Assembly (NCBI RefSeq): GCF_026914265.1
Contig: NC_069133.1
Coordinates: forward strand, 6,507,985-6,571,984
DNA: 64,000 bases
Reading direction: 5' to 3'
Source of the DNA: Mya arenaria
Lineage: Eukaryota; Mollusca; Bivalvia; Myida; Myidae
The position numbers and the translations under genes are program-made. Positions within the stretch are counted from its first letter, which is position 1; the number at the start of each line of letters is the position of its first letter. This document shows positions 1-64,000 of this stretch, in pieces. The notes beneath the pieces were generated by a model. It did not search any database. It was not told where the DNA came from and saw only the letters and a list, made by a program, of their open reading frames with translations.

Positions 1-100
1 ACACTCTTACTTTATTTAAGAAAAAAGAAATAAAAAAAGCCTACCTACCCTACCTGTTTTTTTTATATAATCCTAACCAAACCAATTTTTTTTTGTTTAA
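1..100 (-). repeat. End of a MITE shared with the copy at 36.5 kb
   Basis: Read on the minus strand, this stretch runs from a poly-A/poly-T rich end through TTGGTTTGGTTAGGATTA and on to AGGTAGGGTAGGTAGGCTTT. The same order of motifs forms the left end of the element at 36510-36851. The other end lies outside the window. Confidence 0.6.
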
Positions 101-196
101 GTTGTTTAGGTACTGTGATGTCCTTGGATACATTGTGCAAAAACTTTGACTTTGCCTTAACTCTAAAACTGTTCAAGATATTCAAATAAAAGTTGG

Positions 197-1926
197 TACA
201 CATGTTGCCAGAGACAATACACACATGTTGCCAGAGACAATACACACATGTTGCCAGAGACAATACACACATGTTGCCAGAGACAATACACACATGTTGT
301 TAGAGACATTACACACATGTTGCCAGAGACAATACACACATGTTGCCAGAGACATTACACACATGTTGCCAGAGACAATACACACATGTTGCCAGAGACA
401 ATACACACATGTTGCCAGAGACAATACACACATGTTGCCAGAGACAATACACACATGTTGCCAGAGACAATACACACATGTTGCCAGAGACAATACACAC
501 ATGTTGCCAGAGACAATACACACATGTTGCCAGAGACAATACACACATGTTGCTGTTGCCAGAGACAATACACACATGTTGCCAGAGACAATACACCCAT
601 GTTGCCAGAGACAATACACACATGTTGCCAGAGACAATACACACATGTTGCCAGAGACAATACACACATGTTGCCAGAGACATTACACACATGTTGCCAG
701 AGACAATACACACATGTTGCCAGAGACAATACACACATGTTGCCAGAGACAATACACACATGTTGCCAGAGACAATACACACATGTTGCCAGAGACAATA
801 CACACATGTTGCCAGAGACAATACACACATGTTGCCAGAGACATTACACACATGTTGCCAGAGACAATACACACATGTTGCCAGAGACAATACACACATG
901 TTGCCAGAGACAATACACACATGTTGCAAGAGACAATACACACATGTTGCCAGAGACAATACACACATGTTGCCAGAGACCATACACACATGTTGCCAGA
1001 GACAATACACACATGTTGCCAGAGACAATACACACATGTTGCTGTTGCCAGAGACAATACACACATGTTGCCAGAGACAATACACACATGTTGCCAGAGA
1101 CAATACACACATGTTGCCAGAGACAATACACACATGTTGCCAGAGACAATACACACATGTTGCCAGAGACATTACACACATGTTGCCAGAGACAATACAC
1201 ACATGTTGCCAGAGACAATACACACATGTTGCCAGAGACAATACACACATGTTGCCAGAGACAATACACACATGTTGCCAGAGACAATACACACATGTTG
1301 CCAGAGACAATACACACATGTTGCCAGAGACATTACACACATGTTGCCAGAGACAATACACACATGTTGCCAGAGACAATACACACATGTTGCCAGAGAC
1401 AATACACACATGTTGCAAGAGACAATACACACATGTTGCCAGAGACAATACACACATGTTGCCAGAGACCATACACACATGTTGCCAGAGACAATACACA
1501 CATGTTGCCAGAGACAATACACACATGTTGCTGTTGCCAGAGACAATACACACATGTTGCCAGAGACAATACACACATGTTGCCAGAGACAATACACACA
1601 TGTTGCCAGAGACAATACACACATGTTGCCAGAGACAATACACACATGTTGCCAGAGACATTACACACATGTTGCCAGAGACAATACACACATGTTGCCA
1701 GAGACAATACACACATGTTGCCAGAGACAATACACACATGTTGCCAGAGACAATACACACATGTTGCCAGAGACAATACACACATGTTGCCAGAGACAAT
1801 ACACACATGTTGCCAGAGACAATACACACATGTTGCCAGAGACCATACACACATGTTGCCAGAGACAATACACACATGTTGCCAGAGACAATACACACAT
1901 GTTGCCAGAGACAATACACACATGTT
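197..1926 (+). repeat. 23-bp minisatellite with 489-bp higher-order repeat
   Basis: About 75 copies of a 23-bp unit (ACATGTTGCCAGAGACAATA plus CAC). Rare variants recur at exact 489-bp spacing: a 6-bp GCTGTT insertion at 552, 1041 and 1530; a GACATTAC variant near 681, 1170 and 1659; TTGCAAGAG near 926 and 1415; GACCATAC near 980 and 1469. The higher-order unit is therefore 21 monomers plus 6 bp. Neither strand of the monomer contains a stop codon in any frame, so long open frames appear in several frames at once. They are not evidence of protein. The array probably lies in an intron of the S18C gene that follows. Confidence 0.95.
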
Positions 1927-2267
1927 CATCAAGGGCCATAACTCTGGTTTTAATAGTGTTTTTTTCTTATAGCCCTTATTGACTGAAACTCAAGAGACAA
2001 AGGTTCATTTGCTCTGAGGCGCTCGTTTTTATTTTAGTTTTAGCTTGAATTCTATGGTTTTCACATTTAACATATCAAGAAACATCAGATAAAAAGTCAG
2101 ATAATTAGTAAAAATATTGAACAATGAGAATGGAAAGAAAGGTAAGATATAAAGATAATTTTTCATGCACAGGGAAAGGATCCAACATCCTAGTTTGAGG
2201 GTGTATAAAAGAGCTTTAAATGATTTTTCATTCTTGTTGTAAAATGTTGACTCATTTTCATTTCCAG

Positions 2268-3576
2268 AACCCTCAGTTGCTCAGTCAGTTCATCTCCCCG
2301 TATACTGGGAGAATCTATGGACGTCATGTCACAGGGCTTTGTCTATTTATGCAAAGGCAATTGGCACGGGAAATCAGAATTTCGAGATTTATGGGTATGT
2401 TTGATATACATGTACTTGTATTCTTGAAGAATTTAACAAGTAATTCATTTCTTTATTAAAAATTTGTAAATATTAAAAAAAGACAGGTTGAAATAGAGTA
2501 AAGTGATTTTTGTATGCTAAATTGTGCAATACTACAGAGCTCATAAATGAAAATTTAATTTGGTTGATCACTGATCAAAATAGCATGTTCTTATTTCTAT
2601 TCTTATTCATTTTTTTTAACCAAACTTTGTCCAAAGCAGAAGTCAAAAAGTACTTGAAGGAATTGATTGAAACTTGGAACATGGATAGATACCATTGTGA
2701 AGTTGTGCACCTTGCAAGAATTATAACTCCTGGGCACTTGATTGCACTCCCCTTGTTCATTTTTTATAATGCTAACTTCAACCAGACACTTACTGAAAAA
2801 CTACTTGGAGATATTCAAATTCATTAAAACTTGGATCATGACATTTTAAATTTCTCAAAATAATGTTCATACTATTGTCCCCTCTTTCAATATTATCTTT
2901 CTTTAAATAAGCTCCCTTTTAAGGGGAGACATTACTTTTAGTAGGTGTGGCTTCAAAAACAACAATTCTAATTTATGATATTGTTACTTGGTAGTACATT
3001 ATATATCAAATATACTAGAAGTTGGGCTGTGTGTTCAAACCACTCTGGGACCTATTTATCATTGCATCTCAATGTTGACACCTGAATTGTTTTCTTAACT
3101 TAAAAATACTTGAGTCGTAATAATATTTAGTCATCTGCAGATGCAATGAAGTTGTTTGGTCTGCGGTAGATTTTGTCGGGACAGCAGTAGGGCGGTAGAA
3201 GGGTCTAAAAAGCGGTTTTGTCTACCGCTGGTAGAGTTCACATGTCTGGTGGCCCAAGGCCATTCTTGAGAATGAGAAAAAACATTTTTCAAACCATAAA
3301 TGTCATATATCATAAGTATTAAGTATGCTGCACTGGCTGGAAGATTTTTATGTAAACTATCATTATGACAGACAGTGAGGCTACATACAACAAGGTCCAC
3401 TCAGAAGCACACGCACGCACGCACGCACACGCACACACACACACGCACACACACACACACACACACATTAAAGGTTAACATATTTGTATTTTTCAGGCTT
3501 CCTACCTTCCATGAACAAACCTGCCAAGTATTTAGAGGACCCAATGTTGTTCAACCCTTTTTCAAGGAAGAACTAA
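2268..3576 (+). CDS. MRPS18C: Mitochondrial ribosomal protein S18C, last two exons (partial gene)
   Basis: Two coding exons, 2268-2394 and 3497-3576, join in phase (intron 2395-3496, GTATGT...CAG). The first reads NPQLLSQFISPYTGRIYGRH followed by VTGLCLFMQRQLAREI. This is the signature block of the S18 family and is closest to mitochondrial MRPS18C (NVQLLSQFVSPFTG in human, from memory). The last exon encodes GFLPSMNKPAKYLEDPMLF, then NPFSRKN and TAA, which matches the length and place of the MRPS18C C-terminus. The protein belongs to the small subunit of the mitochondrial ribosome. The upstream exons (targeting peptide and the usual CxxC) are not seen between the minisatellite and 2268, so the 5' part should lie outside the window. 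An AATAAA follows 37 bases after the stop. Confidence 0.88.
2510..2830 (+). other. Intron of MRPS18C with dispersed-repeat sequence
   Basis: A 105-codon open frame spans this part of the S18C intron, but its text (AACTTGGAACATGG, then TATAACTCCTGGGCACTTG) resembles the noncoding dispersed repeats seen at 31.5 and 50 kb. I see no domain and no support for a gene. Confidence 0.4.
3408..3467 (+). repeat. CA/CG-CA microsatellite
   Basis: An imperfect (CA)n tract with interspersed CG dinucleotides, ending 29 bases before the last MRPS18C exon. Confidence 0.95.
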
Positions 3577-3612
3577 ACCTGACTTTCACTTCACTCAATT
3601 TCTCATTTGATT

Positions 3613-3618
3613 AATAAA
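3613..3618 (+). promoter_or_regulatory. Poly-A signal of MRPS18C
   Basis: AATAAA lies 37 bases after the TAA stop of MRPS18C. The 3' UTR is short. Confidence 0.7.
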
Positions 3619-4019
3619 ATGTTAAATCCTGTACAGATTGTTGTTTCTTGAATTCAATGGTTGAAGAAAACAGAACATTGAAGGATAAATCTAACATGCT
3701 TTTCAAACAAAATAAAAGCTGTGGGCCAGAATGCCAGAGCCAAATAATACTAATAACTGTTTGGTAAAAATATCCTATTAGGCTTTAAAATATATCCTGC
3801 ATTTCTAGGTGACTAATAAAAACCACCAATAAATGTTTAATACTGCAGTTGAAGTCAGAAACAGAAACTAGATATTGTTTGGTTCACTGCTTGTTGACAT
3901 CACCTGATGAACTAAGTCAGTTTGAAGATATTGTGTAAATTTTTAAGCAATAAGAAAGCCTCGACGCCCAGTGGCTTTTGATTATTAAGATTGTTTGCAG
4001 TATGTTCTATAACATGTTG
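3619..4019. other. Intergenic, nothing recognised
   Basis: AT-rich sequence between the MRPS18C 3' end and the next minisatellite. No open frame or repeat structure is supported. Confidence 0.5.
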
Positions 4020-4830
4020 TCAGACAGAATAGAACCAGTACGATATAACCGACCATGTTGTAAGATTGAACTTATAGGGTATATTAACTATGTTGTTTGA
4101 AGGAATGGATGCCTTTAGAATATAATTTACCATGTCGTAGGACGGAACGGACCCTGTAGGATATAATTTACCATGTTGTAGGACGGAACGGACCCTGTAG
4201 GGCATAACGGACCACGTTGTAAGACGGAACGGACCCTGTAGGGCATATTTGACCGCGTTGTAGGACGGAACGGACCCTGTAGGGCATATTAATTTGACCG
4301 CGTTGTAGGACGGAACGGACCCTGTAGGGCATATTAATTTGACCGCGTTGTAGGACGGAACGGACCCTGTAGGGCATATTTGACCGCGTTGTAGGACGGA
4401 ACGGACCCTGTAGGGCATACTGGACCGCGTTGTAGGACGGAACGGACCCTGTAGGCCATACTGGACCGCGTTGTAGGACGGAACGGACCCTGTAGGGCAT
4501 ATTTGACCGCGTTGTAGGACGGAACGGACCCTGTAGGGCATAATGGACCACGTTGTAGGACGGATTAGACCCTGTAGGGCATAATGGACCGCGTTGTAGG
4601 ATGGAACAGACCTGTAGGACATAATGGACATTATTGTAGGATGAATTAGACCCTGTACGATATATTGGACCATGTTGTGAGATTGAATGGGTGTTGTAAT
4701 GTATAATTTACCATGTTGTATGGACCCTGTAGGATGGAATTGGAAGATGTTTGGAGTTGGAATGGAACCTGTTGGACATAATGGATGACGGAATTGACCC
4801 TGTAGTATATACTTAACCATGCTGTTAAAT
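4020..4830 (+). repeat. 41/45-bp minisatellite
   Basis: Tandem units centred on GGACGGAACGGACCCTGTAG are spaced 41 bp apart, or 45 bp where AATT is added. The core at about 4140-4560 is nearly identical. The flanks decay into diverged copies towards 4830 and weakly beyond. The long minus-strand open frame over this array is a by-product of the repeat. Confidence 0.92.
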
Positions 4831-6030
4831 GAATTGAAACCTTTTAGGATATAATGGATCATTATGGGCAGAGCAAACCATGTTGTATGGGAAAATATAC
4901 TTCGTTGTAAGACAGAACATAATGTGTTGTAAGACGAACTGGTTTATGTTTAAGACCAGACAGCCTCTGATGTATGGTAGAACGAAGTCTTTTAAATACG
5001 GATATATGGTACTGTGTTTGAACATAGCTCACGATATATATATACGGACAGGACGAACAATATCGTACATAAAAAAACACCGCATTGTACGACAGAAAAG
5101 ACTGCCATAGGGAAGCAATTACCGCTTTTCAGGACATTGTTGACTTTATCGTGTAATGTAACTTGTTTAAGGCATAATTGACCGTGTTGCCGGGCAAAAC
5201 GGACTGTAATTTCGGACAACAGTTCTTTTAGGACAGAACGAACCCTGTGTGGCACAGTGGAACGAACATGATGGACTGTATAGGATATGAGATATTATTT
5301 TATATAATAGAACATAACTTAATTGCAGGACTGATATCACCGCTTAGGACGGAACTGAATATAACACACTGATTGAACAAAATGACTTTGAAACAAAATG
5401 ACATAAAAGGCACTTGAATTGGGCCTAGTGCCCATTCAAAACAAAGAGTGCGAGTTGTCTCGCTTACACTCACTACACTTGTCCATATACGTATTGCCCC
5501 TTTCAAATTGTCTAGTCGTTTTAAGGAGTATCAATCGCTATTGACACTTTATCACGATGGAAGTCAAATGTAAGATATATTTTAACAAAGTATAAAATGA
5601 ATATATAAACAGAGTATTGAAGAATTGTGTTAAATTTGCAATTTTTCAGACCAATTGCCACAACTTCGTCAATTGAGGATTTATATCAATTTTGAGGTAA
5701 ATATGAGCGTGTTTTGTCACTTAAACGCCTGTAGCCCACTCAAGCCTGTTTCGGGTCGGTGGAGGCGGGGTCAATATTAAAGGATTTTGCTCGACATTTG
5801 TCCTGTTTTTTTGTTTTTCATTTTGACGACAATGATTATATGTGACTATCAGTGATGAACTATCTACACACACACCCCATATATGATACACTGCCCGTTG
5901 ATACTGAACTCTTACCTAATATATCGTCAATACATTATTATCAATTGAACTTATGATAAATTTAATGTCCTAAATATAGAACATACCTTATACAAACATT
6001 GGATGACCCAACATAGTACATGAGCGAAAA
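4831..6030. other. Intergenic; decayed repeat then unannotated sequence
   Basis: Up to about 5300 the text keeps traces of the preceding array (GGACAGAACG, TTGTAAGACG). From 5300 to 6030 I see nothing beyond the presumed upstream region of the ferritin gene. No TATA box is evident. Confidence 0.5.
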
Positions 6031-6065
6031 CGCGAAATCAACTAATCTTTTTACGCTATTTCGCG
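6031..6065 (+). promoter_or_regulatory. Stem-loop just upstream of the ferritin start codon
   Basis: CGCGAAAT at 6031-6038 and ATTTCGCG at 6058-6065 are perfect reverse complements with a 19-nt loop. The stem ends 7 bases before the ATG at 6073. It lacks the CAGUGN loop and bulged C of an iron-responsive element. It could be a translational cis-element or a chance palindrome. Whether it is transcribed is not known. Confidence 0.4.
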
Positions 6066-6072
6066 ATCCAAC

Positions 6073-11148
<5,076 letters not shown>

Positions 11149-11363
11149 TTACCTCGGTTAGGAGTTGAAAGGGGTGTGCATTATCGCTTGTTTTTTAATG
11201 ACTGTCAGGATTTCTAAATGCATACAATGAGAGACAAGAATTTGGAAAGTTTAAAATCGATGTTTTTTATTAGAACGAGTCTGTGTTATCTGATTAAAAA
11301 GAATTTTTTTTTTCCTTTTTTGTTAATATAACTTCTGTTGCAAAACGTGTTTTCAAAATGTGT

Positions 11364-11369
11364 AATAAA
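11364..11369 (+). promoter_or_regulatory. Poly-A signal of the + strand ferritin
   Basis: AATAAA about 215 bases after the TGA stop. No other copy lies between them. Confidence 0.65.
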
Positions 11370-11465
11370 GGTTTCATTAAAGTGCTACTTGACTTCCTGA
11401 TACATTTTCATTTAACGAAATTGATATTGTCAGTGAGTTTAAAGATGATTTCCATGAAATATTCA

Positions 11466-14345
11466 TGTCCCTGTTGTTCAAATGACCTCATGTTATGCCC
11501 CTATACTTTAAATGGCGTCATGTTATGCCCATGTAGTTTAAATGGCGTCATGTTATGTCCCTGTAGTTTAAATGGCGTCATGTTATGTCCCTATACTATA
11601 AATTGCGTCATGTTATGTCCCTGTAGTTTAAATGGCGTCATGTTATGTCCCTGTAGTTTAAATGGCGTCATGTTATGTCCCTGTGGTTTGAATGGCGTCA
11701 TGTTATGTCCATGTAGTTAAAACGGCTTCATGTTATGTCCCTGTAGTTAAAATGGCGTCATGTTATTTCCCTGTAGTTAAAATGGCTTCATGTTATGTCA
11801 CTGTAGTTTAAATGACATCATGAAATGTCCCTGTAATTAAAACGGCTTCATGTTATGTCCCTGTAGTTTAAACAGGCTTCATGTTATGTCACTGTTGTTT
11901 AAATGGCTTCATGTTATGTCACTGTAGTTTAAATGGCTTCATGTTATTTTCCGGTACTTTAAATGGCTTCATGGTATGCCCTTGTTTTTAAAATGGCTTC
12001 ATTTTATGTCCCTGTATGTTAAAAGATTTCATGTTATGGTCCTGTATTTTAAAAGGCGTGACGTTATATCCCTGTAGTTTAAATGGCGTCATGCTATGTC
12101 CCTGTAGTTAAAACGGCTTCATGTTATTTCCCTCTAGTTAAAACGGCTTCATGTTATGTCACTGTAGTTTAAATGATGTCATGTTATTCCCCTGTAGTTT
12201 AAATAGCGTCATGTTATGTCCCTGTAGTTTAAATGGCGTCATGTTATGTCCCTGTAGTTTTAATGGCGGCATGTTATGTCCCTGTAGTTTAAATGGCGTC
12301 ATGTTATGTCCCTGTAGTTTAAATGGCGTCATATTTGTCTCTGTAGTTTAAATGGCGCCATGTTATGTCCCTGTAGTTAAAACGGCTTCATGTTATGTCC
12401 CTGTAGTTAAAATGGCGTCATGTTATGTCCCTGTAGTTAAAACGGCTTCATGTTATGTCACTGTAGTTTAAATGGCTTCATGTTATGTCCCTGTAGTTAA
12501 AACGGCTTCATGTTATGTCCCTGTAGTTAAAATGGCTTCATTTTATGTCACTGTAGTTTAAATGACGTCATGTTATGTACCTGTAATTAAAACGAATTGA
12601 TGTTATGTCACTGTTGTTTAAATGGCTTCATGTTATGTTCCTGTAGTTTAAATAGCTTCATACTATGTTCCGGTACTTTAAATGGCTTCATATTATGCCC
12701 CTGTAGTTAAAATAGCTTCATGTTATGTCCCTGTATTTTAAATGATTTCATGTTATGGTCCTGTACTTAAAATGGCGTCACGTTATATCCCTGTAGTTTA
12801 AATGGCGTCATGTTATGTCCTGTAGTTAAAATGGCTTCATGTTATGTCCCTGTAGTTTAAATGGCGTAATGTTATGTCCCTGTAGTTAAAATGGATTCAT
12901 GTTATGTCACTGTAGTTTAAATGACATCATGTTATGTCCCTGTTGTTAAAACGGCTTCATGTTATGTCCCTGTAGTTAAAATGGCTTCATGTTATGTCCC
13001 TGTAGTTTAAATAGCGTCATGTTATGTCCCTGTAGTTAAAACGGCTTCATGTTATGTCCCTGTAGTTAAAATGGCTTCATGTTATTTCCCTGTAGTTTAA
13101 ATGGCGTCATGTTAATTCACTGTAGTTTAAATGGCTTCATGTTATGTCCCTGTAGTTGTAATTGCGTCATGTTATGTCCCTGTAGTTTAAATGGCGTCAT
13201 GTTATGTCCCTGTAGTTAAAACGTCTTCATATTATGTCCCTGTAATTAAAATGGCGTCATGTTATGTCCCTGTAGTTAAAATGGCTTCATGTTTTGTCAC
13301 TGTTGTTTAAATGACATCATGTCCCTGTAGTTAAAACGGCTTCATGTTATGTCCCTGTAGTTAAAACGGCTTTATGTTATGTCCCTGTAGTTAAAACGGC
13401 TTCATGTTATGTCCCTGTAGTTAAAACGGCTTCATGTTATGTCCCTGTAGTTTAAATGGCGTCATGTTATGTCCCTGTAGTTAAAATGGATTCATGTTAT
13501 GTCACTGTAGTTTAAATGACATCATGTTATGTCCCTGTAGTTAAAATGGCTTCATTTTATGTCACTGTAGTTTAAATGACATCATGTTATGTCCCTGTTG
13601 TTAAAACGGCTTCATGTTATATCCCTGTAGTTTAAATGGCTTCATGTTATGTCCCTGTAGTTTAAATGGCGTCATGTTATGTCCCTGTAGTTAAAACGGC
13701 TTCATGTTATGTCCCTCTAGTTAAAACGGCTTCATGTTATGTCCCTGTAGTTTAAATGGCGTCATGTTATGTCACTGTAGTTTAAATGGCTTCATGTTAT
13801 GTCCCTGTAGTTTTAATGGCGTCATGTTATGTCCCTGTAGTATAAATGGCGTCATGTTATGTCCCTGTAGTTAAAACGTCTTCATATTATGTCCCTGTAA
13901 TTAAAATGGCGTCATGTTATGTCCCTGTAGTTAAAATGACTTCATGTTTTGTCACTGTTGTTTAAATGACATCATGTTATGTCCCTGTAGTTAAAACGGC
14001 TTCATGTTATGTCCCTGTAGTTAAAACGGCTTTATGTTATGTCCCTGTAGTTAAAACGGCTTCATGTTATGTCCCTGTAGTTAAAACGGCTTCATGTTAT
14101 GCCCCTGTAGTTAAAACGGCTTCATGTTATGTTGCTGTAGTTAAAACGGCTTTATGTTATGTCCCTGTAGTTAAAACGGCTTTATGTTATGTCCCTGTAG
14201 TTAAAACGGCTTCATGTTATGTTGCTGTAGTTAGAACGGCTTCATGTTATGTCCCTGTAGTTTAAACGGCTGTCTGTTATGCCCCTTTAATTTAAATGGC
14301 TGTATGTTATGCCCCTGTAATTTAAACGGCTGTATGTTATGTCCA
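11466..14345 (+). repeat. 30-bp minisatellite, about 96 copies
   Basis: The unit is GTTATGTCCCTGTAGTTTAA plus ATGGCGTCAT, exactly 30 bp for most of 2.9 kb. Two main variants alternate: TTTAAATGGCGTCA and TTAAAACGGCTTCA. A block of unusual variants (ACGTCTTCATATT followed by CTGTAATTAAAATGG) occurs at 13221 and again 655 bp later, which is 22 units less a 5-bp deletion. Because 30 is divisible by 3, local open frames with 10-residue repeats arise. They have no start, context or composition that suggests a gene. Confidence 0.95.
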
Positions 14346-15498
14346 TGAGCATCTGTAGTAAATTCCTTTATGCTTTCACTCCCATTTAGAATAATTATAA
14401 TTAATAATTTAACAACAACTTTTCCTCCTTTTAAAAGTATTATAGATGTCACATACATTTACACAGTACAAAGTTTGGTACAATAACAATAAAAGCTACA
14501 CAATCAAAGCACCTACAGGTCCGTAATCGACGAATGGTTATCGAAAAATGGTAAAAAGTGATATTTGTTCTGCCAGTCTTAAAAGTCTCCTGAACACAAT
14601 TAAAATGTTATTATGAGAACAATGCACACGCAAGACATTTTTTCCAGATATTTGAACATGCCTTAAACAAAACGGATCTCCGAAATAAAAAAAAGAATTT
14701 AATCATTAGATATACTCGGCAAAAAGTGTTACATGCTATAATACTGGCCATTTTTGTAAAGTGAAAAATGCGATTTGGTATTTTAAATTAAGTTTTGGAA
14801 GTAATTCATTGTTTGAAAAAACAACAACAACAGTAAATCATGCGGATGTTTTTGTCTGGAGTCGGGGGGGGGGGGGGGGGGCGGGGGGGGGGCGCAGATA
14901 CCGCCCTTGCTGCATCAGCTCCGGTACCTCATATGTAAAAGAAGTTATTGTCCTTAATCACATAGGGGTAGGAGATGAAAGGTCCTCTGACTATCATTGA
15001 AATCAAATGAAGTTCTGAAATAGTCCAGAAACTAATCATGAAATACATATGCACATTGATACATCCGTAAAGAATACCAACACAATCATATAAGTGTAAT
15101 AAATTCAACTACTCTAGTCGTCCTTGTTGGACTTTGTCTCGGATCTAACTGATTAAAACGGACGAGCGAAGGCATCCGATTGCTCTCCTCCCTTTTATGA
15201 TTTACATGTAAAACATTATCCAACATGTACTGTGATCACTACACCGACAACTGCTCGTTGTAAAAGACGAAGGTCACAAAAAAGATGTGGTTGGTCACCG
15301 ATCTCTTCAGCACAGATATTTACAAAACTACAAACTTATACTTTAATACCTGGCCATCTGCAACGAGTTGACAAATGAAAATATGGATTGAGTTGTACAT
15401 ATAGTCCGATCGTTGGCACTAACATACCGAACTAAGAAGTTAAACTTGATCGAGTCCTGGCACCGGGCGTATGCGCCGGTACGATCAGATAAGAATCG
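14346..15498. other. Intergenic region with a poly-G tract
   Basis: No gene is supported. A G-run interrupted by single Cs lies at about 14864-14892. ATTAAA on the minus strand (15342-15347) is a possible poly-A signal for the minus-strand gene ending at 15499. Confidence 0.5.
14864..14892 (+). repeat. Poly-G tract
   Basis: Nearly 30 consecutive bases are G apart from one or two Cs. The G-rich strand could form a G-quadruplex. Such runs are also prone to sequencing error, so the length is uncertain. Confidence 0.9.
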
Positions 15499-16982
15499 TT
15501 AATATTCCGTGAGTTCAGTTATACTACTGTTAACTGTGGGTATGTAGAGCGTAGTCTGTGGCACTAGACGCTTGCCGCCATTTGAGACGGGCCGGTGCTG
15601 CCCACGAGGCACACGTGATGCTTGAAGCGGCGTGTTTGTCGGCACACGAGACGTGGCAGACTGGAGAAGAGCGATCCGGGCGTTTTCGATATCGTAGCTG
15701 TCCGGTGACGCTGTTTTGGGAGCAGTCCGTTTACGCGACTTTCGACGGGATAGCACGGAAACCGGTTCCGTGTATATTATGGTACTCTGTTTCTGAATCC
15801 ACTCGTTCGTCCAAGGGGAGACGCGGCGACTGAGCTCCCGTGCCGCTTCCAGCTGCTTGTGTTCCGCCACCGTCCGTCCGCCCTTCCACGTCTGGCGTAT
15901 CATCGTCAGGTACTTTTCCTGAAATAATGAGTCGATATTTTACGAATAAAGAAATCTTAGAAGGCTTAGAAAGGGCGGGAAAACTGTTGGGTAAGGAAGA
16001 ATGGAAGAACAACTTGGGGGAATGGGAAGAAGACTGGTTAAAGGAACATCCTGCCTTTTTTCACGCACCTGATTTGTTGGTTCCCGACTTTTATACGCGA
16101 TGACGTCATCAGGTTGTACGTCATGACTGTTGTCCGGTTTAACAATAGAGACAGGAGTGACGGCGTAACTCCAGGAGCGGGGCGACTGCTCGGCCTCCCG
16201 GCGGTGCATCAGGTTTAGATACTCCTTCCGGTCCCGGGAAACTTGAGATATAGGTTTCAAAATAGTTTTATACCGGTATTTTCATTCAAAATCATGCGCC
16301 AGTTTTTAAATATTTATAATAAATGCAAAGCCCATTTGAGAAGCTTTTTTGAAATGCAAAATCTCTCGAATGGAAGATGTTCAACGAAAAAAGACTGGAT
16401 TTGCGGCAATAGATTTAGTATGATAGGTGCTACTTTAAAATTCTGCAACGTACTTTGCCTGTCGATCGTTGATGGCGTTGTACATGTACTGTGCTTTGTA
16501 TGGATCAGCTTGCCCCACTGAGGATACGACTCAGCCACCGAAGACTGTGGTGTCATCCCGTGGCCTTCAAGTTTGAATGAGCCGTTCAGAGTTCCCCGCT
16601 GATTCCATGGGGTTGCGGCTCCCCTGGAAGTCCCGTCCTTCATCGCCCTCGAATCACTGTATAACATCAGAGAACCGCATCGAGTAAGATAAGTCTTCGG
16701 AAGGTTCACTTCAATGGTCCGGGGCGTGTGAGCGGTCTTTGTAACGTTAGTTCCGGAGCCAGTATCAGTATATTTTGTAACGGTGTACATATCTCTTGAC
16801 GGTCGCGCGCGCAGGGTAGCAAGGGTGGTAAAGTCTTCCAGATCAAGGTGTAGCTCAAGACGTTCAGTTACCTTGTTCCGGTTGAGGCGCGCAGAGCCGA
16901 CCATCATTGGGGAGCTCCTAGAAGCTGTATCCGGTCGCTCATAGTCCGCGTCCAACGTGTTGCAGGTTTTCCGGTCGTCCAT
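15499..16982 (-). CDS. Three-exon gene resembling the N-terminal part of KIAA2012
   Basis: Exons on the minus strand: 16982-16454, 16241-16069 and 15918-15499. Donors are GTACGT and GTGCGT, acceptors CAAG and TTTCAG, and all junctions are in phase, giving 373 residues. There is no signal peptide or membrane segment. Two short blocks recall KIAA2012 as I remember it: RLELHLDLEDFTTL near residues 41-54 (human LEVYFEPEDY) and NLPKTYLTRCGSLMLYSDS at 93-111 (human LPKTFSTRKGALILYSE). That protein is uncharacterised and much longer (over 1,000 residues), so this would be a short form. The rest is polar with RRKSRKR near the C-terminus. The tail of exon 1 also reads well in another frame (YKAQYMYNAINDRQAK), so the exact model there is uncertain. 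The name is tentative, but that the locus codes is likely. Confidence 0.55.
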
Positions 16983-19097
16983 TATTGATCAAGGAGTTTT
17001 AAATCTTTATTTTTTCTTTATTTTTTCAAAAGTTGTCATAGTCAACTACGACTAAGTAAATGTCATACATTTTTGAAGCCAAAAACAATGATAATCGATG
17101 TCTCTTTTAGTCAATAATTAAAAACTAACAAACAAAAAACATGATATTAACAGCTTCATAGCATTATTTCAACAAGTTTATACTTAAATATTCGTCCATA
17201 AAATAATATTTCCTTTATTTCGAGTTTCTTCACAAAAAAAAAATCATTTAGGACAAAAGAGCATATAAAAAGTCAAATATTTGTACATGCTGTATATTCA
17301 ATTCATGATCAAAATATCACAACACCATAAACTGAAAAGAACTGATATATATAATAACAGGTCGTTCTCAATACAGTGTTTATAAACCTTACAAAAGTGT
17401 TTCAAAGTGACTGACATCTTACCTCACTTTCAGACAAAAAGTGAAAAACAAAACTGTAATTACTGGACGGGTTTTAAATAATTATAACATTGTGGTTCGT
17501 AATTAAAACCAATTAACATAATTATTATTTTCAATATGCCATTATGCTCACTGGTTTAACGTCATTTGGACAGTATTCTTATTTCTGGGTCCTCCATAAA
17601 TGATATCGTAAGTTTGCATACGAATAGTCTTAATGACTGATTTTCAATGAATGGCAAGATAAGAAGGGGGATAAAGCCTAGGTTGATTAAGAAAGAAATA
17701 GGAAAATAAGGGGGGGGGTGTAGTAGATAGGTGAAAAAAAATTATTCCGGTACATTACTAATTATTATATAGTGTTTCACGAACGTAATACTTTCCGAAT
17801 GGTCATACCTTTTAGTAACATATTTTTATACCAAAACAGTTGTCGATGTAAGTCATAGCCAAGAGAATCGCCTGTTTTTAGTATGTGACCACTGACTCAT
17901 GAAACACGTGTAATCATTCCAATGATCGGCAGTATCTTATTGACATATTTATGACATTAATTTATCAAAGCGCAGATGAACTTTCATCACTTGAACTCTA
18001 TATAAATCTTGTATAATACGGGCAAGTTTATCAAATTTGGATAGCTGAAGTATTTCAAGGAATCAAAGCACTGAAAATGCTGAAAGATTGTGAACACGTA
18101 TTCAGTAGAGACGGGTAGTGTTGGAATGAAACGTTCCATTGAGTATCGTGATACAGTATTGAAAACAAACTAGTAATTTATTTGTAAAAATGAGTGTCTA
18201 TTTTCATGATATTTTTTTTCTCTTTGCCACATGATTCAATTTTAACAACGGATAGCAATTATCAAAGTTATTTGTCTTCGACTTACTTTTTTTGCACTGC
18301 AGTTTCGAAAAATAATACAATAATGTAAAGAGAAGAACGTAATATCATGCACAATGTTTTATTAGAGGTGAATGATTATCACCACAAGGACATGTTCTAT
18401 CTCCGGCCGATGCGAATCGACACGTATCACTATTGCTACGTATCGTAAACTATTTACCCAAAATATCGCGCATCCCTAGTTTTTAGGTACATTGATTGAA
18501 CTGTATGGAATTGTTTTAAGAATAATTGCCTCTAAAAATAAATAGTTTTAGTATATGCTTACTGGTGGTTAATGTAGAATTATCAGTGAAATAAAACTGA
18601 AAGTTGACTGTTTCAAACAGTGAAAATATCAACTTGATAACTTATTTAAATTAAATTAAATCTCTAACAAAATGTCTGTCAAGTTGTATCAGGATTCAAC
18701 TAGTGACAACTGTGGCTATATAGGGAGTATGGTTTGTTTATTTTTTTCATATTTATTATCAAAAGAATACGTGATAAACCTACTATCATATACTTCAGGA
18801 TAACACTTTTGTTAGTTTTCATGACGAATTGTTGTTCTGGTATTACTCGGTGTCTGTACCTGTGTGTGTACTATCCACTATCCATAGAACAGATTCATTT
18901 AAATACGACCTATAAATTGACCTTTCGATAAATGCGCATTACTTTGTTTCAACTGCAAGTGATAAGCGGCATATAAACCTATAAACTCTTCAACAATCTT
19001 TCTTGTAGATACCTTCTGATAACACTACAAGTCATCCTTTTATAAACATCTTTTATTAAAACAACAAGTAAACGTTCTTTTCAAATTTTCAAATTGG
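16983..19097. other. Intergenic, nothing recognised
   Basis: About 2.1 kb of AT-rich sequence between two genes on the minus strand. It should include the promoter of the KIAA2012-like gene. No TATA box, repeat structure or credible exon was found. Short open frames here are random. Confidence 0.5.
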
Positions 19098-19103
19098 TTT
19101 ATT
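19098..19103 (-). promoter_or_regulatory. Poly-A signal of the minus-strand ferritin
   Basis: TTTATT on the plus strand reads AATAAA on the minus strand, about 146 bases after the TAG stop. Confidence 0.55.
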
Positions 19104-19248
19104 TTGTTGTTGTTCTTTTAACAATAACAACAGAAATCTTCTTTTTTTCCTGAAAACATTCTGGTGCACAATGAAAATACCACACAGTAATCTCTATCAA
19201 TATTTGTAAACAAAACACGAGCAGTCAATGGTTATACAGAGTAGCACT

Positions 19249-22200
19249 CTATAGTTCCTTGTCGAACATGTATTCGCCGAGTCCAGATCCGACCCTCGTC
19301 AGCTTGGTGATTTTGTCGTTTACATCTTTGATAGCTTCAACCTGTTCGTCCAGGAACTGGTGCTCGAGCACGTGTGTAAGCTGAAATCACAGTGGCATTG
19401 ATTAGCTATGAAATACGTCGTATATCACTAATACCATGCACACTTCAGGTACAAGCCCAATAGTAAAAAATCCACAAATAAGCCATGTTTAGAGGCACTC
19501 TGCAAGGACCTAAACGACAATGAACTAGATACACAAACTTTATAAACTCCACGTACACCACGTACACAAATTCACCACAAACAGACCACATAATAATGTA
19601 ACAATACATATATAATTCAAAATAAAATATGGTTATTGCCCTTTTCTGACAAGTGGCAAATGGAAACGGGGTTAACATATTCGTTATCTGTAGCACGCGG
19701 CATTTAAAATTGAACTCATAAAAAATGCATATTGAAGAAATGGTGACGCAATCAAGAAAACGCCGTCTACATACATGAGGGTCCTCATCAGCTAGCGAGT
19801 GCAGATCAAGGAGACGATCGTTCACCATTCTCTCCAAAGCAAGCGTGTCTTGCATGGACCATAGACCGTTCTGCCAACTGTCGCGATTCTGGTGAACGGA
19901 AAACAGTAAACATTGAATATAGAAAAATAGACAAATAATACACAATTTGATTTCAAAGGCCAACTTAATGTATAAGGTAGGGGCAATGCAGATGCTAATT
20001 TGATTGTTGATAGGTAGACGTGTTAAACAATTGAGCAGCTGTGTTACAGTTCCAACAAATACCCCAGTCGTGGTCAAGCAAATCGCGTTAGAATGAAGCC
20101 GGTATTTGATTAACCAGTTATTTCGAATTCCTGTACCCTATTACCAATAATTTAACATGCGTTTTATATATATATATATATCATATTAATGTTGTTGCAT
20201 ACATTGTAATCTGAATTAGTAAATAAAACAAGTTTTGAGTTGAGTTGAGTGAGTTGAGTTTAGATGAGTTGATAAGGGTATCATGCGTGATCGAAAGGCA
20301 GCCAATAACATCGCACAGGTCGTATTAAATGTTATAAATTCGTATTTAAGAATGGAAATATATTAATATTCCCTTGCCTTTAACATTGTGTTACGTAGGT
20401 ATGTGTGATACATGCGTATGTGAAAATTGTTCCTACCTTGCAGGATGACTCGACGGAAGTGTTCATTCCCTTGCCTGACATAAAGTGACAGATCTGAAAA
20501 CGCAAAAAAAATAATATATACTTTTAATAAATACCGTTTTAACTCTGTGCTTAACTTCATGCAGGATTACTTCCCTTCACTCCAGTAATGCCCAATTCAT
20601 TGTGCAAATACTCGTAAGGGGAGATCACTGTGAACAAGAATAACTACATGGTAGCTAATGATGTTCAGTGATAGGAATATGCCATCTTCATATATTTCAT
20701 ATTATATTATCTAAAAACTTCAATATAATCAGTATGTTGAGTACTAGTAGTTTTGTTTTCAAAATTCCGATGCCTACTTGTGAAGTTTTAAATAGTTGGA
20801 CATTCGAAAAAAAATGTGTGTGTCATTCATATTATCATTATTTAAATTATACAACTATATTATAATTTGTGCGGATGTACTTACACATGCATATTTCCTG
20901 TCGCTGTACTCGTTGAACTGGAAGATATCGTCACAGAGGGTTGAATACTGAAAATGAAAAAGCGACAACATAAGCAATGTGTATTATATTGATATATTGC
21001 CTACATTTCCAGCCAGTGGCTGGCCTGAATTGCAAATTATAACTTAACAGATAATTATAACATCATAGTTTGGTGTGACGCCTGCTGAAAATACGTTAAA
21101 TATTATCTAAGTAAACAAGAGCATGCTGTGTACACTCGCTTTCTCCACCCTTCTTAATCATTTATTGTTTACCTAATCATGTTCAAACTTTAGCGTACGC
21201 GTATTATAATGGTACTTCTGTGTATTCCACTTGATTATTTCCCACCATGCAGTTTTAATTGACTGACAAAAGAAGCTTAAAAAGTATTGAATGTATTTAA
21301 ATAGGTAACAAGAAAGAATCAAAACTCAATATAGCGACCGGTTGCTATACATGCATAGATTTATATGTTAATGGGAGGTAAATGCGAAATAATTTGAAAT
21401 TATGGTGAAGAAGATTAAACAGTAAATGGAGTACACCGGCGAATCACTACGTAAGAATTCAAGGTCAAATAGGTGAAACTTTACATGAAGTGCGTTCAGG
21501 CTGACATCTCCTCCTCTCTTGTTGATGTACTCCATCAACATGGTGGCGTGCTTGCGCTCCTCCTCGGAAGCGCTCTCGAACCACTTGGAAAACCCTGGCA
21601 GGGCGACATCTGACCGCTCAAAGTAGTGGGCCTGTAAAGTCAAGAGAGAGGCTTAAATTAGTGACGTTGTTGTGTAATATAATCATGCAACTAATTACAG
21701 CTACTGGAAACCATATCCTTCATACGCATTCGCGTCATTTGACTAGAACATTTGGAGATTTGCATAGTGGTTATATCTAAGAATCATTAACACATTTTTG
21801 TAATAACCAATACAATATATTGCCAAATGTTTGTGTTGGTGAGTGAATGCACATACTTGCAGGTGTCACGGTTGGTCGCTTAAATGGCATTGACACGGCA
21901 GACTATGTAAAAAAAACGCCTTTGTTCTCATTGATCACTCCAAGATAACTTACTTTGAGGGCAAGGATCATTTAATATCGTGGACTTACATATGCCTGGT
22001 AGAAGTAGCTTGCTCTCAGCTCGTACGTGATTTGGTCATTCAGCTTGCTCACCAACTTCTGTGAAAGTTTCTGCTCCCTGGCTGTTAGTTAAATGCAAAT
22101 ATATAATCAGATATCAGAAGCCAGGTGCTAAAATGATGCTAGATGTTAGATGCACACGTCATATCAGATATCAAAATTCAGGTGCTAAAATCAGGCTCAA

Positions 22201-23143
22201 AACATTATATCGAATTGCACCAATTTTAAAAGCAAAGAGAGCGCAATTTGTGCAATACGACACAAATGATGAACGAATATCAAGAGCCAATCAAAACAAA
22301 ACAACAAAAAACACTATCTATTTGGCTTACTTTACTACAGAAAAAAATGTCTAAAACGACACATTTGATCGTTGGTTATACTATTCGAGTACGGAACTTA
22401 ACATGGCATTATGATTTTGCGCTGATTATATGGTCAATATAATAGATTATCGAACAATAGTTCGGAATAATAATATATGGCATGTGTTTCCGTTCCGGAG
22501 AGAAAAATCCGATCCGAGGGCACCTTCGTTGCCAGGTAACGAGCCTCGTTACCGGCTGCGCAGCGTGCCCGAGGGTCGGATTTTTCTATCCGAAACGGAC
22601 ACACATGATGGGTATGTTTTCTAGCATACCTTAAATTTAATTTTTTTTCATGAAAAATGCATAGTAAAGCGCATTTTTGTACATTTCACAAAAAACGCGT
22701 GCGGCGATGTTTACTGACATCATGACGCGCAGTGATTTTTATTCACTGCATACGTCAAGAAGTTCCTTCAGTATCACTTTTTAGGGTTATTTTGTTTTGT
22801 TTTGAAGATATATTTTTTGTTAAGTTAATAGTTATGAAAATCATCTATTAAAATCTCGTAATTAAGGTTACGTAAAGTGTATAAGAAAAGAATAAGAATG
22901 TATTACGTCACAGCGCGTGACTCATTTTGCATGCCGGGTGCCAAATTTTCCATCACAACTGAATTCACCGGAAATGCCTATACGGTGTGCTAGAAAAGCA
23001 ATTCTTAAAATTGTTCAAGCAGCAGCAAACATTTATGATAAAAATATTTTTGAACTAAATTTAGATGACTGAACAAATAAAATAAAGAACATACCAGCGA
23101 AAGCCACCCCAAGAAGGGCAACGACAAGTACGGCTTTAAACAT
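19249..23143 (-). CDS. Secreted ferritin with intact ferroxidase centre and a B-C loop insertion
   Basis: Seven exons on the minus strand: 23143-23095, 22081-21990, 21631-21485, 20947-20885, 20493-20437, 19888-19775 and 19380-19249. All are in phase and give 217 residues. The start MFKAVLVVALLGVAFA is a clean signal peptide. Helix A has YELRASYFY, helix B ERSDVALPGF and SEEERKHA, helix C LALERMVNDRLLDLH, helix D FLDEQVEAIKDV, and the end is GLGEYMFDKEL. All seven ferroxidase ligands of human H ferritin are present: E37, Y44, E71, E72, H75, E155 and Q187. Exons 4 and 5 add 40 residues between helices B and C. From family knowledge, a signal peptide plus an extra loop here is the layout of gastropod yolk ferritin, so secretion or yolk iron storage is plausible. 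Introns flanking helices A/B and C/D match the + strand paralogue in position and phase. Confidence 0.92.
20437..20947 (-). other. Two private exons encoding the ferritin B-C insertion
   Basis: Exon 4 (20947-20885, 63 nt) and exon 5 (20493-20437, 57 nt) are both phase 0 at both ends, so either could be skipped without changing frame. They encode residues 97-136. Four cysteines sit at 101, 117, 119 and 135, a symmetric 16-2-16 spacing, and N128-T-S is an N-glycosylation sequon. Neither exon has a counterpart in the + strand ferritin. The B-C loop lies on the outer surface of the ferritin shell, so the insert would be exposed. Confidence 0.85.
22481..22607. repeat. 127-bp hairpin element
   Basis: The outer arms CATGTGTTTCCGTTCCGG and its near reverse complement enclose GAAAAATCCGA arms and a GC-rich core. 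The core contains the perfect palindrome GGTAACGAGCCTCGTTACC. It lies in intron 1 of the minus-strand ferritin. ATGG on both sides may be a short target duplication. It looks like a small MITE. Confidence 0.65.
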
Positions 23144-23190
23144 CGTCGTCACTGTCTCAAAGAATGATTGTGAAATAAGAGTAACACTTT

Positions 23191-23197
23191 AAATATA
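23191..23197 (-). promoter_or_regulatory. TATA-like box of the minus-strand ferritin
   Basis: TATATTT (then AAAG) on the minus strand, about 48 bases upstream of the ATG at 23143. This would place the transcription start near 23163 and leave a 5' leader of about 20 bases, too short for an iron-responsive element. Confidence 0.5.
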
Positions 23198-23892
23198 CGT
23201 CTCTCTGTCCTTGTATACAATAAATGTTGGGTTTAGTGTGTCCTTTATCGGGGTATCATTCGTTCAGGTCAATGTTCATTTCATGATAACTGTTAACATC
23301 ATCAGTTCAATGATCTTGGTGAAATATGATAGATAGAAAATGATAAAAGAAAGGACAGTAGGTTGAATTTGAGTAGTATCACATCTGCTTCTAGATAATA
23401 TTTAAATTTATATATTGCGTATATACAGTGTTACATTGATCTAAATGTGTTTACCTTATTTTGGAGAGTTTTTCTCTTCAAAAATTGGGGAATTTCGATA
23501 ATGGTTATATAAATCCTGTCTTTATCAAATATCTAAGTTATCAGCTTCAGCTATACGCGGATAGACACAGTTGAAATCGTAAACAAATATCGTATTTTGG
23601 GCAATATCTAAGCAATGAATGAAATTTAAAACCATTGTATTACTCCAGAAAAACTTTAATTTTAACAGTAAAACAGGTCCAATAACAAATGTAATCCTAG
23701 TGCCAACAATAACACCTTTTTGCAATGACACTTTTCTAGTATGGCTTTCTCCATTGCTGTACATGAAAGCAGCCTGGCTCTAGCTCTCAAAGACAATTAT
23801 TTTAATAACTCTATTTCAAACGCCTTTTAGTGGGCTGTGGAAAATTGACAATGATGGCGTTTTATAACAAATGGTTACTCAAAAGTTGCATC

Positions 23893-24070
23893 GCGACGGA
23901 TCCGTGATCTAGTGGCAACACACTTGACTGTCAATCCAGGGATCGACGGTTCGATTCCCCGCCGCACCACTAAAATACATACTTATCGTCTTCCGGGAGG
24001 GACATTTAATGGGGGTCTCGTGTGAAGGGCACTTTAAATAACCAGGGTAGCTCTAACTAAGGTTATATTC
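23893..24070 (+). mobile_element. tRNA-derived SINE
   Basis: A tRNA-like head has an A-box-like TGATCTAGTGG and an exact B-box, GGTTCGATTCC, spaced as in a tRNA, with a GTC anticodon position in TTGACTGTCAATC. It is followed by a body (CTTCCGGGAGGGACATTTAA, then GGGGGTCTCGTGTGAAGGGC) of the kind found in conserved metazoan SINEs. The head is not a clean cloverleaf and continues straight into the body, so this is a SINE rather than a tRNA gene. It lies upstream of the minus-strand ferritin. Confidence 0.75.
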
Positions 24071-24530
24071 TGTCTATGCACTGATAATGCTCCAAAAACC
24101 TTATGCGACTAATTATCTTAACGGTCCACTCGTCGAATGCGCCTTGCCCGAGTGCGAGTGCGAGTCTAAATAAACTTACGCACCAAAAATTGCATTGTGT
24201 AAACAGGGCGTACATGATCAGCCATGGTGCACTAATTAATTTCAATATAATTTGCAATCATTTGATACTCATTTTGTTAGCTTCCATTGCAAATATGTAT
24301 GGATTTAGGTTAAATGAGTTTAACTAATTTAATTTTGGAACAAATCTAATGAAATTTGACATGAAAGCTCTTTGATACATGTTCGAAAATTTACAGAAAA
24401 ATCGTTAAGCCCAGGAAATCATAGATATATGGATAACCTATGGTCGATACAGACTGTGTAAAGTACTTAGAAGAGATTCAGACTAGACTGTGAGATAAAT
24501 ACAAATCAGAAAACCCCTCCAGCGAGATAG

Positions 24531-26314
24531 AATTACGGACACTACGGACCATGGACATTACGGACCATGGACATTACGGACCAGATTTAGGGACACTACG
24601 GACCAGATTTAGGGACATTACGGACCATCTTCGGAATCTTACGGACCATGATTTAAACTTTTTTTTTTAAATTAATCACTCATTAGTTTATAATTTGTTG
24701 ATAAATACTTGAATATGAGTGCTCAGTATGACGTTATATCTTCCATAAAACTGTGAAAAATCCCGTGAAGTTCGAATAGATCTCAATATAAAATCTTGTG
24801 AAATTCCAAAAGGTGTTAAAGACCTATGCATTTATAGCAATTATGTGAACAATAATGAACGAAATTTGAAAGATCGGCAGTTAAATCAGTTAAAAGCAAC
24901 AGAAGAAATATTTTCCAAAACAGTTTATTTCCCAAAATAAATCGAGCAGAAATATTTTCCAAAACAGTTTATTTACCAAAATAAATCGAGCATATATTAA
25001 ATAAACGATGTGTGTTTGTTGCAATTCTTGCAAACTGATGTTTAAAACTGGCAATTTCTGTTGCCTTAATTAGTTATAATTGTACCCGTAATTATCGGCG
25101 GTATATAACAAAAGAAACAAACATTATACTGACAACCTTTAATTGGCAATCATAAAAGTGTGAAAACCCATTGTAACGGCGCACTTTCACTGAACCCACG
25201 GCTCAATACACAATCCGACTGGTAGGTTACATTGCCATTTATCATGTGGCTCAGATTTAGCGGAAAATGAGGTTATGGCATGTTGACATTAAAAACCAGT
25301 CGAGTGTAATTCGTTGATCTTGTTCAAACGTAATTAAAAAAGTTAAAGGTTATACTTTTGGTTTGGACACTAAAAATAAGTCAAAGAATTCGCAGTCAAG
25401 ACGGAAGCCTATATATGCAACTGCAACCTATCTTTGTAAAAATCGGAGCTGCAACCTATCATTTTCTTTTCGTTCTCATATCTTTTAAAATCATTAATAT
25501 ATTTGTTCACAAATACCCGTACCTGTTATATTTAAACAAAACTTAAGTGTTTTATGCGGTTTTCCCGAACTTTTATCTCATTTTCTACTAAATCTGAGCC
25601 AAAATGATAAATGGAACTGTAACCTACCAGTCGGATTGTGTACATGTTGGAAACATTGCAGAAGTGTTCTCGAAAACGGTAACAGTTTCAAGGAAAATAT
25701 GGATATGTAAATACACACTAGGTAGGTAGGCATATGATAGGCTATGTTAAAATTATAAGAAACTATCATAATTATAGGTATTACGTTGATTTTCGGCTCG
25801 AATCGAGCGTTTTGGTGACGCCATCTTGCACTGAAACCAACCATTTGGTTACGTGGATTCCCCGCCGTGACTGAACCTTTCAATTAAAACAGTTGAAACG
25901 GAAAACAAATAAATATGACGATTTCAAGTTTATTTCAGAAAGCAATCGATCACATATGAAAACATTAATATTCACATTTACAATTATAGGATAAACACAT
26001 ATTTCGTTCATTATTATTCAAATTATTATAATATTTTATTAAAAATACATTGATGTTTAACATTGGAATTTCCTGGATTTTTCAGTTACATTAAAGATAA
26101 TTTTCATACTGAGCACTAATATTCAAGTATTTATTAACAAATTTAAGACCAATCAGTGAATAAATTTAAAAAAAATGTTTAAAAACATTATAAATGATGG
26201 TCCGTAAGTTTCTGAAGATGGTCCGTAATGTCCCTAAATCTGGTCCGTAGTGTCCCTAAATCTGGTCCGTAATGTCTGGTCCGTAATGTCCATGGTCCGT
26301 AGTGTCCGTGACCC
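24531..26314. mobile_element. Non-autonomous Mutator-like element with long inverted ends
   Basis: GCGAGATAG occurs on both sides (24522-24530 and 26315-26323), a perfect 9-bp target duplication. The ends share ACGGACACTACGGACCATGG in opposite orientation. The inverted homology continues through sub-repeats of ATTACGGACCAGATTTAGGG and beyond (TGAATATGAGTGCTCAGTAT against its complement near 26110). A second inverted pair lies inside (about 25206-25275 and 25583-25641, sharing CAATCCGACTGGTAGGTTAC). A 46-bp direct duplication sits near 24915-25000. No transposase frame is present. A 9-bp duplication with long inverted ends fits the Mutator superfamily. Confidence 0.8.
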
Positions 26315-26323
26315 GCGAGATAG

Positions 26324-29183
26324 CCTTTATGGCGTTTTGTTTCCTCAGTGTGGAAATATGTAGATCTGTAACTTACGGAAAAAACATACATCTGGTTGCA
26401 TAGCAACCCTTAATTTAGCAATGATTTAAAAAAGTATTAAGAGCTTTTTGTACAAATATGTATCATACATTAAAGAGTTTCTACGTACAGGTGCGCATGT
26501 ATCGATTTATTTTAAACTCTTATCAACATATTCTAAACTTTTTCCACCTCTTTTCGGCCACGGATATGATTGTATCATTCATGGATCAGATATTTGGATG
26601 TACATGTAAAACATTGTAAAAGTATACATAAACCCCTGCACCTTAATTAGTAATTAATATAGCAACACGCTGTTTTTTTTTTTAAACTTTTTTGTATCCC
26701 CGAAGGGGAAGGAATCGATGCATGGAGTTTGCTATCTGCACCGCTCTGCAAAAATGAAGTTGTGTGTGGCCTTAATAAATCTTTTGCAACCGGTTTAGCA
26801 TTTAAATTTGTTAATCGTAACACACTCGATTACACTTTTTTTTTCAAAATTCAAAATATTGAAAAAAATAATGATTCCGACTAATACATATGGACCCTTT
26901 ATTGATGGTCATTCAAAATAACAAAAAGGTTGATAATTGATTGTGTTTTATTTATTAAAGTTTCAATTCTATTTAGAAACCATTATTGTAGAAGTTTTTG
27001 TTTACTTTCGGTTTTCATTTATTAATTAAAAATTTGTTGTGACAATCAATTAAATTGTCAAAGATCTACAGCCTGGTAAGGAACATCTTTCGCATATTTA
27101 TTTACTAGCTACAAAAATGAGTGATCAGGATCAGGGATACTTTTTTATTATTTTGATATTTCTTATGTATCCCTATAAGGCTGTCTCAAGTCTGCCATAG
27201 TCTAAAATAGTCAAAAGACTCGTTGACGGCCATTTAGGTGGACTTATTTACCATCTGGACTACTGTTCCTAAATGGTTGTGAACAAGTCTTTTGACATTT
27301 TTGTTTTACATTTGCAGGCTCGAGACAGGACTAATTTACCACTTAGCTACTATAATGAGCGATCAGGGATACTTTTTTATTATTTTGACATTTCTTATGT
27401 ATCCCTGTAGTTAGTCTAAAATAAATACGTCTTGTATGCAGTGTACGTGAAAACACATCGGACAGTCGGACATTGCTGGTAGATTTTCAAAACTGTCTGT
27501 CATATCTTTAAAGAACGTAGGACAGAATTGTCGGACGTTTATGTCAGGGTAAAACTGTTATCCGATGTTAAAATATTCATCGCGTATGAATCCTTTAACA
27601 ACTGTTATTTTAACCAGATGTTTATATTCCAAATCTGTGTAGTACGCATGCGCAACAGATGGAACTAAAATGTGGCTTCCCGGTATTTCCTGAAAAGACA
27701 TAATTTCAAAAGAACTGCCAAATTAATATTTTAAACTATGACAGTTTCTTGATATCAGGTCAGAATAATGAACTTGTATTAACATATGTTATTTTAATAA
27801 ACTGTTTTTGTTTTAAAGCAATTAATGGTACATTTTCGACAGGACAGAATTTTACTCCAAAATTGCAGTGTTATTTATAACTCAGTTCCGCACTTTAAAC
27901 TGGCTGCCACGAGAGATTCTCGTGTCAAGGTGAATGAGGTCATAGCCTTGTTATAAGTCTCTTTGGAGATGTCAACAAATATGTAAGGGTTAAAATATAT
28001 AACTGGGGCTAAACTCGGTAGTAGGAAAAGAAAACAGTCTGATAGTGAAAAAGTAAATCCTTCCAAAGTAACAAGGCACTGATGTCTAATGTGACAAGTC
28101 AAAATTGTGTGTGAATGAATAAATTCTGTTTAAGTCATATCCTGTTATACATTTATGACATATTATACAAGTTACAACTTATTCCATTATCTACAACATG
28201 TTTTCTGAAAAATTGTCTTACGTAACATGAAAATGTCCTATATATACTATAAAGACATCAGACAAAATGTCCAGCATGTCCAAAAAGTTTTGCATACACT
28301 GCTTGTATGGGATTCTTCCAAACCCTAATGTCTAAACGTGTTTGTGCAAAAAAGTATAAGTGTAAGTGAAGGATTTGCCAAATCAAAAATCGTAAAAGAA
28401 TCCGTCTTTTGAACTACCCTGTAGTCTGCCATAGTAAAAAAAATGTCAAAAGACTCGTTGACAGTCATTTAGGTGAACTAATTAACCACCTTGTTGCAAT
28501 TTCATTACTGATCGCTTTTCATACAAATCATATTTGCAGATAACATGGCCAGTGAAGACAAATAATCTGACGAAAATAAGAAACATTTTATTATGTTCTC
28601 AAACCAAGAACACCATGTCAACTATTTTATGCTTTTCTGAAATGATAGTTTGTGTTCAAATAAAGCTACAGAATAGGAAATCTGAAAATTGGCAATTAAT
28701 TATTAGTACTGTATGGTATCAAAATTGCAACAGATTTCGCCACACAGTAAAGTTAGAAGTTCCGAATTGGGGGGTGTTCAGAATTAGTTAAGTTCACCAA
28801 AAAATATATGTGAATGACTTGCATTTGTGTATGTTTCTTACAGATATAATAAGTTTAATGATTTTTCAAATATTTGCACAAATTTTTAAGCGTGTGCACA
28901 TCCTTACTCAGTAGATTATACTTTTTTGTACTCTTGTTAAAATAATTCTGATACCTGATAGCATCTAGAGTAATGACAGGTTTAATGGTAATTCAACAGT
29001 ATGAAGGTTTTAGTTTAAATGTTTCGAGTTCAGTGTGAATGCTTGACAGTTGTGCACAAGCTAATAATTTGCAGGGAGTTGTATTTTTCTATTTCACACC
29101 TTCTTTCAGCAGAACCTCATTTACTTTTAATATCCAATTGTTATTTTCAGAAACATATAGCAGTACTGGGTTAAAGTAGCTCC
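26324..29183. other. Intergenic and upstream region of TTF2
   Basis: No credible coding exon. It holds two direct copies of a GATCAGGGATACTTTTTTAT block (near 27127 and 27362) and the hairpin at 27178-27337 with a half copy near 28425. The acceptor TTATTTTCAG at 29141-29150 suggests that TTF2 has a 5' UTR intron whose upstream exon lies in this stretch or before it. Confidence 0.5.
27178..27337. repeat. Hairpin repeat, about 160 bp
   Basis: The left arm GGCTGTCTCAAGTCTGCCAT...GTCAAAAGACTCGTTGAC pairs with a right arm whose complement reads CCTGTCTCGAGCCTGCAAAT...GTCAAAAGACTTGTTCAC. A further single arm is present at about 28422-28495. It is probably a small MITE. Confidence 0.6.
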
Positions 29184-32100
29184 ATGGAGCCAACGTCAAC
29201 ATCAAGTTCACAACCAACTTTTGTTCGGGTATATATTTATTTCAGTTTTTATTTCATAAGGACAGATGTCTTGTGTATTTGGCAGTGTAATCCTACTATA
29301 TTTGCTAGAAATATTTTTTTTAATTTGCAAAATAAAATCATTTATATACTTCACAAAAGATGACAAACAAAATTATACTATCAAAACATTTCAAAACTTT
29401 GAAATACCTAATATCAAAGCATTTGGTCTGCAATTTTTGTTTTCTAGGCATTATTAAGTCCATCCCCTATACACATTTGTGCATCAAGGGTATATTGTTG
29501 TCATTTTAACATGTGTCATGGTTCCTGTAATTGCCGAGTCCAGCAAAGAATCAAGACTCCTTTGACCATTTATATTATCTAGTCTAACCTCTCAAAGCTT
29601 CTGTCATATGTTTTAATTATCTGCATACCTAAAAGGTGTGATTTAAGTTTGATTATAATGCATAGACTTGGTCGTGACAATACATGTAGTATGTGGATTT
29701 TAACTTATGCAATATGGAACATTTAAATAGCACAGGGGATTTTGTTTTTCATGGAAAGAATATTCATACATCATTACATGGCAATAGTCAATGATTTCAG
29801 ACAGCACCGTTGCGTGACCTCAACTACGTTCAACATAGCAGTGGTCAGCCCAGCAACATGCTTAAGTCTGACCCAGGGAAGCCCAAAGCGAAGATCAGCC
29901 TCCAGGAGTACAGAGAACGAAGCAAGTCAAAGAGTCCGAGGAAACCTGAAGATCTTTTTGTCCCGGAAAGTGATGGGAGTGATGCTGATGGTATGACCAG
30001 CTTTGATTGACCTGATACTGAACCACCCTGAATCATAACTGTTAAACCAATGAGAGATGTAATAGTCATGTTATAAAACTGGACACATAAATGCACGTAA
30101 ACTTGGATTCTCATTCAGTATAACATTTTGTCAAACAATGTAGGTAATTATCATGGGCGGTCTTGATATTGATTAATCATCATGTCCATTGGTCAGTTTA
30201 ACATATATTAATATGTTTTAATTTGAAATTTTGCAAATGGTTCCTAATCTCTCATTCACTATAAAAAAAAACATGAATGACAGTAAATGGAAATTATGAG
30301 ATATTTAAATTTGTTATATATATATAAAGTCATTTTGATTTAATATCTTGGAACTTCTGGGTTAGTGTTTGTTCAAAGTATCAATGATTAACACAAAATG
30401 TATCATGACTATTGTATTATCATTACTCTCCAGGTCAAATCAATGACAGCCCAAATGAAAGAGAATCTGGTCAAACTAAAAGCAGCGACAGCTCAGTAAG
30501 AAGAGATGAACGGATGATGAGTGTGGATATGGCTGACGTCAGTGTTGATCTTGCTAATATGAGTATCGATCAAGTTGATGATTCCCTCCTTGATGATCAG
30601 ACCGGAAAATTTGGAAAACACACAGATTATGTTCATGAGAACATATCGGTAACTGTTAATGATGGATCAGACCGACATAAAACTGGTGCAACAGATGATA
30701 AAACAGACAGATTAAAACTGAAGAAGTCGACAAGTTTGTCCAAATGTGATGACAGTGAGAAAGACAGAAATAAGGCTGTTCTTAGCAGATCTGGAAAGTC
30801 AGAGAGTGCATTGCAGGTCAGAGGAGATGGTGTTCAAGTAATTAAGATACCTGCAAAATCTAATGGGGTTGAAGTTAGCAGAAGTGGGAATGTTCAGACA
30901 ATTAAGATGCCTCCTCAGGAAAGAGGTGATGTAACTCAGTTGGCTTTGTCAGAGAGACTGAAGTTAAAGAAAGGAAATCTATCTGAAAGTCATCTTACTC
31001 AGCCTAACATAGCTGTAACTAAAGTGGACATAAAACCTGAGCAGATACTTAGAGGCTCACCTGATGTGATTGATTTGACATCAGATGAAGAAAGCCCTGT
31101 GGCTCAACCAATGAAAAAAGCTGTAAACCAGGTTCAGCCAATCAAATCCGCTGTACCAATTCAGCCTAAGCCCAATGAGCAAATGAAATCATTTGGGACA
31201 TTAAGCCAACAGGCAGGCCATGTTGGCCAGTCCTCAGGCACAGCACATCAAGGACCACAGTTTGTAACTGCAAGATCTCAACTGAACAATTCTGGGATGC
31301 CCCAAGGTGCCTCTTTGCAAGAAGATGTAGAACGCAGAGAAAACCTGAGGAAACTGCTTGATAAACAAAAGGTAGTTCTGTTTCTTGAAAAGACATTATG
31401 AGCTATAGTTGTCGCATTGGGAATATTGGAACTTATACTGATCATATGTGAATAATAAGAAATCTGAATTATCCTTTTTTTATATACCTATTAATAGAAC
31501 AGGGTGTATTATAGTTTTGCGGGTGGGCAGTCCCAGTATGTTGTACGATCAATAACTTAAGAAGCCTTTGTTCAATCATCAGCAAATTGGATCAGAATGT
31601 GTATTGACATTACATCTTGGAAAGGGTGATAACCAGCCGAATTGCTTGAGTCGCTTGAGAGTTATTACCCTTTAGTTATAGAACTAACCTAAAATCAGTC
31701 ATGTCCGATCAATAACTTAAGAATATCACCAAATTTGGTCAGAAAATGTATTGGCATAATATCTCGTACAAGTTGGATAATCAGCCATATTGCTGTAGTC
31801 ACTCAAGAGTTATTGCCCTTTAATAATTTAAATTACCTATGTTGGTCTTTTCCAATCAATAACTTTAGAAGCCCTTGTCCAATCATTCCAAATTTGGTCA
31901 GAATGTGTATGAACCATATTGTCACTACAGAGTTATGACCCTTGAATTGGCAAAAACTGTACTAACAGGGTCTGCTTTCTTAATTTGGCTTAACATATAT
32001 GCAAATATCCCCGTAAATTATTCTTTGCACATTTAATATCATTACATCTAGTGAATGGCTGTGTGAGTTCTTGTTTTTACAAGTCCCAGTTATGGGTTTG

Positions 32101-33524
32101 TTTTTATTCATCTTTTATTTTTACAGCATCTTGTTGCTACCGTGAAGATGTCCGAGCTTCCTGACAAGGGTGCCAAACTGCGGGCCAACATCGAGGGTAT
32201 TACCAGACAGATATCAGACCTTGATAAGAGGATTAAAGCCCGGGCACAGGAGTTGCACTCTCAACAGAAGCCGGCAGTTGTTTATAGCCAATCCGGGCAG
32301 GGTAAGTATTTAGGGTTCGACACTTAAGTGAGTCTGGGAGTATGAGACTCCTAAATCTTGGCACAGAGTGATAAAGACTCCTACAGACACTAGTTCAGGC
32401 AAAAATTGTTACCTACAATGAATGCTACTACTCTTTACAAAAAAACTTTGCAAGACATACTTGTCAATCAACTTATTATAGCACAATCATAATGCCTTTT
32501 GGCAATGAAAAGAATGTCACTTAGTACAGTTAGTTTTCGGAACTTGAAGGCTTCAATCTGCGGGTGTATGCTCAATTGCTGAGTCATGTCAAAAGCCAGC
32601 TGGAGTGATGAAAGTATTTTAAAAAAGTTATGTGATGTAAATTGAACAATTTGAAGTCAAATAAGTTAAACATAATAATTATAATGCGTTAAAATTAATA
32701 CGTTTCCTCTACTACAGTATGCGTCTATCAAGTTTAAACTGATAATGTGCTACTTTAAAACCAGTTTTAAATTCAAAAAAACTTTGAAATGATAATGTGT
32801 AATTATTAATCCCTCTGCAGCTATAAGCAGTGCTCCAGGCTCTCAGCCAATTCGCCAGCCTATGGTTGTGAAGATGTTACCAGGGGGTCAAACGGTAGTA
32901 CAGCCCGGGGCTCACCAGCCCCATAATCCAGCGGGGCTCAAACAGACGACCCTGCTGCCCCACGTCTCTCAAATACCCCAACATGTCCTGCAGCAGATGT
33001 ATGGAGGTAAGTAAAGTGTACTCCCTATATTGACCCCCCTCTATTCACACCCGGGGGATTAAGTCCCTCAAACAGACTACCCTGCTGCTCCTTCAAATAA
33101 AATGCTCAAACCTTCAGTTTTGTGACCATTTGTTACTCTAGGTATTTTACTATTTGGAGACTTTTGCATGTATGTTTGATGCTATTGGTTCTGAGCTATC
33201 TGGCTCTGATTATTAATCAATTTCATCATCTTCATTTGAAGGTAATTTCCACAAAGCCATTTTATTTTGAGAACATATTTACAAGTGATTTCCATTATTC
33301 ATTAGAATGGTTTTTGAGTAACTTTTGATATAGTATTAAGCAATGATTAGCTATAGAGATAGTATGGTATTAAAATAAACTAATAATGTCAGTTATATAA
33401 ACAGTATCTTCTGTCTATTCACAGCAAATCCCCAAGCCATGCAGTTGTATGGGGGACGGATGACGGCAGCCCGACTGCGGGAAGTTGGCAGTGTGACTAA
33501 GGAAGCTATTGAAAAACTGCACAA
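29184..33524 (+). other. TTF2: TTF2 exons 1-6: disordered N-terminal region
   Basis: These exons encode residues 1-544, mostly polar and low in structure. Exon 3 (938 nt) is rich in Ser, Asp and Lys. It contains VIDLTSDEE (residues 290-298), a classic SUMO-interacting motif, preceded by IKPE (278-281), a SUMO-acceptor consensus. Exon 4 carries [18 protein letters not shown], which resembles the vertebrate LLATVNVSALPDKGEQLQ and anchors the assignment. Vertebrate TTF2 begins with a GRF-type zinc finger. Here the first 78 residues contain no cysteine. Confidence 0.85.
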
Positions 33525-36500
33525 GTACATTTTACACTAATATATACACTTAGGATTGCATTAGGGGAATTGGTGTCAAGGTCACTGTAATTTGAAATAG
33601 AATCATGGTTTTCAATCAGTACATTAGTGAGGATTCACACATAGTCAGGAGTTTCATTTTGTTTGGAAGTAGCAGGAAAATTGTTGAAAGTAGATGGGGA
33701 ATTGGGGGATCTCCCCATCAAGTTTCAAAGGGCTAGCAAAATATAGCCAGCAGGGTTGACACTTATTGCAACGCTTTTTCCCTGCCACCATGTCATTCGG
33801 ACGCCTTAGTGACGTTATTTCTTGTAGAAAGCTCATGTGGTTTTGTACCTTTGGCTGGCATGTTTTGGTCAATTTTACCTAAAATAATAAAAAGGTTTCC
33901 GCTCATTTGGAGATGTATACCGTAGATATATGAATGTAGAATAATGTCCAAAAGTTCAAAACAATTTTTTTCACTGATCCTGGTTCTCAGAATTTGTTTC
34001 ACCATGAAATATGAGCACACTATTAGAACACAACACTTTTAAAATAAGTCCCATAAAAGGTTGAAATGTCACAGAATAACTTGATTTAATATGAGATTTT
34101 GATTTTATTAGCACTGGTGAAACTTTATAAACTTAAAAGAAATTTTAAGTTTTCCAATGACCCAAGGTCAGAAAATATTGCCCATAACCAAATAAGAATC
34201 TTTCAAAACATACTTCAAAAATTCTCATTTTTGTTATTGAGTTTGCGACATTTTCTATCCGTTATGAGAAACAAACACTCCTGATTCTTGCGGAAAGTTC
34301 ACAACTATTGTTATATTGCTAGGTGTTTGGTAATTGTAACAAGCGTTGTTGATATTTCATTTGTTTCACTTTAAACATGACTGGTGACTGATCATTGAAT
34401 AAAGCCAATTTTAAAAGTTTGCTGAATGGGGGAAAAGATTCTTAGGGCCATTCCAGTAAAACATATAACCCCCGGGTGGGGGGAGGCAATTATTTAAATA
34501 GTATATACCATAGGTGGGTGTCTTTTTTGCAAATTTGGACCCCACAAGGGTAATTTTGCTTCTATATGGGGGTGGCATAATTTAAAAGTGCCTTTCCCCC
34601 CGGGGCTTATATGTTTAAATGGAATAGCCCTTAATTATACTACTCAAAATTTGATGGGGATCATGTTTTTTAATATAATGTACATACGTATTTCAAGAAA
34701 ACGATATATCAACACTAAATGTTATCAAATGGCATTGTTTCATGTTTCAAATGTCATAAGATATCAGTACCAAACCAATTCCGTTCAAACGTAACGGACT
34801 CCTAAACATGATAGGGGTCAAAAGCAGGCGTATATCAGGTTGTCAACAAATTTGGAAAGTCAACAGAATACCTTTGAACTTTTCTTAAACCAATGTTAGT
34901 AGCGTGTGTGATGTCCACGAGTGTCAATAACAGCTTGACATGGCCTCCGCATGTTGCTGATAAGCCTCCAGAGCTGTTGCTGAGGGAGTCTGGCCCATTC
35001 CTCCTGGAGCGCTGTTCTGAGCTGATGAACCGTTGTTGGCTGGACCGGACGAGCAGAAACAGCTTTCTGAAGCATGTTCCAGGCATGCTCAATCGAGTTC
35101 ATGTTTGGGGAACGAGCTGGCCAGTCCTTTCTCTCGATGATAGCATTTTTCAGAAATTGGTTTTTGTGATGTTTGCTCTGTGTGGGCACGCATTATCATC
35201 CATGAGAATGAAATCAGGACCGATTGCACCTGCATACGGTCGAACATAAACGTCCAGGATCTCGTTACAATAACGAACAGCCGTCAACGTAACGTTTTCA
35301 ATTACGTGTAAGACTGTTTTCCCGTGCATGCTGATTACGGCCCATACCATGACTGAGCCCTTGCCATAACGGTCATGTTCGGCAAAACAAACAGGATCAA
35401 AACGTTCATTACGTCCCCTCCACACTCTGGAACGTCGATCTGTAAAGTCAATACAAAACTTTGACTCTTCTGTAAAAAGCACTGTGGTCCATTCGTTTAA
35501 CGTCCATCCAACGTGTTGACGTGCCCAGTCCAAACGCTCCTGGATGTGGTATCGGGTCAATGGGATGCCAATTGCCGGTCGTCGTGCCATTAAGCCAGCA
35601 CTATGCAAACAATTTCTGATGGTTTTCGTTGAAACTCTTACGTTTGTGGCGTTCTGGAAGTCATTACGTAACGAAATGGCGTTACGAAAGCGGTTACGTC
35701 TGGCTAAAACTGTAATGTAACGATCCTGAACGTCAGATGTAGCCTTTGCACGACCACCACCATGTCGATGTTGAGCATTTCCATTCGTTTGATAACGATT
35801 CCACATCATGCAAACTACACTTTGTGACACATTCAGGTGTTCTGCCACAGTCCTATGAGACAACCCTGCCTCCAGCATTCCAATGCCAACATGCATTGCA
35901 TTGCATGCATTCAGGAGTTAAAGGTCTTCTGTTTGGCATTTTGAACACAATGTGGTAGATGGTCCGAGTAAAAATCAAATACACGAAGCGAAAAACAAGA
36001 AATGACCACATGTTTAAGTTGTTACATGTATGCCAAAAAGCCTTATTTCGTGGGTATGCAGTTTTCCGTGCCGCCCGTGCACGCGCTGGTAGCAATACAA
36101 TTAAAATCATCGAACATTCTAGAGGCCTACGAAGGGATATAACTAATGCTTTGAAATTAAATAAGCATGCTTATTTGGTTAACTTTTTACAAATAACTAA
36201 TCAAGTGATCCTTATAAAATTTTGAGTAGTATATTAGTTATGGATTTTCAAAAAGACACATGCCTGGTGCATTTGGGCATTTAAGAGGACATTTACAGTA
36301 TATTAATTGAATAGAAAAATAGTTGTTGCACAGTGTGCAGTGAATTAAAAAGTGTGTGTAGCAGCTGTTAACTTTCAGTGTGTATAACATTCTTACCCAT
36401 TTTGTATGAACTGTCTGTAATAACAACACCATATGGATAAAAAACTTTGATTTAATCAATGCTTTGAGGAGGTTTTTGATATATTAGTAAGATTGCATTA

Positions 36501-39500
36501 CATAAGCCAGGCCTAAAAAAAAAATGTTTGGTTAGGGTTACATCCTTTTTAAAAATAGGTAGGGTAGTTAGGCTTTTTATTTTTTTTATTTTGTTTTTTT
36601 ATTAGGCTTTATATAAGAATATCATTTTCATCATTGGAGAATGGTGTTAAAGCTATCTTCTGTATAGGCATTTAAGGTTTAAACTACATATTTAAAAGCA
36701 ATTTAAAAAAAAAAAAACGAAAAAAAAATAATTTTTTTTTTTTAGTTTTTCATTTTTTTTTTTTCAAACTGACTATAAAAACGGTAGGGTCGGCGCCTCT
36801 TCCGTAGGTAGGGTCGGGTAACCCGAACCAAATGTATTTTTTTTTTAGGCCCCATATGGGGACTTCAAGGACATGGGCCGTCCATGCCGCTCAGCATTAC
36901 ACCTTCAATTTTGCTTAGAAACTCTGCCAGCACCATTTCAGTCATTAGATTTTACCATTGTACTCTATAACCCCAAGTAACAAACAATACTACTAAGGCT
37001 TTTGTTGAATTTTTACCAGTGCCATAATATATCTTAAAACTTCTGAGAATCATCAGATAAATTTATTGTTCAATTCTTTAATAAACAACATTTTAAATGA
37101 AATGTTGCAAGGTTATAAGAACTTCTGTCAATTGATATAATGTGTGTTTATTAATTTTGAACCATTATTCTCAATTTCAAGTTGATTACTTTTGTTTCAT
37201 TCAGAAATCCCATGCTTTGGGGTTGTTTCATTATCATCAAAAATTGTTTTCAAGATCTATGAACTGAAAAACTGACACCTTTACCACTAGACCACTCTCA
37301 CTACGTTAACTGGAATAATAGGTGAAGATATTCATATTTATGATGTGTCTGATAGGTGTAATACTTGCATACCTTCTTTTGAAAAAAATAGTCTATATCA
37401 ACAAGTTTTTTGTTACAGACAGCTTGAGACCATTCCAAAGTCAGATGAAGAATTGACAGATCCGACCGGTTTGGTGGTACCTTTAATGATCCATCAGAGG
37501 CAGGCCCTTACTTGGCTAGTGTGGAGGGAAAGACAGTCCCCGTCTGGGGGCATTCTGGGTACGTCACGTAAAAACTACTCATGTTTCCTGGTGAGGCAAG
37601 GTATAATCCTTTTATGCTCCTTTAAATACAAGCCTTGTTATACTGGGTAATTGAATTGTAAATCGATATAAAAATTCTGCCATAACATTTATACACTTTA
37701 GTAGTTAGTATAAATGACTGGAATGTATATTCATTTAATTCCTTTTTTTGCAAAGGACAACCAATCAAAGCAACTTTATTGTCTGTTCATTTTGTTTCCA
37801 ACAATTAGCATTCCTTAAAGCACTAACTGTAATCTCATTGATTGCTAAGCAATGGAAACTAGAAAAAATGGTGCATTCAAATTTTATTTCTTATATTTGT
37901 AAAATTTCCATATATTCTATACAAGCTGATGACATGGGTCTTGGCAAAACGTTGACGATGATTTCGCTGATGGCTAAACAACGTGAACTGAAAAAACATG
38001 GCTCAGAGGAGGACAAAGCTGCATGGCTGAACAGGGACAAACAGCTCGAGAAAAGTAAGACTTTGGTAATTGGTGCATCATACCGCCTGACTTGACGCTA
38101 AATTTGGGAATAAGATTGTTCTCTATTAATGCCTACTTTGTTTAACAAAAGAATATTTTGAAAACTAGCCCACCTTGTACATAAATATTTCCATGGATAT
38201 CACCTGACTAGTAAATCCCTAATCAGTTTTATGAATATTTATTAGGGATGGCAACGAGTAGTAAAATTAATACTCGAGTACTCGGACAATCGTTCGATCG
38301 AGTACTCGGGTACTCGATTACTCGGAAAAATTGATTATGTGTTCGCAAAGACAAGATTGTGTATACATGTATCGTTAATGACGTATATTGTGCGTTGGTC
38401 GTACTATTGGTCATTTTCACCTTCCATTACGTATTTTAACAAAAAATGATATAAAAAGAAAACAAATCATGTTTCAGGCTTTTAATTTGACTTATTCGTT
38501 TCATTTTATACAAGTTTGCACTGCAGAAATGAACAACAATCAGAATTACAATGAATGAAAATTAATAGCATACATAAAAATAGTGAACAAAATTCAATAC
38601 AAAGTTCAGTTGTTTACTCTACAATTTTATTAGCTCGTCTGTTTTTCGAAGAAAAAAATTCGAGTTATTGTGATAGCCTTGGCGTCGTCGGCGTCGTCTG
38701 CGTCTGCGTCTGCGTCGTCGTCGTCGTCCAAAAACTTTAACCTTACCTCATAACTCAAAAACCGTTCAACATTTTCACATTAAACTTGCTACACGTGTTC
38801 CTATTAACACTATGCATGTTTATAGCAGGTCATATAATTTTGCCTTTAATTAATATTGAGTTATCCCCCCTTTTCGACTTGGAATTTCATCAGACGAGCG
38901 TTGGCACCCACTCCGCGGTGCTCTTGTTTTATTTTAAATGATAGTTTTTCGTACTGTCTAATTGTTGTTTACCTCATTAATATTCATAATTCTTGATTTA
39001 AAATATCATCCAATCAATTGTGATTATCATTGCAAAAATAGTTAAAATACGCCCATTAAGAAATCAATTTCCGATACTCTTTCGTTCGTTTGCGTCCCTA
39101 GTTTGGTGAAAGGTCTTTAATTGGTATACAATAGAATTGTGTAGGTGAAAGTTACCGCTATCAAAACTTCGCTAATTGACATCAGTGCTAATTTGAAATA
39201 GGGGTCCTTTGTTGACAGTTTGCAACTATCACAACAACTTATCACTAATTGATTGAGGTCAATTGTGTACACAGCGGGGATTAGAGGGACCGTAGATTGT
39301 CCTCTTGGCAACTAACCAGATCTGATATTTTGTCTGTAAATTGTGTATTTGGTGATTTTTATAGATTTTTTTATTATTTTCTTTCCGAGTACTCGAGTAG
39401 TGATTTGGTACTCGAGTACTCAAACGTTTGACTGAGTACTCGGGTACTCGTTGCCATCCCTAATATTTATAATTAGGGTGGTTTGCCCTAATATATATAG

Positions 39501-42500
39501 CTTACTAAATATTCAGTGCTAAGGTAAGGCTTCTTTCGAAATTCTTATTGTTCAATTGAATGAAAATAGAAACAATCTTTGGCCACAATCTGACCCATAT
39601 TTGTTCTCCAGTGGACAAAGCCATTGTAAAGTCATCTGCCACGTTAGTGGTCTGCCCAGCATCACTGATACACCAGTGGCGAACAGAGATTGAACGTAGA
39701 TGTCGACCTGGTCTGCTGCGTGTGTGTATGTACCATGGTCCCACTAGGGAGAAGAATGTCCTGAAGTAAGTACATTGTACATGCAATGCCAGAGATCTCA
39801 TTAAGGGGAGGTTTTTAACAAACCATGTCTATATTCTAGTGATGACCTCTCCCTCAGCGTAAAATAGCGATTAGTTTGACAGTTTACAGGCTTTTGAGCA
39901 TTTTTGTACCTTTACCTACATAAAAGACCTTTGACTGTTCTACTTTTAGGCCAAACCAATTTATCTTACTTTATAGTGAAACAGCTGATTTATAGGACAT
40001 TGATCTGTTAATTCTTAATAAAAATCTAAGCTTATTTTTATCAACTGTCAAAATTGTCATGAACAAGATCATGTTGGGCCTGAAAAGAGAAACAATCTGT
40101 CACGATCGATAATGCTGTTCAAAAATGAACTGAGTGTTACATGTTGTTGATGCATTAAATGATCGTGGCTGTAAAACCACCCAATCCCTGAAGTGAATTT
40201 CATATCATTTACGGCATGCTGATCAACTCTCACGGTTCAAAGGGAACCAATCACGGCCACCAGCGACAACCTATTTTATGAACAGCACCTAAGCAATTAA
40301 TTTTAAGTAACTCTAACGCCCAAACCACCCTAATATGAATATTCATAAAATACAGCACCATAATTTCTCTTTGAAGAGCCAAAAACTTCACTTTTTAAAG
40401 CAATTGGAATTGGTTTGACTCTTAAGGGACGCTCCCAATATGTTATTAGGTGACACATCCAATATGTTGTTAGGTGACACATCCAATATGTTATTAGGTG
40501 ACACATCCAATATGTTATTAGGTGACACATCCAATATGTTATTAGGTGACACATCCAATATGTTATTAGGTGACACATCCAATTTAACATAATAATTATT
40601 ATTTTTGAATCACAAAGTAATCTTTCCACACTATTTGGACCACAGGTGTAATATAACTTTTTCTTATCATACTCTTTTAGACTGGCAAGTCATGACGTGG
40701 TGATAACTACGTACAATATCATCGGCAAAGAAGTCATATTAGACGAAGATGATAAGAACGGGGAAAAACCTGTCACCGATGATAAAGATGAGGAGAGTGA
40801 CAAAGAGCAGGTAATTCACAACCTAGGTGAAATATGCCAGGTGACAGTTTCAACCAGAGACAAGATTTTTTTTCCGAAATTACCACCAATGTTATTAGCT
40901 TGGCCTCTTTTTAAAAAAATGATGTATGATACAATAAAAGTGCATTCTCACAGATTTACTGTTTTGACATCTTTCGTTATTTTTGTCTTTGATTGAGCCA
41001 ATTTTTGCGTAAATATTTGAAAACCAGTGAAATAAGATTGCTGACAAAAGGATCAGATCACAGTTTTTCATATTTACGTTCAAATTTAATGATTTATGGC
41101 TTAAAGCATTACTAACACTTTAGGAAAAATGCATGGCACATCATTTCTTTTAACATGAATATGGAAACCTGTGATCTGATTTTTTTGTCAGCTGTCTTAT
41201 ATCACTGGTTTCCATGCATTTTCCCAAAATGGGCTCGTTCCAAGATGAAAAATAAAAAGTAGTCAAAACGTTTAATCTGTGAGAGTGAAGCTTTAAATTA
41301 TGGTTACCGGTAAGCTCTGTTATCTAGACTGAGCCTGAAAATGAGGTGAGATGTGGCCATGCCGAACCTGATATACATAATCATTGTTTGTAACACATGT
41401 TCTATTAGAAAATGTTTGTTTTTTTCTAAACATTTACGAGCAGAGATGAAGAAAGTAAGCGATCTGAGATATGTCAACTGCAGAGATTCGAAAAACCATA
41501 AATTTGCCAGTTCGTGCCGGTTCGATGTGTGCCCGGACTGATTGAGGTTTCAACTTTTTTGAAGCTCTGGCCAACTGTATAATGGTTTTTGTAATTTTTT
41601 GAATTTTAAAAAATTATTTAAACATCTCAATTCTATCCCAATATAGTCAGAAGAAACTAAGAAAGCAAATCGAGATATGCCCAACATAATGAAGATTGCC
41701 TGGGAGCGGGTAATTCTTGATGAAGCCCACAACATCAAGAATCACAAGGCCATTCAGTCACGGGCGGTGTGTAGACTTAGGGCGGGATTCCGATGGGCGT
41801 TGACGGGAACACCCATACAGAATGATTTGTTGGATATGTATTCACTGCTCAGGTGGGTAGACTTGATTCATAGACTATTAGTTTCAGCTTATTAATCTTC
41901 TATCAAGTGATCTCCCTTTACGAGCAGAGAAGATATTTGCCACCATGTACAAAAAAGATTTTTTAACTATAAAAGTGAAAGTTGTTAACAATCAATTAAA
42001 TATGTTTATTTGATACAAGTAGCTAAGTTGAATTTTCTTTGGATAAAAGCTATCATTTTTATTGACACTTTGCTGACAGTAGTGTATAAAAAGCAACCAA
42101 GAGGCCCAATTATTTATTTATTTGCATTATTCATATGCAATATTCACTTCTTCTCTGAATGTCCTATATATGTGCATGTATTGCAGGTTTTTGAGATGTT
42201 CCCCATTTGACGAGTACAAAGTATGGAAACGCCAGGTTGACACTGGCAGTTGTGAGTGAAACATTACATTGCATTGTTTTGATGGCACAAAAAGTAATCA
42301 GTATCTTTTATCACCATTCATATTGAAAAAAGTATGAACTGTTTTTTTGGTTGCCTGTTCTTTAAAAAAAATTAGTTGAGGTTTTGATAAAGCTTTGGTG
42401 TCATTGTAATTGGTGGTGTCGTTGAGCAAAAACTTGAACCTTCAAAGTTCCATTTCATACCTCATCATTCAAATGATATAGATGAAAAATATTAAATAAT

Positions 42501-45500
42501 TTCAAATTGGAACATTCGTGTATCAAACTGTAGTAATAGTAGATAGTAATAGCTGAAATGTTTCCCCCATTTACAATCCCCTCAAGACTTAAAAAGTAAA
42601 AGTAGAAGAGATATGTTTAGATGCAGTCTTATTCTATAAAAATTGTCAAATTCAGGATCTTAAGGTTCTTGGCTTTGTTTGAAATATACAATGGCATATT
42701 CACAATTTTATCACTGTTTTTAAGTTGTAAGTTCCATGGACCAATTCACAAAAAGGTGGAATTAAACACTGAAGGACTAAGGTCAAATGTGTTAAAGCTT
42801 TAACTTTTAACATTTTTTTTTGTGATTCCTATTCCAGCTTCTGGCCACAACCGGCTCAATGTACTGGTAAAGACTCTGTTACTGCGACGGACAAAGACTC
42901 AAACTGGAGCTTCGGGAAAACCTCTGGTTTGTGGAATAAATTACTAAAACAATGCTATAGATGTAAAAATAAAAACATTACAAAAATTCATGTGTACCTC
43001 CTGTCGGTGGGGAATTCTAAAGGGTTTTATTAGCTCTTCTGATTTTTGAAAACAAAAATATATGCTACCGGTATTGTCGTCGCTTGATCGTCGTCTCTTG
43101 ATTGTCGTAATCCTGGTTGATGCTGAGTTGAGTCTCAACAGTTTTTTTTAGTAAAAATTTTGGTTGATTTTGAGAATTGGACATGGCTTCTTCAATTTTT
43201 GTTGGATTGATTTCAATTGTTTTCAGACAAGTGCACTTCAATATATCAAACAGGTTTTTGAGTCACACATTTGGAAGGAAAGGGGGAGTTCGGGAAAATT
43301 TTAGTATTTTTGGACTTTGTACTTTTTAGCTTGTCTGATTTTTTAAGTTTTGTGCATGGGTCACTTACATGCAAACTATCAGAGCTATCACTTTAAAACT
43401 TTAGAATACCTGTGTAATGTAATCAAATGTAATGAATGAAATAAATAAATTGTAAAAGCTAAAATCAGACGAGCGTTTTGCACCCGCAGGCTTTTGTTTA
43501 TAAACTGACACAGTGCCTGTCTTATCAACAAGGGTACAACAAGTAAGTGTTCAAGCAAAATTGAAAACTCACCTGCAAAATCAAACTGCTTAAATTAACA
43601 AACAAGGATGTAAGCTTTTGATCATTTTAAGTGATACATGCATTTATAATATGGTCAAAATTTAGCTTGCTGTATTTTTTTTTTTAACCCCATGGTCCCC
43701 AAACACTACTAGAATATGGTCATCCGTATGGTCCTAAGACACCCAACTGTAATATTTTTCAACCCTCAGTCCCCAGACTCATCACTGTAATATGTTCAGT
43801 CCCTTTATCTGCAGTTTAATCACAGCCTTGTGTAATTACTTTTAATATGATTGAAATTTTTACCCATGTAGATTCATTTTTAGCTCTACTGGCCAAAGGC
43901 CAGAAGAGCTTATGCGATTGTAATGTATACGTAATATGTGTGTCCGTGCGTTCGTGCGTCTGTAAACAATTGCTTGTGAACACGATACAGTCTTCAGTTT
44001 TGATTGTATCTCGATGAAACTTGTACAGTATCTAGATATCCATTAGAGCTCGGTTCCTTTCGAAAACCAGCCAGATCCGCCCATGCATGCCTAGATAATG
44101 GCCCTTGATAGTATAAAAAAATGCTATTGTGTAAACACCAGCTTGTGAACACGATTCAGCCTTCAGTTTTGATTGTATCTTGATGAAACTTGTACAGTAT
44201 TTAGATATCCATTAGAGCTCGGTTCCTTTCAAAAACCAGCCAGATCCAACCATGCATGCCTAGATTATGGGCCTTGAAAGTATTAAAAAAAAAGTTTGTG
44301 TGTAAACAATTGCTTGTGAACATGATACAGTCTTCAGTTTTGATTGTATCTCGATGAAACTTGTACAGTAATTAGATATCCATTAGAACTCAGTTCCTTT
44401 TGAAAACCACCCAGATCTGCCCATGCATGCCTGGATTATGGGTCTTATGGTATAAAAAATGCTATTTTAAGCTAAGTCTATTTTTAGCCAAGTCTACATG
44501 AGCGAAGTCTATTTTTAGCCAAGTTTACATGTAAAGTCACAATTGCATGTGAAGGTTTGTTCAAATTATGCCCCTGGGGTCATTACTGACTTATTTTTTA
44601 CCCTCAGATTACCTTTACTTGGCACATATTAAAATAGTTCAGGCAACTAATCTGCTCACAACACTTCCTGTCCTCAGATGTTGAATGTGCAGCGTTTTCA
44701 GCTAACCCAAACACTAAAAGTGAACTATATATTTGTTGCCTATTACTCAAACGTACATGCTCTGGATTGAAAATGACCACAAGAGCCATGCCAGTAGAGT
44801 ATAGGCCCTTTTGGGCCTCTTGTTTCTTTATGGACTTTCAATATTGAAGGAACAAATGGGCAACAATTTCCTGTCAGAATGAACTCATATGCATAAACAT
44901 TTGAAATGGAAAAGGATTTAATAACTAATTAACTTTCTTTACAGGTTCCTCTACCTGAGAAAACATCAACTACACATGAGCTGGTGCTGTCTGATCAGGA
45001 ACGCCGGGTATATGACAAGGTGTTTGCACAGTCCAAGTAAGTTAATTTTTAGTTTGTTGAAACATTTTGAAACATAATGTGCAGTACATTTTATTTTTGT
45101 GATGATATTTAATGTTTGTTTGACATGCAGGTTATACCATGTATTTGGAATTTTTTCGTATTTTCCTGGTTATTTCCTTGTCACATTTTATGCAGGGTAG
45201 TGACCACATTAGTTATCAGCAAATTTTTGGTGCATAAAAACAGATATAAACTGTTCATCATTTTGGCCTGATAATAACATTGAAGTTTTTGATATATTTT
45301 GTTTGTAAATCCTTTTAAAAGGAACATAGTCTGTATCCATACTGCACAATTTTTAACAACACAATAACCAAGGTATAATTGACTATCAGAAGTTTCATTT
45401 TAATGATTTTGTTGGAAATTTACAAAAATAGTGCCAGCTGTGATACTCAAGCAATGTTAGATTTTGAGTTAAGAGTGTAACTGTCAGTGCGCTTCTGGTT

Positions 45501-48500
45501 TGAACAATGAAATGTAGAAAAGTTTGCTCAATCTTTTTAAATTGTATCTCTGAAATGTAAAGGAAGTCTCTGATTGGCTGACAGAAAGGTGGCCAAAAGA
45601 TGACTTCCTTGTGTGAACCTCAGATTGTTATATTGCGTGTATATTTAGGATATGATTTTAATCACATTGAACAATTATCACCTAGGTCAATGCTAAAGGA
45701 GTACCTAGCCAGACATGAAGAAAAAGAGACATTTAAGGACGACTACAACCCGTCCAAACCATCCAACCCCTTTCTGGGCAAGCCAGATGGCCCCAATCAG
45801 GGGTCATCCCAGGGTCAAGGTTCGGGTGTGGGAGATGTCAGAGAGGGGTCACAGCGGCCCAGTACCGGACAACATATCCTGGTGTTGCTGTTGCGACTGA
45901 GGCAATGCTGCAGTCATCTCAGCCTCATGAAGGATGTGAGTTTCAGTTTTTTGTGTCACATGCAAGCATGGCAGACACATAGTAATTTCTTTATCTCACT
46001 TTTGTTTGTGATCAATAACGTTTGAATGACTTGTAGTCTTTAAACTTGATTTGCACATTGGTCATGGTAAAATTATGACCCCTATCAATGTTAGGTTCAG
46101 TAGGTCAAAGGTCAAGGTCATGGTGATGTTTGTACTCAGGTGACATATCCCAGACATCTTGCCATTTGAATCAATCTCGTATCAAAATACCCTGTATGTT
46201 TCAAGGAGCTTTGCATATTCTTTGTTTGATGAATTTTCCATGTTGGAACTTCTGGTATATAATCACAATGGTTGGAAGAAATGTAGAATGTATGGTCATT
46301 ATATTCATCATTTATGATGAGAGACAATAAGATAAAAGTCTGCCAGGGACCAGTTTCATTTAATGGTCTTTGTTGTAATTTCAATAATCTTAAATGTGAC
46401 AAAGGACAACAATTTAGACAAATTGATACTAGCTCAAGTTCCATTCACACATAAATGTAGTAAACTAAAGAAAATATTACAATTACACAGTTTCAGTTTA
46501 TGATTCAGATCAACTAAGATCTTCTTGAAATGGCCCCCTAGACCCTTTCTGAAAAGGAACCAACCTGGCTTAGAAGATAATGAAATATATATCACCAAGA
46601 CAGCAATTATCATCTGCTGGCTGCTTGTTTTAGGCCCTGGATGATGAAACCCAGGAGAATGAGGGTCTGGAACTGACGCTAGAGGAACAGATGATGGACC
46701 TGTTACTGGATGACCAGGAGAAGGAACCAACCCTGCGCAAGACAGATAAAATCTTTCAGCCAAAAGCCATGAGCACTAAGGTAAGGCATATGCAATTCAA
46801 TGGCTATGTGCACTAAGGTTAATAAAATAAAAATATCCAGATAAACTCATGAACACCAAGATAAGGCATATACAATCTTCCAGATATTTTTTTAAAGGAA
46901 ACGTATTTTAGACAGTCATGATACAAGTTTCCTAGATTACATTTTCTAAATGTCCTTGATTTATCTAGATTACCAATATCTTCTAATTGTGCTTGACTTG
47001 TCTGGATTACCAACATTTTCTAAATGTCCTTGACTTATCTAGATTACCAACATTTTTTAAATGTCCTTGATTTATCTAGATTACCAACATTTTCTAAATG
47101 TCCTTGATTTATCTAGATTACCAACATTTTCTAAATGTCCTTGATTTATCTGATTACCAACAGTTTCTAAATGTCCTAATAACTTATCTAGATTACCAAT
47201 ATTTTCTAATGGTGCTTGACTTATCTAGATTACCAATATTTTCTAATGGTGCTTGACTTATCTAGATTACCAATATTTTCTAATGGTGCTTGACTTATCT
47301 AGATTACCAACAATTTCTAATGGTGCTTGACTTGTCTAGATTACCAACATTTTCTAAATGTCCTTGATTTATCTAGATTACCAATATCTTCTAATTGTGC
47401 TTGACTTGTCTGGATTACCAACATTTTCTAAATGTCCTTGATTTATCTAGATTACCAATATTTTCTAAATGTCCTTGATTTATCTAGATTACCAACATTT
47501 TCTTATGGTCCTTGATTTATCTAGATTACCAACATTTTCTTATGGTCCTTGATTTATCTAGATTACCAACATTTTCTTATGGTCCTTGATTTATCTAGAT
47601 TACCAACATTTTCTAAATGTCCTTGATTTATCTAGATTACCAACATTTTCTAAATGTCCTTGATTTATCTAGATTACCAACATTTTCTTATGGTCCTTGA
47701 TTTATCTAGATTACCAACATTTTCTAAATGTCCTTGATTTATCTAGATTACCAACATTTTCTAAATGTCCTTGATTTATCTAGATTACCAACATTTTCTA
47801 AATGTCCTTGATTTATCTAGATTACCAACATTTTCTTATGGTCCTTGATTTATCTAGATTACCAACATTTTCTTATGGTCCTTGATTTATCTAGATTACC
47901 AACATTTTCTTATGGTCCTTGATTTATCTAGATTACCAACATTTTCTTATGGTCCTTGATTTATCTAGATTACCAACATTTTCTTATGGTCCTTGATTTA
48001 TCTAGATTACCAACATTTTCTAAATGTCCTTGATTTATCTAGATTACCAACATTTTCTAAATGTCCTTGATTTATCTAGATTACCAACATTTTCTAAATG
48101 TCCTTGATTTATCTAGATTACCAACATTTTCTTATGGTCCTTGATTTATCTAGATTACCAACATTTTCTTATGGTCCTTGATTTATCTAGATTACCAACA
48201 TTTTCTAAATGTCCTTGATTTATCTAGATTACCAACATTTTCTAAATGTCCTTGATTTATCTAGATTACCAACATTTTCTTATGGTCCTTGATTTATCTA
48301 GATTACCAACATTTTCTTATGGTCCTTGATTTATCTAGATTACCAACATTTTCTAAATGTCCTTGATTTATCTAGATTACCAACATTTTCTTATGGTCCT
48401 TGATTTATCTAGATTACCAACATTTTCTTATGGTCCTTGATTTATCTAGATTACCAACATTTTCTAAATGTCCTTGATTTATCTAGATTACCAACATTTT

Positions 48501-51500
48501 CTAAATGTCCTTGATTTATCTAGATTACCAACATTTTCTAAATGTCCTTGATTTATCTAGATTACCAACATTTTCTAAATGTCCTTGACTTATCTAGATT
48601 ACCAATATTTTCTAATGGTGCTTGACTTATCTAGATTACCAATATTTTCTAATGGTGCTTGACTTATCTAGATTACCAACAGTTTCTAATCCTGCTTGAC
48701 TGTAATTTCCAGATGAAGGCCTTGATGGACCAGATATTAAGTATACACAGACCAGCAAACTCTAAAGACAAGTGTAAAAGGTTGGTATCCAATAACTCTA
48801 TTTATCTATTTAGATCTGTCATTCCTCATAAATGTTTATTTATCAATATCATATTACTCCGCATGGGTGAAAGTTTTCAGTATTGATACTGAATTCAGTA
48901 TTTTGGAAAATATTTATCCTATATAATGTATTGTAAAAATGGCATTTCCCTATGTAAACACCCTATTTTTAGTATTTTGAAAAATTCAAACTTTCACCCA
49001 ATACTGTATAATTTAAGTAATATTAAGAATGTCTTCTTTTTTTGAAAATATGCCATAGTGTTGTTTATTTTTGTGTTGGGCATGACTTAAGTCTTTAAAG
49101 TCAGCTATATGAAACTTGACGCTCATGTTTGTTTAACAGCATTTCCATGTGGAGCATGCTTATGTACACAAATGATTATTCCTTGATTAATACCAAACTT
49201 AGTGGTGCATGCTGTTAGCAGTGTTAGTGTATTTTTCACAGAGTTATTGCCCTGTTTTGAAAAAATAAAGTATACTTAGAGAGATCTTTACATCTGCATT
49301 TGGTGGTATTGTCCTCACTTCTGTGATAGCCCTAGATTTGACAGATTTCTTAGTCACACAATATTTCCAATTTTCTCATTCATTCAGTGTGATAGTATCC
49401 CAGTGGACCAGCATGTTGCAAATAGTTGCACTACACCTAGAACGGGAGAACATTCGCAGTCATGTTATCAAGGGAAACATTCCGGCCAAGAAACGTATGG
49501 AGTACGTGGATGAGTTCAACAATGATGCAAGCGGCCCAGAAGTGATGCTTGTGTCATTGAGGGCAGGTGGTTGTGGCCTGAATCTGATTGGCGGAAATCA
49601 TCTTTTTCTACTCGACAGTCATTGGTATATTGATATTTGCAGTACAGTTTTTTAAACAATGTCCAATTTTTATACATAATATAATTTGCTTCAACTTCAA
49701 AATCTTATTGAATGATTACTTTTTGATAAATTTCTTTGATTATTTGTATTGAGTATTTGATTAGATATCATTATATTAGAAATTTAACCATGGTATACGT
49801 AAATACACAGTGTGCAGTTATTTAGTAATTTCCCGTCATTATCCTTATTTACTTATCTACTGGTAAACATATCTATTTTCTTATTTTTATACGCCCATCT
49901 TACGATGGCCTAATATGGGAACACCCATGGCGGGCGGGCGGGCCGCTCCACAATGTTGTCCGCTCTCTAATTTGAACATTTCTCATCCAATTTCCACCAA
50001 ACTTCATGAAAGTGTTTGTTGGTGAAATATCTAGGTCAAGTTCGATAACCAGCCAATTCGCTTTAGGCACTCCAGAGTTATGGCCCCCTGAATTTGTCAA
50101 AATTGGCCATTTTAGCTTTGTCCGCTCTCTAACTTGATCATTTCTCATCCAATTTCCACCAAACATCATGAAAGTGTTCATTGGTGAAATATCTCGGTCA
50201 AGTTCAATAACCAGCCAAATCGCTTTAGGCACTCCAGAGTTATGGCCCCCTGAATTTGTCAAAATTGTCCATTTTAGCTTTGTCCGCTCTCTAACTTGAA
50301 CATTTCTCATCCAATTTCCACCAAACTTCATGAAAGTGTTTGTTGGTGAAATATCTAGGTCAAGTTCGATAACCAGCCAAATCGCTTTAGGCACTCCAGA
50401 GTTATGGCCCCCTGAATTTATCAAAATTGGCCATTTTAGCTTTGTCCGCTCTCTAACTTGATCATTTCTCATCCAATTTCCACCAAACGTCATGAAAGTG
50501 TTTGTTGGTGAAACATCTCGGTCAAGTTCAATAACCAGCCAAATCGCTTTAGGCACTCCAGAGTTATGGCCCCCTGAATGTGTCAAAATTGTCCATTGTA
50601 GCTTTGTCCGCTCTCTAACTTGAACATTTCTCATCCAATTTCCACCAAACTTCATAGGTCAAGTTCGATAACCAGCCTAATCGCTTTAGGCACTCCAGAG
50701 TTATGGCCCCCTGAATTTATCAAAATTGGCCATTTTAGCTTTGTCTACTCTCAAACTTGAACAGTTTTTATCCAAATTTCACCAAACTTGCTACTATAAA
50801 TGTTTGTTGGTATATATTCTTGGCAAAGTTCTATAACCAGCCAGGCTCTTCAGGATTATGGCCCTTGAATTGGTCAAAATTTGCCATTTTTGCTTTGTCC
50901 ACTGTCTAATTTGAACAGTTATCATCTGATCTTCACCAAACTTGCTGAAAATATTTGTTGGTAAAATAAATTGGTCAAGTATGATAATCAGCCAAATGCC
51001 CCGAAGCACTTCAGGATTACTGTCCTTGCCATTTAAGCTTTGTCTACTCTCTAACTTGAACAATTCTCATCTGACCTTCACCAAACTTGCTGAAAATGTT
51101 TGTAGCTATAAAATCTTTACCAAGAATGTTTGCCGGTATAAATGCTTTGCCAAGTACACACTGATTGTCTCTTGGGTACGATTAAGGATAAATCATCTCT
51201 TGGAGACGATTTTTACAAGAATGTTGTTTTTCAAATCCCGAACACCTTGATCGTCTTTGGGCATGATTTGGGATTAATCGTCTATATCTATAGACACGAT
51301 TTTCAGGAGCCTTTTCTGTCTTAGAATCCAAGAAATTATTGATGGGCGTATTTTGTGAGTGTCACTCTTGTTTACATTACTTTCTACTGTATTTCTGCTT
51401 CAGGAACCCTGCTCTGGAGGACCAGGCCAGTGACAGGATATACAGGGTCGGCCAGAAGAAAGATGTCTATATACACAGGTAATGATATACAGGGTCGGCC

Positions 51501-54500
51501 AGAAGAAAAATGTCTATATACACAGGTAAGGATATACAGGGTCGGCCAGAAGAAAGATGTCTATATACACAGGTAAGGATATACAGGGTCGGCCAGAAGA
51601 AAGATGTCTATATACACAGGTAAGGATATACAGGGTCGGCCAGAAGAAAGATGTCTATATACACAGGTAAGGATATACAGTGTTGGCCAGAAGAAAGATG
51701 TCTATATACACAGGTAAGGATATACAGGGTCGGTCAAAAGAAAAATGTCTATATACACAGGTAAGGATATACAGGGTCAGCCAGAAGAAAAATGTCTATA
51801 TTCACAGGTAAGGATATACAGGGTTGGCCAGAAGAAAAATGTCTATACACAGGTAAGGATATACAGTGTTGGCCAGAAGAAAAATGTCTATATACACAGG
51901 TAAGGATATACAGGGTCGGCCAGAAGAAAAATGTCTATATACACAGGTAAGGATATACAGGGTCGGCCACAAGAAAAATGTCTATAAACAGGTTAGGATA
52001 TACAGGGTCAGCCACAAGAAAAATGTCTATATACACAGGTAAGGATATACAGGGTCAGCCAGAAGAAAAATGTCTATATACACAGGTAAGGATATACAGG
52101 GTCGGCCAGAAGAAAAATGTCTATACACAGGTTAGGATATACAGGGTCAGCCACAAGAAAAATGTCTATATACACAGGTAAGGATATACAGGGTCGGCCA
52201 CAAGAAAAATGTCTATACACAGGTTAGGATATACAGGGTCAGCCACAAGAAAAATGTCTAGACACAGGTAAGGATATACAGGGTCGGCCACAAGAAAAAT
52301 GTCTATACACAGGTTAGGATATACAGGGTCGGCCACAAGAAAAATGTCTATACACAGGTAAGGATATACAGGGTCGGCCAGAAGAAAAATGTCTATACAC
52401 AGGTAAGGATATACAGGGTCGGCCACAAGAAAAATGTCTAGACACAGGTAAGGATATACAGGGTCGGCCAGAAGAATAATGTCTATACACAGGTTAGGAT
52501 ATACAGGGTCGGCCACAAGAAAAATGTCTAGACACAGGTAAGGATATACAGGGTTGGCCAGAAGAAAAATGTCTATACACAGGTTAGGATATACAGGGTC
52601 GGCCACAAGAAAAATGTCTAGACACAGGTAAGGATATACAGGGTTGGCCAGAAGAAAAATGTCTAGACACAGGTAAGGATATACAGGGTCGGCAAGAAGA
52701 AAAATGTCTATATACACAGGTAAGGATATACAGGGTCGGCCAGAAGAAAAATGTCTAGACACAGGTAAGGATATACAGGGTTGGCCAGAAGAAAAATGTC
52801 TATACACAGGTTAGGATATACAGGATCGGCCACAAGAAAAATGTCTAGACACAGGTAAGGATATACAGGGTTGGCCAGAAGAAAAATGTCTATACACAGG
52901 TAAGGATATACAGGGTCGGCCACAAGAAAAATGTCTAGACACAGGTAAGGATATACAGGGTTGGCCAGAAGAAAAATGTCTAGACACAGGTAAGGATATA
53001 CAGGGTTGGCCAGAAGAAAAATGTCTATATACACAGGTAAGGATATACAGGGTCGGCCAGAAGAAAAATGTCTAGACACAGGTAAGGATATACAGGGTCG
53101 GCCAGAAGAAAAATGTCTAGACACAGGTAAGGATATACAGGGTTGGCCAGAAGAAAAATGTCTATATACACAGGTAAGGATATACAGGGTCGGCCACAAG
53201 AAAAATGTCTATATACACAGGTAAGGATATACAGGGTCGGCCACAAGAAAAATGTCTAGACACAGGTAAGGATATACAGGGTTGGCCAGAAGAAAAATGT
53301 CTATACACAGGTTAGGATATACAGGGTCGGCCACAAGAAAAATGTCTAGACACAGGTAAGGATATACAGGGTTGGCCAGAAGAAAAATGTCTATATACAC
53401 AGGTAAGGATATACAGGGTCGGCCAGAAGAAAAATGTCTAGACACAGGTAAGGATATACAGGGTCAGCCACAAGAAAAATGTCTATACACAGGTAAGATT
53501 GTACAGTGTTGTCCACTTCATTGAGACGCTGTGTTGATTCTGATATCACAGTGGGTCCAATACAACACAATCACCTATGTTTGAAGTATTGCAATCGCCT
53601 GAATTAAATAGTTATCACTACATGTGTGAAACATTTCATTATGAATACTGAAATCAGACTTAAAGTTAATTTTCCTTCTGTTTAGGCACCACTTTTTCGC
53701 CTGTACCAATTATTCGCCCATCCTGTAAAATCCATGTTTAGCGATTCCAGTATGATTGTTGTTTTTTTCAAACAAATAATATTTTATATTAACTTAAAAG
53801 AACAGCTTTACAAAAGGAAACTAACAATATTCTCTAAAATTTATTAATTTATCAGCAATACTTATTGCACCAGGTTGCACCATATTTCTTCGAGCATGGG
53901 ATTTTGAACTTTTACCACTCAACAAAATGGAAATATTTCACCCCGAAATACTTGTTCAAACAGAGCAACATGTTAAATTTTGTAGAAAATAAAAAAAATA
54001 CATTTTACGTCCTAATGATTTTTAATCAATAACTTGTGAATGCTTCGGCCTAGGGACCTCAAATATTGTAGACATTTAAGGTTGCTCAAGACCAGATAAA
54101 CCATATTGATTTGAGTGGTATTTGTGGTTAATGTCGTGGTGACGTTGAGCTGCATTTCTGTTCAATAATTGAAGAATACTTGGAGCGTCAAAAAAATTAT
54201 TAGTATAGTGTTTCTCTCTTATTTTACTGCAGGTTTCTATGTAAAGACACTGTGGAAGAGAAGATAGTTCAACTGCAGGAAAAGAAGACCACCCTTGCCA
54301 AAAATGTGCTGTCTGGGTATGACCTTTAGTTAATACATTTGTAATGTCAAGCTCCTGGTTGTTAATTTGCGCTTTAGATGTAGTGCAAAATTATAGGTAA
54401 ATTATTTTTCTGCAGAAATAAATTAAAGGGTTCAATTCATTGTCTTGAAACCTTATATATACTTAAGAAAATATTTAAATGGCACCAACGGCTGTGTTGA

Positions 54501-55294
54501 CTGATTTGAAGGGCAGTTTTTGGGTGACAGACTTAGAAGTGTAATATCAAGAGAAGTTGTCGCCCATGTATCTGTAACTAACAATGCCCTGCAAAAAGTC
54601 TGAAAATCAGGGAATAAGTCAGGGTCTTTTCTGTCCATTTAGAAAAAAATACCTTAGGCAAATTGGGAAATTTCTTTGACATAAAATTTACATATTTGGA
54701 AAGATGTTTCAGGTATTTTTTTCAATTCAGGATCAAGTACATGGAGAAATAGAGTTTTTTTAAAAAGTGTTATAATTGGCAATATTTGAAATTAAAAAAA
54801 AAACTCAACAAAAACATCATTCTGGGCAATATTTCTCTCTGAAATTAATGTATAGAATCATGAATGTCATTCAAAAGTGCTGATAAATACATTTATAATT
54901 GTAAATGAACAATTGTGCTGAATGAAACCCCAGCTAAGGTGCAAGGCCTGTAAAAAGAGATATTCTTTTCAAGAAAAGGTCCATGTCTAATGATTCTAGT
55001 GGCGCGCACAGCTTTTAAGTTTGTTTATTCATATGCTAATCTTTTAACCAGAAACGAGTCGATATGTGTTGTTTCAAAGGTGCTCAAGATATGTGATACA
55101 TCTAGCTGTTTTCTGGTTAACAAGTCCAGCAGTTTATTCAGCGTTTGGCATGAAGCCATTAGTTTAATAACAACCTGGTTTAATGTAACACGTGATTTAC
55201 CAGTGTGTTGACTATACTCATTTCTTCTTTCAGGAGTGGGAAAACAAATCATAAACTCTCCCTGGCGGACCTACGCATGCTGTTTGGAGTTTGA
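29184..55294 (+). CDS. TTF2: Transcription termination factor 2 (SNF2-family ATPase), complete
   Basis: Twenty-one coding exons, all GT-AG and in phase, give 1,186 residues (human TTF2 has about 1,160). Exons: 29184-29228, 29801-29990, 30434-31371, 32127-32301, 32821-33006, 33425-33524, 37419-37558, 37926-38054, 39612-39765, 40681-40810, 41647-41852, 42187-42251, 42838-42926, 44945-45036, 45686-45935, 46634-46780, 48713-48780, 49388-49624, 51404-51478, 54233-54316 and 55234-55294. The start is the first ATG after an in-frame TAA at 29172. TTF2 is the ATP-dependent factor that releases RNA polymerase II from templates, notably at mitosis. All SNF2 motifs are present: ADDMGLGKT (592-600), DEAH (754-757), LTGTPIQN (781-788) and [11 protein letters not shown] (1121-1131). 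The C-terminus [13 protein letters not shown] matches the human end (KLTLADLRVLFGI, from memory). No N-terminal zinc finger is encoded. Confidence 0.95.
31500..31960 (+). repeat. Dispersed repeat in TTF2 intron 3
   Basis: Two to three diverged units contain CAATAACTTAAGAAGCC, TTTGGTCAGAATGTGTAT and GAGTTATTACCCTTTA. The same text type forms the interior of the element at 49893-51352. No coding potential is supported. Confidence 0.55.
34444..34631. mobile_element. 188-bp MITE
   Basis: AGGGCCATTCCAGTAAAACA at the left matches the complement of the right end (AGGGCTATTCCATTTAAACA). It lies six bases from the left end of the Tc1-type element, in TTF2 intron 6. Confidence 0.75.
34638..36231 (-). 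mobile_element. Tc1/mariner transposon, inactive
   Basis: The inverted ends TACTACTCAAAATTT (34638 onward, and its complement ending at 36231) are flanked by TA on each side, the Tc1/mariner target duplication. The length, 1,594 bp, is typical of the family. The minus strand carries a broken transposase (next entry). It is inserted in TTF2 intron 6, antisense to the gene. Confidence 0.9.
34896..35939 (-). pseudogene. Tc1/mariner transposase with two frameshifts
   Basis: From [10 protein letters not shown] at 35939 the frame shifts near 35895 into [18 protein letters not shown], the helix-turn-helix region. It continues to [26 protein letters not shown] and [13 protein letters not shown] second frameshift near 35155-35185 leads to [19 protein letters not shown] and the end. 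In the DDE triad the second D and the E are present. The first D (usually FTDES or FSDES) is E here. Two frameshifts and a changed catalytic residue make it inactive. Confidence 0.85.
36510..36851. mobile_element. MITE with poly-A/T ends
   Basis: GGCCTAAAAAAAAAATG, then TTTGGTTAGGGTTAC, at the left is mirrored at the right by the complement of GTAACCCGAACCAAATG and a T-run ending in AGGCC. Internal AGGTAGGG blocks are inverted as well. It is the same family as the fragment at 1-100, and lies in TTF2 intron 6. Confidence 0.7.
37806..37874 (+). pseudogene. Relic duplicate of TTF2 exon 8
   Basis: Sequence in intron 7 aligns with exon 8, which begins about 50 bases downstream of it. ATCTCATTGATTGCTAAGCA parallels ATTTCGCTGATGGCTAAACA, and GGAAACTAGAAAAAATGG parallels GTGAACTGAAAAAACATGG. 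Translated, it gives [17 protein letters not shown] against [17 protein letters not shown]. The P-loop lysine context (GLGKT) is lost (AFLKA). The relic and the true exon share one open frame across the junction, which can mislead gene prediction. Confidence 0.7.
38243..39462. mobile_element. Non-autonomous hAT element, 1,220 bp
   Basis: The ends TAGGGATGGCAACGAGTA and its complement are flanked by ATATTTAT on both sides (38235-38242 and 39463-39470), an 8-bp target duplication. Sub-terminal ACTCGAGTACTCGG motifs are repeated in both arms. No transposase frame is present. It lies in TTF2 intron 8 and carries a nested repeat (38626-38935). Confidence 0.85.
38626..38935. repeat. Nested dispersed element with TAGCTCGTCTG ends
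   Basis: It starts TTATTAGCTCGTCTGTTTTT, has a GGCGTCGTCGGCGTCGTCTG stretch, and ends CAGACGAGCGTTGGCACCC, then CTCTTGTTTTA. A related copy is at 43024-43500. It inserted into the hAT element, so it is the younger of the two. Confidence 0.65.
40435..40582 (+). repeat. 24-bp tandem repeat, six copies
   Basis: The unit is ATCCAATATGTTATTAGGTG plus ACAC, in TTF2 intron 9. The unit length is divisible by 3, so a short minus-strand open frame crosses it. Confidence 0.93.
40938..41292. mobile_element. TTAA-type MITE, copy 2
   Basis: AAGTGCATTCTCACAGATTT at the left and AATCTGTGAGAGTGAAGCT at the right resemble copy 1 (6384-6738), including internal TTGACATCTTTCGTTATTTT. The right side keeps TTAA and the left flank is ATAA. 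It lies in TTF2 intron 10. Confidence 0.8.
43024..43500. repeat. Dispersed element, second copy of the TAGCTCGTCTG family
   Basis: It begins TTTTATTAGCTCTTCTGATT, has a TATTGTCGTCGCTTGATCGT stretch, and ends ATCAGACGAGCGTTTTGCAC. It has the same end structure as 38626-38935, and lies in TTF2 intron 13. Confidence 0.6.
43880..44823. repeat. Dispersed element with internal ~165-bp tandem units
   Basis: The ends contain TAGCTCTACTGGCCAAAGG and a complementary CAGTAGAGTATAGGCCC. Inside are three units about 164-166 bp apart, each with TTGTGAACACGATACAGTCT and GATGAAACTTGTACAGTA. It lies in TTF2 intron 13. Confidence 0.7.
46930..48700 (+). repeat. 37-bp minisatellite, about 48 copies
   Basis: The unit is TTGATTTATCTAGATTACCA plus ACATTTTCTAAATGTCC, with a second variant ending TTCTTATGGTCC. 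Runs of the two variants are interspersed. A third variant (TAATGGTGC) marks both edges. It fills most of TTF2 intron 16 and ends 12 bases before exon 17's acceptor. Confidence 0.95.
49893..51352. repeat. Dispersed element with 162-bp internal tandem units
   Basis: The outer ends ATACGCCCATC and GATGGGCGTAT are inverted repeats. Inside, CCGCTCTCTAACTTGAACAT recurs at exact 162-bp steps (near 49961, 50123, 50285, 50447 and 50609), then decays. 162 is divisible by 3, which explains the 251-codon minus-strand open frame. It lies in TTF2 intron 18, ending about 50 bases before exon 19. Confidence 0.85.
51433..53498 (+). repeat. Tandem array of the TTF2 exon 19 end plus its splice donor
   Basis: The first unit is the coding end of exon 19 (GATATACAGGGTCGGCCAGA, then AGAAAGATGTCTATATACACAG) followed by GTAATG. 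About 45 further copies follow, 47 or 45 bp long. Nearly every copy keeps CACAG followed by GTAAGG (some GTTAGG), an intact-looking 5' splice site. Each also keeps ATACAG before GGTCGG, an AG acceptor without a pyrimidine tract. The last copy passes into GTAAGATTGTACAG, possibly the original intron start. If copy 1's donor is skipped, the frame ends at once (CAC AGG TAA), so only the first donor gives a normal protein. Confidence 0.95.
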
Positions 55295-57597
55295 ACACAC
55301 TTTGAATGCCAGCCCTGGACACTGTCGTTAAAATATCTAGTGCACTTTTGATATTGTTTATTTACATTATTGTAATCATGTGTATGTGTTTTTTATACTT
55401 TGTGTGCTATATTGAATATTAGGATTATAATACAATTCTTTAACTTAAATCTTACATGTTGTTTATTATACAACCTGAAGTGAGGGCTTTTCCTGTCCTG
55501 TCTGTGTGTCTATTCATCCTTCTTCATTTAGTTTCCAATCCTATTAAAACTATTTATTTTGTGGTCAGTAGGTCAATGTTCAAGGTCATGGTTATTTTAG
55601 AAAAAAAGTTTTCCGATTAAATATAACACTAAAAATTAAAAAAATCTTTCCTAGAGTCCTTTGTTAGTATATTGGTGATGGTCAGTAGAATGAGCCATAT
55701 TGATTCATGATGAATTCTGTAAAAACAGTTTCGGATCATTAATTTGTAGATGATCAAGCCTATAAACGGTTTAAGCGTATGATATTAAAGAACATATTTT
55801 TTATTATGGGTATTCCAGTATGGCATAACTGCGGTACTTGCAGAGAAGGCAAACGGACATACATATAGCACATTTATATCCCAGTCTGAGAATAACAAAA
55901 AAAATACAATCTGAAATATACCAACGGTTGTTCAGCTACTTTTGAAGAAAGAATAAGACTACCTTAAGTTATACAGTTTTCGAGAATCAAAACCATCAGT
56001 AATATTAATATGGACGTTATGGAACACATAAGGCAGAGACTTGGACAGGGTAGTCGGGTTATTAATACGAGGAGGCACGAATTCTTTTAATAATATTCGC
56101 AACAAACACACTGACTAACAAGTACGAGAAACACGTATCCATTGATACTGCGGAAAAGAAACTTCAAGAAGTAACTGAATGTGATTTGTACATCACTATC
56201 AACACCAATGATTCGAATGAGACAATATCTGTGGCTGTGAATTGTGAATTGTGACGCCCCAAGAAAACAAACAGCCTTCATTTTTTGAAAAAAAAAACTT
56301 CAATGCAACTTGTGTTAAGATTTTCAAAATAAAATGTTTCGTAACACTTAATTTTGCTTATTATTCTGTTAATTTTATAACAGTTTCACTATATTATTTT
56401 GTCAAACAAATGGCTGATTGACACATCTAAAAATGGATATAAACATTAGCATTTAAAAAGATAATTACAGATTTTTTCCATTTTCACTGTATTTTATATT
56501 TCCCTAAGAGTGGTAAAACACAAAAATACGAACGTGAATCAAATTTTACAAATATGTATGTATATTCATTCAGTGTTTTTCCCTCAATATATAAGACATA
56601 GTTCACTTCAATCGTCGCATTAACTCCAAACCGCTGTAAACATGGGTTAGTAAATGTAAAGGACTGAATAATTTGCAGTACGTCCATATTCATAGTGGTC
56701 TCTCGAATTTCGCTTTGTTGCAGATAACTCGAACCCTTTTTCGCACGTAATTGCAATAACATTACGCTAAGAATATAATCCTATCGTCAGTCGTACGGTG
56801 TAAACACTGATATGTAATATCAAGTTGTTTTAGCCTGTAATCAATGAATTGGAAGGAAGAAAAGAAGAAGACGGGAGAAAAGAGCGGTGGGCTGAGGTGA
56901 TGGTTCAGGGACTGGTCAGGTCGGGATCGGGATTTGTTGAAATTTGTACTCAAACATTTAAATTGACGTATGTAGTTCTGGACGTGGTCAAAGATATGTA
57001 TATTCGTCTGATATGAGGCTTCCTTCCATCCGACGAGTAATAGTTGAAGAGAAATGATGAACAGTGGATAACTGACCAATGCGATGCTTTATTTGGACGT
57101 TACATAATGGACAGGTGAAAAATTGTATCCTCAATTTCACCGCATTGTCAATTAGGACTGTTGACAACATTTTTTTCAGAATAGATGTTCATTGAGATTG
57201 CTACAGTGCATACGCAACCTCGCATCCGATTTTCATACCGTTGTCTTTATATTTTGTTTCATAATTGATAGCACTTAAAGGTTCTCTTTTCAATTGTCAA
57301 AACTCATTGCTTCATGTTTTGTAACAATCGAGCGAACAGCTGCATGTAGTTTGAAGCGAACGCGAAGTAGGAATTAAGTACTTCATTTTTTAAGGATGCG
57401 TTAAAATCGAACTTGTGTGTGCATATAAAACCCTAGCATATATGTAGTGCTTTGAATTTAGATGATTTAGATGTACTTCAGGTAAGCCTAGTCGTATCTG
57501 AAATTTGGTAGGACCTACATATAGTAGATGAGTAGAAGGCTACTTAAGTTAAGTTAATGCTACACCAAATGGTATTAATAACCCATAGGCTATCATT
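55295..57597. other. TTF2 3' flank and intergenic, nothing recognised
   Basis: The TTF2 3' UTR should occupy the first few hundred bases. No AATAAA was found close to the stop. A dispersed-repeat fragment (GTCAGTAGGTCAATGTTCAA) lies near 55563. Minus-strand open frames here are random. Confidence 0.45.
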
Positions 57598-58010
57598 GGT
57601 TGTTTCAGTATAATGCCATGTTAAGTATCTCCTTTAATGGCAGTAACCGACAAGTGATGGTTAAAAATAATTTACCATGGTTCTCCGCTGAACAACAATG
57701 TTCAGAGAAAGGGCCATATCTGGTTTCAATTACAGACAACGCTGTAGATGATTTTGTCTGGGCACTAAAAACCCATTTTTAACAAATACTAGAGAAAGGA
57801 TCTGGAATGGGACAAATAGAAACAAATAGACTAACGGTTTCGTTGGCAGAGTGGTGAAACATGCGCTCAGTTTGTTGACAAAAAATCCGTACCCATCTTT
57901 TTGAAGGCACGTGCGTGGGGGTAAAACGTTTGCCTGTTGACATATTGAATGTATGGCCAAGGAGCCATTCATTTGTAAAAAGGAACATATTAATTTACAT
58001 GTACTTGAGA
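57598..58010 (+). pseudogene. Decayed C-type lectin domain
   Basis: The stretch WFSAEQQCSEKGPYLVSITD, then NAVDDFVWALK, is a typical first half of a C-type lectin domain (WFEA...C...LVSI...DFVW). After a stop at 57780 the homology goes on in other frames: ERIWNGTNRN (57793 on), FVWQSGETCAQF in part, and MAKEPFICKKEH near 57951, where the last cysteine of the domain would be. No flanking exons were seen. It is probably a dead copy of a lectin gene, an expanded family in molluscs. Confidence 0.65.
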
Positions 58011-58189
58011 AATTAATATATCCAATTACTGCGCGGGACATCGGGGTTATTTAAAAAAAAAAATGAAATAGAATAAGTCTTATGCTGGAGATAAAATGCT
58101 CAATATTTTATTGCGACGTTTGATGCTCTTTCTGCACATTTGGTTAATATATTTCATGACATATTCAATGCTATTTTCTTTTCCGATAG

Positions 58190-58640
58190 ATGGATGAATG
58201 GTCGTGTAGTACCCTTATAGTACCTTTATTTAAAAACGATGTTCACACCGATTTAAATAACTATAGCGGCATTACAGTTGTAATCTTTATTTTGAAAATA
58301 TTCACTGGAATTATTAATGATCGTTTATCTAATAAGCCAAGGTTGAACAAAGCAACATTCTAAGTGATGTACAATACGGCTTTAGGAAAGGTAGATCAAC
58401 AGTAGATGCTGTATTTGTTTTAAGTGTAATTAAAAGTTCTAAATGAATATAAAATATAAAAATAAACGTCTAGCATGTGCATTTATTGATTTAAAAATTA
58501 AGCAACAACATTTTATAGTATATATATAGAAAATGGCTAAGGCTTTACTTATATAATATGGGAACGCATGTCAAGGTATTACAATATGTGCGGGATATGT
58601 ATAGTTAACTGCAAACACTAAAACGCTGGTTGTCATTCTT
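58190..58640 (+). mobile_element. LINE fragment: N-terminal half of reverse transcriptase
   Basis: Translated text reads VPLFKNDVHTDLNNYSGITV, INDRLSN, then in a shifted frame ILSDVQYGFRKGRSTVDAVF and further on CAFIDLK. These are the early RT motifs of a non-LTR element (YRPI..., QxGFRxGRST..., FvDyxKAFD). Several stops and frameshifts are present. The piece stops before the catalytic YxDD region. Confidence 0.7.
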
Positions 58641-58808
58641 TTCTGATAACTAAGCTTTTAGTCCTTTGATTTTATAAAAATTTTGCTAATTCATGTTATC
58701 TTTAAAGCCTTTTTTGGCTGACTCGGAGTGTTTTGGCATGTGACGTCATTTTCTTCAAATATTTTACCTATATGTAATCATTTGGAAGAAAAGATTAGCT
58801 AAAATATG

Positions 58809-59050
58809 TCGCTTTTATTTTTAATAATGTTTTGTTTAATTTGTTCCAAGTTTTAGTACAATGATTTTTATTATGAAACTCTTATGATCACACAGTTTTA
58901 TACCTTTTATTTTATAAGGCAGACTGTGTGTGATGCTCATAGTTTCAAACAAAAACTGCATCGTATCTTTGAATTTTTGTTGCATTAGGTGCTCCAAATT
59001 GTATTCCTCCATCTGCAAATAGAGTTGGGATCTCTAATCATAGAAGTACT
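58809..59050 (+). repeat. 240-bp dispersed repeat, copy 1 of 2
   Basis: It begins GTCGCTTTTATTTTTAATAA, contains TTATAAGGCAGACTGTGTGT and ends TTGGGATCTCTAATCATAGA. A second copy in the same orientation lies at 62343-62590. Confidence 0.8.
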
Positions 59051-61310
59051 TGGAGTGCACATGGTAATTTTGATTCTGATACAAAGTTTTTAATAGAAAT
59101 ACTTTAGTGGAGTTAGATATTCATATAGATAGACATTCCTGTGATAGTTATTGTAACAACTATATGGTTATAGAATTATTGATATGTGTAAGTCATTTGA
59201 TATTCATATAGCTAATGGAAGATGTGGTACAGACATGCTAACTGGCTCCTTCACAACTACTAAGAAAAGTCCTACTTATTATGTACTTTATACCCCTGAA
59301 TTATTAATGTTTGTTAGCTCATTGGTTTATCCTAGATTTTGACCCACTGTTGTCTGATATTCATAGGCCAGTTGAATTTTCTTTACGGGATATAAATACT
59401 ATTGATACTGATGATAATTTTGTCAATTCTAATGAATGTAATGACGGTATTACCCACAAACATATTTGAGACAAAACTAAACACGATAAGTGTGTTAATG
59501 TTTTTATAATGCAATTGATTTTGTCTTAACTAAACTTGTACAGTTGCCCGATAATAGTACAGATGTTTCTGCTAAGGAAAATGGTGAAGTTACCTCATCT
59601 ATATCAGATATTTATATTGATGCTGCGAAGGGAGCAAATATGCTAAACACGTATGCGGTGTCTAGCAGTAACACATCTTTGAAAAATAATCAAAAGCAAT
59701 TCAAGCCTTGGTTTGATAATGAATGTAAAAATAAACGCTCCGAGTATATACAAGCAAAAAGTACATGCGGGTTAACTCAAGTCTTTCATTTGAAAATGTA
59801 AAGAGAAAGAGTAAACAGTATAAAAAGGTGATAAACTATAAATTCAACTCATATAATTAAGATTTGAATAAGACATATAGGAATTTGAGACATTCAGATC
59901 CCAAGTCTTACTGGTCTCTGCTAAATATAGGTATTCAGGCGCACTTAACCACGCTATGTGTTCTTATTGTAATCTATGGAAATTAGAAATTAATGCCACT
60001 AAAACATTAAGTTGTCATATTTTCCAAAGGAAAGTGTAGTAATCTGCCAGACTTTAATTATAACAATAATTAACTGTATATTGTTGATAGCTTTAGTTAA
60101 TTGGGCATTTGCTTTAATTATAATGCCAAGTTTAGTAAGACCAAGAAACTTTTATGTGATCAAGCTAGCAAAGCCATGTATTCTATTCTCAAAATATCAA
60201 GGTCATGTTTCTTGATACAGATCTTCACTTCCAATTATTTGATAATATGATTGAACCTATTTTATTGTATGGTTCTGAGGTCTGGGGATGTGAGGGTAGT
60301 AGTAGCATTGCCAAGTTCCAGCTATACTATTTAAAACTCATTATGATTGTTAAAAAACAGCACGTAATGTTAAGATTTTTGGAGAATTGGGTGTATTTCC
60401 TATGAATCATTTGATAAAGAGTGGACATTAGAATTATTTGTGTAAAATAGTTTATAGTAAACAAGATAAAATTTGTAGTGTCATGTATATATTTATGTTT
60501 GAACTTCATAGGAATAATATTTACCAGTGTCCATGGCTAGCATATGTCAAGGAATGCTTAGAGCAGCTGGGCTTTTCTGAATACTGGATAACTCAATCTG
60601 CTTTATCCCAACATGTTTTCCAAAAATTTGTTAAATCAAGAATAAAATACCAATATCTTCAATACCAATATATTCAAATATGGAATGATTCAGTATTTTT
60701 TTTTAAATAAGTGCATCAATTATAGAATTTTCAAGAATGAGTTCAAGTTTGAGAATTATCTAAAGATATTACCCAAAAGTTTAGCTTTGTCTCTCTTACA
60801 TTATATGTGTTGTAATAACAAGTTACCAATTGAGAAAGGTAGATTTAATAATATTGAACATGCAAACAGAATCTGTCACCTGTGTCCTACACATACCTTA
60901 GGTGATGAATTCCATTATATATTTGAATGTTCTCATGTATGTATTGAAAGAAATAAGCTCGTTGTTTCGAAGGCCGAATACTATAAATTTTCGACAACTT
61001 TTTCAAATTAATTAGCTTATATCCTTCTTAAATTGTCTATTTTTGTGAGAAAAATAATTCAAGATGCACAATAATCCCACTTTTCTTTTCCATTTTAGTA
61101 CGGTAAAATATAATATATATAATGGTTCCATAATTAACAAATACAATGTATTTGTGCATACATGTGTTCAAGTTTTGCTGTTACTTGTATGTTTTATATT
61201 ACTTAATCATGCACATTGATGTTTATGCATTGTGTATTTTGTTTGTAAAACTGATGCCCATATGGGCCTAGTTTTTTTAAATAAAACTGAAAAACTGAAA
61301 CTGTTTATAC
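59051..61310 (+). mobile_element. Decayed LINE: endonuclease end, linker, RT end and 3' tail
   Basis: In order: DFDPLLSDIHRPVEFSL (end of an AP-type endonuclease, near 59340), KPWFDNECKNKRSEYIQAKS (linker, near 59706), LRHSDPKSYWSLLN, then WKLEINATKTLSCH (late RT), IEPILLYGSEVWGCEG (near 60250), and a C-terminal CHLC...EFHYIFEC zinc-knuckle-like motif near 60876-60940. The 3' end is AATAAAACTGAAAAACTGAA. The RT core between SYWSLLN and WKLEIN is missing, and a matching core fragment lies upstream at 58190-58640. It has many stops and is inactive. Confidence 0.8.
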
Positions 61311-62342
61311 TTAAATCTTTGACTTCTGGTTTGTACGTGAGATTTTCGTTGTATTAATTATCGATCCACTTTTGTTAAAAAAAATAAAGGTAATTCATAG
61401 ACGAAATGATTTCACTTTAGATAACCTACATTTATTGTGTTTTTGCTAATGAAACGAGTGCACCAAAACACATGAAACTCTGAACAACTTAATTATATAT
61501 GAGGAATGTATTAAAAACAGTATCGACTCATTTAGTTATCAGCTGCGTAATAATGTGTGGAAAACGAAGAACCCAATTTCAGTGTGCTGCCATATTGTTC
61601 TGGTGCTTTCAATTCATGTGTGTGTAACTTGCTTTTCGGCGCAGACTTTGTGTTTGCCGCCCAATTATAAATGAGGCTTTTTATATGTTTCAACCTAAAC
61701 TGCTAGTCTTATTTGGCTTTAGATTTGTGGACGTTAACAACGATGCATGTGTTTTTAACTCACTGGCTGTTGTTTTTTTTTAATGTCTTGCTTTATACGT
61801 TTCGAGATTTTCTATAATCCTTAATTTTCTGTTAAACCCATTTGTACTCAAGACATTCGTACCATGTGAAATGTCAGTGTAATGTCATATGCCACGGAGG
61901 TAACGTGTACTGCTTGTACGAAGCGTGTTACTGAGACGTGAACAGGAACTTTTTGCATCGAATAGAATTCTTTGAAAAATAGACCCTTATTAATTTTATG
62001 CGTTTTCTCCATTCTATTTTGTGTATTTATTCCTGTTTTGTCGTGATAGTTAAATACTGGTGGAGTTATTGCGTTTTTTTCTGGTTTCACATAAAGCAGG
62101 ACCGACCACATGCTTGAACACTTTCATACACTCCTAGATAGGAAATATGGCGCAAAGTTTTCTCGTTAGTAACACTTTCTACAAGTTACAGCTTTTAGGT
62201 AAATAAATACATACACCATTATGTTATCTTTTGAACTGCAAAATAATGTTGGAGAAAATTGACGGTCTACAAATTGCAGTATGAGAAACAAACCGTACAT
62301 TTAAATATGACGAGTCTTGGAAGGAGAGAATAGCATATACTA

Positions 62343-62590
62343 GTCGCTTTTATTTTTAATAATGTTTTTTTTTCTTTCTTTGTTCCCAGTTTTAGTACAA
62401 TGATGCTTTTTATTATGAAACTCTATGATCACACAGTTTTAAACCTTTTATTTTATAAGGCAGACTGTGTGTGATGTTTTTAGTTTCTAACGATGACTGC
62501 ATCGTATCTTTGAAAGGTATTTGCATTAGATGCTCTGAATTGTTTCCCTCCGTCTGCAGATAGAGTTGGGATCTCTAATCATTGAAGTAC
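62343..62590 (+). repeat. 240-bp dispersed repeat, copy 2 of 2
   Basis: Same order of motifs as 58809-59050, with short indels and substitutions. Confidence 0.8.
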
Positions 62591-62810
62591 TTGCGGTTTA
62601 CCTATTCGTTTTTTATTATTTGTTTTATTGATAAGTTTCCTCAAGTTAATGCATACTTTGAAAAGATTTACCTTTTGCGTTTTATCTTTATTAAGGATTG
62701 TTGGGATAAGAATGAGGTTTGTGCACATAAACTGGTTTAAACCCCCAGTAAATTTACATTTTACTGACCGTTCCAAGGCGGTACCTAACAATTCTTGATA
62801 AACATACCAA

Positions 62811-62814
<4 letters not shown>

Positions 62815-62857
<43 letters not shown>
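62815..62857. repeat. (TA)n microsatellite
   Basis: An uninterrupted TA tract of about 43 bp. Confidence 0.95.
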
Positions 62858-62860
<3 letters not shown>

Positions 62861-64000
62861 TTTATGCACTGTGCTGTTTGTAGAGTTTTGTACTGTTCTA
62901 TGTTTCTTGTTTGTGATTTTGTGTTCTATGTCTTTGGCGTTTGCCCATTGCCACTAAACCGGGTTTATGTTTAAACTTTTTGCTACTGAGCATGTTTCTG
63001 TAGCTTTTTGCATATATATTGCTGCAATTCTTGAAATATGTTAAATTCATGACAGCTTTAATGAGGCTTATATGTTGTATACAAAGGTAAAACTGCATTG
63101 ACTGGCTAGCACAATTATCGTTGTAATTTCAGAAAAAAATACATTTAGAGCTTTTGAGTCTACGGTTTTGGTTTGCTTCAGAAAGGAGTATATCTTTATT
63201 TACCAAATCTCATGAAGCTCGGAACAAGTTTGTCTATATAAGCATGCATCTTAAGAAAATTTTCTGCTTGCACCTATTTAAGCTAAATTAGTGCTGAAAA
63301 CGAATAAGCCCATTTTTGTGTTGTGGTATATGCGGCAACAATATGTGGCCAGGTCGTACAAGGCCATTCGGAATATGGTAATGCAGAGTGGATATGAACA
63401 TTTTGCTTCGAATCGAATGCTTAGGCATGTAAATGGAAAAGTGAAAACACACTAGACCGTCATTATCAAAATGATCCCAACATAATATTTGTATGCGTGT
63501 TCTCCTTGGATTTTTTTGCTTTTTCTTCGGGTCAGTATTGAGATTTGAATACTTGTCTAGAACAGACGAACTGATTTAAGCCTATTGACACTGGGCGCTA
63601 AGCATATCTTTATTCAAATATCTTGAGGAGTTGCGAGGTCGAAAATACATAAACCATTATGTTTTCTAGCGAACTGTAAACTACAGTTAACGAAAGAATC
63701 TTATGAAAGTCTTGGAATTTTGGTACATAAAACACATTGTACCTTCAATTAGTTTAGTATATTTTATTACATGACGATACATTTACACAATATATGCGTT
63801 CACTTATCATGAGTGTTGCTTAAAAACTTGATACTCGTTCATGTCGGCTTTAATATGACTTTGTTTTTGATACGTTATAGCAACTTACAATGAATGTTTG
63901 GTAAGAAAATATTTGGGAAATATGTGGGTTTGCATGTAACAACCTTCATTATTATAACTTGGGGGCTATCCGTGACCGTTTCAATATCAATACAATGTAC

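Follow-up and report, generated by a model that had tools for sequence, protein, structure and literature searches.

Why does the end of a coding exon, together with its splice donor, stand in dozens of tandem copies at the start of an intron of Mya arenaria, and do these copies affect the output of the gene that carries them? Both points were raised by the first-pass annotation of a 64,000-nt stretch of the genome (C12:6507985-6571984), which is called the window below and in which the positions are counted. The sequence of this stretch was analyzed together with the whole genome of 1,216,080,610 bases in 18 contigs.

Host Gene and Repeat Units

The array lies in a gene coding for an SNF2-family ATPase. 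With its exons joined, matches to Pfam SNF2-rel_dom (1.5e-33) and Helicase_C (1.8e-16) were obtained, and RAD54-like and other SNF2 structures from PDB, with a RAD54-like one as the best match, align through the exon segment in which the array begins. The upstream coding exon (49388..49624, + strand; exon 18 in the numbering of the first-pass annotation) belongs to the helicase C domain and ends with LLDSHW; it was recognized by its open frame, splice sites, and the Helicase_C match of the joined exons. Exon E19 (51404..51478, +) is 75 nt long with phase 2 at both ends, has the acceptor TTCTGCTTCAG and an open frame, and is situated within the SNF2 structure alignments. We take it to carry helicase motif VI. 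The next coding exon, E20 (54233..54316, +), and the last one, which runs to the stop codon (55234..55294, +), have open frames and splice sites, and the acceptor of E20 is outside the repeat. The gene had been named TTF2. Its membership in the SNF2 family is supported by Pfam and PDB, whereas the name itself is an assumption based on the C-terminal sequence; a rough motif search for a GRF-like finger gave no match. The C-terminal region has 13 matches in the genome, two of which are the host gene itself. The other 11 places are only 38-57% identical, and thus no close second copy was found. No retrocopy recording past donor use was found in the genome search.

A single array was called by TRF at 51435-53497, with period 45, 45.0 copies, and 93% matches. 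Splitting at GATATACAG results in 45 units at 51437-53497, 18 of them 47 nt and 27 of them 45 nt long. Both analyses confirm the proposed array of about 45 tandem copies across an exon end and its donor. Unit 1, the founder (51437..51483, +), consists of the last 42 nt of E19, which corrects the 46 nt given previously, and of GTAAT from the intron, with the authentic donor at 51479 (CAG/GTAATGAT). The 44 copies 2-45 (51484..53497, +) are 47 or 45 nt long, each with CAG/GT, and the last donor, at 53493, is CAG/GTAAGATT. A degenerate array end, GATTGTACAGTGTTGTCCA (53497..53516, +), is similar to units 6 and 10 on visual inspection. The array occupies the first 2 kb of the intron, which ends 0.7 kb beyond it. 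Its length and identity exclude chance, and the position of the founder within a conserved SNF2 exon supports the view that this minisatellite was born over the exon-donor border of the presumed motif VI exon.

Units 3-5 are the same as unit 1 apart from the last base, and 26 distinct sequences are present among the 45 units. Units further downstream tend, if weakly, to be more distant from unit 1 (Spearman 0.36, p 0.016). When a two-unit probe was compared with the whole genome, with very common words skipped and the best candidates alone scored, 20 matches were obtained, all 20 within this array.

Donor Sites and Reading Frame

CAG/GT is retained in 45 of 45 units. The first-pass annotation described dozens of identical donors, but four donor sequences were seen: GTAAGGAT in 35 of the 45 units, GTTAGGAT in eight, GTAAGATT in one, and the distinct GTAATGAT in the authentic first donor, which alone among the 45 copies has T at +5. 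The best-scoring U1 genes of the genome have the canonical 5' end (read on the reverse complement of the locus). Pairing with U1 has a predicted energy of -8.1 kcal/mol for the authentic CAG/GTAATGAT, while the 35 CAG/GTAAGGAT, the single CAG/GTAAGATT, and the eight CAG/GTTAGGAT have -11.5, -11.0, and -7.6 kcal/mol, respectively. Hence, 36 of the 44 decoys pair more strongly than the authentic donor and eight more weakly, and donor choice must depend on position or on exon signals. The value of -8.1 is ordinary among the 11 modelled exon donors of the host gene, which range from -4.2 to -13.0 kcal/mol, and the donor after 40810 of the same gene has the identical GTAAT core and energy. From the GTAAGATT of the outermost 3' copy, it is probable that the ancestral donor read GTAAG and that T at +5 arose later.

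The statement that reading past the first donor hits TAA at once was borne out in the spliced model, in which the use of donor 2 leads to an immediate stop (AGG TAA). In the same model, skipping of the 75-nt E19 stays in frame, and a lone 33-nt copy as micro-exon adds an in-frame 11-residue repeat. Pseudo-micro-exons of 35 nt had been proposed; the segment from ATATACAG to GTAAG is actually 33 nt long in 18 units and, owing to a 2-nt deletion, 31 nt in 27 units. Compared with unit 1, the 33-nt exon part has 13 substitution types in alignment columns read by eye, four of them synonymous and nine not. This is as expected for no coding constraint, from which the later copies are free.

Comparable Arrays in the Genome

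Tandem arrays are very common in this genome. Those with period of at least 10 cover 19.2% of a random sample (20 x 10 kb = 200 kb) and 17.9% of the window, and among the arrays listed, 24 of at least 300 nt are in the 200-kb sample. From the array coverage, the chance that a 47-nt founder overlaps a given exon end is near 0.6%. An animal genome has a couple of hundred thousand exons, and so hundreds or more such overlaps are expected by chance.

Three CAGGTAAG words at array spacing have 577 + 1187 matches genome-wide versus 658 + 393 for the backward word, and AGGTGAGT at array spacing has 1188 + 310 versus 591 + 384, these counts being overlapping matches and not arrays. The excess over backward words is modest, and donor words were rejected as the special feature in favor of the exon founder. 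One locus was taken for each of ten array families among the CAGGTAAG matches listed (C1 and part of C2), for nine of about 13 AGGTGAGT (GTGAGT) families, four low-complexity ones being excluded, and for five of about 20 backward-word families. A case was considered firm if it combined coding homology with exon text repeated downstream. The exon-only text was compared with the downstream array against 500 shuffles (L043 was not entered).

Four further arrays, namely L036, L039, and L040 from the CAGGTAAG families and L045, are firm examples of birth at coding exons. L036 has a PKG-like exon that matches cGMP-dependent protein kinase 1 in PDB (3e-12; its Pfam match is below the curated cut-off), with 0/500 shuffles reaching the score. 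The exon of L045 resembles the hormone-receptor exon of class-B receptors (Pfam HRM 2.8e-4, below the curated cut-off; PDB CGRP receptor 0.018; 0/500 shuffles). This locus comes from the backward-word control list, which argues against the donor word and for the exon end as the key. L039 has two open-frame paralogs with 80% and 58% identity (0/500 shuffles), and for L040, 18 other places of the genome match with an open frame (1/500 shuffles). In an L040 paralog (C1:38.669 Mb), exon and GTAAG donor are present, with no array within the 301 nt fetched, and there the exon came first and the array later. At the 80%-identical L039 paralog, an unrelated 26-nt array (L059) starts at the paralog's own donor, which suggests two independent origins of arrays at one splice site shared by this gene pair.

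L055, a GTGAGT array, is likely exon-born, judged without homology from 0/500 shuffles and a codon score above the 99th null percentile. L044 and L058 (GTGAGT) are weak candidates; the former has a Pfam SapB_1 (saposin) match of 0.0027, which is below the curated cut-off, 23/500 shuffles, and 13 exon nt in the unit, and the latter has 73/500 shuffles and 11 exon nt in the unit. Among the CAGGTAAG loci, L035, with strongly repeated text (0/500 shuffles), is a candidate coding exon only, and L043 is likewise no more than a possible case. No exon was found at the CAGGTAAG loci L037, L038, L041, and L042 or at seven of nine GTGAGT arrays (L050-L054, L056, and L057), most of which were judged at the fetched edge only, nor at the fetched edge of four of five backward-word arrays (L046-L049). 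TRF starts just after the exon donor at L040 and L055.

Two automatic tests performed badly. A test for an acceptor plus open frame passes the array in the window, via an AG at 51324 instead of the real acceptor, and further one of ten CAGGTAAG loci (L039), one of nine GTGAGT loci (L053, which is not counted as exon-born), and one of 67 array-strands of the random sample; L057 and L058 have no array meeting its filters. The codon score, trained on the other exons of the host gene and compared with 69 null donors, exceeds the 95th null percentile at L036, L044, L045, L055, and L058. E19 itself has 6.78, between the 90th and 95th null percentiles, L035, L039, L040, and L043 have less than E19, and the score is also high at donors further along L041 and L042, which are purine-rich arrays.

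Discussion

An array of this kind was implied to be novel, but the same kind is reported in amphioxus under the name 'mirages' (PMC3087553, PMC3902484), and the same genome holds more. Mirages are described from globins as minisatellite-like tandem duplications of exon-intron boundaries on the donor or acceptor side, for which RT-PCR suggests regular splicing, haplotypes differ in length, and a model of intron gain was put forward (PMC3087553). A second report extends the list to PGBD5 and refers to Adh and TnC (PMC3902484). The known hosts include Adh3, globins BflGb6 and BflGb9, troponin C, and PGBD5. Their units are reported as 10-72 bp (Adh3) and 150-160 bp (globins), two BflGb6 haplotypes have six and three units, and somatic instability with undisturbed splicing is described (PMC3087553, PMC3902484). 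As in mirages, the units of the clam array span the exon-intron boundary (42 nt of exon and 5 nt of intron, 45 copies), the authentic exon is a terminal copy (unit 1, the 5'-most, in a conserved exon), and splice signals are kept in many copies (CAG/GT in 45 of 45 in the clam, AG/GT in many in amphioxus). By these structural features, the clam array can be placed in this little-known but named kind. Mirages belong to a cephalochordate and have reported splicing and length instability, whereas the clam array is known from the sequence of one assembly.

Other reported repeats are less similar. In human segmental duplications, internal tandem repeats with a mean of four 30-bp units are likewise minisatellites located at exon-intron borders, and they can alter splicing; they are linked there to the appearance of novel introns and of alternative transcripts among duplicated genes (PMC2812944), while the clam array has about 45 copies and no close paralog of its host was found. 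In potato RdRp, an AGGT tandem duplication, which like the clam unit contains AG/GT, is reported to create an intron (PMC4974935). The clam intron ends past the array, and intron gain of this type was rejected, since both the exon 54233-54316 and its acceptor are outside the repeat. The earthworm metallothionein gene also has an invertebrate intronic minisatellite, and its fourth-exon duplications are reported as absent from the transcript; unlike the clam array, the repeat is not described as seeded by an exon-donor border in the accessible text of the report (PMC12783039). The literature search, within its coverage, surfaced no report of such arrays in molluscs. New here is their recurrence in unrelated genes of one bivalve genome, and the high copy number adds interest.

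The array is probably a mirage minisatellite that is silent in splicing and is most likely neutral intron sequence. A local tandem duplication would have taken 42 nt from the exon end plus the 5 nt of intron that follow, and slippage or unequal exchange may then have increased the copies to about 45 within the intron. A duplication over the donor would spare the 5'-most exon-donor copy. Because this copy is intact, splicing at the first donor, which is presumably the one used, would restore the ancestral mRNA. The extra donors would be decoys, probably ignored, as exon definition would couple the acceptor, which ends at 51403, to the closest donor at a distance of 75 nt, and mis-spliced RNAs would reach TAA and then decay. 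With the first donor intact, the decoys ignored, and minisatellites so common, neutrality is the most likely state. The loss of G at +5 solely in the authentic donor counts against the silent reading, as does the weaker U1 pairing of this donor compared with most decoys.

This loss would suit a regulatory decoy array, in which stronger donors compete for U1 and divert transcripts to a stop and decay, with array length setting the output. The 36 of 44 decoys that outpair the authentic donor, which is alone in having T at +5, and the immediate stop after donor 2 agree with such a role, which is nevertheless quite improbable: similar donor arrays are present in unrelated genes of the same genome, the authentic donor is inside the range of the other modelled donors, and normal splicing is reported for the amphioxus mirages (PMC3087553, PMC3902484). 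No paper dealing directly with donor competition came up in a literature search. Tuning of output by array length is possible as a putative regulatory role, and no result favors it over neutrality. The identical layout in unrelated genes, which suggests an incidental origin, also makes it very improbable that many U1-bound sites prevent premature polyadenylation in the intron or reinforce exon definition, although 44 additional donor-like sites within 2 kb and a canonical U1 would fit this.

That copies act as in-frame micro-exons and insert 11-residue repeats RVGQKK[D/N]VYIH after motif VI is hardly credible. The 33-nt segment of 18 units is in frame and stop-free, and the spliced model reads through it. 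Against this, the segment shifts the frame in 27 of 45 units, 14 of which have a stop, ATATACAG is a poor acceptor, adjacent copies are 14 nt apart, which is too short for an intron, coding constraint is lacking, and the insert would probably damage the ATPase. Tandem arrays are difficult to assemble, yet an assembly artefact can be practically discounted, since the 45 copies have 26 different sequences, the flanking exons are intact, and the assembly is reported as long-read (PMC10663159).

For the host gene alone, the effect of the array is probably nil. A wider reading is that exon-border donor arrays form a recurrent class in the clam genome, perhaps dozens to hundreds, arising repeatedly at donors and, in paralogous exons, even independently of each other. 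Many genes would then have tens of decoy donors, and in some of them, including the present one with its weaker authentic donor, array length may influence splicing and provide material from which new exons and introns form. As a whole, this reading is unlikely. For annotation, donor arrays are a warning, as they could lead to spurious micro-exons or disrupt gene models. Natural arrays of near-identical donors, several of them in one genome and each with the authentic one in the 5'-most position, offer a ready test of how the spliceosome chooses among dozens of donors, and also of how tandem duplications might feed the birth of introns and exons.

Other minisatellites and features

The gene hosting the main array carries a second minisatellite, with 47 copies of a 37-nt unit at positions 46939-48689 of the window. 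It ends 23 nt before the exon that starts at 48713, and by eye the branch-site/acceptor region of this exon looks like the last unit of the array, a likeness that it would share with an acceptor-side mirage (a minisatellite whose units span the intron-exon boundary). A possible acceptor-side mirage was also found in the random genome sample, where 18 copies of a 113-nt unit (L025, 429-2475, minus strand) adjoin a possible exon (LYFDAPEEREDDVDDSRLQNQLDNLRLE), whose acceptor is repeated in the array. No Pfam match was found at this locus.

Two other large minisatellites of the window have 96 copies of a 30-nt unit (11465-14344) and 74 copies of a 23-nt unit (198-1926), and no donor-like site was found in their first units by the automated acceptor-plus-open-frame scan, which is a weak test. 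An open frame of 255 aa at 35150-35917 (minus strand) resembles, by its look, a transposase of the Tc1/mariner type.

The U1 snRNA matches scored in the genome number 42, and all but seven of them (35) are gathered in a single cluster (G000:C12:65370154-65467697), arranged in runs with a spacing of about 1.3 kb.

Locus L059 (G000:C1:59661640-59661940) contains an exon paralogous to that of L039, one of the coding exons whose donor ends seeded arrays, together with an array of 26-nt units. This array begins at the donor of its exon and is non-homologous to the L039 array; apparently, an array has arisen independently for a second time at this splice site.
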